This document shows positions 1 to 64,000 of a stretch of DNA of 64,000 nt, piece after piece. Position numbers and translations under genes: made by a program. A model generated the notes under the pieces. It was not told the origin of the DNA, ran no database searches, and was given only the letters and a program-made list of their open reading frames with translations. Source of the stretch: Acidobacteriota bacterium (GTDB taxonomy: Bacteria; Acidobacteriota; Terriglobia; Acidiferrales; UBA7541); NCBI GenBank assembly GCA_003154775.1, contig PMES01000026.1, positions 1 through 64,000 on the forward strand, read 5' to 3'. Within the stretch, counting starts at the first letter, position 1. Each line of letters starts with the position of its first letter.

Positions 1-1
1 A

Positions 2-190
2 TTCAACGCCGAAGAGTGTCCCTGCGGTTGCAAGCTCACTCTCGCCCAGTGCCGCATCTATGACCGCGGGTGCAAACTCAGTAAGGATCGCACCGCCGCC
101 ATTGTCGAAGAGCTTTTTGCCGCCGGAGAAAAGAGCAAGGCCGAAGCGCCCGCCGCCAGCCCCGTTTCTCCCGACTCACCAAAACCATAA
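2..190 (+). CDS. C-terminal fragment of a CPCGC-motif protein (thioredoxin/cytochrome-biogenesis-like neighbourhood family)
   Basis: The window opens inside an open frame ending at TAA 188-190. The 62 visible residues begin with an EECPCGCKLTLAQCR stretch, and further Cys occurs in DRGCKLSKD. The tail is Ala/Pro/Lys-rich and looks disordered. Cys-rich CPCGCxxTLAQCR tails are familiar from acidobacterial secreted proteins, often with thioredoxin-like domains or near cytochrome c biogenesis genes; that is family knowledge, not something visible here. The start and main domain lie upstream of the window, so function cannot be assigned. Confidence 0.6.
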   Translation, partial: FNAEECPCGCKLTLAQCRIYDRGCKLSKDRTAAIVEELFAAGEKSKAEAPAASPVSPDSPKP

Positions 191-265
191 GAGACTGTTT
201 GACTCACCTCTCTCCTCAGGAGGCCCGGGCCTCAAAGTCTGCGAAGGTGCTCCGAATGTCAGGGG

Positions 266-317
266 GTCGGAGCTTTAGCTCCGACAGATCGGCTCACACC
301 AAGTTGGGCTTTAGCCC
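266..317. repeat. Two short palindromes (GTCGGAGC-TTTA-GCTCCGAC and GGGCTTTAGCCC)
   Basis: A perfect 8-bp inverted repeat with a TTTA loop lies at 266-285, and a second small palindrome at 306-317. The first recurs with a TGAA loop at 33423-33442. Both sit between a gene end at 190 and the next start at 479, consistent with REP-like intergenic palindromes that may also stop or stabilise transcripts. No T-run follows, so a classical terminator is not supported. Confidence 0.7.
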
Positions 318-478
318 CTGAAGAAACTCCTTTCTTCGCCGCAGCGATTCGCTCGCCACTCGCGGTAGGTGGCGCTGCACAAAATCTTCCGTCGCCCTTC
401 ACACTTGCTCTCAACTACCAAAGCGGACTACACTCCCGCGGCAGTAACGCTGTAGAACAACATCCGCAGGAGGTTCGC

Positions 479-946
479 ATGAATCGTCGTGTCCTTATTC
501 TCTTTAGCGTTCTCGCCGTTGCCGCATTTTTCACAGTTCGCGGCGCCTTCTCCAAACCGTCACCGCAATCCACGCGTCGCGCCATCAACTTGCCCGACAG
601 GCTCATCCAAGCACCCTTCAGCAACGCTATTCTTGCCGGAGACACCCTCTACCTGGCGGGGAGCGTCGGACTCGATCCTAAGACTGGCAAGGCGCCGGAG
701 AAAATCGAGGATGAAATCAAGCTCTTGCTCGATGGCTACAAAACTACGCTCGCCGCTGCCGGCATGACCATGGACGATCTCGTCTACGTGCAGGTCTTCT
801 GCACCGACCTGGCCTACTACGACAAATTCAATGCCGCCTATAAAACATACTTCACAAAGGATTTTCCAGCGCGTGCTTTCATTGGTGCGGGCTCCCTTCT
901 CCGCAGCGGCCACTTCGAAATGCAAGCCATCGCCGTGCGCCGCTAA
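479..946 (+). CDS. Secreted RidA/YjgF-family protein
   Basis: This 155-residue protein has a hydrophobic N-terminal segment (about residues 5-24) that reads as a signal peptide, followed by a single RidA fold. Family marks include the region around PFSNAILAGDTLYLAGSVGLD and the C-terminal PARAFIGAG stretch, where RidA proteins carry the Arg that deaminates reactive enamines/imines. Cytosolic RidA is about 130 residues, so the extra length is the export signal. A strong AGGAGG lies 5 bases upstream of the ATG. A periplasmic RidA would act on imines outside the cytoplasm, or may have a different substrate. It appears monocistronic. Confidence 0.9.
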   Translation: MNRRVLILFSVLAVAAFFTVRGAFSKPSPQSTRRAINLPDRLIQAPFSNAILAGDTLYLAGSVGLDPKTGKAPEKIEDEIKLLLDGYKTTLAAAGMTMDDLVYVQVFCTDLAYYDKFNAAYKTYFTKDFPARAFIGAGSLLRSGHFEMQAIAVRR

Positions 947-1028
947 GCCCGCCACCCGTAACTTGTCCTTCTGTCCGTTCGTATTCTTCTATGGGGCGGG
1001 AATATCACCTCTTCAAGAATGACCTTAA

Positions 1029-1073
1029 ATGGGCATACATAAACGGTTATATTACGTCATTTGCCCATATAAT
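1029..1073 (+). promoter_or_regulatory. Promoter with perfect -10 box and flanking inverted repeat upstream of the STAS-TolC gene
   Basis: The AT-rich stretch before the efflux locus holds ATGGGCA at 1029-1035 and its reverse complement TGCCCAT at 1062-1068. The second arm abuts a perfect TATAAT at 1068-1073. No clear -35 box is visible at the expected distance, which fits an activated or repressor-controlled promoter. The arm-to-arm distance (33 bp) suits binding by dimers on one DNA face. The regulator is not encoded next to it. Confidence 0.5.
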
Positions 1074-1204
1074 GGCTTAATGCACCGAATTGCGGCTCGC
1101 ATTGTAAAGGTAAGTATATGTATAATAAGGATGTTACTTTAAACTGCCCACCATCCGCTTTGGCCTCTTCCTTGCTCCTTACTCTTCCCGAAGAGATAAC
1201 TGAC

Positions 1205-2887
1205 ATGCTACGAATTACCACCGAAACCAAGCGCGGCCGCCTTACTCTAAGTGTCGAGGGTCGCCTCGCCGGACCCTGGGTCGCCACTCTCGAACAGTGC
1301 TGGCGTGAACTCCTGACAGCTTCGCCGCGCCAGAAGTTCAGCATCAATCTTTGCGGTGTGAGTTTCATCGATGACGCCGGAAAGGTTCTTCTGAAGGAGA
1401 TGCACCGCCTCGGCGGCGAACTCATCGCCGAAGGCTGCCTCAACCAGGCTATCGTCAACGAGATCGTCGAGGCCGACGCAAAACACGACGTCGACTCCAC
1501 GAAAGAGTCAGACTCCCGCAAGAAGTCGCCCATCATTTTCTATAGTGTCTTTCTCAGCTTATTGCTTCTCCCCGCCGGATTGCTCGCACAAGGCAATCCC
1601 GCGCCGCTTCCGGCCAATCCACCTGGCAACACGCTGCGCCTCACTTTGGAGCAGTCTGTCGCTCTCGCTTTGAAGCAGAACCCCACCCAACAGATCGCTG
1701 TCCTGACCGCCGCGGAAAGCGTCCAGGACAAAAACATCACACGCTCCGAACTTCTGCCTCAAGCCGACATGAGGCTGGCCGACTCCGCCAATCGCGTGAA
1801 TCTTCAGTCGGAGTTTGGTGGGAAGCCGCTTATCCCGGGGTTTCAACTTCCCGGGCACATTGGGCCGTATGAGATTTTCTCTGCTGGCCCCAGCTTCGGC
1901 AGTTCTGTCATGGATCTCTCCCTCTGGAAAAAGTATCAGGCGTCGCGCAGCGCCGTCGATGCCAGCAAGGCCAACAGCCTGTCCACACGCGAGCAAGTCA
2001 TCCTGCTCGTCGTATCGCAATACATCGGCACGCTGCGCGCCGTGGCCAATGTTGAAGCTTCCAAGTCTCGCGTGGAACTGGCCCAGGCTCTCTATGATCA
2101 GGCCGCCGATTTGCAAAAAGAAGGTGTGGGCACGGGCATTGACACTCTCCGCGCGAACGTCGAGCTGCAAAACGAAAAACAGCGCCTCATTGAAGCGGAA
2201 AACGATCGCGAAGTTTCCCTTTATGGCCTCAGCAAACTCCTCAACCTCGATCCGCGCCAGAAGGTCGAGCTGGCCGATTCGCTCAGCTTCTTTGAAACTC
2301 CACAACCCGAAGTCGAAGCCAGCATTGACGCCGCCCTCGCCGATCGTCAGGAATGGAAGGCCCTTCTCGCAGAGGAAAAAGTCGTTCGTTACCAGAAGCA
2401 AGCCTCGCAATTCTCCCGCCTGCCTTCTCTGCGTTTCGATGGCGACTGGACTTATCTCGGCACCTCCGTCAACAACGGCATCCCGACATACCAGTATCAG
2501 GCCAGCGTGAATTTCCCGCTCTTCACCAGCGGCAGGATTCACGCGGAAATCGCCAAGACCAACCTCGAAGTTCAGAAACTGGAACAGCAGAAGGCCGATT
2601 TGCGCAATCAAATTGCCCTTGATGTGAAGACCTCGCTGCTAAACCTCGATTCAGCGCGTACTGAAGTACAGGTCGCCAATCTAGGTGTTGAGCTGGCAAG
2701 AGAAGAAGTCAGCCAGGCCCGCGATCGTTTCAGGGCCGGCGTGGCTAACAACATCGAAGTGATTTCCGCCCAGGATTCCCTGGCGCGCGCCAACGACAAT
2801 CAGATCTTGGCGCTCTACCGCTTCAACCAGGCTCGCGCAGACTTTGCGCGCGCGGTTGGGCAGATGGAAAAGACCTACTCGAAGTGA
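1205..2887 (+). CDS. STAS-domain / TolC-family outer-membrane efflux protein fusion
   Basis: One uninterrupted frame encodes two unlike parts. Residues 1-85 resemble a STAS domain (beta strand LTLSVEGRLAGPW, then INLCGVSFIDDAGKVLL, lacking the phosphorylatable Ser of anti-sigma antagonists). Residues about 108-128 form a hydrophobic segment ending in AQG like a signal peptide. Residues 140-555 are a TolC/OMF protein with LTLEQSVALALKQNP at the start and a repeated long-helix pattern (ARTEVQVANLGVELAREEVS). The chosen ATG begins MLRITTE, the usual start of such STAS proteins; an in-frame ATG at 1118 would add 29 residues. The adaptor gene follows 7 bp downstream, so this is the outer-membrane channel of an EmrAB-TolC-type pump. 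How the STAS part is handled during export is unknown. Confidence 0.85.
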   Translation: MLRITTETKRGRLTLSVEGRLAGPWVATLEQCWRELLTASPRQKFSINLCGVSFIDDAGKVLLKEMHRLGGELIAEGCLNQAIVNEIVEADAKHDVDSTKESDSRKKSPIIFYSVFLSLLLLPAGLLAQGNPAPLPANPPGNTLRLTLEQSVALALKQNPTQQIAVLTAAESVQDKNITRSELLPQADMRLADSANRVNLQSEFGGKPLIPGFQLPGHIGPYEIFSAGPSFGSSVMDLSLWKKYQASRSAVDASKANSLSTREQVILLVVSQYIGTLRAVANVEASKSRVELAQALYDQAADLQKEGVGTGIDTLRANVELQNEKQRLIEAENDREVSLYGLSKLLNLDPRQKVELADSLSFFETPQPEVEASIDAALADRQEWKALLAEEKVVRYQKQASQFSRLPSLRFDGDWTYLGTSVNNGIPTYQYQASVNFPLFTSGRIHAEIAKTNLEVQKLEQQKADLRNQIALDVKTSLLNLDSARTEVQVANLGVELAREEVSQARDRFRAGVANNIEVISAQDSLARANDNQILALYRFNQARADFARAVGQMEKTYSK

Positions 2888-2894
2888 GGACGCG

Positions 2895-4196
2895 ATGAGT
2901 GTTGAGATCGAAGTTGGATTGGAGAATGCGGCAAACGTCAAAGTGCCGCCTGCGGAGCCGCGCAAGACGGACCTGACGCCACAGGGTCTTCTCAGCCCGA
3001 AAGTGCGCCGCTTTTTGATCATCGGTGGTGTGGTGCTGCTTGCTGCTCTTCTGGCACTCTTCCTCTATTTCCACAATCGGGAATCCACGGACGACGCCCA
3101 GGTTGACGGCCACATCACCCCCATCGCTGCTAAAATTTCGGGCCGCATCGGCAAAGTTCTCGTGGAGGACAATCAAGCCGTGAAGGCCGGTCAGGTGCTC
3201 GCCCAGATCGAGCCGGCGGATTATCAGGCCGCCGTTGATCAGGCCAAGGGCGCGCTGGCTCTGGCGGAAGGCGAAGCGCGTTCAGCGGGCGTGGATGTCC
3301 CGCGCACAAGCGAGAATGTCGCCAGTGGCCAATCCAACGCGGATGCGCAACTCGCCGGCGCGCAGGCCGATCTGCTTCGCGCGCAAGCTTCCTACGAGCA
3401 GGCGCAAACCGCGGACCTCGCCTTTGCACAGGCAAACGTGGACCGCAGCCGCGCCAACGCGCAACTCGCCAAGTCCGATCTGGAGCGCTACACCCCTTTG
3501 ATGGAAAAGGGCGAAATCTCCAAGCAGCAATTTGACGCCGCTAAAGCCAACGCCGATGCAAGTCTTAGCGCCCTGAACGCGGATGAGCAGCGCTTCGATC
3601 AGGCCAAGCGCAACGTTGATATCTCCCGGGACCAGCTCGATGCCGCGAAGGCGCGCGTCGAACAGGCCATGGCGGGCGTCTCTTCCGCCCACGCCGATCA
3701 GCGCCGCGTGGCCATGCGCTCGGCCGACGCTCAAGCCAAGCTCGCGAAAGTGGACCAGGCTCGCGCGGCCCTCGACGCCGCTCTCCTCAATTTGAGCTAC
3801 TGCAACATCGTCGCGCCCGTCGATGGCGTCGCCACCCACAAGCAGGTCGAACCCGGACAGATCGTCCAGCCCGGCCAGGGTTTGCTCGTGGTTGTGCCAC
3901 TCCGCGACGTCTGGGTCACCGCCAACTTCAAGGAAACCCAGCTCAAGAATATGAAGCCCGGCCAAAAGGCCTATCTGAAGGTGGATACCTACGGCAAGAC
4001 CTTCACCGGGCATGTCGATTCCATCGCGGGTGCTACCGGCGCGGTGCTGAGCTTGCTCCCCCCGGAAAACGCCACGGGCAACTACGTCAAAGTTGTTCAG
4101 CGTGTCCCCGTGAAAATTGTCCTGGATCCAATCCCGCCGGAAGTGGCTGTCCTCCGGCCGGGCATGAATGTGGAAGCAACGGTAATTACCGACTAA
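2895..4196 (+). CDS. HlyD/EmrA-family membrane fusion (periplasmic adaptor) protein
   Basis: The 433-residue protein has a short cytoplasmic N-terminus, one transmembrane helix (about 39-58), then the EmrA signature STDDAQVDGHITPIAAKISG, a lipoyl-like half motif, a long Ala/Gln-rich coiled coil (about 130-310), the second lipoyl half (YCNIVAPVDGVATHKQVEPG) and a beta-barrel with VWVTANFKETQL. This is the inner-membrane adaptor that links an MFS drug exporter to TolC. The ATG at 2895 is preferred over an upstream in-frame start at 2844 that lies inside the TolC gene. The expected EmrB permease gene directly downstream is reduced to a stub, so the adaptor may be orphaned or serve a permease elsewhere. 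Confidence 0.93.
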   Translation: MSVEIEVGLENAANVKVPPAEPRKTDLTPQGLLSPKVRRFLIIGGVVLLAALLALFLYFHNRESTDDAQVDGHITPIAAKISGRIGKVLVEDNQAVKAGQVLAQIEPADYQAAVDQAKGALALAEGEARSAGVDVPRTSENVASGQSNADAQLAGAQADLLRAQASYEQAQTADLAFAQANVDRSRANAQLAKSDLERYTPLMEKGEISKQQFDAAKANADASLSALNADEQRFDQAKRNVDISRDQLDAAKARVEQAMAGVSSAHADQRRVAMRSADAQAKLAKVDQARAALDAALLNLSYCNIVAPVDGVATHKQVEPGQIVQPGQGLLVVVPLRDVWVTANFKETQLKNMKPGQKAYLKVDTYGKTFTGHVDSIAGATGAVLSLLPPENATGNYVKVVQRVPVKIVLDPIPPEVAVLRPGMNVEATVITD

Positions 4197-4220
4197 ACGC
4201 AACGGGAAGAGTCACAAGCG

Positions 4221-4343
4221 ATGCTGGGGAAAATCACATCGAAGTTGCGCATGCCGGATGGCTCGATCAACCCCTGGGTGATCGCCGTTACCGTCACCCT
4301 GGCTGCTTTCGCGAAGGTACAGGGGGGGATACCTGTGCACTGA
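4221..4343 (+). pseudogene. Truncated EmrB/DHA2-type MFS permease remnant
   Basis: Twenty-four bases after the adaptor gene, an ATG opens a 40-codon frame whose residues 17-30 (NPWVIAVTVTLAAF) match the conserved first transmembrane start of EmrB/QacA DHA2 exporters, normally about 500 residues. The frame then departs from the family (AKVQGG) and stops at TGA 4341-4343. The next gene starts 65 bp later, so the rest of the permease is missing rather than shifted in frame. Position directly after the adaptor is exactly where emrB belongs. This looks like a deletion remnant; a functional 40-residue peptide cannot be excluded. Confidence 0.65.
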
Positions 4344-4408
4344 GGCTGCGACGTCTCTGTAACTTTCTTGTGCTGAACTACTCGTAGTAACCTACATGGG
4401 GGGAGCAA

Positions 4409-5065
4409 ATGGCAACGCAAGTGATGAGTACTCCGCAATTTAGCGAACAGAAGCTGATCCGGGCCGGCCAGCGTGGCGATGCCCAGGCGATTGAGACTCT
4501 CTTTCGCCGCTACCATCGCCAACTGTTCCAGACCGCTCTTCGCGTTCTGGGCAATGCCGAGGACGCCGAAGACGCTCTGCAGGATGGTCTGCTTTCCGCT
4601 TATCGCAACCTGAAGCGCTTCGAGGGACGTTCGCAGTTTTCCACCTGGCTCACGCGCATCGTCATCAACGCCGCACTGATGAAGCGTCGCAGCGCCAAGG
4701 CTCGCCCCGCGATTTCCCTCGACGATTCGCAGCACGAGGACGAACTGCCTCTCGCCGAGCGCTTTGCCGATGACGGGCCCAATCCGGAGCAGGTCTACGC
4801 CGGCACGGAAATCCGCGAAATGATCAACGAAAATCTGGACGACCTCTCGCCACTTCTACGGACCGCCTTCCTCTTGCGCGAAGTGGAGGGCTACTCCACG
4901 GTTGAAGCGGCCAGGAAGCTTGGTGTTACAGAAAACACCCTGAAGGCGCGGCTCTGGCGCGCCCGCCATCAGCTTGCCGAGAGGCTCGGCCGGCGTCTGC
5001 GTCGCATGAAGGACGGCATGAGCGGCGGCAACGGCATGGGCGACGAAGCCTGCAGCTATTGCTGA
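4409..5065 (+). CDS. ECF-type RNA polymerase sigma factor
   Basis: The 218-residue protein has sigma region 2 (AIETLFRRYHRQLFQTALRV, then AEDALQDGLLSAYRNL and FSTWLTRIVINAALMKRR) and region 4 (SPLLRTAFLLREVEGYST, then GVTENTLKARLWRARHQL), the layout of extracytoplasmic-function sigma-70 factors. An acidic linker (residues 105-130) separates them. The tail is basic and ends in CSYC, which might bind metal or respond to redox; that is inference. A GGGGGAG ribosome site precedes the ATG. No anti-sigma gene is adjacent: upstream is the efflux locus and downstream a cytochrome peroxidase. The regulon is unknown. Confidence 0.9.
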   Translation: MATQVMSTPQFSEQKLIRAGQRGDAQAIETLFRRYHRQLFQTALRVLGNAEDAEDALQDGLLSAYRNLKRFEGRSQFSTWLTRIVINAALMKRRSAKARPAISLDDSQHEDELPLAERFADDGPNPEQVYAGTEIREMINENLDDLSPLLRTAFLLREVEGYSTVEAARKLGVTENTLKARLWRARHQLAERLGRRLRRMKDGMSGGNGMGDEACSYC

Positions 5066-5087
5066 AGCCCCTGATCCGCCTCCCGTA

Positions 5088-5110
5088 GGGGTCGAGCACT
5101 GCTCGACCCC
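5088..5110. repeat. Palindrome GGGGTCGAGCA-C-TGCTCGACCCC after the sigma factor gene
   Basis: An 11-bp perfect inverted repeat with a single-base centre lies 22 bp after the sigma-factor stop codon. It lacks a T-run but could act as a transcript 3' structure. It belongs to the same style as GGGGCGCAGC palindromes at 23874 and 61114 in this window, which are also just after genes. Confidence 0.6.
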
Positions 5111-5284
5111 AGTTAGGCAACATCGCAACCTCTATAGCTCTGGCCACTTCAAGGATTTCCCTATCCCTCAGAACGGCTCGCGGCGGAGCGCCTCACGGTT
5201 TTCCCGCTCGTCCTTTCTTCGTGACCACCATCACATTACCCCGGCCTCCCAAACGCTATTCTCGCGCCGACGAGGTGTGCCCTC

Positions 5285-6418
5285 ATGAAACCCACCACCA
5301 AACTCACTCTCTTTTTCTTGATGTTTCTGGGTCTCTTTCTCCTCGCCGCGTTCGCTTACCTTCCCGCCAAGGCGCAGTCCTCGGCTTCATCTTCCGCCAC
5401 CATGCCCGTTGGAAAAACCGTAGAAATCAAAGCCCCTTTGGGATTGCCGCCGGTTCCGATTCCGCCAGACAATCCGCCGACGGAAGAAACCATCGCGCTC
5501 GGCCGCCGCTTGTATTACGATCCCCTGCTTTCCGTTGACGGCACAGTTTCCTGCGCCTCCTGCCACGCCCCGCAATTCGCGTTTTCAGACAATCGCCCGT
5601 TTTCCCAGGGTGTCGGTGGCAAGCCGGGGACTCGCCACTCCCCCACGGTCATCAACTCCACCTACAACTCCCTGCAGTTCTGGGATGGCCGGGCTTCCAG
5701 CCTCGAAGAACAGGCCAAAGGACCCATGGCCAACCCCGTGGAAATGGCCCATTCCCTGGAAGGCGTTGTGCAGCGCCTGCAAGCCGATCCGAAATATCCC
5801 GAACTCTTCAAGAAGGCCTGGGGCACCGATCAGATCACCATTGACATGGTTGTGAAATCCATCGCCTCGTTCGAGCGCACCGTCATCGCTGGCGATTCTC
5901 CCTTCGACCGTTTCTACTATGGCCATGACTCGAAGGCGCTCCCTTCCGCCGCCCAGCGAGGCTTGATAATTTTCATCAGCGCCAAGAAGGGCAATTGCGC
6001 CGTTTGCCACCCCATCGGAAAAGACTACGCGCTTTTCACCGACAACAAGTTCCACAATCTGGGCATTGGCGCCGATACGCGCGGCAATCTGAATGACCTC
6101 GGCCGCTACAGCGAAACAAAGAACGATGCCGACATGGGAGCCTTCAAAACGCCCTCGCTCCGCAATCTCGCCAATCGCGGCCCCTATATGCACGACGGCA
6201 CTTTCCCCACCGTCAAGGACGCCCTCGCCCATTACATCGGCGGCGGCAACTGGAATCCTCATCTCGACAAGGAAATCCATTCGCTCGATGTCCTCACCTT
6301 CGACGAGCGCGACGATCTCCTGCAATTCCTCGACTCCCTCAACGGCAAGCTCCCCGATAACATCGGCCCGCCTCCCGATCTAGCGCCCCCCGCCAAGTCC
6401 ACACCCGCGCCAAAATAA
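5285..6418 (+). CDS. Di-haem cytochrome c peroxidase (CcpA/MauG family)
   Basis: The 377-residue protein has an N-terminal signal peptide (hydrophobic about 8-26, AKA cleavage near 30) and two c-type haem sites, CASCH at residues 90-94 and CAVCH at 238-242, with family blocks SPTVINSTYNSLQFWDGRASSL, SIASFERTVI, and FKTPSLRNLANRGPYMHDG near the second haem's ligand region. These periplasmic enzymes reduce hydrogen peroxide using electrons from small cytochromes, or act as MauG-like oxidases. The Pro-rich C-terminus looks disordered. It stands alone between the sigma factor and a repeat-filled spacer. Confidence 0.93.
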   Translation: MKPTTKLTLFFLMFLGLFLLAAFAYLPAKAQSSASSSATMPVGKTVEIKAPLGLPPVPIPPDNPPTEETIALGRRLYYDPLLSVDGTVSCASCHAPQFAFSDNRPFSQGVGGKPGTRHSPTVINSTYNSLQFWDGRASSLEEQAKGPMANPVEMAHSLEGVVQRLQADPKYPELFKKAWGTDQITIDMVVKSIASFERTVIAGDSPFDRFYYGHDSKALPSAAQRGLIIFISAKKGNCAVCHPIGKDYALFTDNKFHNLGIGADTRGNLNDLGRYSETKNDADMGAFKTPSLRNLANRGPYMHDGTFPTVKDALAHYIGGGNWNPHLDKEIHSLDVLTFDERDDLLQFLDSLNGKLPDNIGPPPDLAPPAKSTPAPK

Positions 6419-6550
6419 TCACGAAGCGCGTGGCGGCTCCGGGCTTCGTAGCCCGCCGTCTTCTGGCGTGAGCCCTGCGGCTTTTCTCTTGTGTTTCTTG
6501 GGTTTTCTGTTGAGCCCCATATCCGCAAACTCGCTGCGTCTTGGCTCCCA

Positions 6551-6640
6551 TGCTATTTTGGAGTGCGGCGGCTCGCCGCCGCTTTTACAGCTGCATGCCT
6601 GCCGACAAACTACAATTCATCCACCGCCCGCCGCCCCAGC
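6551..6640 (+). repeat. Dispersed intergenic element R1, copy 1
   Basis: The unit begins TTTTGGAGTGCGGCGG, contains a small GC palindrome (GGCGGCTCGCCGCC) followed by CTTTTACAGCTGCA, and ends ACAAACTACAATTCATC. Related copies lie at 8367-8470 and, reversed, at 60955-61076; the hairpin part recurs after gyrA at 47117. The 6419-6731 spacer holds only this element and no supported gene. Confidence 0.75.
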
Positions 6641-6731
6641 AAAGTCGCCGCGCCCTCTGTGTAAACCTTCTCTCCCGCCCCCTCAGTAGTACACTATGGC
6701 CTGCCACATTTACCCGAAGGAGCCTCTCCCC

Positions 6732-8243
6732 ATGTCCAATGGAATTCGTCGCCTCGCCGCCGTCCTCATCCTCATCGCCGGCGCTGCGCTCTTGTGGTTG
6801 GCTGGGCAGCACTCCAATGATGCCGCAGCCGCCAAGGACGACCTCGATTCCACCGTCGCGTACGCTCGCGAGCACGCCGCCTCCAGCGATCCCCGCCTGA
6901 AAGGCGCCTACAGCTTCGAGCGCGGCGGCTGGGTATACGTTCATCTCGAGGGCGACCCCGCCACCATCGGCTTCCAGCATGGCTACATGCTCGCCAAGGA
7001 AATCCAGGACGCCTTTCCCGCCGTCCAGGCCGGTATGGTGCGCTCCACGCAGCGCGATTGGGCCTTCTTTCGCCAGGTTGCCCGCGAAATGCTCTGGCCC
7101 AAAATTGATCCCGAATATCAGCAGGAACTCCAGGGCATCGCGGAAGGCTTGAACGCCCGCACCGGTTCGCAGCTCGACGTCTACGACATCGTGGCCCTCA
7201 ACTCCTTCGAAGAAGTTCCCGACTATTACGTTCCATGGCTCAACAAAAAAGAAAAACTCGCCAACGCCCCGAACCTCAAGAGCCCCGGCAACTGTAGCGC
7301 CTTCGTTGCCACAGGCAGTTGGACCAAAAACGGCCAGATCGTCATCGCTCACAACAATTGGACCAGCTACATGAACGGCGAACGCTGGCGCATCATCTTT
7401 GACATTCAGCCCTCTCACGGCTACCGCATCCTGATGGACGGCTTCCCCGGCATCATCGTCAGCGACGACGATTTCGGCGTCAATTCCGATGGCCTCATGG
7501 TCACCGAAACCACCATCACCCAATTTGAAGGCTGGGATCCCAACGGTAAGCCCGAGTTCTTCCGCGCGCGCAAGGCGCTGCAATACGCTAGCTCCATCGA
7601 CGATTACACGCGCATCATGCTCGACGGCAACAACGGCGGCTACGCCAACGATTGGCTCCTCGGCGATCGCAAGACCGGCGAAATCGCCCAACTCGAGTTG
7701 GGCCTCAAAGCCTACAAACTTTGGCGCACCAAAGACGGCGTCTTCGCCGGCTCCAACTGGGCCCGCGATCCCAAGGTCCTGAGGGAAGACACGCCGCAAT
7801 TCGACCCTAATATTCTGGAATCCTCGCCCAATGCCCGCCGCGTTCGTTGGGAACAACTCCTCAATGAAAACAAGGGCAAGATCGATGTTTCGCTGGCCCA
7901 GCAGATGCTTGCCGACCACGTTGATTCGTTCGAGAAGCAGACTGGGGCGAACGAGCGCACGCTCTGCGGCCACGTCGATGCCAGCGCACGCGGCGTTTCC
8001 CTCTGGGAATGGGGCGCGTTCTATCCCGGCGGCGCCGTGCAGGGCAAGGCAACGGACTCGACGATGACCAAGGACATGCGCCTCGTCGCTCGCATGGGCC
8101 ATCCTTGCGGAGAAGATTTCCTCGCCAAGCCTTTCCTCGCCGCCCATCCCGAGTTCGCCTGGCAGGAACCTTACTTGCGTGACATGAAAGCCGGCCCCTG
8201 GACCGAATTCCACTCCGGCGAATTGCCCGCCGCCACAAGATAA
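6732..8243 (+). CDS. Secreted C45/phospholipase-B-like Ntn hydrolase
   Basis: The 503-residue protein has a hydrophobic N-terminus (8-25) suggesting a signal peptide or anchor. The family block runs from FQHGYMLAKEI (residues 81-91) through LNSFEE to GNCSAFVATGSWTKNGQIVIAHN, where Cys188 is the expected N-terminal nucleophile exposed by autocleavage. Later blocks (GFPGIIVSDDDFGVNSDGL, LLGDRKTGEIAQLELG) match C45 acyltransferase/phospholipase-B-like proteins that hydrolyse amide or ester bonds. The real substrate is unknown. The start at 6732 has GAAGGAG upstream; an in-frame ATG at 6696 would put residues before the export signal. Repeats flank it on both sides. Confidence 0.82.
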   Translation: MSNGIRRLAAVLILIAGAALLWLAGQHSNDAAAAKDDLDSTVAYAREHAASSDPRLKGAYSFERGGWVYVHLEGDPATIGFQHGYMLAKEIQDAFPAVQAGMVRSTQRDWAFFRQVAREMLWPKIDPEYQQELQGIAEGLNARTGSQLDVYDIVALNSFEEVPDYYVPWLNKKEKLANAPNLKSPGNCSAFVATGSWTKNGQIVIAHNNWTSYMNGERWRIIFDIQPSHGYRILMDGFPGIIVSDDDFGVNSDGLMVTETTITQFEGWDPNGKPEFFRARKALQYASSIDDYTRIMLDGNNGGYANDWLLGDRKTGEIAQLELGLKAYKLWRTKDGVFAGSNWARDPKVLREDTPQFDPNILESSPNARRVRWEQLLNENKGKIDVSLAQQMLADHVDSFEKQTGANERTLCGHVDASARGVSLWEWGAFYPGGAVQGKATDSTMTKDMRLVARMGHPCGEDFLAKPFLAAHPEFAWQEPYLRDMKAGPWTEFHSGELPAATR

Positions 8244-8268
8244 CCCCGCTTCACCAGTAAACTGAACT

Positions 8269-8320
8269 GTCATTCCGACCGGAGGGACGGCGCCTTATGC
8301 CGTCCCGCAGCGGAGGAATC
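8269..8320 (+). repeat. Dispersed element R2, copy 1 (GTCATTCCGACCGGAGG ... GCGGAGGAATC)
   Basis: The element starts GTCATTCCGACCGGAGG, holds a palindrome GGGACGGCG...CGCCGTCCC-like core, and ends GCGGAGGAATC. A close copy lies at 12591-12640, a variant starts at 12472, and a related 101-bp element with inverted ends lies at 44260-44360. All are between genes. Confidence 0.7.
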
Positions 8321-8366
8321 GCGGCACAATCTCTCCGCCTCGCCTCCGTAACTTCGCATTTCAGGC

Positions 8367-8470
8367 TAATTTGGAGTGCGGCGGCTTGTTTACCCTCAAC
8401 TGCGAAGGGCCGCCGCTTTTACGATTGCAAACACCCCGACAAACTTTATTTCATCTCTCGCCCGTCGTCC
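8367..8470 (+). repeat. Dispersed element R1, copy 2, overlapping the 3' end of the CocE-type gene
   Basis: This copy shares AATTTGGAGTGCGGCGGC, GGCCGCCGCTTTTACGATTGCA and ACAAACTTTATTTCATC with copy 1 but carries about 24 extra bases in the middle. Its last 20 bases overlap the stop codon and last codons of the reverse-strand hydrolase gene ending at 8451, so the element supplies that gene's terminus. Confidence 0.7.
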
Positions 8471-10352
8471 CTGCCCCCTCCGGCACCACGGAAATCTCCA
8501 CCCTCGACGGATACTCCTTCGACCGGTAAATCCTCTGCGTCGCCTTCTGATAATCCCCTTCCTTCGCCTCAAAAATGTTCGCCACAAACTTCTGCGGGTT
8601 CCGGTCGTACAGCGGGAACCACGTGCTCTGCACCTGCACCATGATCCGGTGCCCCTTCAAAAACACATGGTCCGCCGTGTGCAAATCAATCGTGTACGGC
8701 GTCACTTCCCCCGCCACAATCGGCTCCGGCTTCTCATACGACTTCCGATAGCGCCCCCGGAAAATCTCGTCCGCGATCATCAGCTCATATCCCGAAAGCT
8801 TCCAATCGCTTTCCACTTTCTGCGGATACACGTCAATCAGTTTCACCACCCAATCGCTGTCCGTTCCCGTCGTGGACGCATACAGCTTCGCCGTCACCTG
8901 TCCCGCCAGCGTCACATCTTCCTGCAATTCTTCCGTCTGCCACGTCGCCACATCCGGCCGGTCGTTTACGAACCGCTGGTCCTGCACCAGCCATGTGTAC
9001 CAGCTACCTGGATGATCTTGCGGATACGTCGTATCCACCGGACGGTGCCGATACGGCACGGGATGCGCCGGATCGCTCTCGTAAGCATCAAACGCTTCCC
9101 GCGATCCCGTTTTCGGCGCTTCAAACGAAAGTTTCCCATTCTCTCCAAAATACAAACTCTCCGTCTTCGCCTCGCGCGGCGGCCAGGCGTCAAAACTGGT
9201 CCAGGTGTCGCTCCCCGTCTGGAAAAGCAACGCCTCCTTCAGCGGCAGATTCCCCTTGTCGTGCAGCCAGTACGCAAACCACGGCGCTTCCACCTTCTGC
9301 CGGAAATACACTCCCGTGTCCGACCCGAACGGTATTTCCCCCAGCAAATTCCCCGGCCCGTACCCCCATCCTCCGTGATTCCACGGCCCCACCAGCAGGT
9401 AGTTCAGGTGCTTCGCGTCCGTTTTCTCCAGGTTCGCGTACGTCCTCATCGGCCCGTAAAAATCTTCCTGGTCCCACCAGCCCGCCACGTTCAAATTGGG
9501 TACCTTTGCTTCTTTCAACCCCGCCTCAATCGCGTGAATCTTCCAGAACTCGTCGTACGCCGGGTGCGCCACAAAATTGTTCCACGTCGGAATTTTCCCG
9601 TGGAGATACCGCTCGTTCGCGTGCGACAACACTCCCAGCCGCAGGAACCAGTCGAACATATCGAAGCGGTCGAACGAAAAATTGAAGTTTCCCTTCGGCG
9701 ACTCCATCAGCGCCGCATATTCAAACCCGTAGCTCAGCCGGAACGCTCCATTGTGGAAAAAATCGTCCCCCATCCACGCGTCTCCCATGCACGCCTGCTC
9801 GGAAACCGCCTTCAGCGCCGGGTGCGGGTTCACCATCGCCATCGCCGCCAGGAATCCGTCGTACGAAATCCCCCAAATCCCCACTCGTCCGTTGTTCTTT
9901 GCCACGTTCTTCACCAGCCACTCGATCGTGTCGTACGTGTCCGTGCTCTCATCCACTCCCTTCGCGTCCTTCGCATCGTGCAGCGGACGGTTCATCTCAA
10001 ATTTTCCCTCTGAACCGTACCGCCCCCGAATATCCTGAAACACGAAAATATATCCGTCCGCGAACAGGTCCGCGTTTTCATACAGCATCCGGCTGTAGCC
10101 CTTGCCCCCCGCCGAAATTCCATACGGCGTCCGCATCATGACGATCGGCAACGCTTCTTTCGCGTCCCTTGGCGTGTAAATCTCCGTGTGCAGCTTCACG
10201 CCATCCCGCACCGCGATCATCACCTCGCGCTTGTCGAACATCTTCGCCAGGTCCGGCCGCCCCGCCTCCTGTCCCCGCGCCCCAGCTCCCACGGCCAGCA
10301 GCACCACAACCGCCAGCACCCAAATTTGTCTCCGCATCTTAATCATTCGCAT
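8451..10352 (-). CDS. CocE/NonD-family secreted alpha/beta hydrolase (X-Pro dipeptidyl-peptidase-like)
   Basis: The 633-residue protein begins with a signal peptide (hydrophobic about 10-25, cleavage near ARGQ). The hydrolase core shows RDGVKLHTEIYTP, DIRGRYGSEG and the nucleophile elbow GISYDG with Ser163; VAGWWDQEDFYG and PWNHGGWG supply candidate Asp and His. The C-terminal jelly-roll (PVDTTYPQDHPGSWYTW onward) is the X-Pro peptidase C-domain. Relatives are cocaine esterase, glutaryl acylases and Xaa-Pro peptidases. The start at 10352 follows AGAGGAG by 11 bases; two ATGs follow closely. An R1 repeat overlaps its 3' end. Substrate unknown. Confidence 0.9.
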   Translation of the reverse strand: MRMIKMRRQIWVLAVVVLLAVGAGARGQEAGRPDLAKMFDKREVMIAVRDGVKLHTEIYTPRDAKEALPIVMMRTPYGISAGGKGYSRMLYENADLFADGYIFVFQDIRGRYGSEGKFEMNRPLHDAKDAKGVDESTDTYDTIEWLVKNVAKNNGRVGIWGISYDGFLAAMAMVNPHPALKAVSEQACMGDAWMGDDFFHNGAFRLSYGFEYAALMESPKGNFNFSFDRFDMFDWFLRLGVLSHANERYLHGKIPTWNNFVAHPAYDEFWKIHAIEAGLKEAKVPNLNVAGWWDQEDFYGPMRTYANLEKTDAKHLNYLLVGPWNHGGWGYGPGNLLGEIPFGSDTGVYFRQKVEAPWFAYWLHDKGNLPLKEALLFQTGSDTWTSFDAWPPREAKTESLYFGENGKLSFEAPKTGSREAFDAYESDPAHPVPYRHRPVDTTYPQDHPGSWYTWLVQDQRFVNDRPDVATWQTEELQEDVTLAGQVTAKLYASTTGTDSDWVVKLIDVYPQKVESDWKLSGYELMIADEIFRGRYRKSYEKPEPIVAGEVTPYTIDLHTADHVFLKGHRIMVQVQSTWFPLYDRNPQKFVANIFEAKEGDYQKATQRIYRSKEYPSRVEISVVPEGAGTTGER

Positions 10353-10598
10353 CCTCGCTCTTGCTCCTCTAATCTCAGACGCCCACAAAATTTCGCCGTG
10401 AGCATACTACACCACGCCCTGCACCTGCTCGGTTGCATAATCGGAGACAACCCGGCGCCCAAATCCTCCGGTAGCCCGCCCGCTCCGCCTCTGCTAAAAT
10501 GGTAGTTTGTAACCGCACCTGTATCCGATGAAGAAAGATTTCGTCCGGGCTGCTGGTTGTCTCAGCAGCTATTTTTGTCTTAAAACGCTTTCACGATC

Positions 10599-12434
<1,836 letters not shown>

Positions 12435-12471
12435 CGCGTCCCCTCGGCGCAGGCAATCTACCTTATGCGCC

Positions 12472-12640
12472 GTCATTCCGCCTGCCCGCCGCAGGAGGGA
12501 ACGGAGTCCGCGGAGTGAGGAACTCCGCCCCATCGCACGCCTTTTGTGCGATGAATCCCTCTTCGATTCGTCGCCGTCTGAGACCGAATTGTCATCCCGA
12601 CCGAAGGCCCGCGCCGTATGCGGGCCGAAGTGGAGGGATC
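12472..12640 (+). repeat. R2-type elements: variant (from 12472) and close copy (12591-12640)
   Basis: After typA the spacer carries GTCATTCCGCCTGCCCGCC with several GGAACTCCG-like palindromes, then a good R2 copy from GTCATCCCGACCGAAGG to GTGGAGGGATC. The palindromic core CCCGCGCC-GTAT-GCGGGCC replaces the core of copy 1 with different bases but keeps pairing, so the structure rather than the sequence appears conserved. Confidence 0.6.
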
Positions 12641-12877
12641 TGCTTTTTCGTCTCTTCTCTGTGTTACCGTCCCTCTTCTCTTCTTCTCTCTTCTAATTTC
12701 CAATTTCTATCTTCTGTTCTTCCTGCCACGATCAGCACGCCGACGACGACCACGTCTTCGTCCAGTTCCACACCATCCTCCGCTCCGCCCGCCACAAGTC
12801 CCTCCCCTGAACTTTGCTCTCTCGGCCTCGCGCGCAGGTCCCGCTGGTGGTTATCCCCGCCTCAATCAAGATTTCCC

Positions 12878-12905
12878 TTGACTTTCTATTACTTTCCTGT
12901 ATAAT
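12878..12905 (+). promoter_or_regulatory. Near-consensus sigma-70 promoter with no gene downstream
   Basis: TTGACT at 12878-12883 and a perfect TATAAT at 12900-12905 are separated by 16 bp in an AT-rich patch. No credible coding frame follows before the convergent gene ending at 13171. The transcript would cross the tandem repeats at 12966-13125. The bases just after the -10 (TTGCAAGTG) are complementary to CACTTGCAA in the repeats. Confidence 0.55.
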
Positions 12906-12965
12906 TGCAAGTGAGTTAATCTGTGCTTTGCTCCTGCCACACCGTCCTGCCGCCCTCCACCCACC

Positions 12966-13125
12966 TAAGCCCCGCAGAATCCGCACTTGCAGCAGACCTC
13001 TCCTCTAACCCCTGTAGAATCACCACTTGCAAAAGTGTAACAAAACAAGTGACTTACAACACCTTTAGAATCCGCACTTACAGACACCTCTCCCGCTAAC
13101 TGCCCTAGAATCAACACTTACAAAA
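12966..13125. repeat. Four degenerate tandem units with AGAATCnnCACTT cores
   Basis: The core AGAATC-NN-CACTT occurs at 12976, 13016, 13067 and 13107, giving spacings of 40, 51 and 40 bp; each is followed by GCA or ACA and preceded by a C-rich CTAAC-type stretch. Between units 2 and 3 lies a small hairpin CACTTGCAAAAGTG. The units are too degenerate and too few for a CRISPR array. Apart from R2 elements, the promoter and these repeats, 12435-13170 shows nothing. Confidence 0.65.
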
Positions 13126-13170
13126 AACACCGGGGGAGGGGGGTAGAACCCTTCCCAAAACGGAACGCTC

Positions 13171-14535
13171 CTACGGCAGCAACGCCTTCCCCTCCGCCCC
13201 CGCCAGGGTCAGCCCCGCCTCCTTCGCCAGCGTCGGTGCCACATCCCGCATATCCATCAAACCCAAATCCCGCCCCGCCGGAATCCCCGGCCCCACCACG
13301 AAAAACGCTGCCCGCAGCTCCGGCACATCCGGCAACTGTCCGTGCGTTCCTCCCGGCTTCACCTTCGCCACCACCGGTCCCGTCAACGCAGCACCCGTCC
13401 GCCACCCCGGCTTCAAGCTCACGAAGAACGACGCATTCGGGTACCCGCCTCGCTTGTGCAGCTCCTCCGATTCCAGCACGCGGTCAATCCCGTTCGCCGG
13501 GTCCGCCGCCAGCTTCGCCAACAATTCCCGCACTTCGCCCAGCGTCGCTTTGTCCTGCGCATCCTTCAACACGATCGCCGCCGACCCTCCCGTCACCCAA
13601 GGCATCGCCCGCCAATTCGTGATCTTTCCATTCTCGTCCACGGTGAACAGCTTCGCCGCGCGAAACGCCGCAAACAGATTCAACTGCTGGTCGTAATTCG
13701 CGAAGCCATGATCCGAAACCACCGCCACAATCGCGTGGCCGGGTGCGACTCGCTCCGCCGCCTCCCGCACTTTCCCGATAATCCCATCCAGCCGTTCGAT
13801 CGTCGCGATGGATTCCGCGCTGAATGCTCCCGTCTCGTGTTCGATGTGATCCAGCGCCGTCAAATGCAGTGTCAGCAATCCCGGCCTCTTCTTCTCCAAA
13901 ATCCATACCGCATACTTGCCGCGCACCTCATCGCCCTCCTCGGACGTATCAATTCCTCCGCGGTATTCCCCAATCTCCGCCGCCGCTTCTTCCAGCAATC
14001 CACGCGTGGATACAGCGCGAATCAGCTTGGCATCGTCCGCCGTTCCCGCGCGCCAGAATTCCGGAATGTTCCAGGTAATTTTCGCGCCCACCGTCACCGG
14101 CCACTGGATGCTCGCGGTGGTTCGCCCCACTTGTGCCGCCGCGTCCCACAGCGTCGCCACGCGAATATCCTCGCTGTACCAATACCAGCCCTGATAGTTC
14201 TTCTGCAGCGGATCGAACGTCGTGTTCGCCAGGATTCCGTGCGTCGCCGGCCACACCCCCGTTACCAATGTCGTGTGGCTCGGGTACGTCACCGTCGGCA
14301 CCACGCCCGTCACACCCTCCGCGTACGCGCCTTCCTTCATAAACCGCCGCAAGTTCGGCACTTTTGCTCCGTGTGCGTCTGCCGCCGTCACGTAATCCGG
14401 CCGCAATCCATCAATGGAAACCATCACCAGCAGCGGGCTGGCCTTCTCCTGCGCCTGCAACACTCCCCCAACCAGGAGCATCCCCAGAATCAGGGCCACC
14501 ACGGCCCAGCGCCTGTTCATCGTCTTGTGGTTCAT
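13171..14535 (-). CDS. Secreted alkaline-phosphatase-superfamily protein (nucleotide pyrophosphatase/phosphodiesterase type)
   Basis: The 454-residue protein has an N-terminal signal (hydrophobic 10-24, cleavage near LQAQ) and NPP-family motifs: first metal Asp in MVSIDGLRPDY (Asp42), the nucleophile block PTVTYPSHTTLVTG (80-93), the metal ligands of TALDHIEHETG, and VVSDHGF, followed by a late GGTHGQLPDVPELRAAF with the last His. Such enzymes cleave phosphodiester or pyrophosphate bonds outside the cytoplasm. The ATG at 14535 has AAGGGG upstream and is preferred to a TTG at 14556. It is divergent from the polyketide synthase operon. Confidence 0.9.
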   Translation of the reverse strand: MNHKTMNRRWAVVALILGMLLVGGVLQAQEKASPLLVMVSIDGLRPDYVTAADAHGAKVPNLRRFMKEGAYAEGVTGVVPTVTYPSHTTLVTGVWPATHGILANTTFDPLQKNYQGWYWYSEDIRVATLWDAAAQVGRTTASIQWPVTVGAKITWNIPEFWRAGTADDAKLIRAVSTRGLLEEAAAEIGEYRGGIDTSEEGDEVRGKYAVWILEKKRPGLLTLHLTALDHIEHETGAFSAESIATIERLDGIIGKVREAAERVAPGHAIVAVVSDHGFANYDQQLNLFAAFRAAKLFTVDENGKITNWRAMPWVTGGSAAIVLKDAQDKATLGEVRELLAKLAADPANGIDRVLESEELHKRGGYPNASFFVSLKPGWRTGAALTGPVVAKVKPGGTHGQLPDVPELRAAFFVVGPGIPAGRDLGLMDMRDVAPTLAKEAGLTLAGAEGKALLP

Positions 14536-14701
14536 CTCTATCCCCTTCGTTTTCAATCTTTGTGCTCTACGTCACCTTGCTCAGGGCTTCGTGCCGTTTC
14601 CTCTCCGGCCAAAATTGATGTAAAGTAACCCTCTCGAATATTCCGCCCTGTACACTTACGTATTCATGTTGCTGGGTCGTGAATTTTTGTGTTCATTCCT
14701 A

Positions 14702-14713
14702 TAGAATAGTGGA
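14702..14713 (+). promoter_or_regulatory. -10 box adjacent to the start codon: probable leaderless start
   Basis: TAGAAT at 14702-14707 (within TATAGAATAG) lies 5 bases before the ATG at 14713. That is the distance normally seen between a -10 box and the transcription start, and no Shine-Dalgarno sequence precedes the ATG. The polyketide synthase mRNA may therefore start at its AUG. No clear -35 box was recognised. Confidence 0.45.
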
Positions 14714-15813
14714 TGGTACAAGTGAGTCAACCGAGCCCCGTTTCACCGAACGGCAATTCCCCGTATGCCACCATCGCCGCGACCGCTACCGCTGTCCCTC
14801 CTTTCTCCATCACCCGCGACGACGTGAAATACTATATGGGCCGCGTCTTTGATATCCCCGAACGCCGCCTCGAAGCCATGATGTCCATCGTTGATAATGC
14901 CCAGGTTCATCATCGCCACGCAATTTTCCCCATTGACTACACCATCGAGCCTCGCCCCCTGGCCCAAACCAACAATGAATACATCGATCACGCCGTCAAG
15001 CTCGGCCGCGAAGCCGCTGAAAAGTGCCTCGAGCGCGCCGGCCTCCGCCCCACCGACATCGACCTGATCATCACCGTTTCCTGCACCGGCTTCATGATTC
15101 CTTCCCTGGACGCGCACCTCATCAATCTGATGGGCTTTCGCTCCAATGTCCGCCGCATGCCCTTCACCGAGCTCGGCTGCGCTGCCGGCGCCATGGCGCT
15201 TTCCCGCTCCGCCGATTATCTTCGCGCCAATCCCGGCGGCAATGTTCTCATCATCGCCGTGGAATTGCCCTCGCTCACTTTCCAGCGCAAGGATATCTCG
15301 CAAGCCAACCTGATCTGCTCCATCCTCTTCGGCGATGGCGCAGCGGCCGTGGTGGTTACCGGCCAGCCGAAGCCCGGCCCGCGCATCCTCGCTACCGAAA
15401 CCTACACCTTTCCGGATTCCCTCGGCGCCATGGGCTTCGATCTCCGTGATTCCGGCTTCCACATTCTTCTCGCCAAGGACGTGCCGGAGATGATCGGCGC
15501 CAAAATCCAAGGCTTGGTCCACGATTTCCTCGCGCGTTGCGGCAGAGCCCAAAGCGACATCAAGGGTTGGATCCTGCATCCGGGCGGCGCGCGTCTTCTA
15601 CGCAACGTCGAGAAAGAACTCGGCCTCTGCAAGTGCGATACCCAGCCTTCCTGGGACATCCTCAGGAATGTCGGCAACCTTTCCAGCGCTACGATCTTCT
15701 TCATTCTTCAGGAGTGGCTGGAGAAACGCCCCCTCAAGACCGGCGAGTACGCCTTGGCAGTTGCCTTTGGTCCGGGCTTCAGCGCCGAATTCTTGTTGCT
15801 GCAATGGAACTGA
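14713..15813 (+). CDS. Type III polyketide synthase (chalcone/stilbene synthase family)
   Basis: The 366-residue protein has the full catalytic triad of the family: Cys156 in TELGCAAGA, His289 in WILHPGG and Asn322 in RNVGNLSSA; the cyclisation loop AFGPGFSAE is at 351-359. It should condense malonyl-CoA onto an acyl starter to give alkylpyrones or alkylresorcinols. The N-terminal 25 residues are low complexity. Its stop overlaps the start of an isoprenylcysteine-methyltransferase-like gene by 10 bp. The same pairing is known from bpsA-bpsB of Bacillus, where the partner O-methylates alkylpyrones, so a methylated phenolic lipid or pyrone is the likely product; chain length cannot be read from the sequence. 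Confidence 0.95.
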   Translation: MVQVSQPSPVSPNGNSPYATIAATATAVPPFSITRDDVKYYMGRVFDIPERRLEAMMSIVDNAQVHHRHAIFPIDYTIEPRPLAQTNNEYIDHAVKLGREAAEKCLERAGLRPTDIDLIITVSCTGFMIPSLDAHLINLMGFRSNVRRMPFTELGCAAGAMALSRSADYLRANPGGNVLIIAVELPSLTFQRKDISQANLICSILFGDGAAAVVVTGQPKPGPRILATETYTFPDSLGAMGFDLRDSGFHILLAKDVPEMIGAKIQGLVHDFLARCGRAQSDIKGWILHPGGARLLRNVEKELGLCKCDTQPSWDILRNVGNLSSATIFFILQEWLEKRPLKTGEYALAVAFGPGFSAEFLLLQWN

Positions 15814-16376
15814 GTGTTATCGCCTTTCTCGTTCTTCTCGGCGCTGTCGCTGCCCTGCGCCTCGTGGAACTGCGCATTTCCCGCCGCCACCAGCGGGAAA
15901 TGGTCGCCCGGGGCGCCGCCAAAGTGGATGATCCCCGTTTTCGCTGGATGGTTCTCCTGCACACTTCCGTCCTCATCGGCGCCGCCGTCGAAGTGGTGTT
16001 CCTCCACCGTCCTTTCTATCCCGTTCTCGCCGCAATCTGCTTCTTCATTTTCCTTGCCGCCAATCTTGTCCGCTGGTGGGTCATTCGCACTCTCGGCGAT
16101 CATTGGAATGTTCAGGTCGTGAACTCCACCAGCCTCGGCGTCGTCACCTCCGGCCCCTTCCGTTACGTTCGCCACCCCAACTACGCCGCCGTCTTTGTGG
16201 AAATGCTGGTCCTCCCGCTGATTCACACCGCGTGGATCACCGCGCTGGCTGGCTCGCTCGCCCATATTCTTGTGCTTTCCCAGCGCCTCGCCACCGAAGA
16301 GCGCGTGCTCTTCGCCGATGCGCAGTACCGCGCCGCCATGTCGGACAAACCCCGTTTTGTGCCGGGATTGTTCTGA
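15804..16376 (+). CDS. Isoprenylcysteine carboxyl methyltransferase (ICMT)-family membrane protein, BpsB-like
   Basis: The 190-residue protein has about five hydrophobic helices and the ICMT-family C-terminal core GPFRYVRHPNYAAVFVEMLVLPL (RHPNY motif) with a terminal EERVLF near residue 170, which bind S-adenosylmethionine. The ATG lies inside the last codons of the polyketide synthase gene, giving translational coupling. In Bacillus BpsB and similar proteins this family methylates type III polyketides at a hydroxyl, so it probably methylates the product of the upstream enzyme at the membrane. An upstream in-frame start inside the synthase gene is rejected. Confidence 0.88.
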   Translation: MELSVIAFLVLLGAVAALRLVELRISRRHQREMVARGAAKVDDPRFRWMVLLHTSVLIGAAVEVVFLHRPFYPVLAAICFFIFLAANLVRWWVIRTLGDHWNVQVVNSTSLGVVTSGPFRYVRHPNYAAVFVEMLVLPLIHTAWITALAGSLAHILVLSQRLATEERVLFADAQYRAAMSDKPRFVPGLF

Positions 16377-16386
16377 AGGGTTTTCG

Positions 16387-17292
16387 ATGATGCGCTACTT
16401 CTACGCATTCCTGACGGCTGCCGGACTCACCTTCACTCCGGTCTCTCCCCCCGCGTTCCCGCAGGCCGCCCCCACGCAGGTTTCCGACACGCCGGCGTTC
16501 TCTTCCGTCCCCGAACTCGAAGATGGTTTTCACGACCTCTACATACAGAAATTCCCTGAAGCGCGCGAAATCTTTCAGAAATGGGCCAACGCTCACCCCG
16601 AGGAGCCATTCGGCCAGGTCGCCATTGCTGCCAGCTATCTCTTCGAGGAGTTTTATCTCCAGCACGTTCTCACTAGCGACTATTTCCTGAATGACAAGCG
16701 CTTCCTCGGGGGCATTACCGGCACGCCTGACCCCGGCCGCATCCAGGGGTTTCAATCTGCCGTTGCCAAGGCGCGCGCACTCGCCTTTCAGCGTCTCAAA
16801 AAAAATTCGCGCGATCCTGAAGGTCTCTATGTCCTCACGCTAGCCGCCGGCATGGAATCCGACGCCTACAGCATGCTCCTGAAAAAACATTACGACGCGC
16901 TGAAGCACCTGAAAGAAGCGAACGTCAACGCCGAACTTCTCCTCCAGCAGCGCCCTGACGCCTTCGACGCCTATGTCGCTCTCGGCTGCGCCAACTACAT
17001 CATCGGCTCGCTCCCCGGTTCGGCGCGCTTCATGCTTTGGTTCGGCGGCATTCACGGCGACAAACGGCTCGGCATGGAGCAGGTGCAGAAGACCGTTGAT
17101 GGCGGCCGCTACCTGAAGCCCTTCGCCCAAATCCTTCTGGCGCTCTGCGCGCGCCGCGAAAAACAGGATGCTCTCGCTCAAAAACTCCTGAAAGACCTCA
17201 CCGAAGAATTCCCCGGCAATCTTGTCTACCTGGCAGAATACGAGAAAGCCCTCGGCCGTCCCATCCCCGCCTCCATCGGCCCGGCCCAATAG
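16387..17292 (+). CDS. Secreted TPR-like helical repeat protein
   Basis: The 301-residue protein starts with MMRYFYAFLTAAGL and a short signal peptide (cleavage near AFPQA). The mature part has alpha-helical pairs of TPR character, for example FHDLYIQKFPEAREIFQKWANAHPEEP and EFPGNLVYLAEYEKALG at the C-terminus. No catalytic motif is visible. It starts 10 bp after the methyltransferase stop, so it is the third gene of the polyketide operon. A scaffold or carrier role for the product is only inference. The first of two adjacent ATGs was chosen. Confidence 0.8.
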   Translation: MMRYFYAFLTAAGLTFTPVSPPAFPQAAPTQVSDTPAFSSVPELEDGFHDLYIQKFPEAREIFQKWANAHPEEPFGQVAIAASYLFEEFYLQHVLTSDYFLNDKRFLGGITGTPDPGRIQGFQSAVAKARALAFQRLKKNSRDPEGLYVLTLAAGMESDAYSMLLKKHYDALKHLKEANVNAELLLQQRPDAFDAYVALGCANYIIGSLPGSARFMLWFGGIHGDKRLGMEQVQKTVDGGRYLKPFAQILLALCARREKQDALAQKLLKDLTEEFPGNLVYLAEYEKALGRPIPASIGPAQ

Positions 17293-17721
17293 AGTTATCT
17301 GCGGTCGCGCTGGACTCGCTGGACGACGCCAGCGCCAAAGTCGCTGCCGCCCAACTCGCCAAAGATTTGGGCTCTGATGCCGATGACCTGCGTCCGCTCT
17401 TGATCACTTGCCTTCTGGAGTCTGCGGCTCTAGTTTGGATCTCGTTGGCGGTCAAACAAAACCATGACCGCAATTTCGCTATCGCCTGCTACGCCGATGA
17501 GCACAGCCGATCCCCGCTGACAAACTGAGTGATTTTCAGCCACTCCCGTAGGTGTTTGCGTTTTTCCACCCATGTGCAAACTCCTTCTCTCCCTGAGAAA
17601 CCCTCATCCATCCTGTTTTCAGTCCCTTAGCCCAACTCCCCTTTGGCGAATCAACTGCTTTCTCCTTCGCAAGGGATTCTTGTCTTTGTGTCCTTATTCC
17701 CTCTGGCGTTGAGAGGCGGTC
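17293..17721 (+). other. Spacer with a 79-codon open frame lacking a start codon
   Basis: From 17292 to the TGA at 17526-17528 one frame stays open and codes a normal-looking composition (ELSAVALDSLDDASAKVAAA at its start, helical), but it has no ATG or GTG and overlaps the preceding stop. It may be a decayed 3' end of a former gene or a readthrough coincidence. The remaining 190 bases before the next ATG show nothing. Confidence 0.3.
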
Positions 17722-18009
17722 ATGTTGCTGAAGGAAGTGTATTTGGACCAGGTTGTCGGGGAAGTCGAGGATTTGGCGGCCCGCGTGGCGCAGCTTAAGG
17801 GCCGATTCGCCAAGCAGAAGGTTAGCGTCAAGCTCGAGCATTACTGGGAACTCGAATACGTACGCACGAGCTTTGCAGAGTTTAAGCGCCGCATCGCGGA
17901 CCTCGAGGATGCCGATGACGCCCAGTTGGCAAAGTTTCAAGAGGCCGTGGAAGCGGCCTGGAAGGATTTGATTCACGCCGTGGATACGCTCCTGGCTGCG
18001 CTTCCCTGA
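17722..18009 (+). CDS. Small coiled-coil protein (sll1863-like stress protein architecture)
   Basis: The 95-residue protein is almost entirely helical and charged, without membrane segments or Cys. Its layout (heptad-rich centre, then EAVEAAWKDLIHAVDTLLAAL) resembles sll1863-family stress proteins that carry a central YY/WEL stretch and a final AWxDL helix. The match is by eye and weak. A GAGAGG ribosome site lies 7 bases before the ATG. A 47-codon basic gene and a strong terminator follow, so the two may be co-transcribed. Confidence 0.65.
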   Translation: MLLKEVYLDQVVGEVEDLAARVAQLKGRFAKQKVSVKLEHYWELEYVRTSFAEFKRRIADLEDADDAQLAKFQEAVEAAWKDLIHAVDTLLAALP

Positions 18010-18057
18010 AGTGCGGGTGCTCATCCGCCCCGCGCTCATGACCCCGTCGAGGGCGTC

Positions 18058-18201
18058 ATGAAGAAAACAGGTAAAGCCAGACTGGACCATCTCTCGAAGA
18101 TGGAAAAAGCGAGCAGGTGCATGGCCGCAGGTCGTGCAGTCCGGGCTGCAAAGCGGGAAGCCAGCAGAGAGACGTTCATTCCACGGCGTAATTGCGGATA
18201 G
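18058..18201 (+). CDS. Putative small basic protein, 47 residues
   Basis: The ATG at 18058 follows GAGGG by 4 bases and opens a frame rich in Lys, Arg and Ala (MKKTGKARLDHLSKMEKASR at its start) with a predicted helical middle and RRNCG end. The stop at 18199-18201 lies 23 bases before a strong intrinsic terminator at 18225, as expected for a real last gene. No family is recognised. A nucleic-acid-binding role would fit the charge but is only a guess. Alternatively the stretch is a structured RNA: hairpins CCATCT-ctcga-AGATGG and GATAGCGG-gaga-CCGCTATC lie within it. Confidence 0.45.
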   Translation: MKKTGKARLDHLSKMEKASRCMAAGRAVRAAKREASRETFIPRRNCG

Positions 18202-18224
18202 CGGGAGACCGCTATCGCGCCTGA

Positions 18225-18263
18225 AGGCGGGGTGGGACCAGGTCCCCACCCCGCCTCTTTTTT
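18225..18263 (+). terminator. Strong intrinsic terminator
   Basis: AGGCGGGGTGGGACC at 18225-18239 pairs with GGTCCCCACCCCGCCT at 18241-18256 with one bulge, followed directly by CTTTTTT. It closes the small-protein unit before the SDR gene. Confidence 0.9.
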
Positions 18264-18361
18264 GCGCAAGTTTCCCAGTCATCGCAGGGCTCTCTCCGCC
18301 CGAGTTGTCGCTGTGCCTGCTCTGTAGCCTGATACAATTTCGTTCCGAAAGTTGGTGCCCC

Positions 18362-19213
18362 ATGTTTCAGCCCGATCTCCTCAAAGGCCGCGCCATCTTC
18401 TTGACCGGCGGCGGCACCGGCCTCGGCCGCTCCATGGCCCTGCACTTCGCCAAGCTCGGGGCCCGACTCTTCCTCATCGGGCGCCGCGAGGAGCCTCTCA
18501 AGAAAACCTGCGAAGAGATTCACCGCGATGGCGGCGCGGCCGCTTACACCACGTGCGACGTCCGGGAATACGACGCCGTTGAAACCGCTATGACCACCGC
18601 AGAGAATCACTGGGGCGAAATCGATACACTGGTGAACAACGCCGCCGGAAACTTCATGGCCCGCACGGAAAAGTTGTCGCCGAATGCCTTTCAAGCGGTT
18701 GTCGGCATCGTCCTCAACGGCACTTTTCATTGCACCCAGGCCTTCGCCAGACGGCGTATCGCGAAAAAACTCGGCGGCAATGTCCTGAACATTTCCACGA
18801 CCTACGCCGCAGCAAATTGCGGCTCGGGTTACGTTGTGCCTTCCGCCTGCGCCAAGGCCGGCGTCTTGGCGATGACCAGTTCTCTCGCGGTGGAATGGGC
18901 AAAATATCACATCCGCGTGAACGCTATCGCGCCCGGACCGTTTCCCACCGAAGGTGCGTGGTCGCGGCTGATTCCTTCGCAGCAGTTTGAAGAGTATGCC
19001 CTCAACAAGCATCCGATGAAGCGCTTCGGCAAACACGACGAACTCACTAATCTCGCGGTCTTCCTTATCAGCGACATGGCCGAATATATCAATGGCGAAT
19101 GCGTGGTGATTGACGGCGGGCAGTGGCTGCGCGGTGCCGGCGAATTCAACGATCTGGCAATGATTCCCGATGCGGCCTGGGAGCAACTCGAAGCCGCACG
19201 CCCCAAGAAATAG
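18362..19213 (+). CDS. Short-chain dehydrogenase, 2,4-dienoyl-CoA reductase type
   Basis: The 283-residue protein has the NADP-binding TGGGTGLG (residues 15-22), LVNNAAGNF and a DECR-like active region NISTTYAAANCGSGYVVPSACAKAG, in which the Tyr of classical YxxxK is replaced by Ser before the conserved Lys, as in mitochondrial 2,4-dienoyl-CoA reductase. The late APGPFPTEGAWSRL and C-terminal GEFNDL also match that family. It would reduce 2,4-dienoyl-CoA during breakdown of polyunsaturated fatty acids. The ATG at 18362 begins MFQPDLLKG. A TGATACAAT -10-like box lies about 30 bp upstream. No beta-oxidation genes are adjacent. Confidence 0.85.
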   Translation: MFQPDLLKGRAIFLTGGGTGLGRSMALHFAKLGARLFLIGRREEPLKKTCEEIHRDGGAAAYTTCDVREYDAVETAMTTAENHWGEIDTLVNNAAGNFMARTEKLSPNAFQAVVGIVLNGTFHCTQAFARRRIAKKLGGNVLNISTTYAAANCGSGYVVPSACAKAGVLAMTSSLAVEWAKYHIRVNAIAPGPFPTEGAWSRLIPSQQFEEYALNKHPMKRFGKHDELTNLAVFLISDMAEYINGECVVIDGGQWLRGAGEFNDLAMIPDAAWEQLEAARPKK

Positions 19214-19285
19214 CCCCAAGAAATAGCACCGCGCCGTAAGGATCGCATGCCTTCTGTACTGCGTTGACCGTGACGGGCGTATAGC

Positions 19286-19355
19286 CGTCATACGATTGTA
19301 TGACGCCTTTATAATCGATAGATATATTGACATACGATTCTGTGGTCGATAAACT
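19286..19355 (+). promoter_or_regulatory. vapBC promoter with palindromic operator and repeated half-site
   Basis: CGTCATAC-GATT-GTATGACG at 19286-19305 is a perfect inverted repeat next to TATAAT at 19310-19315. The half-site CATACGATT recurs 42 bp later (19331-19339), overlapping a perfect TTGACA at 19327-19332 that has a 17-bp spacer to TAAACT at 19350. Forty-two base pairs is about four helical turns, so AbrB-type antitoxin dimers could bind both on one face. Two promoters are thus plausible. Confidence 0.65.
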
Positions 19356-19372
19356 AAGCCTAGGAGTTTGCT

Positions 19373-19585
19373 ATGGATACGGTGAGAGTTTCCCCCAAAT
19401 TTCAGGTCGTTATACCCAAAAAGGTACGCGAGGCTCTGGAACTAAAGCCCGGCGAGGAATTGCACATCTACATCCTGGACCGCACTATCCGCCTCAGCCG
19501 TCCCCGCTCCATCAAGGAACTTCGCGGCATCGCCAAGGGCATGCAGTGGAAGGATGACTATCGTGACCGCAACGACCGCTTCTAA
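19373..19585 (+). CDS. vapB: AbrB/MazE-like antitoxin (VapB type)
   Basis: The 70-residue protein is a SpoVT-AbrB swapped-hairpin domain: VSPKFQVVIPKKVREALELKPGEEL in the first 30 residues, then a toxin-binding tail. It would bind the toxin and its own promoter. A TAGGAG lies 6 bases before the ATG. The reading frame overlaps the toxin start by 32 bp, typical of co-translated toxin-antitoxin pairs. Confidence 0.9.
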   Translation: MDTVRVSPKFQVVIPKKVREALELKPGEELHIYILDRTIRLSRPRSIKELRGIAKGMQWKDDYRDRNDRF

Positions 19586-19961
19586 ATTCGTGGTCGTGGA
19601 TTCTTCGGGCTGGCTCGAGTACTTGACTGAGGACACCAAGGCGGATCTATTCGCTCCATACCTAAAATCTCCAGAGAGTCTACTTCTCCCGACAATCGTT
19701 GTTTATGAAGTCTACAAAACGCTCCTCGCGAAAAAGGGGAGTACTTTGGCAGAATTTTTCGCAGTTCATGCGTACGGTTTCAGGGACCGTCTCATCTCGT
19801 TGGATGCAAGTCTCTCCTTCCTGGCAGCACGCTTAAGTCTCGAGAAGGGTTTACACATGGCCGATGCCATCATTTACGCTACGGCGCAGGCACACGGAGC
19901 GCAACTCATCACTTCCGATACGCATTTCGACATTAATTTGCCCGGCGTCACGTTGGTCTAG
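19554..19961 (+). CDS. vapC: PIN-domain ribonuclease toxin (VapC type)
   Basis: The 135-residue protein keeps the four acidic residues of PIN nucleases: Asp16 (VVVDSSGW), Glu52 (VYEVYK), Asp104 (HMADAIIYATA) and Asp122 (TSDTHF). It should cleave RNA in a magnesium-dependent way when free of VapB; the target RNA is unknown. The ATG lies within the antitoxin gene. The AbrB-type antitoxin next to a PIN toxin defines the common VapBC class. Confidence 0.92.
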   Translation: MTIVTATTASKFVVVDSSGWLEYLTEDTKADLFAPYLKSPESLLLPTIVVYEVYKTLLAKKGSTLAEFFAVHAYGFRDRLISLDASLSFLAARLSLEKGLHMADAIIYATAQAHGAQLITSDTHFDINLPGVTLV

Positions 19962-20054
19962 TTCCTGGCGCAGCGGCTTGACCCTGCCCGCACCCGCCGA
20001 TACTCTAGTTAATTACATACTGGGCAGATTTTCTGCAGGTTAGGAAGACTCACC

Positions 20055-22064
20055 ATGGAACAGATCCACGTAACGCTTCCCGATGGCAGCGTCAAAGACG
20101 TTCCCAGGGGCACCACGCCCATCGACATCGCCAAGTCCATCTCGCCGCGGCTTGCGGACGCCGCGCTCGTGGCCAAGGTGTCTGCAACGGGCGGAAACGG
20201 CGCAAAGGAAAAGACCGGCATTTTCTCCAACTCCGTGGATCCCGCGGAAGACGGCAGCCTGCTCTTCGATCTGCGCCGTCCGCTCGAGCAGGACGTCAAG
20301 CTGCAGATTCTCACCGAAAAAGATCCCGACGCGCTGTACGTCTTCCGGCATTCCGCGGCGCACCTGTTGGCCGCCGCGGTGATGGATCTCTACCCTAACG
20401 TGAAGCTGGGCATTGGACCGCCGGTCGATAACGGCTTTTTCTACGAATTCCTGCGCGAGCAGCCCTTCACTCCGGAAGACCTCGAAAAAATCGAAAAGAA
20501 GATGCGCGAATTGGCCGCCCAGGATCTGCAAAACGAGCGCAAGCTCCTGCCGAAGGCCGAAGCCCTGAAGCTCTATCAGGATTCCAAGCAGCTCTTCAAG
20601 TGCGAGTTGATCGAAGAAAAGGCCGATGAGCCGATGGTTTCCTTCTACACTACCGGCAAATTCATCGATTTCTGCCGCGGACCGCATATCCCTTCCACCA
20701 AGCGGATTCAGGCTTTCAAGCTGATGAGCGTTGCGGGGGCCTACTGGAAAGGCCAGGAAGGGAATCCGCAGTTGCAGCGCATCTACGCAGCGGCGTTCTA
20801 CTCGCAGAAGGAGCTGGACGAATATCTGCACCGGCTCGAAGAAGCCAAGCGCCGCGATCACCGCAAACTCGGCACGGAGCTCGAGCTCTTCAGCATTCAG
20901 GAAGAAGCCGGGCCCGGCCTGATTTTTTGGCATCCCAAGGGCGGACTGATTCGCACGCTCATGGAAAACTGGCTGCGCGAGGAGTTGCTCAAGCGCGGCT
21001 ACGATCTCGTATTCACCCCGCACATTATGCGCTTCGACCTGTGGAAGACCTCCGGCCACGCCAATTTCTACAAGGACAGCATGTTCGGCCTGGTGGAGGT
21101 CGAGAAGACCGATTACCAGTTGAAGCCCATGAATTGCCCCGGCCACATCCTGATCTACAAATCGAAGCTGCGCAGCTATCGCGATTTGCCCGTGCGCCTG
21201 GCGGAACTCGGCACCGTTTATCGCTACGAGCGCAGTGGCGTTCTGCATGGCCTGCTCCGCGTGCGCGGCTTCACCCAGGACGATGCGCACATCTTCTGCA
21301 CGCCGCAGCAGATCGAAGCCGAAGTGGAAGCTTGCGTGGACTTCGCGTTTGCGGTGATGAAGAATTTTGGCTTCGACAAGTTCGAGGTGGAACTCTCCGA
21401 CTGGGATCCCAAGCATCCGGAGAGTTACGCCGGCAAGCCCGAAGACTGGCAGCGCGCCACCAGCGCCCTGGCCAGCACGATGTCCCGGATGAAGATTCCC
21501 TACAAGCTTATGGAAGGGGAAGCGGCGTTTTACGGACCTAAAATCGACGTGAAGTTGATTGACGCCATCGGGCGTTCCTGGCAGCTCACCACCGTGCAGT
21601 TCGATTTCAACCTGCCCGCGCGCTTCGGCCTCGAATACGTCGGCGAAGACGGCGCGCGCCACCAGCCGCTAATGGTGCACCGCGCCCTGCTCGGCTCGGT
21701 CGAGCGCTTCTTCGGCATCCTCATCGAACATTACGCCGGCGCCTTCCCCCTGTGGCTCGCTCCCGTTCAGGTGCAGATCTGCCCCGTCAGCGAAAAGGTG
21801 CAGGACTACGCCAAACATATTCACGAAACGCTGAAAAATCACGGCATCCGCGTGCATCTTGACGACCGCAACGAAAAGCTGCCCGCGAAGATCCGCGATG
21901 CGCAGCTCCAGAAAATTCCTTACATGCTGGTCGTCGGCCCCAGGGAAGCCGAAGCCGGCACCGTCAGCGTCCGCCACCGCAGCAAGGGCGACCTCGGCCC
22001 GCGGCTCATCGCCGACCTCGTCGCCGCCTTGCAGCAGGAAATCGAGAAAAGAACCATCCAGTAG
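20055..22064 (+). CDS. thrS: Threonyl-tRNA synthetase
   Basis: The 669-residue protein has an N-terminal TGS domain (IHVTLPDGSVKDVPRGTT), the editing domain with HSAAHLLAAAV, then the class II core with motif 2 (VYRYERSGVLHGLLRVRGFTQDD) and motif 3 (VHRALLGSVERF), zinc ligand region KPMNCPGH, and the anticodon-binding domain. It charges tRNA-Thr. A slightly long editing linker (SATGGNGAKEKTG) is seen near residue 50. It starts the thrS-infC-rpmI-rplT-pheST block, the classic order around infC. Confidence 0.99.
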   Translation: MEQIHVTLPDGSVKDVPRGTTPIDIAKSISPRLADAALVAKVSATGGNGAKEKTGIFSNSVDPAEDGSLLFDLRRPLEQDVKLQILTEKDPDALYVFRHSAAHLLAAAVMDLYPNVKLGIGPPVDNGFFYEFLREQPFTPEDLEKIEKKMRELAAQDLQNERKLLPKAEALKLYQDSKQLFKCELIEEKADEPMVSFYTTGKFIDFCRGPHIPSTKRIQAFKLMSVAGAYWKGQEGNPQLQRIYAAAFYSQKELDEYLHRLEEAKRRDHRKLGTELELFSIQEEAGPGLIFWHPKGGLIRTLMENWLREELLKRGYDLVFTPHIMRFDLWKTSGHANFYKDSMFGLVEVEKTDYQLKPMNCPGHILIYKSKLRSYRDLPVRLAELGTVYRYERSGVLHGLLRVRGFTQDDAHIFCTPQQIEAEVEACVDFAFAVMKNFGFDKFEVELSDWDPKHPESYAGKPEDWQRATSALASTMSRMKIPYKLMEGEAAFYGPKIDVKLIDAIGRSWQLTTVQFDFNLPARFGLEYVGEDGARHQPLMVHRALLGSVERFFGILIEHYAGAFPLWLAPVQVQICPVSEKVQDYAKHIHETLKNHGIRVHLDDRNEKLPAKIRDAQLQKIPYMLVVGPREAEAGTVSVRHRSKGDLGPRLIADLVAALQQEIEKRTIQ

Positions 22065-22183
22065 CCGACAGCGGCGAGCCTGAGGGTATTCCGATCTTGT
22101 ACGCCTCGCTTAGCGTGATATACTGTACGCTCTGTCCCGAACTGGCTGAGGCCTCAGGGGATAGGGTGTCAAAACGGGGTGTG

Positions 22184-22212
22184 ACCCGGCTCGCCGGGTG
22201 CCTTTATTTTTC
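22184..22212 (+). terminator. Hairpin with T-rich tract between thrS and infC (terminator or attenuator)
   Basis: ACCCGG-ctcg-CCGGGT (22184-22199 including the adjoining C/G pair) is followed by TTTATTTTTC at 22203-22212 and then at once by the infC ribosome site. It could end thrS transcripts or regulate readthrough into infC. Confidence 0.7.
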
Positions 22213-22224
22213 CTAGGGGGATTT

Positions 22225-22803
22225 ATCGCTGAGCGGAATTTCCGGCAAGTGGATCGTATCCGCATCAATGAACGGATACGGGCGCGCGAAGTCCGGGTTA
22301 TTGATGAAGAAGGCGGCCAGCTTGGAGTAATGCAACCGTTCGAGGCCGTGCGCATGGCCCGCGAACGTGGATTGGACCTGGTGGAAATCTCGCCCACCGC
22401 CGATCCGCCGGTCTGCAAGATCACGGACTACGGCAAGTTTCTCTATCAACAGAGCAAGAAGGCCCACGAGCAGCGCAAGAGCAGCCGCGGCTCGCAGTTG
22501 AAGGAAGTGAAGTTTCGTCCGGCAACCGCGGAACACGATTATCAGGTTCGCAAGAATCAGATCATCCGCTTCCTCGGGGAAGGCCACAAAGTTCGCGCCA
22601 TGATTTTTCATCGTGGCCGTGAAATGGCGCACCAGGAAGTAGGACGCGCCAAGATGAACCGGCTCCTGGGCGAAATCGGCGAACACTGCCAGATCGAAAC
22701 GATGCCGCGCATGGAAGGAAACGTCCTGGTGGCGTTGCTGGCGCCGAAAAAAGGTGCGGGCGTGCCAACACGCAGCGCGACGCCAGCGCAGCAGAGCGCC
22801 TAG
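22225..22803 (+). CDS. infC: Translation initiation factor IF-3
   Basis: The 192-residue protein has the IF-3 N-domain (VDRIRINERIRAREVRVIDE, GLDLVEISPTADPPVCKITDYGKF) and C-domain (MIFHRGREMAHQEVGRAKM). It binds the 30S subunit and checks start codons. No ATG precedes the conserved region. The AGGGGG at 22215-22220 lies 4 bases before an in-frame ATC at 22225 (giving M-AERNFRQV). IF-3 genes often use AUU or AUC starts so that IF-3 represses its own synthesis. A GTG at 22198 lies inside the upstream hairpin and a GTG at 22249 has no ribosome site, so ATC is chosen; that choice is moderately sure. Confidence 0.95.
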   Translation: MAERNFRQVDRIRINERIRAREVRVIDEEGGQLGVMQPFEAVRMARERGLDLVEISPTADPPVCKITDYGKFLYQQSKKAHEQRKSSRGSQLKEVKFRPATAEHDYQVRKNQIIRFLGEGHKVRAMIFHRGREMAHQEVGRAKMNRLLGEIGEHCQIETMPRMEGNVLVALLAPKKGAGVPTRSATPAQQSA

Positions 22804-22913
22804 CGGTATCAAACGGATCGTTTGTTTTCGCCGGAAGCACTTCGGCTGGAAATTTCAGATGCAGGAGCCAAGTATGTGCGGCCCGCATCGACGCACGGAG
22901 AGGATTCAAAGCA

Positions 22914-23138
22914 ATGCCACGCAATTCGCTGAAGCCCAAGAAAAAATTAAAGACGCATCGCGGCGCGCACAAGCGCTTCAAAATCACCGCGAACGGCAAG
23001 ATCCTGCGCATGCACTCCGGCAAGCGTCACCTGCTTGGCACCAAGGCGGCCAAGCGCATGCGCAAGCTGAAGAAACTCACGAAGGTGGATAAGACCGACG
23101 TGGCCGCCGTGCGGCAGATGCTGCCCTACGGGGCGTAA
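22914..23138 (+). CDS. rpmI: 50S ribosomal protein L35
   Basis: The 74-residue basic protein begins MPRNSLKPKKKLKTHRGAHK, with KRFKITANGKILRMHSGKRH, the L35 signature. It follows infC by 110 bp. The C-terminus (VDKTDVAAVRQMLPYG) is normal for the family. Together with infC and rplT it forms the usual IF-3 operon, but the gap to rplT is unusually long. Confidence 0.98.
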   Translation: MPRNSLKPKKKLKTHRGAHKRFKITANGKILRMHSGKRHLLGTKAAKRMRKLKKLTKVDKTDVAAVRQMLPYGA

Positions 23139-23162
23139 GGCGCGCCGCGGCGCAAAGGTTTT

Positions 23163-23238
23163 TGTAGTGGCCAGTCTCGCCTCGCGGGACTGGCGCTTTC
23201 CGAGGGAAAGCCTGCTGATCTGCAAATCAGCCACTACA
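23163..23238. repeat. Multi-hairpin element inserted between rpmI and rplT
   Basis: The element is bounded by TGTAGTGGC (23163-23171) and its exact reverse complement GCCACTACA (23230-23238). Three inner hairpins are visible: CCAGTC...GACTGG, CTTTC-cgag-GGAAAG and CTGAT-ctgcaa-ATCAG. Further palindromes fill the rest of the 337-bp gap, including GATCCCGC-aac-GCGGGATC near 23311 and a GGTCTT-CAAGACC pair. The whole gap 23139-23475 has no credible gene. Confidence 0.75.
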
Positions 23239-23475
23239 CTCGAAATTGCGGAGCGAACGTTCCGCAACAACGTGCCAGGCAGCGCTACACGGGTGCCTGC
23301 CGGCCGTTAGATCCCGCAACGCGGGATCGTAGCGTTGGTCTTCAAGACCGGCGCTGATCGTTGCCGGGTTCGCCCGGCCAACGAATCCCACTGGAAACAA
23401 ACCCGTTGCGTGAAGCGCCTCGCGGCGTTTCGCCGCAACCTGTTTTGCTTCCCCGAAAGATGAAGGAGAAAACCC

Positions 23476-23853
23476 ATGCCACGCGTAAAACGCGGCACAA
23501 AGCGCCGGGCTCGGCGTAAGAAGTATCTCAGGAGGACCAAGGGCTTCTTCCTGACCAAGAGCAAGCTCTACCAGTCCGCACAGGAAGCGGCCAATCGCGC
23601 CGATCGTTATGCCAAGCGCGACCGCCGCGTGAAAAAGCGGCAGTATCGCCGGTTGTGGATTCAGCGCGTCGGCGCGGCTGCCCGCCTGAATGGCATCACC
23701 TACGGCCAGCTCATCCACGGACTGAAAGCCGCGGGCGTGACTCTGGACCGCAAGGTGCTGGCAGACATCGCCGTAAAGGACGCCGCCGGATTCACACAGC
23801 TTGTGGAAAAGGCCAAGGCCTTCGCGCCCAAGCCCGCTGCCAAGAAGGCGTAG
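23476..23853 (+). CDS. rplT: 50S ribosomal protein L20
   Basis: The 125-residue protein starts [19 protein letters not shown], followed by [20 protein letters not shown] and the globular domain [21 protein letters not shown]20 binds 23S rRNA early in assembly and in many bacteria represses the infC-rpmI-rplT operon. The C-terminal KPAAKK extension is short. An AAGGAGA ribosome site lies 9 bases before the ATG. A GGGGCGCAGC palindrome follows the stop. Confidence 0.98.
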
Positions 23854-23873
23854 CAGGGCGCCCGTCATTTGTG

Positions 23874-23895
23874 GGGGCGCAGCACGCTGCGCCCC
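23874..23895. repeat. Palindrome GGGGCGCAGC-AC-GCTGCGCCCC after rplT
   Basis: A perfect 10-bp inverted repeat 20 bp after the rplT stop. The same arms recur at 61114-61138 beside rhaM. There is no T-run. It may protect the transcript 3' end or be a REP-like element. Confidence 0.7.
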
Positions 23896-23998
23896 ATCTA
23901 GGCAAGATGCAAACGACAGGGCGAATTGTTATTGTTTTGTATTCTTCCCACAGGGGCGCGCTCAAACGTGCCCCTACGGTGTAATCTAGCTGGCAACT

Positions 23999-25129
23999 AT
24001 GCCAACCGTGAACAATCCGACAGAGAAAACACTGGCTGAACTCGGCGCCGCCTCACGCGAGGAAGTAGCACGGCTATTCGCGGAAGTGCGCACGCGCTTT
24101 GACTCTCAAATCGCCAGGCCACAAGACGCCCATGGGTGGACCATCTTGCGGGTATTATGGCTCGGCCGAAAAGGCGTCGTTACTCAAATCACCGAGAACT
24201 GGCTAAAGCCTGCCCCTCTCGAATTGAAGCGCGTTATCGGAGAATCTCTGAACAGCTTTAAAGAGCATGTTGAAGTTGTCCTGGCGGACGCCCTGGCCGC
24301 AAGTGAAGCGGGCGCGGAAGCAGCGCTGAGCGCCAAAGACCGCGTCGATCTCTCGCTCCCTGGCGTAATCCGCCCCGTCGGCACGCATCACCTCATTCGC
24401 CAGGTCTTTCAGGAAATTGAGGACATTTTCTTTTCCATTGGATTTTCCGTCGTCGAAGGCCCGGAGATTGAAACGCCCTACTACAATTTCGAGGCGCTCA
24501 ACATTCCGGAATTTCACCCGGTGCGCGATGACATGGATACTTTCTACCTGGAACTCCCTAAGGGCGCGCCGGGTCCGCTGCTCCTGCGAACGCACACTTC
24601 GCCCGTGCAGATTCGCACCATGGAGAAGCGCCAGCCTCCCGTGCGCGTGATCGTGCCGGGCAAGGTCTATCGCCGCGATAATCCAGACGCCACCCACTCC
24701 TTCATGTTCCACCAGATCGAAGGGCTCGCTGTGGACTCGGACATCACCTTCTGCGATTTCACCGGCACCATCGACTATTTCGTGAAGCAATTCTTCGGCG
24801 AAAGCGTGAAGACGCGTTTCCGCCCCAGCTATTTTCCGTTCACCGAGCCTTCCGTGGAATTCGACGTTTCCTGCGTCTTCTGCGGCGGCAGCGGCACGGC
24901 CAATTCCGGCGGCACCTGCGGCAAGTGCAAGGGTTCGGGCTGGATCGAATTGTTTGGTGCGGGCATGGTGGATCCCGCTGTCTATGGCTTCGTGAACTAC
25001 GATCCCAAAAAAGTCAGCGGCTTCGCGTTTGGCATCGGCATCGACCGGCTGGCCATGCTCAAGTACGGCATTGATGATATTCAGGCATTCTTCCAGAACG
25101 ATGTGCGCTTCCTGCGCCAGTTCCCATGA
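23999..25129 (+). CDS. pheS: Phenylalanyl-tRNA synthetase alpha subunit
   Basis: The 376-residue protein has the N-terminal coiled coil, then class II core motifs: HHLIRQVFQEIEDIFFSIGFSVVEGPE, VYRRDNPDATHSFMFHQIEG, and motif 3 AFGIGIDRLAMLKYGI. A Cys-rich insert CVFCGGSG...CGKCKGSG (around residues 298-320) looks like a zinc ribbon before motif 3, longer than in Escherichia coli. It forms the alpha2beta2 enzyme with PheT encoded 106 bp downstream. The ATG at 23999 has only a weak ribosome site. Confidence 0.98.
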   Translation: MPTVNNPTEKTLAELGAASREEVARLFAEVRTRFDSQIARPQDAHGWTILRVLWLGRKGVVTQITENWLKPAPLELKRVIGESLNSFKEHVEVVLADALAASEAGAEAALSAKDRVDLSLPGVIRPVGTHHLIRQVFQEIEDIFFSIGFSVVEGPEIETPYYNFEALNIPEFHPVRDDMDTFYLELPKGAPGPLLLRTHTSPVQIRTMEKRQPPVRVIVPGKVYRRDNPDATHSFMFHQIEGLAVDSDITFCDFTGTIDYFVKQFFGESVKTRFRPSYFPFTEPSVEFDVSCVFCGGSGTANSGGTCGKCKGSGWIELFGAGMVDPAVYGFVNYDPKKVSGFAFGIGIDRLAMLKYGIDDIQAFFQNDVRFLRQFP

Positions 25130-25143
25130 GGACAGCAGCGACC

Positions 25144-25206
25144 ATGACATTTGCCGACGCCCATGAACGGAAAGTTTTTGCATGGATGTATTTTTTGCGC
25201 ACGTGA
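25144..25206 (+). CDS. Possible 20-residue aromatic-rich peptide between pheS and pheT
   Basis: ATG 25144 opens MTFADAHERKVFAWMYFLRT, with three Phe, one Tyr and one Trp in 20 codons, and GAGGAC lies 10 bases upstream. Peptides rich in Phe codons control pheST attenuation in enteric bacteria (pheM), but there they precede pheS. Here no terminator hairpin follows. Treat as a candidate only. Confidence 0.2.
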   Translation: MTFADAHERKVFAWMYFLRT

Positions 25207-25235
25207 ACTTCGGGCATTTGGACAGGAACTAGCGC

Positions 25236-27332
25236 ATGAAAGTCGCTTACAACTGGTTGAAAGAATTTGTGGACGTGACCGCCCCGGCGGAAGAGATTGC
25301 CTCGCGCCTGGCGCTTTCCGGCACCAACATCGCAGGCATCGAAAACGGTGCGCACGGCACCGTGATTGATGCGGAAGTCAGCTCCAACCGGCCCGACTGT
25401 CTGGGCATGCTCGGCATCGCGCGGGAAATCTCCGCGATTTACCAGTTGCCGCTGAAACACATTGCGCCCAGGCCCGCAGAAAGCAGGTCGGCGAAGGCCA
25501 GCGACGCCGTCAGCGTGAAGATCGAGGCGCCGGAACTTTGCGGGCGCTTCACGGCGCGCGTGGTACGCGGAGTCAAGATCCAGCCCTCCCCAACCTGGCT
25601 GAAGAATCGCCTGGAAGCCGCGGGCATGGCCAGCATCAGCAACGTCGTGGACATCTCCAACTACGTGCTGCTGGAGCTGGGCCACCCGCTGCACACTTTC
25701 GACTTTGATTTGTTGCGGAATCACAGCATCGTCGTCCGGTGCGCCAAAGCCGGCGAAAAGCTGAAGACGCTTGATGGCATCGAGCGCTCGCTCGATCCCG
25801 GGATTCCCCTCGTGTGCGATGCGGATGGCGCCCGTGCTGTGGGCCTCGGCGGTATCATGGGCGGCGGCGAAACGGAAATCTCCTTTTCCACGAAAAATGT
25901 GTTGATCGAGTGCGCCTGGTTTGATCCTGTCGCCATTCGCCGGGCCACGCGGTTCCTGAAACTCCACACCGAGGCCAGCACGCGCTTCGGCCGGGGCGCC
26001 GATCCGGAAATGGCGGAAACGGCTTCGCGGCGCTGCGCGGAATTGATCTTGCAGCTTGCCGGCGGCGAACTGCTCGCCGGGGTCGTGGACGTATATCCGG
26101 GAAAGCGCGCCGCAAAAAAGATCACCCTCACGCGCGCGGAATTCCTGCGCGTGATGGGCGCGGACGTTCCCGACAAGGACCTGGAGGCCATTCTCAGTGC
26201 GCTGGGTTTCGCTCCTGTGCGCGTCGACGACAATCGCGGCGCCGCGAATTCCCTCCTGGCCGCTTGGGAGTGCACGCAGCCTTCCTGGCGCGCGGACGTC
26301 GAACGCGAAATTGATCTGGTGGAGGAAGTCGCGCGCATCTATGGTCTGGGTAACTTCCCGCCGCGTTTGCCTGTGGCCCGAATCGCCGCGGCGCGCTTGC
26401 CGCATCACGAAGCGGAGACCCGCTTGCGCGAGCGGCTGATCGGGCTCGGCTATCACGAAGCGATTACCATCCCGCACGTGGCGGAAGAGCGCAACGATCT
26501 GTTTCGCCCGCCGGACGCGCAGGTGGCAAAGCTCGCGAATCCCCTTTCGGAAGAAGCGAGCGTGCTGAAATCCACCGGTTTCGTGACCCTGGCCGGCGCC
26601 ATCGAGTGGAATTTGAATCACGGGCAGCGCAACGTCCGGCTGTTTGAAATTGGGCGGCAGTATCGCCTCGTGGACGGCAAGCCCGTGGAAACGCGCGTCC
26701 TCACCATTGGCGCCACCGGCGCGGCCCGCGAACAAGGGTTGTACGATCCTGCGCGCGAATACAATTTCGCCGATTTGAAAGGCGATCTCGACGCCATCGG
26801 CGCCCTTTCCGGCGGCTTCCGCTGGGAGGATGGCGGTCCGGAGTGGCTGAACGCCGCGAAACGCGGCACGTTGCGCCTGGGCCAGGAAGGCAATCAACCG
26901 ATTGGCGCAGCGGGGCTGCTGGCGAAGCGCGTCGCCGACAAATTCAAATTCCGGCAGGATGTGTTTCTCGCCGAACTCGATCTGGGCCCGGTCTATTGCA
27001 TGTTCTACGGCGTGAAAAACAACCGGCGGTACGAGCCGTTGCCGCGTCTTCCCGGCGTCGAGCGCGATTTTTCGGTGTTCCTCGAGGATGGCAAGACCTT
27101 TGCCGAGGTGAAAAAAGCGATCGAAGCGCTGGGCATCCCTGAAGTGACCTCCGTTGCAGCGGCCGATCTTTTCCGCGGTAAGAATGTGCCGGCGGGAAAA
27201 TACTCGCTGCTGGTGCGCGTCACCTTCCAGAGCCGCGAAGCCACGCTGACCGAAGCGCAGATCAATGATTTCTCCGGCCGTATCATCAGCGCTCTGGAAA
27301 AAACTCTCGGTGCTTCACTGCGAGCCCGCTAG
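25236..27332 (+). CDS. pheT: Phenylalanyl-tRNA synthetase beta subunit, short form
   Basis: The 698-residue protein begins MKVAYNWLKEFVDV, then passes straight into VSSNRPDCLGMLGIARE. The B3/4 editing domain, two B5 domains, the class-II-like core and a C-terminal FDX-ACB anticodon-binding domain (LPGVERDFSVFLEDG onward) follow. Compared with the approximately 795-residue Escherichia coli protein, the EMAPII-like tRNA-binding domain expected near residues 40-150 is absent. The enzyme should still charge tRNA-Phe. The start ATG is 33 bp after the candidate mini-ORF. Confidence 0.97.
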   Translation: MKVAYNWLKEFVDVTAPAEEIASRLALSGTNIAGIENGAHGTVIDAEVSSNRPDCLGMLGIAREISAIYQLPLKHIAPRPAESRSAKASDAVSVKIEAPELCGRFTARVVRGVKIQPSPTWLKNRLEAAGMASISNVVDISNYVLLELGHPLHTFDFDLLRNHSIVVRCAKAGEKLKTLDGIERSLDPGIPLVCDADGARAVGLGGIMGGGETEISFSTKNVLIECAWFDPVAIRRATRFLKLHTEASTRFGRGADPEMAETASRRCAELILQLAGGELLAGVVDVYPGKRAAKKITLTRAEFLRVMGADVPDKDLEAILSALGFAPVRVDDNRGAANSLLAAWECTQPSWRADVEREIDLVEEVARIYGLGNFPPRLPVARIAAARLPHHEAETRLRERLIGLGYHEAITIPHVAEERNDLFRPPDAQVAKLANPLSEEASVLKSTGFVTLAGAIEWNLNHGQRNVRLFEIGRQYRLVDGKPVETRVLTIGATGAAREQGLYDPAREYNFADLKGDLDAIGALSGGFRWEDGGPEWLNAAKRGTLRLGQEGNQPIGAAGLLAKRVADKFKFRQDVFLAELDLGPVYCMFYGVKNNRRYEPLPRLPGVERDFSVFLEDGKTFAEVKKAIEALGIPEVTSVAAADLFRGKNVPAGKYSLLVRVTFQSREATLTEAQINDFSGRIISALEKTLGASLRAR

Positions 27333-27340
27333 GGAAAGAC

Positions 27341-27386
27341 GGCCCGCCTCCCCGACCGGGTCGGGGTGAACGCCAGGCGGCCCCTA
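27341..27386. repeat. Dispersed palindromic element R4, copy 1
   Basis: GGCCCGCCTCCCCGACC-G-GGTCGGGGTGAACGCCAGGCGGCCCC: an inner CCCCGACC/GGTCGGGG palindrome nested in a GCCGCCT/AGGCGG outer pair. A related copy lies at 50262-50304. It sits between the convergent pheT and zapA genes. Confidence 0.7.
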
Positions 27387-27399
27387 CACAAACCCAGAA

Positions 27400-27690
27400 T
27401 CATTCCGTCTGTTTCAGGGCGCGCTCGACCAGCGTAAGGCAGCGCTCGGCCTGTTCCTTGAGCAACTCTTCGCGTACGCCCTTTTCCTTGCGGCTGCTGT
27501 GCAACTCGTCGGCGATGGACAGCGCCGCAAGCACGGCCGCCTTCTGCGTGTCCACCGTGGAAGTCATCCCGGTGATGGCCTGCATCTTCGCGTCCACGTA
27601 GGCGGCCAGTTGCTGAACATAGGCTTCTTCCAGTTCGCCGACAATGGTGTAACTCTGCCCGTAAATCTGAACTTTGACGCCTCGGCTCAT
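27400..27690 (-). CDS. zapA: Cell division protein ZapA
   Basis: The 96-residue protein has the ZapA layout: beta strands VKVQIYGQSYTIVG at the N-terminus, then YVDAKMQAI, AALSIADELHSSRKE and a long C-terminal helix. ZapA binds FtsZ and bundles protofilaments at the division ring. The ATG at 27690 (MSRGVKVQ) is chosen over longer in-frame starts that run into the aldo/keto reductase gene. It lies 13 bp after that gene's stop and may share its transcript. Confidence 0.88.
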   Translation of the reverse strand: MSRGVKVQIYGQSYTIVGELEEAYVQQLAAYVDAKMQAITGMTSTVDTQKAAVLAALSIADELHSSRKEKGVREELLKEQAERCLTLVERALKQTE

Positions 27691-27703
27691 GGCTCTTTCT
27701 CTT

Positions 27704-28699
27704 TCACTGCGACCACGAAGTGGGGTTGCGGTCCCAGCGGTGCCCGCGAAGCCTCTTGTGCAAATCGGGGGACAACGGGCCCGCAACGCTCGCCGCGCAG
27801 TTGGCTTCCACATTCTTGAGCTTGCGCATGCCGGGAATCATCGTGCTGACATCCGGATTCGTCAGGATGAAGCGCAGTGCCAGCTCCGCCATCGTGGATC
27901 CCGCGGGAATCAGCGGGCGAAGCGCTTCCGCGTGGGCCACGCTCGATTTCAGGTTTTCCGGCACGAAGTAGCCATTGCGCCAATCGCCCGCGGGCCACTT
28001 GGAATCCAGCGTGAGCGTCCCGGTCAGCGTGCCTTCATCGAAGGGCACACGCGCGATCACCGCGATATCTTTCATCCGGCAAATAGGGAAGAGAGCGTCC
28101 TCGGGATTCTGGTCGAAAATGTTGTAGATGGACTGCATCGCGTCGGCGTGGCCTTCCAACACCGCGCGAATCCCGTTGCATGGCTCCCAGCGATTAACGC
28201 TGATTCCGCACGCCCGCACTTTGCCTCTCTTTTTCATGTTTTCGATGGAACGCGGCAGGCGCTCGTCGTTCAGCCAGCGGTCTTCCCAGGTGTGGAACTG
28301 CATGAGGTCGATCGTCTCGACGCCAAGATTCTTCAGGCTTTTCCCGATGTACTCTTCGACGTAGTCCGGCGGGTAACAATCGTCCAGGGTGAATTCGCGG
28401 CGGCTGGGCCATTTCTGGTTTTTTGGCGGAATCTTCGTGGCCACATAGAGATGCTTGTCCGGCCCGCCAACGCTGGAATTATTTTTGTAGTGGGCGATCG
28501 CCTTGGCAAGGATCTGCTCGCTCTTGCCCGCACCGTAGGCCCACGCGGTGTCGAAGAAATTGCAGCCGAGCTCGATCGCGCGGTGCAGTGAAGCGAGCGT
28601 TTCCGCGTCGTCGGAGCCGGTCCAACCGGCCAGTCCCCACATGCCATATCCAATTTCACTGACGTGCCATCCGGTGCGGCCAAAGCGGCGGTAGTTCAT
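27704..28699 (-). CDS. Aldo/keto reductase
   Basis: The 331-residue protein begins MNYRRFGRTGWHVSEIGYGMWG, has the catalytic Asp/Tyr region FFDTAWAYGAGKSE, Lys in VATKIPP and His in MQFHTW, the tetrad of the superfamily, and NADP-binding residues near the C-terminus (MIPGMRKLKNVEAN). It reduces aldehydes or ketones with NADPH; the substrate is unknown. AGGAG lies 7 bases before the ATG at 28699; a much longer upstream frame (to 29095) would cross repeats and is rejected. A promoter candidate lies 375 bp upstream at 29074-29102. Confidence 0.92.
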   Translation of the reverse strand: MNYRRFGRTGWHVSEIGYGMWGLAGWTGSDDAETLASLHRAIELGCNFFDTAWAYGAGKSEQILAKAIAHYKNNSSVGGPDKHLYVATKIPPKNQKWPSRREFTLDDCYPPDYVEEYIGKSLKNLGVETIDLMQFHTWEDRWLNDERLPRSIENMKKRGKVRACGISVNRWEPCNGIRAVLEGHADAMQSIYNIFDQNPEDALFPICRMKDIAVIARVPFDEGTLTGTLTLDSKWPAGDWRNGYFVPENLKSSVAHAEALRPLIPAGSTMAELALRFILTNPDVSTMIPGMRKLKNVEANCAASVAGPLSPDLHKRLRGHRWDRNPTSWSQ

Positions 28700-29073
28700 G
28701 GGATCTCCTGTGCGTCCGAAAGACATTGTAGCGGAGATAAGACGCGAATGGCGGGATGAGAGTTTACAGTTCACAGTTGACAGTTCACAGTCCGGAGCAG
28801 AGACCTCCAGCCGGTTGGAACCTCCGGGTGTGGAGAAACCAAAAGAGGCATCGTTAAAAACATTGGGTGAGAAGTGGTTGCAATACCCACCCCCGGTGTT
28901 TTTGTGAAGCATGTCAAAACAAAGGGGATACGAGCGCAAGAGTGCGCAAGAGTGTGAAAATAGGGGAGTTAGAAAGTCTTTGTTTTGATATGGATGCGCG
29001 ATGGCAGTGCAAAGAGTGAGTTTGCAGGAGAACTGTGGGGCGCGGGCGGCGTGGTGCCGAGCATTCACGACGC
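28700..29073. other. Gene-free leader between the aldo/keto reductase and its candidate promoter
   Basis: This stretch contains short direct repeats of ACAGTTCACAG/ACAGTTGACAG type at about 28760-28795, a CCACCCCCGGTG patch and otherwise no recognisable gene or RNA on either strand. If the promoter at 29.1 kb is real, this is an unusually long 5' leader. Confidence 0.4.
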
Positions 29074-29138
29074 ATGGTACCACATTATTTACCAACTGTC
29101 AATAGGTATTCATGGGGTACTAGTTTTGAAACTGGTAC
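29074..29138 (-). promoter_or_regulatory. Reverse-strand promoter TTGACA-N17-TACCAT with upstream inverted repeat
   Basis: On the minus strand TTGACA (29097-29102) and TACCAT (29074-29079) have a 17-bp spacer. Just upstream, GTACTAGTTT-TG-AAACTGGTAC (29117-29138) is an inverted repeat with one mismatch, suited to a dimeric repressor or activator. It reads towards the aldo/keto reductase and away from the restriction gene. Confidence 0.5.
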
Positions 29139-29190
29139 GAGGTCGGGGAGAGCGGAAAGAAGGAAGGACCCGCCCGCGGGCGTTTTGTCC

Positions 29191-32100
29191 TTAGGACTTG
29201 GGAGGCCAAGGAAAGGTATGCGCCTTAATGGATTCGTAGTTGGCGTCGAGGGCGGGTTCAAGGAGGAGGATGGCGGCAATGCGGCGCGCCATTTCCTGGA
29301 CATAGCGGACCTCGTCTATCGTGAGAGGGCGACCCAGGAGGGGCGCTTCGCGGTAGGAGAGCCACTTCTTGATGACCTGATAGCCGCCGATGGTGTACTC
29401 CCAGACGCGGATGGGGACGTTGGACCAATAGGCGGAGTCGTTAAGATAGACATCGCACGTTTTGTTTCCGAAATGGGAGAAAGCCTCTTTCTCTGAGAGG
29501 CTCTGCTTCTTCGCGCCTTCGACGATGGCTTGGTGTTCCTTAGCCGAGTAGTCGCGTTCGACCAGTTTCCCCCGACCGGGCATTGTGACGCCGCCTTTCC
29601 CGGTGTGGCCCCATCCAGCAGTGAGCGCGAGGCCGGATTCCTTGAGGCTGCCACCACCGGCGCGCGTGGTCGCGGCGATCAGCTTTAGTTCGGGGCGAAG
29701 GTCACCAGCGGTGACGCCGTTAACTGGAGCTTCAGTGTCGAGGAGTGCAGCAATCTTGCCGCCAAGCGCTGCGGAAGCGAGCAATGACTTACTGGTGCTC
29801 GGGAGGGGGATACGCGGCCAATCCTGTCGTATGCCGTCTGCGTTATCTGATAGGTAAGCGGGCGCATAGCCACTAGCGAGGGCATGCAACCAGATTGCGC
29901 TAGCTCCGCTGCTCTTATCGCCCGCGCGGTCTAGGCCGAGCGACTTCAAGTAGTCCGCCCCGGGTTGCGAAAGGTTGGGACGTTCAGATTGAGTTCCGGA
30001 CTCTGGTTTGTGCAGAAGGTTCAGTTGCTTCGCTGCGGTCTTCTTGCCGGCGTGTGGGATGTCACGAAGACGGAGCGGGACGTAATACGCGTCCGTGTTC
30101 AGTGCATGCTGAAAACCTAGACATGTCGTTGCGAAGAAAGGAGTGCCTTCCGGGTCTGCGACGCCCTTTCTGCGAGTCATAATCGAGATATTTCCTGGCC
30201 ACAGTTGTTCAACGTATGCTGGCCGGGGCTCGTTCCAGACAGGCCGAATACTTGTGTAGTAGCACCATCGGACGTCCATGGGGCGGATGAGAAATCTTCG
30301 GATGTCGCTTGGATTGAAAGGTGAAGACTTTAGAATCTTATCGCGAGTTTTCTTGGCATCGAACCTTGCGAAGTCTCTGTACAGCCCGTCGGACTTGTTC
30401 TTAGCTTCATCCCAGGGTATCTCGGGGTCCAAGTAAGATTTGATCCGATGTTCGAGGCGTGCGCGGTCGATGTCAATGAGAGCTTCCTTCCGGTTTTCCA
30501 GAATTCCTAGAGTTGGGCTTAGGCCGCAGAGCGAGTCGATTGCGGGCCAAGCCATGTATTTGCGTGTGACCCTCTGGGGTCGAAACGAGAAGCGGTTGTT
30601 TGGGGCCGGATTCGCTGTAAGGTAATGGTCGCCCCGATCTGAATCGGTCAGACTCTTCACTAGCCGGGCCCGTCTTTCTGCCGCTCGCGCTTCCTGCAAG
30701 TCTTCGCGGAAAAGAATGCGGCTATTGCTGGGGGCGTGCCCGCTCTTAACCCAGAGTGAAATTGCGACGCCTTGTTGTATGCCGACTGAGAATCCCGGGA
30801 TGGCAAAAACGGTCTCACTTGTTCGGCCGTCCGGAGCATATTCGGATACTTTCCGGTTGCCGTGCATATTCTCGATCCAGAAACGGTCAAACGAGTCGAG
30901 AAGGTGTTTCCGCATGACGACAAACGAGGGGTCACTGATCCATGAATGGTTTGAGATATACGCGACCACACCCCGACCGGACATCTCCGCGATGCGGCGT
31001 TCGGCGAGACGGAAGAAGCGGACATAGAGGTCGTCGAGGTTAAATTTCTTGATCTTCCATTCTTTGACGAGACCTTCTTTGTAGGGTTCGACGAGGCCTT
31101 GCTCTTCTTCGGGGCTCACGCCGGCAAACGCATTGTAGGGAGGATTGCCAAGGATAACGAGAATAGGGGCGTCGCGTTTAACGTGCTCGGCGGCATCACG
31201 CTCCTCTTCGAGCTCGGGGAAGAGGAGATGTCTTTTGGGCCCTTTCGGAGGCTCCCAGCCAGTGAGGGCGTTGGTCAAAAAGACGCCAACTCGCTCGTTG
31301 CCTTTTTCGGCCAAGGGGGCACCGAGGTTTTGGAGCAGAAGGCCGACTTGGAGATGAGAGACCACAAATGGAGCGGGGAGAAGCTCGAAGCCGAAGACGC
31401 GGTTCTTGGCGGCTTCCTTGAGGTCGGCAGCGACGAGGGCGTCGTCGCCGTGTTGTTGCTTGAGAGTTTCGTGAATCTTGCTTAGAGCCTCGACAAGGTA
31501 GGAGCCAGTCCCGCAACACGGGTCAAGAACGTAGACGTTTTTGTCAGCGAGGCCGTCGGCAACGCCGAGTTCTTCACGGAGGACAGTGTCCACGCGGGCG
31601 ACCATGTACTGGACGATTTCGGGCGGCGTGTACCAGACGCCAAGCTGCTTGCGTAGATCAGGGTCAAACGCCTGAAGGAAGGGCTCGTAGAAATACTGTA
31701 CGGCATGAGTCTCCTGGAATCTGGAGAAGAAGGAAGCGCGGTCAACGCGATTGAGGACAGAGGCGGTCCAGTCCAGGATTTCCGCCAAATTCAGTTCTTG
31801 AAGCTGGCCGGGGTCGGCAACTTCATGGAAGAGCTTGCGAAGAACAGGAACGCGGAGGTGGTGCGCGGTGAGGCGCCAGTCGAATAGCTCCTTGCTGGTG
31901 GGAGGGTATTTCTTGGACCAGAGAACCCAGGCGGAGAACACACCATAAAAGAGAGTCTGGACGAGAGTGGAGCGGAAAAAATGTTCGCCTTTTTCACCCT
32001 CGAAGGCAAGGCCCAAAGCTTCTTCCAGCGCTTTGCGGACGGAAGCCAAGGCGGGAAGCTCGCGAAGGCCGATGCGCGCGAGCGCGTCGCGGGCATAGGA

Positions 32101-32679
32101 AGCGAGGAACCAGGCGACAGCTTCGGGCGAAGCGATGGGGGCAGCATGAAGCATTGCGCGCTGGGCAAATTCGATAAACATGGGACCATGCTGGTTCGCG
32201 GTTTTCCTGGGTTGAGCGGCACCAGCCCAGAACGCTTTTTCCGAGTCTGCGAGGCGGTAGCTTTCGAGCTTTACGGGTTTCCCAGCGGCATCCTGGCCGA
32301 CGAAAACAAAATCGCGATAGTTTGTGACCAGAACCTGACGATATTTTCCCCAATAACGGCTGACTTGTTCGCTGTCGGCGGTTATCCAGGCGTCGTCTGA
32401 GGTTGGTTTCACTTCAATTACGCCGCGCGCGGGACTTTGAGGGAGAGGTTTTTCTTCGCCTCTTGATTTCTTCAGTTGTTCGTCAGTGAAAAGCCCGCCG
32501 TCAGGAATTCCCGCACCGCGATTCTTCAGGGAGAGAACGCAGCGGACTCTGGGTTTCAGGGACTTGCCGATTTCGTTGAGGAGGTTTGCGAGAGCGTCGT
32601 AGTAAGAGGTTTCATCAACGGCTTCGCCGCTGGAACGTATCTCGCGGAGGGACGTGAGATAGGTCTCGAGAGGGGACAT
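29191..32679 (-). CDS. Single-protein restriction-modification enzyme, type ISP/IIG-like
   Basis: The 1162-residue protein holds an N-terminal PD-(D/E)xK nuclease pattern (IPDGG at 58-62 and VIEVK at 87-91), a helical linker, then an N6-adenine methyltransferase: motif I VLDPCCGTGSYL (384-395) and catalytic NPPY (512-515). The C-terminal part (WEYTIGGYQVIKKWLSYRE near the end) matches the target-recognition region of type ISP enzymes such as LlaBIII. No helicase motifs were found, so it is closer to type IIG or a helicase-less ISP form. It would both methylate and cut its site. The ATG at 32679 (MSPLETYL) has no strong ribosome site. It stands alone beside a repeat cluster, suggesting acquisition. 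Confidence 0.88.
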   Translation of the reverse strand: MSPLETYLTSLREIRSSGEAVDETSYYDALANLLNEIGKSLKPRVRCVLSLKNRGAGIPDGGLFTDEQLKKSRGEEKPLPQSPARGVIEVKPTSDDAWITADSEQVSRYWGKYRQVLVTNYRDFVFVGQDAAGKPVKLESYRLADSEKAFWAGAAQPRKTANQHGPMFIEFAQRAMLHAAPIASPEAVAWFLASYARDALARIGLRELPALASVRKALEEALGLAFEGEKGEHFFRSTLVQTLFYGVFSAWVLWSKKYPPTSKELFDWRLTAHHLRVPVLRKLFHEVADPGQLQELNLAEILDWTASVLNRVDRASFFSRFQETHAVQYFYEPFLQAFDPDLRKQLGVWYTPPEIVQYMVARVDTVLREELGVADGLADKNVYVLDPCCGTGSYLVEALSKIHETLKQQHGDDALVAADLKEAAKNRVFGFELLPAPFVVSHLQVGLLLQNLGAPLAEKGNERVGVFLTNALTGWEPPKGPKRHLLFPELEEERDAAEHVKRDAPILVILGNPPYNAFAGVSPEEEQGLVEPYKEGLVKEWKIKKFNLDDLYVRFFRLAERRIAEMSGRGVVAYISNHSWISDPSFVVMRKHLLDSFDRFWIENMHGNRKVSEYAPDGRTSETVFAIPGFSVGIQQGVAISLWVKSGHAPSNSRILFREDLQEARAAERRARLVKSLTDSDRGDHYLTANPAPNNRFSFRPQRVTRKYMAWPAIDSLCGLSPTLGILENRKEALIDIDRARLEHRIKSYLDPEIPWDEAKNKSDGLYRDFARFDAKKTRDKILKSSPFNPSDIRRFLIRPMDVRWCYYTSIRPVWNEPRPAYVEQLWPGNISIMTRRKGVADPEGTPFFATTCLGFQHALNTDAYYVPLRLRDIPHAGKKTAAKQLNLLHKPESGTQSERPNLSQPGADYLKSLGLDRAGDKSSGASAIWLHALASGYAPAYLSDNADGIRQDWPRIPLPSTSKSLLASAALGGKIAALLDTEAPVNGVTAGDLRPELKLIAATTRAGGGSLKESGLALTAGWGHTGKGGVTMPGRGKLVERDYSAKEHQAIVEGAKKQSLSEKEAFSHFGNKTCDVYLNDSAYWSNVPIRVWEYTIGGYQVIKKWLSYREAPLLGRPLTIDEVRYVQEMARRIAAILLLEPALDANYESIKAHTFPWPPKS

Positions 32680-32794
32680 TGGGGAGGGCGAGTTCCTTTG
32701 CTGCGCCGTTATGTAGTTACCATACGGGTAACGCGGAAGCAATGAAGCACAGAAGGAGTGTGCTCATCCTGAATTTGCAAATCAGCGGAGGTGG

Positions 32795-32865
32795 CCTGAA
32801 GGCTGGGTACTACATGGGCGGGCTGGGGGAGCACCCTCACCGGTTGAAATCACCGGAGAGGGAGA
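32795..32865 (+). repeat. Direct repeat D1, copy 1 (71 bp)
   Basis: The unit starts CCTGAAGGCTGG and runs through CTACATGGGCGGGCTGGGGG and CCTCACCGGTTGAAATCACCGG. A second copy with few mismatches lies at 33329-33400. Each contains a CCGGT-tgaaatc-ACCGG hairpin. The copies bracket a 530-bp gene-free stretch upstream of the restriction gene. Confidence 0.85.
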
Positions 32866-33190
32866 GAGTTTGTGGAGTGCGGTTACGGCGCGACTGAAGT
32901 CGCGCCCTCCTAAAGTACGGGAGTCCGGGAGTAGAAAGAGTTTGTGGAGTTTTTTTATTTTTGAGGCGATTTGCGGCGCGGAGGAAGGCAGAGACGTCAT
33001 TCGGGAGAATGGCGATCCCAGGTGAAGCTCCGGTCCCCTAAGAGGATGAAGGAGCGGCCCGCCTAAAATGGCAAGAGCAACCAAGAAAAAGCTGCGGGAC
33101 TCCAAGGCTCGCCCTGCGCTACAGGCTCCAGAAAACGGCGGACACAAAAGGCGTGCCTACGGCGCTGGGTATCGTTGCACGTCATGGACT

Positions 33191-33254
33191 AAGTCCAATC
33201 ATTCTCACACATACGAGCTGCTTTCGCGTAAGTCCAATTATTTCCACACATACG
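33191..33254 (+). repeat. Tandem pair of 25-bp units, 39-bp period
   Basis: AAGTCCAATCATTCTCACAC(ATACG) at 33191-33215 and AAGTCCAATTATTTCCACAC(ATACG) at 33230-33254 differ at three positions. They recall the GTAAGT/ATTCT pattern of the repeats at 12.97-13.12 kb read on the other strand, but the resemblance is weak. Confidence 0.65.
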
Positions 33255-33328
33255 CAAAAACACGTGAATTTTGTCGGCGGGCTGACATTCTTGATTGCCG
33301 CACCGCAAAAACTGAATCGAGGAACCAG

Positions 33329-33442
33329 CCTGAAGGCTGGCCACTACATGGGCGGGCTGGGGGAGCGCCCTCACCGGTTGAAATCACCGGTGGAAGAGAG
33401 TTTTGAGAGAGAGTGCTTGTATGTCGGAGCTGAAGCTCCGAC
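33329..33442 (+). repeat. Direct repeat D1 copy 2 and a GTCGGAGC palindrome
   Basis: D1 copy 2 (33329-33400) is preceded by a CCAGCC-TGAA-GGCTGG palindrome. At 33423-33442 lies GTCGGAGC-TGAA-GCTCCGAC, the same arms as at 266-285. The neighbourhood is a mosaic of small palindromes with no gene. Confidence 0.8.
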
Positions 33443-33900
33443 CCCCCTAAGTCGAAAAGTTTCCGGACCGACGGGGGCGCTTCTATGGCACAGACAGGCA
33501 GTGGAAGAGGCGTCGGCTGCGGTTGCCGCTTGCTTCATGGTCTGCCGCTGGGAACGCCATTCTCCTGAATGGCGTCTTTGGCGCTGTTCGACGCGCCAAT
33601 CGGGAGATTGGCGTTCCCGGCTTCGTTGGACGTGCGCGGGGAGTGGGAGGATAATGGCGGGTGGAGCGGTACTTCGAGGCAGGTGAGGACGCGAACGCCG
33701 TATGAACCGTAATGAATCTCTGGGGTGCTGCGGATAGCCAGCTTGTGTGCACGGCCTGTCCCGCTGGCGGGTTCCTTCCGGGACTCGTGAGCGGGGCAGG
33801 AAAGCCTAATGGTTGGCTCGTGGCGCCCACTTATTTCAGAGGTTCACGGCCTAGCTTCCCACGGCTGAGCAGTTCGCTCCGTTTCAGTTATCAGTCATCC

Positions 33901-34031
33901 GTTTTCAGTTTTAAGTAAGGAATTCAGGCTTAGCCGAGGAACTTGCGGAAACGGCGGTTTTCAGTTTTAGGTAAGGCACTCCGGCTCAGCCGAAGAGCTT
34001 GCGGAGTGGCCAGTTTTCAGTTTTCAGTAAA
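33901..34031 (+). repeat. 56-bp tandem repeat before ymdB
   Basis: Units start with GTTTTCAG at exactly 33901, 33957 and 34013; units 1 and 2 share the frame TTTTAxGTAAGG...GGCT(T/C)AGCCGA(G/A)GA(A/G)CTTGCGGA, and unit 3 is partial (TTTTCAGTAAAGAATAG). Related TTTTCAGT...AGTAAAGAA strings occur at 50.05 and 52.13 kb. No gene is visible in 33443-34128. Confidence 0.75.
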
Positions 34032-34128
34032 GAATAGCGAATTGAACGATTGGAGTTGGTTTCTGCGGGGCAGCGCGTTTGCGCTTCCGAAACGGAAGAC
34101 CTGGAACTGAGGACTGATAACTTACCTC

Positions 34129-34932
34129 ATGCGCATTCTTTTCATAGGGGACATTGTGGGGTCGCCGGGGCGGCAGATCGTCCATGACCGGCTGGCTGAC
34201 CTGGTCGAGCAACGCCAGATTGACCTGGTGATTGCGAACGGGGAGAACTCCGCCTCGGGATTTGGGATTACGCCGCGCCTCGCTGAGGGCCTGCTCCAGA
34301 ATGGGATTGAGGTGCTGACCGGCGGAAACCATAGCTGGGACCGCAAGGAAATCCTGGAGTACATGCCGCACCAGCCGCGACTCTTGCGCCCGGCGAATTT
34401 CCCGGAAGGGAATCCGGGAACGGGCGTGTATGTGGGCACGGCAAAGAACGGCGTGAAATTCGCGGTGCTGAACCTGCAAGGGCGGATCTTTCTTCCGGCG
34501 ATCGATGATCCCTTCCGTAAAGCCGACAGCGAGCTAGGGAAACTCCCCGCGGATGTGACTTTCGTACTGGTGGACATGCACGGGGAAGCCACCAGCGAGA
34601 AAGTGGCGATGGGCTGGTATCTCGACGGCCGGGTCACCGCGGTCATTGGCACGCACACACACGTAGCTACCGCGGACGAGCGCGTCTTGCCAAACGGCAC
34701 CGCTTACATTACCGACGTGGGTATGACTGGGCCGCACGACGGCGTGATCGGCATGGACCGCGGCGGCATTCTCAAGAAGTTTCTGGATGCAATGCCGGCG
34801 CGCTTTGAGGTGGCGGCGGGCGACACCCAGTTGAATGCGGTGTTGATCGAAACGGATGATGCCGGGCCGCGCAATGAAGCGGGGCGCTTGCGCGCGAAGT
34901 CGATCGAACGCGTGCGCCTGCGCATCGACTAG
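34129..34932 (+). CDS. ymdB: YmdB-family metallophosphoesterase
   Basis: The 267-residue protein matches the YmdB family over its full length. Metal ligands fall at the same positions as in Bacillus: Asp8 (FIGDIVGSPG), Glu39-Asn40 (ANGEN), Asn67-His68 (GGNHSWD), His151 (VDMHGEATSEK), His176 and His178 (IGTHTHVATADE). The family hydrolyses 2',3'-cyclic nucleotides and influences biofilm and RNA decay in Bacillus. It starts after the tandem repeats and is followed by an unrelated secreted propeller. Elsewhere it often sits next to rny, which is absent here. Confidence 0.93.
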   Translation: MRILFIGDIVGSPGRQIVHDRLADLVEQRQIDLVIANGENSASGFGITPRLAEGLLQNGIEVLTGGNHSWDRKEILEYMPHQPRLLRPANFPEGNPGTGVYVGTAKNGVKFAVLNLQGRIFLPAIDDPFRKADSELGKLPADVTFVLVDMHGEATSEKVAMGWYLDGRVTAVIGTHTHVATADERVLPNGTAYITDVGMTGPHDGVIGMDRGGILKKFLDAMPARFEVAAGDTQLNAVLIETDDAGPRNEAGRLRAKSIERVRLRID

Positions 34933-35043
34933 GCCAGGTTATTGTCACCTTAGCGGCCTACGGGCCATCGCAAGGCATCTGGGGGGCTCCTGTGGTGCTG
35001 CGGGAGAGGCAACCACAGCGGTGTGGCTGCAATCTGAAAGATC

Positions 35044-36051
35044 ATGCGTAGAAATACGGAAAAATTCGTGGCGTGCGTCGCGGGATTGTGCCTCGCCAGC
35101 GTCCTGGGGGCCGTCGCTTCCCAGGTGGACGACCAACTGACCGCCCGCAAGCGCGTTTTCAAGCCCATCGGGCCGGGCCTGCGCACGGTGAAGCGCGGCC
35201 AAGACGGGAAATACTACGTGCTGGCGTCGCCCAGCGTGGGCGTGGCGGTTTTTGATGACAAGGAAAAGCAATTGACCGTGATCGGGGCGCCGACCGCGGC
35301 GGGCACCGAGAAGGCCGGGCGCGCCAGCATCGCCTTTGGCGAAGACTGCGACGTGGATGCCCAGGGAAATGTCTATGTCGTGGATCGCGGCGATAACCTG
35401 GTCACCGAGTTGGCTCCTGACGGTAAGCTGCTACGCTCGATCCATGTGAATGGGCCCGTTTCCGTGGCAGCACTGCCCGAGGGGGAAGTGGCGGTCAGCA
35501 CGCTGCACGGAGCGCACCTGGTGACCGTCTACGGACCGAATGGCAAGGTCGTCCGCGAGTTTGGGGAGCCCGAGGAATTTTCCTCGCGGCAGGAAATTAA
35601 CTGGCTTCTCAGCGAGGGTCGCCTGGGCACGGATGCGCAAGGACGGCTGTACTACGGCTATACCTTTCGCCCGGAACCTCTGGTGCGTCAATACGATCAG
35701 GCTGGTTACGCCGGGCTGGACTTTGAGTTTACCGGATTGGATGCCTTTCCGGAGGCGCAAGCGGCGCGCAAAGAGATCGACAAACAGGAAAAGAAACAGA
35801 CTCCCCCGTATTTCCTTGCGATCCTGACGGCATTTGGCGTGGACCCTGTGAGTGGAGAGGTTTGGATGGCCTTGCACAACACACTGCTCCATTTTGACAA
35901 GGAAGGGAATCGCCGCTCGGAGTATCAGATCTATACGCGCGAGGGAGCGCGGCTGGAAGCGAACACCATTTTGGTGGAGGAAAACCGCCTGTTGATCGGC
36001 GCGGACCCGCAAGGCGTCTTCGATTTCGAGCGGCCGGACCGAAAACACTGA
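35044..36051 (+). CDS. Secreted beta-propeller (NHL-like) protein
   Basis: The 335-residue protein has a signal peptide (hydrophobic 8-25, AVASQ cleavage) and repeating blades such as DCDVDAQGNVYVVDRGDNLVTELAPDGK and TDAQGRLYYGYTFRPEPLVRQYD, each with the Asp-rich turn and a YVxD-type strand. About six blades seem present. No catalytic residues are evident; such folds serve as scaffolds, lactonase-like enzymes or sensors. It precedes the dnaA regulatory region and seems independently transcribed. Confidence 0.75.
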   Translation: MRRNTEKFVACVAGLCLASVLGAVASQVDDQLTARKRVFKPIGPGLRTVKRGQDGKYYVLASPSVGVAVFDDKEKQLTVIGAPTAAGTEKAGRASIAFGEDCDVDAQGNVYVVDRGDNLVTELAPDGKLLRSIHVNGPVSVAALPEGEVAVSTLHGAHLVTVYGPNGKVVREFGEPEEFSSRQEINWLLSEGRLGTDAQGRLYYGYTFRPEPLVRQYDQAGYAGLDFEFTGLDAFPEAQAARKEIDKQEKKQTPPYFLAILTAFGVDPVSGEVWMALHNTLLHFDKEGNRRSEYQIYTREGARLEANTILVEENRLLIGADPQGVFDFERPDRKH

Positions 36052-36179
36052 AAGATTGCTGGAGATTTCCTCAGGGCTGCTTGCACAATTTCAGTGCATT
36101 GCAATCTGCCGCGAAAAAAATTCCGCGGAAATGCGCGGGAAAAGCGGGAAAATTTTGGTGCTTGCACAAAACCGGTGCT

Positions 36180-36432
36180 TGTGGAAAAGTTGTGAATGCC
36201 ATGTGAACGGCGGTGCAACCCTGCGCACATTTTTCGCTTGCTCCATCACGGACAGTGCGCGAGAATCCATCCCAGTTTCATAGCAAGTGGCACGAGGTCG
36301 GGGCTACTCTGAAAGGGCCGCGCGGGAATCCACGGGGCAGGTATCAATCGTTCCAGCGTGTGCACGAACTCCAAAGCGTGAAGCTTTAGGGCACAAAAAT
36401 GCTTTCCACAGCTTATTCACACCTGTGGAAAT
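36180..36432. promoter_or_regulatory. DnaA-box-like cluster upstream of dnaA
   Basis: Sites close to TTATCCACA: TTTTCCACA on the minus strand (36180-36188, one mismatch), CTTTCCACA (36402-36410, two), TTATTCACA (36413-36421, one) and ATTTCCACA on the minus strand (36424-36432, two). The last three are packed within 31 bp, 29 bp before the dnaA ATG. They could serve autoregulation of dnaA or be part of an origin. The rest of 36052-36460 shows no gene. Confidence 0.6.
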
Positions 36433-36460
36433 AGCTTAGGATTTGGTTTTTCCCATCACA

Positions 36461-37822
36461 ATGACTACCGCAACGCAACTCGGACGCGAGCGCGAAACAC
36501 AACAAAATGTCTGGGACAAGTTTCTGGAACTCAGCAAGTCCCGGATCAGCATCAATACCTACACCACCTGGTTCCAACCCACCCGGCTGAACCGCATGGA
36601 AGGGGAAACCCTTTTCATACAAATCCCCAGCACGGTCTTCCGCCAGGTGCTGACGCGCACTTACGGCGAGATTGTGAAGGCGGTGTTCCACCAGATGGGC
36701 ACGCCCAACATGAAGGTGCAATACGTTTGCACCGAGGAAGAGCCCGTGCAGGCTGCGCCCGCGGCGATTGCCGCGAAGCAGTCCAAGCTCGATTTCGAGA
36801 GCAGCGACCACCAGTTGAATCTGCGGTACACGTTCGACACCTTCGTGGTCGGGAAGTCCAACGAGTTTGCGCACGCCGCTTCCCGCGCGGTCGCAGAGCA
36901 GCCTTCCAAGGCCTACAACCCGCTCTTCCTGTATGGTGGCGTGGGTATGGGCAAGACCCATTTGATGCATGCCATCGGGCACCTGATCAAGAAGCGCAAC
37001 CCGGCCATGCGCCTGAGTTATGTCAGCGCGGAGAAGTTCACCATTGAGGTCATTAATTCGCTGCGTTTTGACCGCATGATCAGCTTCCGCGACAGGTTCC
37101 ACACCGTCGATGTGCTGCTGGTGGACGATATCCAGTTCATTGCCGGCAAGGAGCGCACCCAGGAAGAGTTCTTCCATACCTTCAACGCCCTGTATGAGCA
37201 GCAGAAGCAGATCGTGATTTCTTCCGATTGTCTGCCGAAGGACATCAATTCAATCGAAGAGCGCCTGCGCTCGCGATTCGAGTGGGGCTTGATCGCCGAT
37301 ATCCAGCCGCCGGACCTGGAAACGAAGATCGCCATCCTCCAGAAAAAAGCGGAGAACGACCGCTTTAACCTGCCCGATGATGTGGCGGAGTACATCGCGC
37401 GGGCGATTAAGTCCAACGTCCGCGAGCTCGAGGGGGCGCTGACGCGCCTGATGGCTTACGCTTCGCTGACCGGCACGGTCGTCTCTTTGGCCACGGCCCA
37501 GCAGGTGTTGCGCAACATCATCGCTTCGCAGGAGAAGCGCGTCACCATCGACCTGATCCAGAAGCGCGTCAGCGAACACTTCAACCTGCGCGAGCAGGAC
37601 TTGAAGGTGAGGAGCAACACCCGCGCCATCGCTTTCCCTCGCCAGGTGGCCATGTACATCGTGAAGCAGTTGACCACGGCATCGCTTCCGGAAATTGGCC
37701 GGCAGTTCGGCGGGAAGCATCACACCACGGTGCTGCATTCGATCAACAAGATCGAGGAGTTGCGCCGTTCGGACAAGGATCTGAACCGCACGATTACACG
37801 ATTGATGGACGCGTTGCAGTAG
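36461..37822 (+). CDS. dnaA: Chromosomal replication initiator protein DnaA
   Basis: The 453-residue protein has domain I (VWDKFLELSKSRISINTYTTWF), a short linker, the AAA+ core with Walker A GGVGMGKTHLMHAIGH, Walker B VLLVDDIQFIAGKE and sensor RLRSRFEWGL, and the C-terminal DNA-binding helix-turn-helix with PEIGRQFGGKHHTTVLHSINKIEE. It binds DnaA boxes and opens the origin. The ATG at 36461 is used; a TTG at 36443 has no advantage. A strong bidirectional terminator follows at 37845. Confidence 0.99.
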   Translation: MTTATQLGRERETQQNVWDKFLELSKSRISINTYTTWFQPTRLNRMEGETLFIQIPSTVFRQVLTRTYGEIVKAVFHQMGTPNMKVQYVCTEEEPVQAAPAAIAAKQSKLDFESSDHQLNLRYTFDTFVVGKSNEFAHAASRAVAEQPSKAYNPLFLYGGVGMGKTHLMHAIGHLIKKRNPAMRLSYVSAEKFTIEVINSLRFDRMISFRDRFHTVDVLLVDDIQFIAGKERTQEEFFHTFNALYEQQKQIVISSDCLPKDINSIEERLRSRFEWGLIADIQPPDLETKIAILQKKAENDRFNLPDDVAEYIARAIKSNVRELEGALTRLMAYASLTGTVVSLATAQQVLRNIIASQEKRVTIDLIQKRVSEHFNLREQDLKVRSNTRAIAFPRQVAMYIVKQLTTASLPEIGRQFGGKHHTTVLHSINKIEELRRSDKDLNRTITRLMDALQ

Positions 37823-37844
37823 AAGCGTTTCTTCCCTCTCCATA

Positions 37845-37885
37845 AAAAGGAAAAGACCCACGGGTGCCGTGGGTTTTTTCCTTTT
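37845..37885. terminator. Bidirectional intrinsic terminator after dnaA
   Basis: AAAAGGAAAAGACCCACGG pairs with CCGTGGGTTTTTTCCTTTT around a short loop. The T-run on each strand makes it work for dnaA and for the convergent SDR gene ending at 37945. Confidence 0.92.
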
Positions 37886-37944
37886 AAAGATGGCCATGGC
37901 GTTGGGACCGGGGCAAGTTGGGGAGCTCGACTAAACCAATCGCG

Positions 37945-38655
37945 TTACCATGGCCGTGGCACGCCGTCGTGCCCCAGAAACTTCCCGGAAATTTCCATCG
38001 GCTTGCCGGCGAGCACTTTGCGCATTCCTGCGATGCTTTCCTGGGGCGAAAGTGGCGCGTGGGCGCCGCCCATGTCGGTCTTGACCCAGCCCGGGTCAAG
38101 CAGCACGACGCTGATGCCGCGCGGCTCCAGCTCTTTTGCGAGAATGGATAGGGCCATGTTCAGAGCCGTCTTGCTGCTGCGGTATTGGTAGGACGTGCCG
38201 GCCTGCGCCACCGAACCACCCTGCACGCCGCACAGCAAGCTCAATGACGTGGAGATGGCGGCAATCTGCTTGCGTTGACTGGCCGCAACGTTTTCGAGTA
38301 ACGCCTCCGTGACGCGCATGACCCCGAAAAGATTCGTCTCCATGGCCTCGCGCCAGCCATCGTAATCGATTTCGCCAATATGCTGGCCTTCGCGCGGGTA
38401 AATGCCCGAACTGTGCAGCAGCACGTCGATGGGCTTGCCGTCCAATTTGTCGGCAAGATCCTGCACGAACTCTTCATCTGTGACGTCCAGACGATGTAGC
38501 CCAACTGTGGGATGTTGCGCGGCAAGTTGCTTCAGGTCCGCGCTCATTTCTGGTTGCCGGGACGCTGCCAGCACCTCCCATCCGTCGGCGGCGTATTGAT
38601 GGGCAAACTCAAGACCCAGACCGCGGTTGGCACCTGTGATCAGGATGGTAGACAT
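37945..38655 (-). CDS. Short-chain dehydrogenase/reductase (carbonyl-reductase-like)
   Basis: The 236-residue protein starts MSTILITGANRGLGLEFAHQ with the NAD(P)-binding GANRGLG, has LLHSSGIYP in place of NNAG, a Ser in AISTSLSLL and the YRSSK catalytic Tyr/Lys. The C-terminus (LDPGWVKTDMGG) is typical of SDRs of the C-factor/sniffer group. GAGGAG lies 11 bases before the ATG at 38655. It converges on dnaA and separates dnaA from dnaN, an unusual place for a metabolic gene. Substrate unknown. Confidence 0.9.
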   Translation of the reverse strand: MSTILITGANRGLGLEFAHQYAADGWEVLAASRQPEMSADLKQLAAQHPTVGLHRLDVTDEEFVQDLADKLDGKPIDVLLHSSGIYPREGQHIGEIDYDGWREAMETNLFGVMRVTEALLENVAASQRKQIAAISTSLSLLCGVQGGSVAQAGTSYQYRSSKTALNMALSILAKELEPRGISVVLLDPGWVKTDMGGAHAPLSPQESIAGMRKVLAGKPMEISGKFLGHDGVPRPW

Positions 38656-39201
38656 GATTACGAACTCCTCGGCTCTAAGTGGGAGCTCCTCCATGCATTG
38701 GGAAAATTGTGCACGGCATCAGGAAAATGTATATCTGGCTCTTTCCATTAGATACTGCGCGAGGAAAATTGTCACTAGAACATCGCAAGGAGAAGCTGTG
38801 AACTACGCGTGGGAAAGATGCGGATAAACTGTGATGGGATATGCAACGAATCCGTGTAATCCGCGGACACCGCAGACTTTTCCAACGATCCGCAGGGAAT
38901 TCCACTTGACAGTTGTCAAAGAAATTGCAGGCAGGGCTATACCAATGAGGGTTTTCCACCAATCCACAGCAGTCATCATCATAACAAGCTATAGAATTAA
39001 ATTTTATTGGATGAGAGATTGTGAAAGAAGTTATAGCTGTGAATAAAGAGCCGCGGGCAGGTACTTAAACGGCGATCAGGTAGTGCCTGGACCTCTCCTT
39101 AAAAGCCACTATTTCCACAGAGAATCCACTACAGGCGGCCTTTATACTTTGCGAAAAAACGAGTACAGTACGCTAGCGGGCAAACTTGACGGGGGAAATG
39201 A
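38656..39201. other. oriC: Candidate replication origin (oriC) in the dnaA-dnaN gap
   Basis: The stretch is AT-rich for this genome, with ATAACAAGCTATAGAATTAA and ATTTTATTGG at 38981-39010 as a possible unwinding element. DnaA-box-like sites are TTTTCCACC (38952), CAATCCACA (38960), TTATTCACA on the minus strand (39038-39046) and ATTTCCACA (39111-39119); none is perfect. No convincing gene lies inside. The setting next to dnaA, dnaN, gyrB and gyrA supports an origin; the strand-composition switch needed to prove it was not computed. Confidence 0.5.
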
Positions 39202-40353
39202 ATGACCGCAATGGGAACCGCGCGCGAGGAAAGCCAAGCAATGGAATTCAGCGTAACGAAATCGGTGTTGCTCAATGAACTCACGACGACACAAGGTGTG
39301 GTGGAGCGCAAGACCACCATTCCCATTCTCTCCAACCTACTGCTGGAGGCAAAAGGCAACCGCCTGACGATCACGGCGACAGACCTTGAGCTGAGCGTGC
39401 GCACCTCTTGCGAAGCTAACATCAAGAAAGAAGGCGCGGGGACGATCCCGGCCAAGAAGCTTCTGGAGCTCGTTCGTCTTCTCCCTGAGGGCGAGATCAA
39501 GTTCAAGCTACTCGACAATCATTGGGTCGAAATTGTCAGCGAGAAGAAAAAATATAAACTAGTCGGCATGGCCAAGGAAAATTTCCCCGCTCTCCCGGTG
39601 ATGCCGCACACCCTGGTGAACATTCCCGCCGTCGTCCTGGAAAACCTGATCAGGAAGACCAAATTCGCGATTTCCATGGAAGAGTCCCGCTATACCCTAA
39701 ACGGCGGCCTCCTGATTCTCAAACCGGACACGTTGGCGATGGTTGCCACCGACGGGCACCGCCTGGCGCTTGCGGAAACGGATCAGAAACTCGCCGGACT
39801 CAACGGCGAAGTGCGCGTCCTGATTCCGAAGAAAGCCATGGATGAAGTGGAAAAACTCTCCAACGCCGCCGGCTCCGATGCGCAAATGGAGTTTGCGAAG
39901 GATGAAAGCCACCTATTCTTCCAGGTGGGCCATCGTCTGCTGATTTCGCGGATACTCACCGGGCAATTCCCAAATTACGAGGCGGTGCTGCCGCGCGAAA
40001 ACAACAAGACTGTCGCGCTGGAACGCGCGGAATTGAGCGATGCGGTGCGCCGCGTGTCGCAACTCGCCGACCAGCGATCGCACGCCGTGAAACTCTCGGT
40101 CTCGACGGAAGGCGTGGAAATTTCCGCTTCCAGCCCGGAATACGGCGAAGCGAAAGAAATCATCGAGAAAGAGTACAAAGGCGATCCCATTGCCATCGGA
40201 TTCAATTCCAGCTACATGCTGGATTTTCTGGCCGCCGCCGCGGACGGGCCGATCAGCATCGAGCTGAAGGATGAACAGTCCGCCGGGCAGATGCGCCCCC
40301 TGGCGGATGACAACTATCGCTACCGCTACGTCATCATGCCCATGCGCATTTGA
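39202..40353 (+). CDS. dnaN: DNA polymerase III beta sliding clamp
   Basis: The 383-residue protein has the three clamp repeats: EFSVTKSVLLNELTTTQGVVERKTTIPILSNLLLEA, the central ALVNIPAVVLENLIRKTKFAIS and the C-terminal YRYVIMPMRI hydrophobic end used for partner binding. It forms the ring that holds polymerase III on DNA. A GGGGG site 7 bases before the ATG at 39202 supports this start; MEFSVTKS at 39241 is an alternative. Its downstream neighbour is not recF, as usually expected, but an ORF6N gene. Confidence 0.98.
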   Translation: MTAMGTAREESQAMEFSVTKSVLLNELTTTQGVVERKTTIPILSNLLLEAKGNRLTITATDLELSVRTSCEANIKKEGAGTIPAKKLLELVRLLPEGEIKFKLLDNHWVEIVSEKKKYKLVGMAKENFPALPVMPHTLVNIPAVVLENLIRKTKFAISMEESRYTLNGGLLILKPDTLAMVATDGHRLALAETDQKLAGLNGEVRVLIPKKAMDEVEKLSNAAGSDAQMEFAKDESHLFFQVGHRLLISRILTGQFPNYEAVLPRENNKTVALERAELSDAVRRVSQLADQRSHAVKLSVSTEGVEISASSPEYGEAKEIIEKEYKGDPIAIGFNSSYMLDFLAAAADGPISIELKDEQSAGQMRPLADDNYRYRYVIMPMRI

Positions 40354-40376
40354 TGCGCTTTTCGGCCGGCGAAGCC

Positions 40377-40411
40377 GAGACTTGAAATCGAAGTTTGTGA
40401 TTTCAAGTCTC
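40377..40411. promoter_or_regulatory. Perfect 13-bp inverted repeat before the ORF6N gene
   Basis: GAGACTTGAAATC (40377-40389) and GATTTCAAGTCTC (40399-40411) are exact reverse complements, 9 bases apart, 20 bp before the ATG at 40431. A near copy lies inside the coding region at 40639-40667. It could be an operator for the ORF6N protein or an RNA hairpin. Confidence 0.75.
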
Positions 40412-40430
40412 ATTGCTATATAGTCGTAAA

Positions 40431-40976
40431 ATGAAGTCCAAAATCAGTAAACAGATCTTCCCCCGCGACCACATTGAACAGAAGATTCACTTTCTTCGCG
40501 GTCAAAAAGTGATACTCAGTTCCGACCTCGCACTCTTGTACTCCGTTCCCGTAAAGGCTCTCGTGCAGGCGGTTAAGCGCAATGAATCGCGTTTCCCCGA
40601 AGACTTCCTGTCTCAGCTCAATTCGGAAAAGATGAAAGACTTGAAGTCACAATCTGTGACTTCAAGTTGGGGAGGGGCCCGCAGGGCGAGGCCGTACGCG
40701 TTCACGGAACAGGGTGTGGCCATGCTGTCGAGCGTTTTGCGCAGTGACCGCGCCGTGCAGGTCAACATCGCCATCATGCGTGCGTTTGTGCAATTGCGAA
40801 GCATGCTGGCCACACACGAGGAGTTGCGGCGAAAAATCGAGGAAATGGAGCGCAAATACGACGGCAGATTTCATGCGGTTTTCGCCACCATCAAGCGGAT
40901 GTTGGAGACGCCCATTCCGCCGAGAAGAGCAATCGGATTCCACTCGGTGCCTGATTGCAAAAGGCGCGAGAAGTGA
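40431..40976 (+). CDS. ORF6N-domain DNA-binding protein (KilA-N-related)
   Basis: The 181-residue protein has the ORF6N core: IHFLRGQKVILSSDLALLYSVP, then KRNESRFPEDFLSQL, the Arg-rich region, and YAFTEQGVAMLSSVLRSDRAVQVNIAIMRAFV, followed by a helical tail. Such genes are found in phages, plasmids and chromosomal islands and are thought to bind DNA. The ATG has only a weak ribosome site (CGTAAAATG). The coding region contains the palindrome at 40639-40667 (residues DLKSQSVTSS). It sits where recF is normally found between dnaN and gyrB. Confidence 0.88.
   Translation: MKSKISKQIFPRDHIEQKIHFLRGQKVILSSDLALLYSVPVKALVQAVKRNESRFPEDFLSQLNSEKMKDLKSQSVTSSWGGARRARPYAFTEQGVAMLSSVLRSDRAVQVNIAIMRAFVQLRSMLATHEELRRKIEEMERKYDGRFHAVFATIKRMLETPIPPRRAIGFHSVPDCKRREK
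40639..40667. repeat. Palindrome inside the ORF6N gene
   Basis: ACTTGAAGTCACA (40639-40651) and TGTGACTTCAAGT (40655-40667) are exact reverse complements with a 3-base centre. The arms resemble those of the promoter palindrome (ACTTGAAATC/GATTTCAAGT). It encodes an in-frame segment, so it does not break the gene. Confidence 0.8.
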
Positions 40977-43812
<2,836 letters not shown>

Positions 43813-43847
43813 GGAGAAGCGAAAATCGACAGCACGCTGGAGGAAAA

Positions 43848-43994
43848 ATGCCAAAAGGGAAACGCATGAAGCCCAAGGCAACAGGTGGCAAGATCACGAA
43901 GGTAAAAGTGGGCCCTGAATGGACAACTATCACGCTCCGGCTGAACACCAAACGATTAAAGCACGTCTTGAATGACATGAAATTGTCGGACTGA
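43848..43994 (+). CDS. Small basic protein of unknown function, 48 residues
   Basis: A textbook GGAGGAAAA lies immediately before ATG 43848. The frame encodes MPKGKRMKPKATGGKITKVK at the start and a positively charged C-terminal half (TLRLNTKRLKHVLNDMKLSD) likely to form a beta-hairpin plus helix. Its stop is 10 bp before the next small gene and 35 bp separate it from gyrB, so co-transcription with gyrB is likely. No family is recognised. Gene order resembles a small operon of two unknown proteins between the gyrase subunits. Confidence 0.55.
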   Translation: MPKGKRMKPKATGGKITKVKVGPEWTTITLRLNTKRLKHVLNDMKLSD

Positions 43995-44004
43995 TCACGG
44001 GACC

Positions 44005-44256
44005 GTGATTTATCAAATCGGATGGACGACATTGCCGGGCTTGCACGGGCTGAACGTGAGCGAATTCCGCGCCACACCGACGGCTACGCCGGACAACGAA
44101 AGAGGCGTTGCGCTCAACTTTGCTGATGATGAGGAGCGCGATTCGTTTTTGCGGCTGATTGAAGCGGAGTTTGCGGCGCGGCGATTTACCAACGCCGCCG
44201 ATGCGTTCGATAGCGTGAAGGCGTATGTGCTCGATCGCGCGAGCAAACGAGTTTAG
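44005..44256 (+). CDS. Small hypothetical protein, 83 residues
   Basis: The frame begins at GTG 44005 (MIYQIGWTTLPGLHGLN) and has the local GC-rich third positions of real genes. It looks like a small alpha/beta fold with a C-terminal helical part (ADAFDSVKAYVLDRAS). No membrane segment or Cys. The ribosome site (CGGGA) is weak, so translation may be coupled to the preceding 48-residue gene. Function unknown; an accessory protein or toxin-antitoxin partner is possible but unsupported. Confidence 0.55.
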   Translation: MIYQIGWTTLPGLHGLNVSEFRATPTATPDNERGVALNFADDEERDSFLRLIEAEFAARRFTNAADAFDSVKAYVLDRASKRV

Positions 44257-44259
44257 GTT

Positions 44260-44360
44260 GTCATCCTGAGCGAAGCGAAGGATCTCAATCCATGCTTGAG
44301 CTAGGTTGAAGCTGGGGTTGAGGTTCTTCGGGCTGCAAAGAACGCAGCCCTCAGAATGAC
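44260..44360. repeat. MITE-like 101-bp element (R2-related) before gyrA
   Basis: The ends GTCATCCTGAG (44260-44270) and CTCAGAATGAC (44350-44360) are inverted with one mismatch. The left end continues CGAAGCGAAGGATCT, and the inside has an AGGTTCTTCGGGCTGCAAAGAACG hairpin-like part. Such GTCATCCTGAG elements are common in soil bacterial genomes. It separates the small genes from gyrA. Confidence 0.75.
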
Positions 44361-44443
44361 ACGCTAAGAGTGGGGAAAGCCCCGGAAACGGGCAATACGA
44401 GGTTTCTGCAGTTTCCGCCCGGAAGCGGGCGACACAGCGAGGA

Positions 44444-47113
44444 ATGATGGCAGACGAACAGAACACATCGATCCTTCTACCCATAGAAATTGAAGTTGAG
44501 ATGCGCAAGTCGTACCTCGATTACGCGATGAGCGTGATCATCGCGCGCGCGCTCCCCGACGTGCGCGACGGCTTGAAGCCCGTGCAGCGGCGCATCCTCG
44601 TGGCCATGAACGATCTGGGCCTAGCCTCAAATAAAGGCTATCGCAAGTGCGCCAAGATCTGCGGCGACACCTCCGGCAACTACCACCCGCACGGTGAAGC
44701 GGTCATCTATCCCGCGCTGGTGCGCCAGGCGCAGGACTTCAACATGCGGTACCCCCTCATTGACGGCCAGGGGAACTTCGGCTCCGTGGACGGCGATCCC
44801 CCGGCGGCCATGCGGTACACGGAAGCGCGGCTGGCCAAGATTTCGGAAGACATTCTCGCCGATCTCGAGAAGGAAACCGTCGACTTCATTCCAAACTTCG
44901 ATCAGACGCGCGAAGAGCCAGTGGTGCTGCCCTCGCGCATTCCGAATCTCCTGGTCAATGGCGCCAGCGGCATCGCCGTTGGCATGGCCACGAACATTCC
45001 GCCGCACAACCTGCGCGAAATCGTGGATGCCGCCATTCTTTTAATCGAGAAGCCCGACACCCCGCTGAAGGAAGTGATGAAGATTGTTCCCGGCCCGGAT
45101 TTTCCCACCGGCGCGTACATCGCGGGCAGGGAAGGCATTGAGGCCGCGTATCGCACGGGCCGCGGCAGCTTTATCATGCGCGCCAAGGCCGCCATCGAAG
45201 AAGTGGGCAAGGAACGCGAAAATATCGTCATCACCGAAATCCCTTACCAGGTCAACAAGTCCAAGATGATCGAGCGCATCGCGGAGCTCGTGCAAACCAA
45301 GAAAATCGAAGGCATCGCCGACGTGCGCGACGAATCTTCCCGCGAAGGCATGCGCGTCGTCATCGAGTTGAAGCGCGGCGAAGAATCCCAGCTCATCCTG
45401 AACAATCTTTTCAAGCACACCCAGATGCAGGAATCGTTTGGCATGATCCTGCTCTCCATCGTTGCCGGGCAGCCGCGCGAGCTGGGCCTGATTGCGATGA
45501 TCAAGCTCTTCATCGAGCACCGCATGGAAGTGGTTCGCCGGCGCACCATCTTCGAGCTGCGCAAAGCCGAAGAGCGCGAACACATTCTGGTCGGCTACCA
45601 AATCGCGCTCGATCACCTGGACAACGTCATCCGCGTGATTCGTGGCAGCAGCAGCCGCGCCGACGCCAAGGAAAACCTGTTCAAGTATTTCACCGAGCAG
45701 GACGTCACCATCACCGAAAATGGAAAGTCCAAGAAGTTGGAAGGCGTGAAGCTCGATGGCCGCAAGTACCGCTTTGCGGGCGCGCCGGAAATCGAAGCCG
45801 CCGGCCGGGGCGCCACGGGGCTCGGGCTCAGCTACGCGCAGATTGATGCCATCCTCGAGTTGCAACTGCATCGCCTGACCCAGCTCTCGATCGACGAAAT
45901 TTTGAAGGAATTGAAGTCCATCCGCGACCTCATCGCTGAGCTGCGCGAAATTTTGGCCAGCGACAAGAAGCTCAAGCAGGTAATCACGGCGGAACTCCGC
46001 GAAGTCCACAAAGCCTACGGCGACGACCGCCGCACGCAGATCGTGGACAAGGTGGACGAGATCAAGCTGGAAGACCTGATCGCGGACACCGACATGCTCA
46101 TCACCGTGAGCCACGCCGGTTACATCAAGCGCACCCCCGTGGAGGTTTACCGGCACCAATCGCGCGGCGGCAAGGGGCGCATCGGCGCGCGCACCAAGGA
46201 AGAGGATTTCGTTGAGTACCTGTTCATCGCCTCGGCGCACAGCTACATCCTGCTGTTCACCTCCAAGGGCCGCGTTTACTGGCTGAAGGTGTACGAACTG
46301 CCGGAAGCGGCGGCGGCCACGCGCGGCAAGGCCATCGCCAGCCTGGTGAAATTCCAGGAAGACGAAAAGCTGACGGCGCTGGTGGCGGCCACGAACCTGG
46401 AAGAAGAAGGCCGCTTCGTCTTCATGGCCACGAAAAACGGCACGGTGAAAAAATCGGCGCTGACCGAATTTTCTAACCCGCGCTCCACCGGCATCATCGC
46501 CATCAACCTCGAGGACAAGGACGAACTGATTGGCGCAAAGCTCACCGACGGCAAGAAGATGATTTTCCTTGCCAGCCACGAAGGCCAGGCTATCCTGTTC
46601 CGCGAGACGGAGGTGCGTCCCATGGGCCGCAACGCCGGCGGCGTGAACGGCATGGACCTGGACAAGGAGGATTACGTCGTCAGCATGGACGCCGTGCAAC
46701 CGGACTTCGAGATCATCGCCAAGGAGTACCAGCAGACCACGCAAAACCTGGAAGAGCTGGACAACGAACACATCCGGGAGTCACTCACCACGCTGATGCT
46801 GACCGTCTCCGAAAAGGGCTACGGCAAGCGCACCGCCCTGGCCGAATACCGCATCACCTCGCGCGGCGGCAAAGGCGTGGTGAACATGAAGACCACGGAC
46901 CGCAACGGCTCGGTCGTCGCCACGCTGCAGGTCACGGAAGAGTCCGACGTCATGATCATCACCGAAAACGGCAAGGTCATCCGCGTGCACGCGAACGAAA
47001 TTCGCGAAGCGGGCCGCTCCACGCAAGGCGTGCGATTGCTGCGCCTCGATGACGACGACACTGTCGCCGCCGCCGCCGTCCTCCAGGAAGAAGAAGCCGA
47101 AGAAAAGAAGTAA
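44444..47113 (+). CDS. gyrA: DNA gyrase subunit A
   Basis: The 889-residue protein has the winged-helix/tower with catalytic Tyr125 (AAMRYTEARL), coiled coil and the C-terminal beta-pinwheel with GyrA box QSRGGKG, which marks it as gyrase and not topoisomerase IV. The quinolone region reads HPHGEAVIYPALVR: the positions equal to Ser83 and Asp87 of Escherichia coli are Ala86 and Pro90. The acidic C-terminal tail (EEEAEEKK) is usual. GAGG precedes the double ATG. A terminator follows at 47124. Confidence 0.98.
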   Translation: MMADEQNTSILLPIEIEVEMRKSYLDYAMSVIIARALPDVRDGLKPVQRRILVAMNDLGLASNKGYRKCAKICGDTSGNYHPHGEAVIYPALVRQAQDFNMRYPLIDGQGNFGSVDGDPPAAMRYTEARLAKISEDILADLEKETVDFIPNFDQTREEPVVLPSRIPNLLVNGASGIAVGMATNIPPHNLREIVDAAILLIEKPDTPLKEVMKIVPGPDFPTGAYIAGREGIEAAYRTGRGSFIMRAKAAIEEVGKERENIVITEIPYQVNKSKMIERIAELVQTKKIEGIADVRDESSREGMRVVIELKRGEESQLILNNLFKHTQMQESFGMILLSIVAGQPRELGLIAMIKLFIEHRMEVVRRRTIFELRKAEEREHILVGYQIALDHLDNVIRVIRGSSSRADAKENLFKYFTEQDVTITENGKSKKLEGVKLDGRKYRFAGAPEIEAAGRGATGLGLSYAQIDAILELQLHRLTQLSIDEILKELKSIRDLIAELREILASDKKLKQVITAELREVHKAYGDDRRTQIVDKVDEIKLEDLIADTDMLITVSHAGYIKRTPVEVYRHQSRGGKGRIGARTKEEDFVEYLFIASAHSYILLFTSKGRVYWLKVYELPEAAAATRGKAIASLVKFQEDEKLTALVAATNLEEEGRFVFMATKNGTVKKSALTEFSNPRSTGIIAINLEDKDELIGAKLTDGKKMIFLASHEGQAILFRETEVRPMGRNAGGVNGMDLDKEDYVVSMDAVQPDFEIIAKEYQQTTQNLEELDNEHIRESLTTLMLTVSEKGYGKRTALAEYRITSRGGKGVVNMKTTDRNGSVVATLQVTEESDVMIITENGKVIRVHANEIREAGRSTQGVRLLRLDDDDTVAAAAVLQEEEAEEKK

Positions 47114-47123
47114 CTCTCGGAGT

Positions 47124-47146
47124 GCGGCAGTGTGCTGCCGCTTTTC
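47124..47146 (+). terminator. Intrinsic terminator after gyrA (R1-related hairpin)
   Basis: GCGGCAG-tgtg-CTGCCGC followed by TTTTCT, 10 bp after the gyrA stop. The preceding CGGAGTGCGGC is the start of the R1 element, so an R1 fragment acts as terminator. Confidence 0.8.
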
Positions 47147-47233
47147 TGGTCCCGGCCACTCTGGCCAAATAGAAAAAGAAGCACGCAGCGTCGTGCCCCT
47201 TTTTTATTTCCGGTTGCGTTACACTAAGTCGCC

Positions 47234-48439
47234 ATGAAAATCACACGCCGCCTGTTTGCGTTTCTTGCATTCACCACATCGCTGGCTATCCTTGCGCTTG
47301 CCGGTGCTGCGAGCCGACCCGCCGCAAGCCACAGCTACCTCGCGTTCGTCGGCACCTACACCAACAAAACCGACAGCAAAGGCATCTACGCTTACGAATT
47401 CGACGCGGAAACGGGCAAACTGACCGCGAAGGGTCTCGCGGTGGAAACGCCCGATCCCTCCTTCGTCGCCATCCATCCCAACGGGAAATTCGTTTACGCC
47501 GTCAACGAGTCCGGCAAGCAGAGCGCCGTGAGCGCTTTTTCTCTCGACGCGCAGAGCGGGAAGCTGACGCTCCTGAACCAACTTCCCGCGCTCGGCGAAG
47601 ATCCTTGCTACATAACCTTCGACAAAACCGGCAAGTACGTTTTTATCGCCAACTACACGTCGGGCAACGTCGTTGTATTCCCAATCCTCGCGGACGGAAG
47701 ACTCGGCGAGCATACCGCGCTTTTGACGGACGCGGGCGCTGTGGGCCCCAACAAGGAGCGCCAGGAAGGCCCGCACGCTCACTGGATCGGGCTCTCCGCG
47801 CGCAATCGATTCGCGTACGTGGCCGATCTGGGTCTCGACCGTGTCTTGGTCTACAACTTTGACGCCGCCAAAGGCACGCTCGTCCGAGGGGACGCGCCTT
47901 CCTTGGATACAAAGGCCGGCGCCGCAAAGCCGAATGACGCCTTCTCGGTGGTCCTCAGCCCGGGCACAGGTCCCCGCCATGTGGCGTTCTCTCCCGACGG
48001 GAATTTCATGTATGTTCTCGGCGAATTGCAGTCTACCGTGACGGTCTTTGCCAACGATGCGCGGGTAACGAATCGCCAGCTTCAGCGGATTTCCGCGTTG
48101 CCGGAAGGATTTTCCGGACGGAACGACGCGGCGGAAATTGCCCTTCACCCCAGCGGAAGATGGCTCTTTACGTCCAACCGGGGCCACGACACCATCGCCG
48201 TCTTTGCGGTCGATCCACATGAGGGAACCCTGCGTAAGACGGGCGATTTCCCGACCGGCGGCAAGGAACCACGCCACTTCGCCATTGACCCCACGGGCCA
48301 TTTCCTGCTCGCCGAAAACCAGCACTCCAATTCCATTGTGGTGTTCGGCATCGACCCCGCGACCGGCGCGCTGACACAGGTTTCCAAAACCGAAGGCATA
48401 CCTTCTCCCGTCTGCCTCGTTTTCCTCCCAACGCGCTAA
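47234..48439 (+). CDS. Exported lactonase-family beta-propeller (6-phosphogluconolactonase YbhE type)
   Basis: The 401-residue protein has a signal peptide (hydrophobic 8-25, SRPAASHS near cleavage) and seven-bladed lactonase repeats: YLAFVGTYTNKTDSKGIYAYEFD, DPSFVAIHPNGKFVYAVNE, GPHAHWIGLSARNRFAYVADLGLDRV, GPRHVAFSPDGNFMYVLGEL and PRHFAIDPTGHFLLAENQ. The DLGLD and PRH motifs match the lactonase family (muconate or 6-phosphogluconolactonase). Because it is exported, its substrate is probably an extracytoplasmic sugar lactone, which is inference. Confidence 0.88.
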   Translation: MKITRRLFAFLAFTTSLAILALAGAASRPAASHSYLAFVGTYTNKTDSKGIYAYEFDAETGKLTAKGLAVETPDPSFVAIHPNGKFVYAVNESGKQSAVSAFSLDAQSGKLTLLNQLPALGEDPCYITFDKTGKYVFIANYTSGNVVVFPILADGRLGEHTALLTDAGAVGPNKERQEGPHAHWIGLSARNRFAYVADLGLDRVLVYNFDAAKGTLVRGDAPSLDTKAGAAKPNDAFSVVLSPGTGPRHVAFSPDGNFMYVLGELQSTVTVFANDARVTNRQLQRISALPEGFSGRNDAAEIALHPSGRWLFTSNRGHDTIAVFAVDPHEGTLRKTGDFPTGGKEPRHFAIDPTGHFLLAENQHSNSIVVFGIDPATGALTQVSKTEGIPSPVCLVFLPTR

Positions 48440-48613
48440 CCTTTGGCGCAGGGCGAGTCTTCAAGCCCGGCGCTACACTTGCTCCTTTCAATTCCAGAGG
48501 AGGACAGGTGATTTTGTTCCGATGGCTTTCCTTGTAGACTAGAAAGGTTGGGCTGTTCATAGGCCAAAAGCGCCCCGGTTGGCAGTTTTCCATAGAGCAA
48601 GGAGATCACCGCA

Positions 48614-50023
48614 ATGGCAGTCGATGTGGTCATGCCCCAGATGGGCGAAAGCATCTTTGAAGGGACCATCACCAAGTGGCTGAAGAAACCTGGCGACAAG
48701 GTCGAGCGGGACGAGCCGCTGTTTGAAATCTCCACCGATAAGGTCGATGCCGAAATTCCCTCGCCCTCGGCGGGAGTGCTGAAAGAGATCAAGGTTCCCG
48801 AAGGGCAGACGGTGCCGATACAGACGATTGTGGCGGTGATCGATGGAGCGGGGTCGGCCGCGGCATCGGCTCCGGCAGCCGCGCCAGCTCCTGCAGCGTC
48901 GGCACCCGCGGCGAAGCCAGAGCCGGCAGCCGTGCCTGCGACAGCAAAGCCACTAGCACCTGCCCAAGCTCCGTTTCCGGCGGCTGCACCGGCGGCCCCT
49001 GCTGTGCCAGTAGCGCCAGCGGCTTCCACGGAACGCATCCATTCCTCGCCGTTGGTCCGGCGCATGGCGAAGGAACATGGCGTGGATCTTTCCACCCTCG
49101 AAGGCAGCGGGGCGGGCGGCCGCATCACCAAGCAGGATATCGAAGCGGCGATCGCGGCATCGTCCGGCGCGGCGCCGGCGAGCGCTCCGGCAACGGCTCC
49201 CGCAGCTGCGGCACGGCCCATACCTCCGCCGGCTCCGGGAGCCGTGGCACACCCTGGGGCGGCGGCAGCACATGGCAGCCAGTTCATTCCGGCGCTGCAA
49301 GTCGGGGTGCCGCGGGAACGCCTCTATTTTGGGAATTACGAAGTGCACCCGTTGAGCGTGATGCGGCAGAAAATCGCCGAGCACATGGTGGCGTCGAAGC
49401 ACGTTTCGGCGCATGTGTACTCCGTCGACGAAATCGACATGAGCAAGGTTGCCGCGATTCGCGCAAAGTCCAAAGAGGAGTTTGAGAAGCGCTACGAGAC
49501 GAAGCTGACGTTCATGCCGTTTTTCGTGAAGGCGGCGGTGGCGGGCCTGCGCGCCTATCCCATAGTGAACGCTTCGCTGGACGGCACGAACGTGGTGCTG
49601 CACAAGGAGATCAACATCGGCATCGCCGTGGCGCTGGACTGGGGCCTGATCGTGCCGGTGGTGAAGAACGCGGACGAGAAGAACCTGCTGGGCATTCAAC
49701 GCAACCTGAATGATCTGGCGGAGCGCGCGCGCTCGAAGAAGTTGAAACCCGACGAGGTGCAGGAGGGAACATTCTCCATCACGAATCCGGGCGTATTCGG
49801 GGGGCTCTTCGGCCTGCCAGTGATCAGCCAGCCGAACGTGGGCATCCTGGGGCTTGGGGCGATCGAAAAGCGGCCGGTGGTGATCAACGATTCGATCGCC
49901 ATCCGCTCGATGTGCTATGTGACGCTGAGCTACGACCACCGCGTGGTGGATGGGGCTATCGCGCACCAGTTCCTGCACAAGGTGAAGGAAACGCTGGAGA
50001 ACTGGGCGGAGCCGGTGGTGTAG
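48614..50023 (+). CDS. 2-oxoacid dehydrogenase complex E2 (dihydrolipoamide acyltransferase)
   Basis: The 469-residue protein has an N-terminal lipoyl domain with the lipoylated Lys43 in STDKVDAE, an Ala/Pro-rich linker (95-140), a peripheral subunit-binding domain (SSPLVRRMAKEHGVDLSTLE), a second flexible linker and the catalytic domain with His442 and Asp446 in SYDHRVVDGA. It transfers acyl groups from lipoyl to CoA in pyruvate, 2-oxoglutarate or branched-chain complexes; which one cannot be told without E1, which is not adjacent. A single lipoyl domain fits BCKDH or OGDH types. AAGGAG lies 11 bases before the ATG. Confidence 0.95.
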   Translation: MAVDVVMPQMGESIFEGTITKWLKKPGDKVERDEPLFEISTDKVDAEIPSPSAGVLKEIKVPEGQTVPIQTIVAVIDGAGSAAASAPAAAPAPAASAPAAKPEPAAVPATAKPLAPAQAPFPAAAPAAPAVPVAPAASTERIHSSPLVRRMAKEHGVDLSTLEGSGAGGRITKQDIEAAIAASSGAAPASAPATAPAAAARPIPPPAPGAVAHPGAAAAHGSQFIPALQVGVPRERLYFGNYEVHPLSVMRQKIAEHMVASKHVSAHVYSVDEIDMSKVAAIRAKSKEEFEKRYETKLTFMPFFVKAAVAGLRAYPIVNASLDGTNVVLHKEINIGIAVALDWGLIVPVVKNADEKNLLGIQRNLNDLAERARSKKLKPDEVQEGTFSITNPGVFGGLFGLPVISQPNVGILGLGAIEKRPVVINDSIAIRSMCYVTLSYDHRVVDGAIAHQFLHKVKETLENWAEPVV

Positions 50024-50422
50024 GGGGATGGTTTTAAGTTATCAGTAATCAGTTTTCAGTAAAGAAGGAAACGCCCGTAACAAACGATTTACGCAAGCTA
50101 CGTGGTTGAAAAAGACGCAGGGGCCTTTCCCGGATTTCTCAAAAACTACGTTCATCCGATGTCCAAGTTAAGCAAGCTATGATCATCCCAAGGCGATGCG
50201 ATGAGGATCGCCGAAGGCCCGCAACATCAAAATCGTACAAGGTGTGGGAGTTGAGATCTTTCGGCGCGCCCCGACCAGGTCGGGGTAAACGCCCGGCGCG
50301 TCCCTCAAGATGACAGGGTGCTGCGCAGTTTGGATAACCTCAAAATTGTAGCTCGTGAGAAAGTTCGGCTATAATCTCGCCAGGAAGCGTCTCGTCACTC
50401 CGGAAAACCTACAGGAGGCAGT
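50024..50422. other. Gene-free spacer with a direct repeat and R4 copy 2
   Basis: It holds AGTAAAGAAGGAAACGCCC-G-TAAC at 50058-50081 (copy at 52129) and R4 copy 2 at 50262-50304 (GGCGCGCCCCGACC-A-GGTCGGGGTAAACGCC). A ribosome site AGGAGG precedes the next gene. No other gene or RNA is seen. Confidence 0.65.
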
Positions 50423-52096
50423 ATGAACCGCGGAATCAGACGGCGGGAATTTTTGCGGCATGGCGCGCTGGCGGCGGGTGCGGTTGCCTGCGGCGCGTAT
50501 CTCCCCTATTCAGCGGCGGGCACGGCTTCCGCGGATTCGCGGATAGACGTATTGCTGGATGAACCACTGGGGCTCATTTCTCCCAACATTTACGGGCATT
50601 TTATCGAGCACCTCGGCGGGGTGATCTACGACGGCGTGTGGGTGGGCGAAAACTCGCGCGTGCCGAACGTGAAGGGCATCCGCAAGCGGCTGATCGAGGA
50701 ATTGCAGAAGATCCAGGCGCCGGTGATGCGCTATCCCGGCGGCTGCTTCGCGGACAGCTACGACTGGCGCGATGGCATTGGACCGGCGGAAAAACGCCCG
50801 CGGCGGACGAATTTCTGGGCGAATGACGAGCCGAAGAACGCGCCAAGCACCCACAAATACGAAGCAAATCAATTTGGCACCAACGAATTCATGCAGTTCT
50901 GCCGCTTGGCCGGCTGCCAGCCGTATCTTGCCGCGAATCTGCGCAGTTTGCCGCCGGAAGAGTTCGCCCGCTGGGTGGAGTACTGCAATGCCCCGGCAGG
51001 AAGCACCACGCTGGCCGAGATGCGCGCGGCCGCGGGATTTTCGGAGCCTTTCGGCGTGCGCTTTTGGGGCGTGGGCAACGAATCGTGGGGCTGCGGGGGG
51101 GATTTCACGGCGCAGGAATATGCGGTGGAGTTCCGTCGATTCACGACGTGGGTGCCGCGGTATGACCAGAAGGAGTTGTCGTTTGTGGCCTCGGGGCCGA
51201 ATACGGATGAGTGGGAATGGACGAGAGGATTTTTTGAGGAACTGTTGCGCAAGGGCAAGTGGCAGCTCGATGGCGTGTACGGGTTGTCGCTGCACCACTA
51301 CGCAGCGAACCTCAGCCGGGGAAAAATTGCCGATTGGGAGAAGAGCAAGGGCAGCGCGCTGCAATTTGCGCCGATTGACTGGTACGAGTTGCTGCGCGAA
51401 GGGCAGCGCATCGAAACGATGATCGAAAACCACTGGCGCATCATGGGCGAATGGGACACGGAGCATCGCGTGAAGCTGATCGTGGACGAGTGGGGCCCGT
51501 GGTACCGCAGCGGCTCGGAGGCGACGCCGGGCGACCTGTTCGAGCAGACGCCGACGCTGCGCGACGCGGTATTCAGCGCGATGAATCTGGACATTTTCAG
51601 CCGGCACCCGGAAAAAGTGGCCATGGCCAATTGCGCCCAGCTCATCAATTGCATCAACAGCCCGTATTTGGCGCACGAAGAGAAATTCTGCGTCACGCCG
51701 GTCGGCCACGTGTTCGCGATGTATGCGGCGCACCAGGGCGGGCAGGGGCTGCGGACGGTCATTTCCGCGCCGGCGGTGCGCTACGACCGCGACGGCAAAC
51801 CGGCGACGTTCTGGGGATTGCAGGGATCGGCTTCGCTGCGCGGAAAGGAAGTGGTGCTGACGGTGGTGAACCCGCACGTCAGCGAAGCGCGAGAAACGCT
51901 GATCGCGATGCGGGGCGGACGGGTCTCCTCGGCCTCATTGACGACGCTGACGAGCACGGACATCCAGGCGCACAACACGTTTGCGGAGCCTGCGGCGCTG
52001 GAACCGCAAACGAAGAAGCTGGATGTGAACGGTGAGGAGCTTGCGATGGTGCTGCCGGCGGCCTCGGTTAACAAGCTCACGCTGGCACTGGGCTAG
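50423..52096 (+). CDS. Tat-exported alpha-L-arabinofuranosidase, GH51
   Basis: The 557-residue protein begins with a twin-arginine signal (IRRREFLRHGAL, then AAGAVACGA). The GH51 fold follows with GHFIEHLGG, VMRYPGGCFADSYDWRDGIGP, the acid/base Glu220 in WGVGNESWG and nucleophile Glu356 in VDEWGPW; the C-terminal domain is beta-sandwich. It releases arabinofuranose from plant arabinans or arabinoxylans in the periplasm or outside. AGGAGG precedes the ATG. The gene is flanked by direct repeats and no other sugar-utilisation gene is adjacent, suggesting a mobile cassette; rhaM is 9 kb away. Confidence 0.95.
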   Translation: MNRGIRRREFLRHGALAAGAVACGAYLPYSAAGTASADSRIDVLLDEPLGLISPNIYGHFIEHLGGVIYDGVWVGENSRVPNVKGIRKRLIEELQKIQAPVMRYPGGCFADSYDWRDGIGPAEKRPRRTNFWANDEPKNAPSTHKYEANQFGTNEFMQFCRLAGCQPYLAANLRSLPPEEFARWVEYCNAPAGSTTLAEMRAAAGFSEPFGVRFWGVGNESWGCGGDFTAQEYAVEFRRFTTWVPRYDQKELSFVASGPNTDEWEWTRGFFEELLRKGKWQLDGVYGLSLHHYAANLSRGKIADWEKSKGSALQFAPIDWYELLREGQRIETMIENHWRIMGEWDTEHRVKLIVDEWGPWYRSGSEATPGDLFEQTPTLRDAVFSAMNLDIFSRHPEKVAMANCAQLINCINSPYLAHEEKFCVTPVGHVFAMYAAHQGGQGLRTVISAPAVRYDRDGKPATFWGLQGSASLRGKEVVLTVVNPHVSEARETLIAMRGGRVSSASLTTLTSTDIQAHNTFAEPAALEPQTKKLDVNGEELAMVLPAASVNKLTLALG

Positions 52097-52128
52097 CGCG
52101 CAGTTTTAAGTAATCAGTTTCAGTGGTA

Positions 52129-52342
52129 AGTAAAGAAGGAAACGCCCATAACGAAGTCGCGGTGATGCCCGGCTCGGCATCTACAGAGATTCGCTCGTCT
52201 TTGGGAAATCCCGAAGTAAGGAAAATTGCAGCTTGGAAGCGAGATTGAGATAGTGATTGCGGTCTTTTCTCACGCGCTAACCGATGGCGCGGGAATCGCC
52301 TGGCTGGCTCTGACTGATAACTGAAAACTGATAACTGATTAC
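52129..52342. repeat. Right flanking repeat of the arabinofuranosidase and ATAACTGA array
   Basis: AGTAAAGAAGGAAACGCCC-A-TAAC at 52129-52152 repeats the left flank at 50058-50081 with one change. At 52314-52342 TGATAACTGAAAACTGATAAC plus TGATTACTGA forms short direct repeats overlapping the end of the DUF3037 gene. The rest of 52097-52338 shows no gene. Confidence 0.75.
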
Positions 52343-53223
52343 TGAATCATCGGGCGCAACTTCGCGGTCCACACCGCGAAGCCTTCCATCGCCACGGCTT
52401 CGACGCCGGCGTCGCGCAGGGTTTCGCGGACGAAGCGATGGCGTTCGTTTTCGGCGAGCAAGGCCACGTCGGTGACAGCGGTAAATTCACTGGACGGCAC
52501 TTTGCCGCGGATGCGGTCCACGGTATAGGCGAGGAGCTTGGCATCGGCGGGCGCGCGCGTAACGCTGAGCGCCTGGACGAAGCCCCGTGTGCCGTTGCGG
52601 CGGTAGCCATAGTCGAGGCGCATGGGATCGCCCGGGAAAGTGAACTCCTCCGCGCGCACGCCCTTCTGCATGCGTTCCCACAGGCGCGCTTGCTTCAGCA
52701 CTTGCGCGCAGTAGGAGCGAATCACGCCGCGGCTGCCCGGCATGCCGACGCGCGTGGCCGCGCGCGCCGGGGCCACGTGATCGGCATAGAGGCGCTCGAT
52801 TTCCGCATCCAGATCGTCGGCGTAGACGCCCTTTTGCGGGGCAAGCTGCAGGGCATTGGAGAGCGTGTCGTCCCACTTTCCCAAAAGCCGCAACCAGGCG
52901 GCCTGCCCGTTTCCCGCATCAGGCGCTTGATCTGTTTCCTGGCCATTGCTGGGGAAGAGGTCGCCGGCGCCAGCAAAACGGTTTTCCAGATCATCACGCA
53001 AAGCCCGCAGGAGTTCCTCATCGGCCTGGGGGTGAAGACGGCGCACGCGCGCGTACTCTTCGGGCTCTTCGATCAGACGCAAGCGGCGCTCGCCGGTTTG
53101 CGGATCGAAGACCAGCACACCGATATTGACCCACTCGTCGCGCACCAGATTGGGGGTATAGCGGAGCACGCGATAGGCGCAGGCGCGCTCATTCGCTCTT
53201 GCCTCGTTTGTCTCTGTGATCAT
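52339..53223 (-). CDS. DUF3037-domain protein
   Basis: The 294-residue protein begins with the DUF3037 pattern AYRVLRYTPNLVRDEWVNIGVLVFDP, followed by a charged helical middle (RRLHPQADEELLRAL) and a C-terminal region with GTRGFVQALSVTRAPADAK. No catalytic motif is recognised. GGGAG lies 8 bases before the ATG at 53223. It lies 88 bp downstream of the HipA-like kinase, and this pairing is common in soil bacteria, so the two likely act together. Role unknown. Possible functions include a kinase substrate or antitoxin. Confidence 0.8.
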   Translation of the reverse strand: MITETNEARANERACAYRVLRYTPNLVRDEWVNIGVLVFDPQTGERRLRLIEEPEEYARVRRLHPQADEELLRALRDDLENRFAGAGDLFPSNGQETDQAPDAGNGQAAWLRLLGKWDDTLSNALQLAPQKGVYADDLDAEIERLYADHVAPARAATRVGMPGSRGVIRSYCAQVLKQARLWERMQKGVRAEEFTFPGDPMRLDYGYRRNGTRGFVQALSVTRAPADAKLLAYTVDRIRGKVPSSEFTAVTDVALLAENERHRFVRETLRDAGVEAVAMEGFAVWTAKLRPMIQ

Positions 53224-53311
53224 CGTATTTCTCCCAATTGCGTGACTCGTGATTCGCAATTTGTGACTCGTGAAAGAACATCACCGGCAGCCGGTCTTGG
53301 GTTTTCACCAG

Positions 53312-54181
53312 TCACGAATCACGGACCCAGTACGGAAAAGGCTGCCGGTTGGAAGATTTTGCGGAAAGGAGAAGCTCCGGAACGCGCGTCCTTCTGCGCT
53401 GCAGTTGCTCCAGCAGCCGCAGGACGGCGTCATAATCGTCCGCATACCACTCCGGCGGAATTTCCCCGGCCAATTCGGCAAGCACGCGTTCGCTGATGCG
53501 ATGTTCCAGGCGCTCGAGCCAGGGGCCAAAGGATGCCATGCCGGTTACGCCTTCATAGACGCGGTTGCGCGCATACAAGCCGCGCAGGGGCGCATCGGGA
53601 AAATTCCACTCCCCGGCGTTGAAACAGAAACCCTGGTCGATCATCAGCGTGCGATAAGCAAGCGGATTACTGCCGGCCGCGTGGGGAGATTCTCCCGGAA
53701 CATGAGCCGGCGTTGCTGCTGATGCCGGGCTCTTCTCCTCAAAAAACAGAGTCTGCCGTCCGTTGGTGTTGCAGGTCCATTTGTCGAAGACCAGCATGCC
53801 GGCAAAATCGTGAAGGTTGGCGACCTCGCGCAGCTTCTCATCGGGGAGAAAATCGTGCAGCACCAGCCGGCGGGGATCACCCGGATAGCGCGAGCCGAAT
53901 TGCAGCCCCGCGGAGCAGGGCGTATGGGAATGGGCCAACTCGATGCACAGTTCCTGGGTCAACTGGATCAGCTCCCGGCTGACCTCGACGACGGCTACGG
54001 GGGTGGTGGGGAGGCCGAGACGAGATGCCAAGCGAGTGCCGAGCAGCTCGTTTACCAGAATGCGGAGGTGCTGCGGGTTATTTTGGAATTTGACGACATA
54101 GTAGTTGCCGTCCGAGCACCTCATGAGGTGCGATTGCGCGCCTCCGCGCATCCTCCGTATGTGCTCGATGGCTCGCAACAT
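53312..54181 (-). CDS. HipA-like (HipA_2) Ser/Thr kinase-fold protein
   Basis: The 289-residue protein has a kinase-type N-lobe (YYVVKFQNNPQHLRILVNELLGTRLA with a Lys), the catalytic-loop-like FDKWTCNTNGRQTLFF (Asp, Asn and Arg, with N-G-R where HipA has DR) and a metal-site-like MIDQGFCFNAGEWNF. This is the shortened HipA_2 group, without the N-terminal HipA subdomain. Full HipA phosphorylates glutamyl-tRNA synthetase and causes persistence; the target here is unknown. No HipB-type gene is beside it; the neighbour is a DUF3037 gene. The ATG at 54181 has TAGGATA upstream. Confidence 0.82.
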   Translation of the reverse strand: MLRAIEHIRRMRGGAQSHLMRCSDGNYYVVKFQNNPQHLRILVNELLGTRLASRLGLPTTPVAVVEVSRELIQLTQELCIELAHSHTPCSAGLQFGSRYPGDPRRLVLHDFLPDEKLREVANLHDFAGMLVFDKWTCNTNGRQTLFFEEKSPASAATPAHVPGESPHAAGSNPLAYRTLMIDQGFCFNAGEWNFPDAPLRGLYARNRVYEGVTGMASFGPWLERLEHRISERVLAELAGEIPPEWYADDYDAVLRLLEQLQRRRTRVPELLLSAKSSNRQPFPYWVRDS

Positions 54182-54420
54182 ACGCGTTTATCCTAACGGC
54201 ACTTAGAGGTTCTATCAAGAGCGCGGGGGCAGCGGCGCCGGGTGATTCCCAATGCGGCGCAAGGAGCGCACCGATTCGGCGCGGGGGCGGCGGGGGCTTC
54301 TATTCCCGGCAGCAGCAAAGTCATGCCAATGTGGCGCCTGCCGTGGCAGTCCGGAACAATGAAGCCCCGTGATGGCGTCGCGGAACTTCCGGGAAATCCA
54401 GTTTTGGGCGCCAGGAACGA

Positions 54421-54738
54421 TTAGCGGCGGCGTTTCTTGCCGGCTTTTTTGGCGGCCTTCTTGGGCTTCGCTTTGGCCTTCTGGGCTTTTTTCGGAGCCT
54501 TCTTGGCCGCTTTCTTGGGCGCCTTCTTGGCAGGCTTTTTCGCCGCTTTCTTTGGCGCAGCCTTGGGTGCGGGCTTCGCCGGGGCTTCTTCCCCAGCTTC
54601 TCCCGCGGGTTCATCTTCTACCAAGAGGATCTCTTCCGGTTCTTCGATCACGCCCTCGGTATCGCCACCCAGCTCGTCGTCCTCTTCCAGCCGGGACAGC
54701 TCATCATCCTCTTCAAAATGATCCTTCTCAAAATCCAT
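54421..54738 (-). CDS. Histone-H1-like Lys/Ala/Pro-rich protein with acidic N-terminus
   Basis: The 105-residue protein has two charge blocks: an acidic N-terminus (MDFEKDHFEEDDELSRLEED, then many Glu) to about residue 50, then Ala-Lys-Pro repeats such as PKKAAKKPAKKAPKKAAKKA to the Arg-rich end. Similar C-terminal repeats occur in bacterial H1-like proteins that bind DNA or RNA. The acidic part may shield or regulate the basic part. GGGGAGG lies 7 bases before ATG 54738. No fold is expected in the tail. Confidence 0.75.
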   Translation of the reverse strand: MDFEKDHFEEDDELSRLEEDDELGGDTEGVIEEPEEILLVEDEPAGEAGEEAPAKPAPKAAPKKAAKKPAKKAPKKAAKKAPKKAQKAKAKPKKAAKKAGKKRRR

Positions 54739-54988
54739 GCTTTCCTCCCCTGGGGGCACTTGTTTTCCCGATGTTCTTGGCATGCTGCTCCAGCCGGAGA
54801 TGAGTCACTCCGTCCTTGCGATTTGTTATCCCACTCCAACGTGGATGTCAAGAGTTCTCGCGGGTAGGCGAGGCAGGCGTTTCTCGGAGGTCAAGGGCAG
54901 GCCGAAATGATGTGACCAGCGGCACAGGAAGAGGCGCGTTCGGAGGAGTGGAGGGAGGCGAGGGGGTGGACCATGAGCCGCCTGGGGA

Positions 54989-56749
54989 CTACTGCCGGGT
55001 CTTGCCGGAGGTGCGCGTGGAGGGTTTCTTGGATTTGGCGGAACTATGCACGGTGCGGGTTTCCGGGGCGCCGCCCACCGTATAGATGCGTAAGACCATG
55101 CCGCGGGAGACCTTGGCGGACTTGAGCCCGTTCCATTTGCGGATCTGCTCGGAGGTCACGCTGAACTGATCGGCGATGCCCGCAAGGGTGTCGCTCTTGC
55201 GGACGCGGTAGCGCACCAGGCGGCTCTTGGCCTCCTCGGGAGGGCGGGTAGCGGGGATGATGAGTTTCTCTCCCGGCGTCAAGGCTTCGGCGCGGTCCAG
55301 GGCGTTGGCGTCGGCGATGGCAGCCGGGGTGACGCGATATTTCTTGGCAATGGAGGTCAGCGTGTCGCCGGATTCGACGCGATGGCGCCGCCAACTGACC
55401 CACTTGTCCGGGGGAATGTCCGCGATCTCTGCCGAGAATTTTTCCGAGGTGCCCTTCGGCAGGTACAAGACAAAGCTGGGATCCTCCGGGGTGGCCATGC
55501 GGAGAAGCGAGGGATTCAGAGCGCGTAGCGTGGCCACGTCGACGTCAATGGTTTCCGCCACCAGGCGGATGTCGATGGCGCGGCCAGGCTTGACGACATC
55601 GGAATCCACCGGCCAATCGGGATCCACCGCGATGCCGTAATGCGCGGCGTCCTTGGCAATCAGGGTGAGAGCGAGAATGATGGGCACATAATTTTTGGTT
55701 TCGCGGGGGAGCACATTGCGCTTGTAGAGCTCCCAGAAATCGGCGTAGCCGGTGCGCTCCACGCCCTTCTGGACGTTGCCCGGGCCGCAGTTGTAGGCGG
55801 CGATGGCGAGATACCAGTCGCCAAACAGGCCGTAGAGGTCGCGGAGATGCTGGGCCGCGGCGCGCGTGGCCTTTTCGGGGTCCAGGCGCTCGTCCACCCA
55901 CCAGTTGCGCTTCAAGCCGTACTCGTTGCCGCGCCACTGCACGAATTGCCAGATGCCGCGGGCCCCGGCCCGCGAAAGAGCCAGGGGCTGGAAGGCGCTC
56001 TCTGCCTGGGCCAGGTAGATCAGATCCTGGGGCACACCTTCCTCGCTCAAGACACGGGAGATCATCTGCTGGTAGCGGCCGGAGCGGCGCAGACCATTTT
56101 CGACGATGGCGCGGCCGCGCGGGGTTTGGAAAAAGTTGAGGTAGGAGACCACGGTGTCGTTCACGGTGAGCGGCAAGTCGTGCGAGATGCTCTTGGCGGC
56201 GACTTCGGCGCGCTCCCGCAACTTGGGGTCGACGGGGAAGGTCATTTCGGCCACTTCGTCGATGGCCGCGGGAACGGCGGGAGCTTCGCTGAAACCATCA
56301 CCCGCGCGGAAGGCCTGCAATTCGTAGGTGTAGATCGTGTCCGTGACCTGATGGAACAGCTCGCTGAGGCGCGCATCACTGTTGGGGTCGTAGCCGCTTT
56401 CGAGCATCCAGTCGACGGCGTCGTCAAAATCGCGGCGCGCGGCTTCCAGGTGGCCGGCCTGGTAATTGGCTTCGCCGGAGCTGAATTTTTCCTTAACCTT
56501 TTCGATCAGGTAGTCGATACCGCCTGGCACGGGTGCCTGTAGAGTGATGAGAGGCTGCGATACCAAGTTTCTGAGTGGCAGAGCGCCGACTTCGGGGGCG
56601 GCGGAGGCCGGGGCCAGCGCCGGAGCCAGCGCCGGAACATGCGCCTGCACCGGTTTCTTGCTGGCATCTTCGCAACCTGCCAAAGCGAGCAGCCATGCGA
56701 AACACGCTACCGCGCCCAGCGAGGGCCTGATCATCGGCTTCAGAGGCAT
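54989..56749 (-). CDS. MltD-like lytic murein transglycosylase lipoprotein with LysM repeats
   Basis: The 586-residue protein has a lipobox LALAGC (Cys26) after a hydrophobic signal, an Ala/Pro-rich linker, a helical region and an SLT (goose-lysozyme-type) domain with the catalytic Glu in IYLAQAESAFQPLALSRAGARGIWQF and the YNCGPGNVQKG motif. Two C-terminal LysM domains (HRVESGDTLTSIAKKYRV and YRVRKSDTLAGIADQFSV) bind peptidoglycan. It cleaves murein glycan strands to anhydro products at the outer membrane. The ATG at 56749 is used; a second in-frame ATG lies 15 bases on. Confidence 0.93.
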   Translation of the reverse strand: MPLKPMIRPSLGAVACFAWLLALAGCEDASKKPVQAHVPALAPALAPASAAPEVGALPLRNLVSQPLITLQAPVPGGIDYLIEKVKEKFSSGEANYQAGHLEAARRDFDDAVDWMLESGYDPNSDARLSELFHQVTDTIYTYELQAFRAGDGFSEAPAVPAAIDEVAEMTFPVDPKLRERAEVAAKSISHDLPLTVNDTVVSYLNFFQTPRGRAIVENGLRRSGRYQQMISRVLSEEGVPQDLIYLAQAESAFQPLALSRAGARGIWQFVQWRGNEYGLKRNWWVDERLDPEKATRAAAQHLRDLYGLFGDWYLAIAAYNCGPGNVQKGVERTGYADFWELYKRNVLPRETKNYVPIILALTLIAKDAAHYGIAVDPDWPVDSDVVKPGRAIDIRLVAETIDVDVATLRALNPSLLRMATPEDPSFVLYLPKGTSEKFSAEIADIPPDKWVSWRRHRVESGDTLTSIAKKYRVTPAAIADANALDRAEALTPGEKLIIPATRPPEEAKSRLVRYRVRKSDTLAGIADQFSVTSEQIRKWNGLKSAKVSRGMVLRIYTVGGAPETRTVHSSAKSKKPSTRTSGKTRQ

Positions 56750-57133
56750 TGCCCTATGGTAAGTAGGGCTTTGCAGATTGGTCAATGCAATACCGCCCCA
56801 CACGGTAGCCCATGCAGCACCCACCCCAGGCCCGAAACGCCGGCCACGCCGGTTTTTGGCTGAGATGTAAGAGCGTGGACCCGCAGTCGACAGATACCCA
56901 TTGCAACGCTGAGAAACTCTGAAGATTCAGGAGGCAAACGCGTGGCGCGATCGCCGCCCACAGTTTGCTCATCGCCTCGTCCTCGCCGCGCGCATTCTAC
57001 CTTTTACTTGCCCCATCTCATTTGCCGCCCCAACTTCGGGTATCTTTGCCGCATCCAAGAAGGTGACGAAATTTCCGTGCCAGTTGCGGCGTATCATTCA
57101 TTGACGACCCATTGACCACACCCATTGACCCAA
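56750..57133. other. Divergent spacer between mltD-like gene and ABC operon
   Basis: No gene was found. Just before the ABC gene, ATTGAC occurs three times in 30 bp (57100-57129: ATTGACGACCC, ATTGACCACACCC, ATTGACCC), which could be overlapping -35-like or operator half-sites. There is no clear ribosome site before ATG 57134. Confidence 0.35.
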
Positions 57134-57850
57134 ATGCCCAACGCCGAAACTGCCATCCAGCTTGACCGCGTTTCCCGCCAGTACACCATGGGAGGAGCGA
57201 CCATCCAGGCCGTGAACGACGTCTCGCTTTCCATTGCTCGCAACGAATTCCTGGCGCTGCTGGGCTCTTCCGGATCGGGGAAATCGACGCTTCTGAATCT
57301 TATTGCGGGCCTGGACCGGCCGACGTCGGGCTCAATCACGGCGCAGGGGCAAAATCTGGCGGAACTCACGAGTATCGAACTGGCGCGCTACCGCTGTAAC
57401 ACCATCGGCATGATCTTTCAATCGTTCAACCTGCTGCCGCGCATGACGCTGGAAGAAAACATCGAACTGCCGTTGCGACTTGCGGAGGTTGCACGCGAAG
57501 AGCGGCCCGGGCGCGTGCACGAGGTGTTGGAGCGCGTGCGGCTGACGCACCGGCTGGGTCATCGTCCCACGGAACTGTCCGGGGGCGAGCAGCAGCGCGT
57601 GGCCATCGCACGGGCGCTGGTGAACCGGCCGAAGATTTTGCTGGCGGATGAGCCAACCGGCAATCTCGATTCCGCGACGGGGGAAGCGGTTCTGTCGCTG
57701 CTGCGCGACGTGCAACGGGAATTGGGGATGACGATCGTGATGGTGACGCACGAACGGCCGCTGGCTGAGCGCTACGCCGACCGTCTGGCGATCATGGGCG
57801 ATGGCAAACTTTTGTCGGCTTCGGAAATCACGAAAGAGGCCGCGCAATGA
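57134..57850 (+). CDS. ABC transporter ATP-binding protein (LolD/MacB type)
   Basis: The 238-residue protein has Walker A LGSSGSGKST, the Q-loop MIFQSFNLLPRMTLEENIELPL, signature LSGGEQQRVAIARAL, Walker B ILLADEPTGNLD and the H-loop VTHE, all as in LolD/MacB ATPases that drive mechanotransmission with FtsX-type permeases. The ATG at 57134 is preferred to a TTG 9 bases earlier. The stop overlaps the permease start (ATGA), so the pair is translationally coupled. Cargo is unknown; lipoprotein or efflux function is possible. Confidence 0.95.
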   Translation: MPNAETAIQLDRVSRQYTMGGATIQAVNDVSLSIARNEFLALLGSSGSGKSTLLNLIAGLDRPTSGSITAQGQNLAELTSIELARYRCNTIGMIFQSFNLLPRMTLEENIELPLRLAEVAREERPGRVHEVLERVRLTHRLGHRPTELSGGEQQRVAIARALVNRPKILLADEPTGNLDSATGEAVLSLLRDVQRELGMTIVMVTHERPLAERYADRLAIMGDGKLLSASEITKEAAQ

Positions 57851-59196
57851 AAACCCGCGACTTGGCGGACCTGGCATTCCGCAATCTTCGTGAAGCCATC
57901 TTACGAAACGCGCTGACGACGCTGGGAGTGGCGGTCGGAGTGGCTTCGCTGGTGGCGATGATGTCGCTGGGTGTGGGCTTGCAGGAGCTGGCTTCAAAGA
58001 GGCTTTCGCAGAGCGGGTTGTTTGACACGATTTTCGTCACGCCAAAGAACAATTTCCGCGGAATAGGGCGCCCGCAGCGCGAAGTCGAAGCGGACAAGCC
58101 GGCGCGGACCTTGGACGAAGATGCGCGCCAGGCGATTGAGAAGCTCCCGAACGTGATCGAGGTTTATTCGCAAGTGCGGTTTTTCACCGAGGTGCGGTTC
58201 AACAACAAACCTTTTGCCACGGTGGTGGCGGGGATGCCGGATTCTTCGCGCAATTCCGGTTCGTTCGATGGGATGCAGGGGAATTTTTTCTCTTCTCCAA
58301 CGGCGAACGAAGCGATCCTGCAGATTGAGTTCGCAAAGGATCTTTCGGAAAAGCCCGCGTCGCTGATCGGGCAGGATCTGGTGCTGCGATACGCGGAACG
58401 CCAGGCGCTGCCGGCGAACGACGATTCGTCCAGCCCGAGCGGCGGACCCTCGGGCGGTTTTTCCGTGGTGCCGAAAGAGCTGCGGCTCAAGATCGTAGGA
58501 ATTGTGGAAACGGAGCCGGCGGCCGGATATGGCGGCTACGGCAACGCGCGATTGCTGATGCCGCTTTCCACGGCGTCAACCTTGCGCGCGGCGCAGGTGA
58601 ACGATTTGCGCGACATCGTGCGCGACAACACCGCCAACAAGACGACTTACCCTTCGCTTTCGGTGCGCGCCAAATCGCCCTCGCAGGTGGAAACGCTGGA
58701 GGCATCGATTAAAGCGATGGGCTTTGCAGCCTTCTCGCTTCTGGATGCCTCGAAATCGCTGCGCACGTTTTTCTCCGTGTTCGATCTGCTGCTGGGGATT
58801 TTCGGGAGCCTGGCGCTGGCGGTGGCGACGCTGGGAATCGTGAACACGCTGGTGATGGCGATTCTGGAGCGGCGGCGCGAAATCGGCGTGCTGAAGGCGC
58901 TGGGAGCGGCGGATTCGGACGTGCAGCAACTGTTTTTTGTCGAAGCCGGGGTGATGGGTTTGTTCGGAGGTTTCCTTGGGGTGTTGTTTGGCTGGTTGCT
59001 GGGACGGGCGATCACGTTTGGAACTAATGTTTATTTGAAGCGGCAGAACCTGAATCCGATTGAACTTTCTTCCGTGCCGTGGTGGCTGGTGATTGCGGCC
59101 ATCGTGTTCGCCATTCTTGTCAGCCTGGCCGCGGGGCTCTATCCTGCTTCGCGTGCGGCCAAGCTCAATCCGGTTGACGCGCTGCGTTATGAGTAG
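57847..59196 (+). CDS. FtsX/MacB-type ABC permease
   Basis: The 449-residue protein has one N-terminal helix (about 22-45: LGVAVGVASLVAMMSLGVG), a large periplasmic MacB-PCD domain (50-300) and three C-terminal helices (about 318-345, 365-392, 410-435) with the FtsX signature region. It starts ATGA-overlapped with the ATPase gene. A regular MacB fuses the ATPase; here it is separate. No adaptor gene (MacA) follows, but the third gene encodes a secreted esterase, so an export or envelope-lipid role is likely but unproven. Confidence 0.92.
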   Translation: MKTRDLADLAFRNLREAILRNALTTLGVAVGVASLVAMMSLGVGLQELASKRLSQSGLFDTIFVTPKNNFRGIGRPQREVEADKPARTLDEDARQAIEKLPNVIEVYSQVRFFTEVRFNNKPFATVVAGMPDSSRNSGSFDGMQGNFFSSPTANEAILQIEFAKDLSEKPASLIGQDLVLRYAERQALPANDDSSSPSGGPSGGFSVVPKELRLKIVGIVETEPAAGYGGYGNARLLMPLSTASTLRAAQVNDLRDIVRDNTANKTTYPSLSVRAKSPSQVETLEASIKAMGFAAFSLLDASKSLRTFFSVFDLLLGIFGSLALAVATLGIVNTLVMAILERRREIGVLKALGAADSDVQQLFFVEAGVMGLFGGFLGVLFGWLLGRAITFGTNVYLKRQNLNPIELSSVPWWLVIAAIVFAILVSLAAGLYPASRAAKLNPVDALRYE

Positions 59197-60091
59197 CGAA
59201 GCTCTGGCGTTGGCGCGCTGGCCATTCTTCACTTATTTCCTCAGCCTCCTGTGTTTGGCTGTGCCGTTGCACGCGGCGACGGGCCGCGTCGAGTGCAATT
59301 CCCTTCCCAGCAAGTTCACGCATCGCGCGGTGCCCTACTGCATCATGCTGCCGCCAGCGTTTGACGCGGACAAGACGCGGCATTTTCCCATCCTTTATTT
59401 GTTGCACGGGCTTGGCGATAACGAACAGTTCTTCATGCACTCCGGGGAATGGAACCTGGTGGAAGACATGCGGGAGAAGGGCGAGCTGAAGGATTTTCTG
59501 ATCGCCACTCCGGATGGGGGCACGAGTTTCTACATCAACGCGAAAGATGGGAAGGAACGCTACGAAGACTTCCTGGTACAGGAGTTTTTCCCGTTCATCG
59601 AGAAGCGTTACCGTGTGTCGCCGGGCCGCACGAACCGCGCGATTTCGGGAATTTCGATGGGCGGCTACGGGGCGCTGCACCTGGCGTTCCGACATCCGCA
59701 ACTGTTCTCCGCCGTAAGCGCCCATAGCGCCGCGCTCATCGAGAAACTGCCGGTGTTTCTCGGCGGTGCGGCGCCGCAGAGCAGTCAGCCCAATCGCGCG
59801 AGGATCCTGGGGGGCGTGTTTGGCAGCCCGCCTGACCCGGTGTACTGGAATCAGGAGAGTCCGATTACTCTTGCGCGGACTGCCAATCTGGCGGGATTGA
59901 AGATTTACTTCGATTGCGGGGATCAAGATGATTATGGCTTCGACGCGGGAGCCACGGTTCTGGACAAAGTGCTGACGACGCGGCACATTGCCCACGAATT
60001 TCACTTGTACCCCGGCCGGCACGATGCGAGCTACTTCGCGGCACACCTGCCGGCCTCGCTGGAATTTCATGCGCGCCTGTTTCCGCGTTAA
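59189..60091 (+). CDS. Secreted esterase (EstD/FrmB-like alpha/beta hydrolase)
   Basis: The 300-residue protein has a signal peptide (hydrophobic 8-24, HAATG cleavage) and the esterase-D fold: ILYLLHGLGDNEQ, the nucleophile elbow GISMGGYG, Asp in CGDQDDYGF and His in YPGRHDASYF. It hydrolyses carboxyl esters; S-formylglutathione hydrolase and mycolyltransferase-like enzymes share the fold. The ATG lies in the last codons of the permease gene, so the three genes form one translationally coupled operon. Its stop overlaps the convergent methyltransferase gene by 4 bp. Confidence 0.9.
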   Translation: MSSEALALARWPFFTYFLSLLCLAVPLHAATGRVECNSLPSKFTHRAVPYCIMLPPAFDADKTRHFPILYLLHGLGDNEQFFMHSGEWNLVEDMREKGELKDFLIATPDGGTSFYINAKDGKERYEDFLVQEFFPFIEKRYRVSPGRTNRAISGISMGGYGALHLAFRHPQLFSAVSAHSAALIEKLPVFLGGAAPQSSQPNRARILGGVFGSPPDPVYWNQESPITLARTANLAGLKIYFDCGDQDDYGFDAGATVLDKVLTTRHIAHEFHLYPGRHDASYFAAHLPASLEFHARLFPR

Positions 60092-60834
60092 TTAGAGGCG
60101 GGCCCCGGCTTTTTGCCGGTGAGCACGCGCAGCGGCGGGAACGTACTCCACCAGAAGGTAGATCCGAGTTCGAGCACGATTCCTGAGTCGCGAAACACCT
60201 GCTCGTACCGGCGCGTTTTGATGAAATCGGACACCACCAGTTGGCCGCCGGGCTTCAGCACGCGGACGATTTCCCGGCAGGCCTGATCGCGTCCTTCTTT
60301 CGTGGGAATATTGTGCAGACAGAGGTTGGAAACGACGATATCGAAGCAGGCGTCCGGGAATTTGAGGGATGTGGCGTCGCCGTCGAGTACCTCCACTTTT
60401 TCTTGCACCCCTTCGATCTCGGCATTGCGAAGGGTGCGCTCGCGGGCATTCCCAGCCAAATCCACCTTGCTCCACGGGTCGATTCCGAAGGCGCGACCCG
60501 TCGTGAGGTGCTTCGCCGCGCCGATCATCAGCAACCCGGCGCCCGTGCCCACGTCCAGGACGCGCTCATCCCCTTGCCAGGTGATGCGATGCAACATGCG
60601 ATCGCGGTGCCACAGCTTGCCGTATCTCGCATAGAGGATCATCAAGAGGCCTTCCGCGATGCAGACCGCGCCAATGCCGAGGAACATGGAGTGGAAGACA
60701 AAAATGACATGGCCGAGGCGTAGCGAGGGGACGAAGGGGCTGGCCAGCAGCGCCAAAGCGCCGATCAGGAACAAGCTCCGAATCACACCTGGGGCGTCAA
60801 TGCCATAGTCCGGCTTTGCAGGGGTTGCACGCAT
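60088..60834 (-). CDS. Membrane-anchored SAM-dependent methyltransferase
   Basis: The 248-residue protein has two N-terminal hydrophobic helices (about 19-37 and 44-64) and a class I methyltransferase core with VLDVGTGAGLLMIGAAKHL, GIDPW, VLDGDATSLKFPDACFDIVVSNLCLHNI and the post-motif VLKPGGQLVVSDF. It methylates a small or lipid substrate, unknown. GGAGG lies 6 bases before ATG 60834, which rules out the longer frame through the R1 repeat. Its stop overlaps the convergent esterase stop. Confidence 0.9.
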   Translation of the reverse strand: MRATPAKPDYGIDAPGVIRSLFLIGALALLASPFVPSLRLGHVIFVFHSMFLGIGAVCIAEGLLMILYARYGKLWHRDRMLHRITWQGDERVLDVGTGAGLLMIGAAKHLTTGRAFGIDPWSKVDLAGNARERTLRNAEIEGVQEKVEVLDGDATSLKFPDACFDIVVSNLCLHNIPTKEGRDQACREIVRVLKPGGQLVVSDFIKTRRYEQVFRDSGIVLELGSTFWWSTFPPLRVLTGKKPGPASN

Positions 60835-60954
60835 CGTTCCTCCACCGCGCACCAGCCAAATCCTACACCATTTGTGGTGGCCAAGTTCACGGGAGGGGTG
60901 GGACAAGAGAGTGAGAGGGAAAGAAAGGAGCTCGAGACGCGGAGATCGTGTCGG

Positions 60955-61076
60955 GAAAGAAGGGGGGAGATGAATTACGGGTTGTGGGCAGGCTTTGCAG
61001 TTGCAGAAGCGGCGGCCTTTCGAAGCTCGCCTTGAGGAGCGGGGCAAGCGGCGAAAGTGAGCCGGCGCACTCCAGA
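60955..61076 (-). repeat. Dispersed element R1, copy 3 (reversed)
   Basis: Read on the minus strand it goes CTGGAGTGCGCCGGCTC...GGCCGCCGCTTCTGCAACTGC...ACAACCCGTAATTCATC, matching copies 1 and 2 in order and spacing with an internal insertion as in copy 2. The palindrome AGGGGCGCAGC-GAT-GCTGCGCCCCT follows at 61114-61138, as after rplT. These fill most of 60835-61164. Confidence 0.7.
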
Positions 61077-61113
61077 GTAAGCAGGGAACCAAGATGCAGT
61101 GATCTTGCGGACA

Positions 61114-61138
61114 AGGGGCGCAGCGATGCTGCGCCCCT
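61114..61138. repeat. Palindrome AGGGGCGCAGC-GAT-GCTGCGCCCCT
   Basis: Eleven-base arms with a 3-base centre, 26 bp from the rhaM stop. Same arms as at 23874-23895. May act as a transcript 3' structure. Confidence 0.7.
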
Positions 61139-61164
61139 ACCAGGAAGACCGAAGGACGGGGCGG

Positions 61165-61482
61165 CTAGTCTAGATAGAAGACTTCCTTCATCATGGCGAA
61201 GCGCTCGCCAGGCTGGAGTCCCGGCACCGGCTCGAAGAGGGCGGCCATTTCCTGCTGCCATTTCAGATTCGTCTCGTCCTTATCGAGGGCAGTCCAGGCA
61301 GCGTCAAAATCAGCGACCTGCATAACCAGAATCAAGTCCTGCTCTCTACGGAAAATCGAATAGTGAGAGATGCCCACTTCCTTGAGCTTGGCGAGCAAGG
61401 CGGGCCAGACGTGGCGATGGGCTTCTTCGTACTCCTGCTCCTTGTCGGCTTTAATCCTCAATCGAAAGGCAACGCGAGGCAT
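61165..61482 (-). CDS. rhaM: L-rhamnose mutarotase
   Basis: The 105-residue protein matches RhaM/YiiL over its length: RLRIKADKEQEYEEAHRHVWPALLAKLKEVGISHYSIF with the conserved Tyr and His in the first 25 residues, then a Trp-rich YxxD/DxxW region and the C-terminal EVFYLD. It interconverts alpha and beta anomers of L-rhamnose. GGGAG lies 6 bases before ATG 61482. No other rhamnose gene is adjacent in the window. It converges on no gene; an R1 copy and palindrome lie downstream. Confidence 0.9.
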   Translation of the reverse strand: MPRVAFRLRIKADKEQEYEEAHRHVWPALLAKLKEVGISHYSIFRREQDLILVMQVADFDAAWTALDKDETNLKWQQEMAALFEPVPGLQPGERFAMMKEVFYLD

Positions 61483-61882
61483 GTGGATCTCCCGATAAGA
61501 CCTATGTGGAAGCGCCGAGTCCCTGCTACATGGAGGCGCCGCGAAAAATTATAAGCCCCAAGGGCGGGTGAGGCAGAGAACTTTTGCGATTTGGGGTCCT
61601 GAGCCACTGGGGAATCAGGAGCTTAAGTCCAAGTCTTCCAGTGGTCGGGCGACATGGCAGGGATACGCCGCCAGAGAGAACGGAGTGATTTTTGGCGGGT
61701 TGCGCGTTTACATGGCATTCATCTGATTGTTACTGGGCCGTTACCAAGCACTGCGGCTCCCCTGCCACAATGAAGAGGATCCTAGAGTTTACATAGGGGT
61801 CCCTATTCACACCGATGCCTACCGTTACCCGACGCACTACGGTAAACTACCGCCGATGCGATCCAAGGCGCGCGAGCTGTAT
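61483..61882 (+). other. Spacer before the PhoB/PhoR genes
   Basis: No gene is supported. Short imperfect repeats (ATAGGG-gt-CCCTAT at 61793-61806) and TTTACATAG/GTTAC-like strings lie near the phoB start. A Pho-box-like site could not be confirmed by eye. An ATG 27 bases upstream of the chosen phoB start is in frame but lacks conservation. Confidence 0.35.
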
Positions 61883-62578
61883 ATGAAGCGCATTCTGATC
61901 ATTGAAGACGATCGCGACATCGTCGAACTGGTCCGCTACAACCTTGCCAACGAGGGGTTTCAGGTGAACGCTGCCCTTGACGGTGCCTCCGGCCTGTCGT
62001 CGCTCAAGAAAACGCCGCCGGACCTACTGCTGCTGGACTTGATGCTGCCAAAGATTTCAGGGCTGGAAATCTGCCGGGAAGTGCGCAAGGACGAATCGCT
62101 GAACCGCTTACCCATACTGATGCTGACCGCGCGAGGCGACGAAGCCGACCGCGTGGTGGGATTGGAGATGGGCGCGGACGATTACGTCACCAAGCCCTTC
62201 AGCCCGCGGGAATTGATTGCGCGGGTGAAGGCGCTTTTGCGGCGGGCCGAGCCGCCCGCGGAATCACCGCGGATCATTGAGGTTGGCAAGCTGGCGATCA
62301 ATCCAGCATCGTACCGTGTCAGCCAATCCGGGAAGCCCGTACCGCTGAGCACGCTGGAATTCCGCTTGCTGTATTACCTGGCTTCGCGCCCCAATCGCGT
62401 CTTTACTCGAGATCAGTTGCTCGATGCCGTCTGGGGCACGGATCGATTCGTCACCCCGCGCAGCGTGGATGTGTACGTGCGGCGGCTGCGGGAGAAAATC
62501 GAACCCGATCCGGAGAACCCCCTGCACCTGAAAACGGTGCGCGGCGCGGGCTACTTATTCGAGACACGTGCAGCGTAA
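61883..62578 (+). CDS. phoB: OmpR/PhoB-family response regulator
   Basis: The 231-residue protein begins MKRILIIEDDRDIVELVRYN with acidic Asp9-Asp10, phospho-acceptor Asp52 (LLLLDLMLP), Lys104 (YVTKPF), and the winged-helix DNA-binding domain (FRLLYYLASRPNRVFTRDQLLDAVWG). It is closest to PhoB by its layout and its neighbour, a PhoR-like kinase whose GTG lies inside the last codons. The phosphate-response role is inferred from the pair; no pst genes are visible. Confidence 0.9.
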   Translation: MKRILIIEDDRDIVELVRYNLANEGFQVNAALDGASGLSSLKKTPPDLLLLDLMLPKISGLEICREVRKDESLNRLPILMLTARGDEADRVVGLEMGADDYVTKPFSPRELIARVKALLRRAEPPAESPRIIEVGKLAINPASYRVSQSGKPVPLSTLEFRLLYYLASRPNRVFTRDQLLDAVWGTDRFVTPRSVDVYVRRLREKIEPDPENPLHLKTVRGAGYLFETRAA

Positions 62579-64000
62579 ACTTTTTTGGAAACTCGCGCTG
62601 ACTTTTCTGGCGCTTCTGCTGAGCGTATTGCTCGCGGTGGATTTCCTCGCCGAACGAGCCCTGCGAGGCAGCTACCAGAACGACGTATTTAACCAACTGA
62701 AGGCCATTGCGCGGGTCCTACCGTTCGAGCAGTTGCATTTCTCGAGCTTTCCGCCGGAAACCCCGGAAGATCTTGCCGTGATGAAGCACTGGGTTGCCGA
62801 CGCGGCCAAGAGCGGCGCGCGGATAAGCGTGATCACGGCGGATGGCCGTGTGATTGCGGACTCGCAATCCGAAACGCAGACAATGGAATCACACGCGGAC
62901 CGCCCGGAGGTGCTGGAGGCGCTACGGAGTGGTGAGGGCAGGTCCACGCGGACGAGTGTTTCGGTGAAGCAGCCACTGCTGTACTACGCGGAGCGATACA
63001 ACCTTTCGGGAGGTGTGCCGGTGGTGGTGCGGCTGGCCCTGCCGCTGGAGGCGGTTGATGAGACGCTGGGAAATTTCCGGCGCAACCTCTGGCTGTGGTC
63101 GCTGGTGATCCTGATTCTTGCGGGGGCCATTTCCTTGCTGGTGTCGAGGTCGTTCACCGAACGCGTGGAGCGGTTGCGCGAATTCTCGCGGCGCGTGGCC
63201 GAAGGCGATTTCCGGCCGCTGGCTGCGGATGGGACAGGAGACACGCTGGAAGCGTTGGGGTACTCACTGAACCAGACGGCTGCGCGCATGGACCAGACGA
63301 TTCGCACCTTGACGGAGGAGCGCAATCTGTCTTCCGCGATTCTGGGTTCGATGGTGGAAGGAGTCGCGGTGGTGAACGGTGGCGAGCGCCTGGTGTTCGC
63401 GAATCCGGGATTTGCGTCGATTCTGGGTCTCGATGTGCCGCCCATGTCCGGAAGTTCGCTACTGGAGGTGGTGCGCCAGACGGAGCTGATCGAGGCGGTG
63501 CGCCGGGTGCACGCCGGAGAGCCACGCGTGGAAGCGGAAATCGTGACGGGGACACTGCGGCAGCACTTTTTTGCGGCGACTGTTGCGGCGGTGCGCGCGG
63601 GAGAGACCTCTGGCGCGGTGATCGTGCTGCACGACATCACGGCATTACGGAAATTGGAACGAATCCGGCGAGACTTCGTGGCCAACGTATCGCATGAGTT
63701 CCGCACGCCGCTGACGGCGATCCAGGGATTTGCGGAAACGCTGCTTGCGGGAGCCGTGAACGACCCGCAGAACCGCGACCGGTTTCTGGGGATCATCCTG
63801 GAGCATGCGCGGCGATTGGCGCGGCTGACGGAAGACCTGCTGAAATTGTCGCAGATGGATGCGGAGCGGCTGGAGCTGGAGCTGCGCCCGGTCAGCGTGG
63901 CGCAATTGGTGGAATCCTGCTACGAAACCGCGCGCCACCAAGCCGCAGAAAAGGAGCTAAATCTTTCCCTGGACCTGCCGGAAGGGCTGCCCGATGTTTC
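62568..64000 (+). CDS. phoR: PhoR-like sensor histidine kinase (partial, cut by the window end)
   Basis: The frame starts at GTG 62568, overlapping phoB by 11 bases, and is open to the window end (477 residues). Helix 1 (about 8-28), a periplasmic part (30-170) with a TADGRVIADSQ region, helix 2 (about 172-194), HAMP-like segment, a PAS domain (MVEGVAVVNGGERLVFANPGF) and the HisKA box with phosphorylated His376 in NVSHEFRTPLTAIQGF are all visible. The ATPase domain is missing only because the window ends. It pairs with PhoB. Confidence 0.92.
   Translation, partial: MQRKLFWKLALTFLALLLSVLLAVDFLAERALRGSYQNDVFNQLKAIARVLPFEQLHFSSFPPETPEDLAVMKHWVADAAKSGARISVITADGRVIADSQSETQTMESHADRPEVLEALRSGEGRSTRTSVSVKQPLLYYAERYNLSGGVPVVVRLALPLEAVDETLGNFRRNLWLWSLVILILAGAISLLVSRSFTERVERLREFSRRVAEGDFRPLAADGTGDTLEALGYSLNQTAARMDQTIRTLTEERNLSSAILGSMVEGVAVVNGGERLVFANPGFASILGLDVPPMSGSSLLEVVRQTELIEAVRRVHAGEPRVEAEIVTGTLRQHFFAATVAAVRAGETSGAVIVLHDITALRKLERIRRDFVANVSHEFRTPLTAIQGFAETLLAGAVNDPQNRDRFLGIILEHARRLARLTEDLLKLSQMDAERLELELRPVSVAQLVESCYETARHQAAEKELNLSLDLPEGLPDV

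Follow-up and report, generated by a model that had tools for sequence, protein, structure and literature searches.

A single stop-free frame of 560 residues (positions 1205-2887, plus strand) joins a STAS domain, a charged linker, an internal signal sequence and a complete TolC-family outer-membrane channel in the window, that is, the whole 64,000-nucleotide stretch of an Acidobacteriota contig analyzed here. Our reading of this arrangement, to which we give a probability of roughly 0.6, is that a single chain is transcribed from a sigma-54 promoter and cut after the internal signal, with the STAS domain acting on the circuit of the sigma-54 activator that controls the operon.

Architecture, spread and origin of the STAS-TolC fusion

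The fused gene and its surroundings comprise the following features:
1020..1035, plus strand: distal upstream palindrome TGACCTTAAATGGGCA, putative activator site, found in 15 of 16 close fused loci
1062..1077, plus strand: proximal upstream palindrome TGCCCATATAATGGCT
1161..1176, plus strand: predicted sigma-54 -24/-12 promoter TGGCCTCTTCCTTGCT, ending 28 bases before the ATG (shuffle p 0.004)
1205..1489, plus strand: STAS domain, residues 1-95 (family profiles, AF2 model, Foldseek)
1490..1525, plus strand: charged linker, residues 96-107, with a positively charged RKK-type n-region at its end
1526..1588, plus strand: internal signal sequence, residues 108-128, predicted cleavage LLA|Q, the A|Q being common to most fused family members
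1589..2887, plus strand: TolC-family outer-membrane channel, residues 129-560, plus stop (Pfam OEP, Foldseek TolC)
2895..4196, plus strand: HlyD/EmrA-type periplasmic adaptor (Pfam HlyD_3; NCBIfam EmrA/EmrK)
4409..5065, plus strand: ECF-type sigma factor gene, candidate operon member, in the place of the EmrB-type MFS of most relatives

The ATG at 1205 is the likely start of the fusion. Another ATG at 1118, which would open a longer frame, was rejected, its extension not being conserved and its position lying 5' of the predicted promoter. The TolC part matched Pfam OEP with an E value of 2e-43 and, by Foldseek, E. coli TolC with an E value of 2e-20; both the TolC fold and the OEP domains are thus present, with the signal peptide located internally (108-128) and not at the N-terminus as in outer-membrane factors. 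The full-length model (mean pLDDT 71) likewise displayed a STAS domain, a helix at residues 111-120 and a TolC fold. The first-pass annotation had described a frame open from STAS through a signal-like segment at about residues 108-128 into a complete TolC, a description upheld by the frame itself, Pfam, Foldseek and the family profiles.

Taken alone, the STAS part of the window scored 14-15 bits against the Pfam STAS model, below its cut-off of 22.6. Across the family, a hit to STAS or STAS_2 was obtained for 12-13 of 17 members (E up to 0.1, the best 1e-6), and the family profile matches TM1442 (E 4e-6) and SpoIIAA in the PDB. The AF2 model of the domain (pLDDT 84.8) retrieved SpoIIAA/RsbV by Foldseek at an E value of about 1e-5, with MlaB lower in the match list.

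The same in-frame fusion was found in 15 contigs of other assemblies, with STAS parts 60-91% identical, and each of the 14 genomes sampled from the genus has it within an open frame of 565-604 residues. Nine more divergent loci, from other genera of the family and from G265 and G097, are also fused in frame. Our detailed comparison covers 25 fused loci, the window included, 16 of which we call close fused loci; among named relatives, Candidatus Acidiferrum typicum (L033) is the nearest. The source genome is a 150-contig assembly, a circumstance that might favor an artefact of sequencing, assembly or gene calling merging two genes, but identical architecture recurs in independent assemblies at 39-91% identity across the full protein, so that this explanation is refuted and retains practically no probability. 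The first-pass annotation had proposed searching other TolC proteins for the fusion and had named a sequencing error, or homologues occurring always as two separate genes, as grounds on which it could fail; the search returned the fusions described above, and both of these outcomes are excluded. Two further loci are of note: L139:7390 carries a second, divergent STAS-TolC fusion in G440, in addition to the usual fusion of that genome, and L043, a contig titled Betaproteobacteria, holds a fusion locus of acidobacterial type, which may reflect misbinning or transfer.

Distant members of the Acidobacteriota encode STAS and TolC separately, in genes that overlap or abut. In L051 the stop of the STAS gene overlaps the start of the TolC gene, while in L049 the two genes abut; in both loci TolC has its own normal N-terminal signal ending in AQ, and the gene order is that of the fusion. 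This bears out the statement, in the first-pass annotation, that relatives have a separate STAS gene beside TolC. Given such neighbors with similar AQ signals, the fusion looks like a merger of adjacent genes. The TolC tree is compatible with one origin of the fusion, with just three separate outgroup rows, and the STAS tree, built from few alignment columns, demands at least two changes between the fused and separate states.

Promoter, activator and downstream genes

The TGG-N10-GC spacing of the predicted promoter was detected at, or no more than 5 bases from, the position it has in the window in 15 of the 16 close fused loci, the intervening letters varying. Sites scoring at least 9.5 within 100 bases appeared in 23 of 50 STAS loci and in 2.5% of random stretches, figures for which no formal P value is given since the 50 loci are related, and which rest on a score matrix that is our approximation of the consensus; in several close relatives the match is weak (score 5.9). 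Further upstream, 15 of the 16 close fused loci have the distal palindrome at -183 to -189, with the consensus TGMCCATATATGGKCA, and 15 of 16 have the proximal one at -139 to -146; palindromes of the TGMCCATATATGGKCA form lie at about -186 and -143, and in L042 the distal copy has moved upstream. Related TGCCGAWATWTCGGCA sites were found in 23 of 34 more distant loci (3.2 expected), commonly as pairs 18-19 bases apart. A genome-wide scan with the genus palindrome gave 28 matches and its reversed control 42, revealing no wide regulon.

Among 33 loci with sufficient upstream sequence, a count that leaves out the 16 close fused loci, 28 encode a GAF-GAF-AAA-Fis sigma-54 activator no more than 3 kb ahead of STAS. 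The activator was found in 20 of 21 genomes of the genus; none lies near three separate STAS loci (L053, L143 and L147). The source genome (4.6 Mb) contains just 19 strong Sigma54_activat matches. The window starts at a contig end, and the closest activator of the source genome is on C2, a contig of 5.1 kb, sharing 98% identity across 390 residues with the activator upstream of the L033 fusion. When aligned to L033, the end of C2 and the start of the window are separated by about 0.15 kb, and this synteny places C2 and its activator just left of the window. The activator might bind the upstream palindromes.

Downstream of the fusion, the adaptor gene comes next in 16 of 16 close loci, with an MFS gene after it in 14 of them. 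The best NCBIfam match of the window's adaptor is EmrA/EmrK, at 250 bits and below the cut-off of 391, and the MFS of L034 belongs to the EmrB family (TIGR00711, 404 bits). Both the window (4196-5065) and L033 lack an EmrB-type MFS after HlyD and have the ECF sigma factor gene there; EmrB homologues of the source genome are located on C20 and C108, and the MFS of G000:C20 is 60% identical to that of L034. No MlaF/MlaE-type partner was found in the fused operon, where HlyD is followed by an MFS or an ECF sigma factor gene and no ABC gene occurs. Within the wider family the genes after STAS vary (TolC-HlyD-MFS, TolC-HlyD-RND, HlyD-ABC-2, or ECF sigma, Crp and VWA), so that STAS heads RND, ABC or MFS pump operons and also some without pumps. 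The source genome itself possesses a second module, L048 (G000:C108, STAS near 5892), in the order GAF-sigma54 activator, STAS, a 222-residue frame without a Pfam match and an EmrB-family MFS. In L141 and L148 the activator and STAS are followed by an ECF sigma factor gene, which could suggest a cascade from sigma-54 to ECF; in L148 an aldo/keto reductase gene also comes after STAS.

A probable single chain, its proposed cleavage and the possible role of the STAS domain

The first-pass annotation had suggested that two proteins arise by internal initiation or by cleavage, and these two routes fared differently. The window has no in-frame ATG, GTG or TTG from residue 76 to 119, its first in-frame TTG (120) falling within the signal core, and 17 of the 25 fusions (the window and 16 of the 24 others) have no such codon between residue 87 and the core, which makes internal initiation unlikely as a general route. 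Most fusions have positive residues before the signal core and an A|Q-type cleavage site after it. We therefore favor cleavage of a single chain by signal peptidase over internal initiation, as the simplest reading of these sequences, and two working proteins probably derive from one STAS-TolC chain. Production of the pair by translation, that is, of a full-length STAS chain together with a TolC whose ordinary N-terminal signal stems from an internal start, would accord with the overlapping or abutting separate genes of relatives, and also with GTG99 in L034 and ATG97 in L037, possible internal starts with a Shine-Dalgarno-like stretch before the signal. It may apply in a few lineages such as these, but the codon counts above, including the window's TTG inside the signal core, leave it improbable as an explanation of the fusion. 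A TolC part preceded by an internal signal was likewise observed in L060:2193-6626 (minus strand), L062:9735-14162 (plus strand) and L064:2930-7360 (minus strand), frames of about 1475 residues; that of L060 comprises, according to Pfam, a complete RND transporter (ACR_tran) and then OEP/TolC with a signal-like stretch between, and the other two have the same length and similar junctions.

Under the cleavage model, the sigma-54-transcribed gene would yield one chain made of STAS, an internal signal anchor and TolC. STAS would fold in the cytoplasm while the signal enters Sec in an N-in/C-out topology, and signal peptidase I would cut at A|Q. The freed TolC would proceed to the outer membrane, with the next-encoded HlyD adaptor and an EmrB-type MFS as its presumed partners, leaving STAS behind as a membrane-anchored stub of 128 residues. 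This stub could feed back on the activator, keeping pace with the number of channels made, although both its partner and the direction of its effect are our suppositions.

Since the activator is the constant neighbor of STAS while the pump varies, a regulatory role appears preferable to a structural role in the pump, and STAS most likely acts on the regulatory circuit of the activator. The first-pass annotation, which had not noticed the sigma-54 promoter, palindromes and GAF-sigma54 activator accompanying the STAS gene, proposed that STAS senses something before export; these elements now make regulation of the operon the likelier role. A classical phosphoswitch is unlikely, because the acceptor Ser/Thr is mostly replaced by Ala: residue 58, the phospho-acceptor position of SpoIIAA-type STAS domains, is Ala in the window, as is this position in 13 of 16 close fusions, 5 of 9 other fusions and 14 of 26 separate STAS genes. 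The STAS of the fusion family is thus probably not of that type.

MlaB binds the ABC ATPase MlaF, and on this model STAS could instead be an anchored cytoplasmic adaptor that binds, gates or stabilizes the inner-membrane transporter. The presence of MlaB among the structural matches and the constancy of the adaptor, usually with the MFS, after the close fusions would fit such a function; nevertheless, the family precedes unrelated transporters (RND, ABC-2, MFS) as well as non-transport genes (ECF sigma, Crp, VWA), its common neighbor is the sigma-54 activator and the window has no MFS after the adaptor, so we regard a pump-associated STAS as unlikely. It is far less probable that STAS has been a passive N-terminal extension of TolC, devoid of function since the fusion. 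The prevalence of Ala at the acceptor position could be read in that sense, but between the window and L033 the dN/dS of STAS (0.075) is lower than that of TolC (0.132), indicating a translated domain under selection; its invariant residues include E18, G19, L21, D56 and G59, and the same family also occurs as stand-alone genes. In the same comparison, codons 93-129 (1481-1591, linker and signal) showed synonymous changes in 2 of 33 codons; a hidden element in the linker was considered (hypergeometric P 0.03) and rejected, 10% of equal windows being as low.

Regulation through the activator's circuit remains our preferred role for STAS, and a more specific version of it can be envisaged, in which each exported TolC leaves exactly one anchored STAS that restrains or releases the operon's activator. 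We put this forward as a speculative and rather doubtful refinement; if true, transcription of the operon would be set by the number of exported channels.

Relation to known systems

Each part of the locus belongs to a known family, while the combination is new; a literature search, whose coverage excluded most subscription journals, found no published description of a STAS-TolC fusion or of a STAS-sigma-54-efflux module. It is unusual for one chain to combine a regulatory-type domain of the cytoplasm with a channel of the outer membrane, and the fusion would provide a clear-cut example of a bacterial polyprotein processed at an internal signal. The recurrence across Acidobacteriota of a STAS gene that comes first after a sigma-54 promoter, with a GAF activator beside it, suggests that sigma-54 activators have a partner not described so far. 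This pattern offers a direct test of STAS function outside the phosphoswitch and has a bearing on the control of efflux pumps in uncultured soil bacteria.

With the anti-sigma-factor antagonists SpoIIAA, RsbV and TM1442 (PF01740), the domain shares its fold, a match at the level of the family profile and the character of a small cytoplasmic regulatory domain, but here the acceptor is mostly Ala, the linkage is to a sigma-54 activator and the same chain includes an exported channel. MlaB, a subunit of the lipid transporter MlaFEDB, is likewise a STAS protein linked with trans-envelope transport and a structural match, whereas the fused operon has no MlaF/MlaE-type partner and its transporter is of the MFS/HlyD/TolC type. 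The row of TolC channel, EmrA-like adaptor and, in most relatives, EmrB-family MFS resembles that of an EmrAB-TolC-type tripartite pump; in contrast, the channel is here fused behind STAS, the promoter is of the sigma-54 type and in the window no MFS follows directly. The combination of a GAF-GAF-AAA-Fis activator, a neighboring -24/-12 promoter and palindromes upstream of it recalls FhlA, NifA and NorR, although the activator's NCBIfam scores fall short of the thresholds for the FHL activator, NifA and NorR, and its target operon is headed by a STAS gene. Finally, cleavage at an internal signal splits the fbcH polyprotein of Bradyrhizobium into cytochromes b and c1, as proposed here for a single chain; there the two products are cytochromes of one complex, whereas here they would be a STAS domain in the cytoplasm and a channel in the outer membrane.
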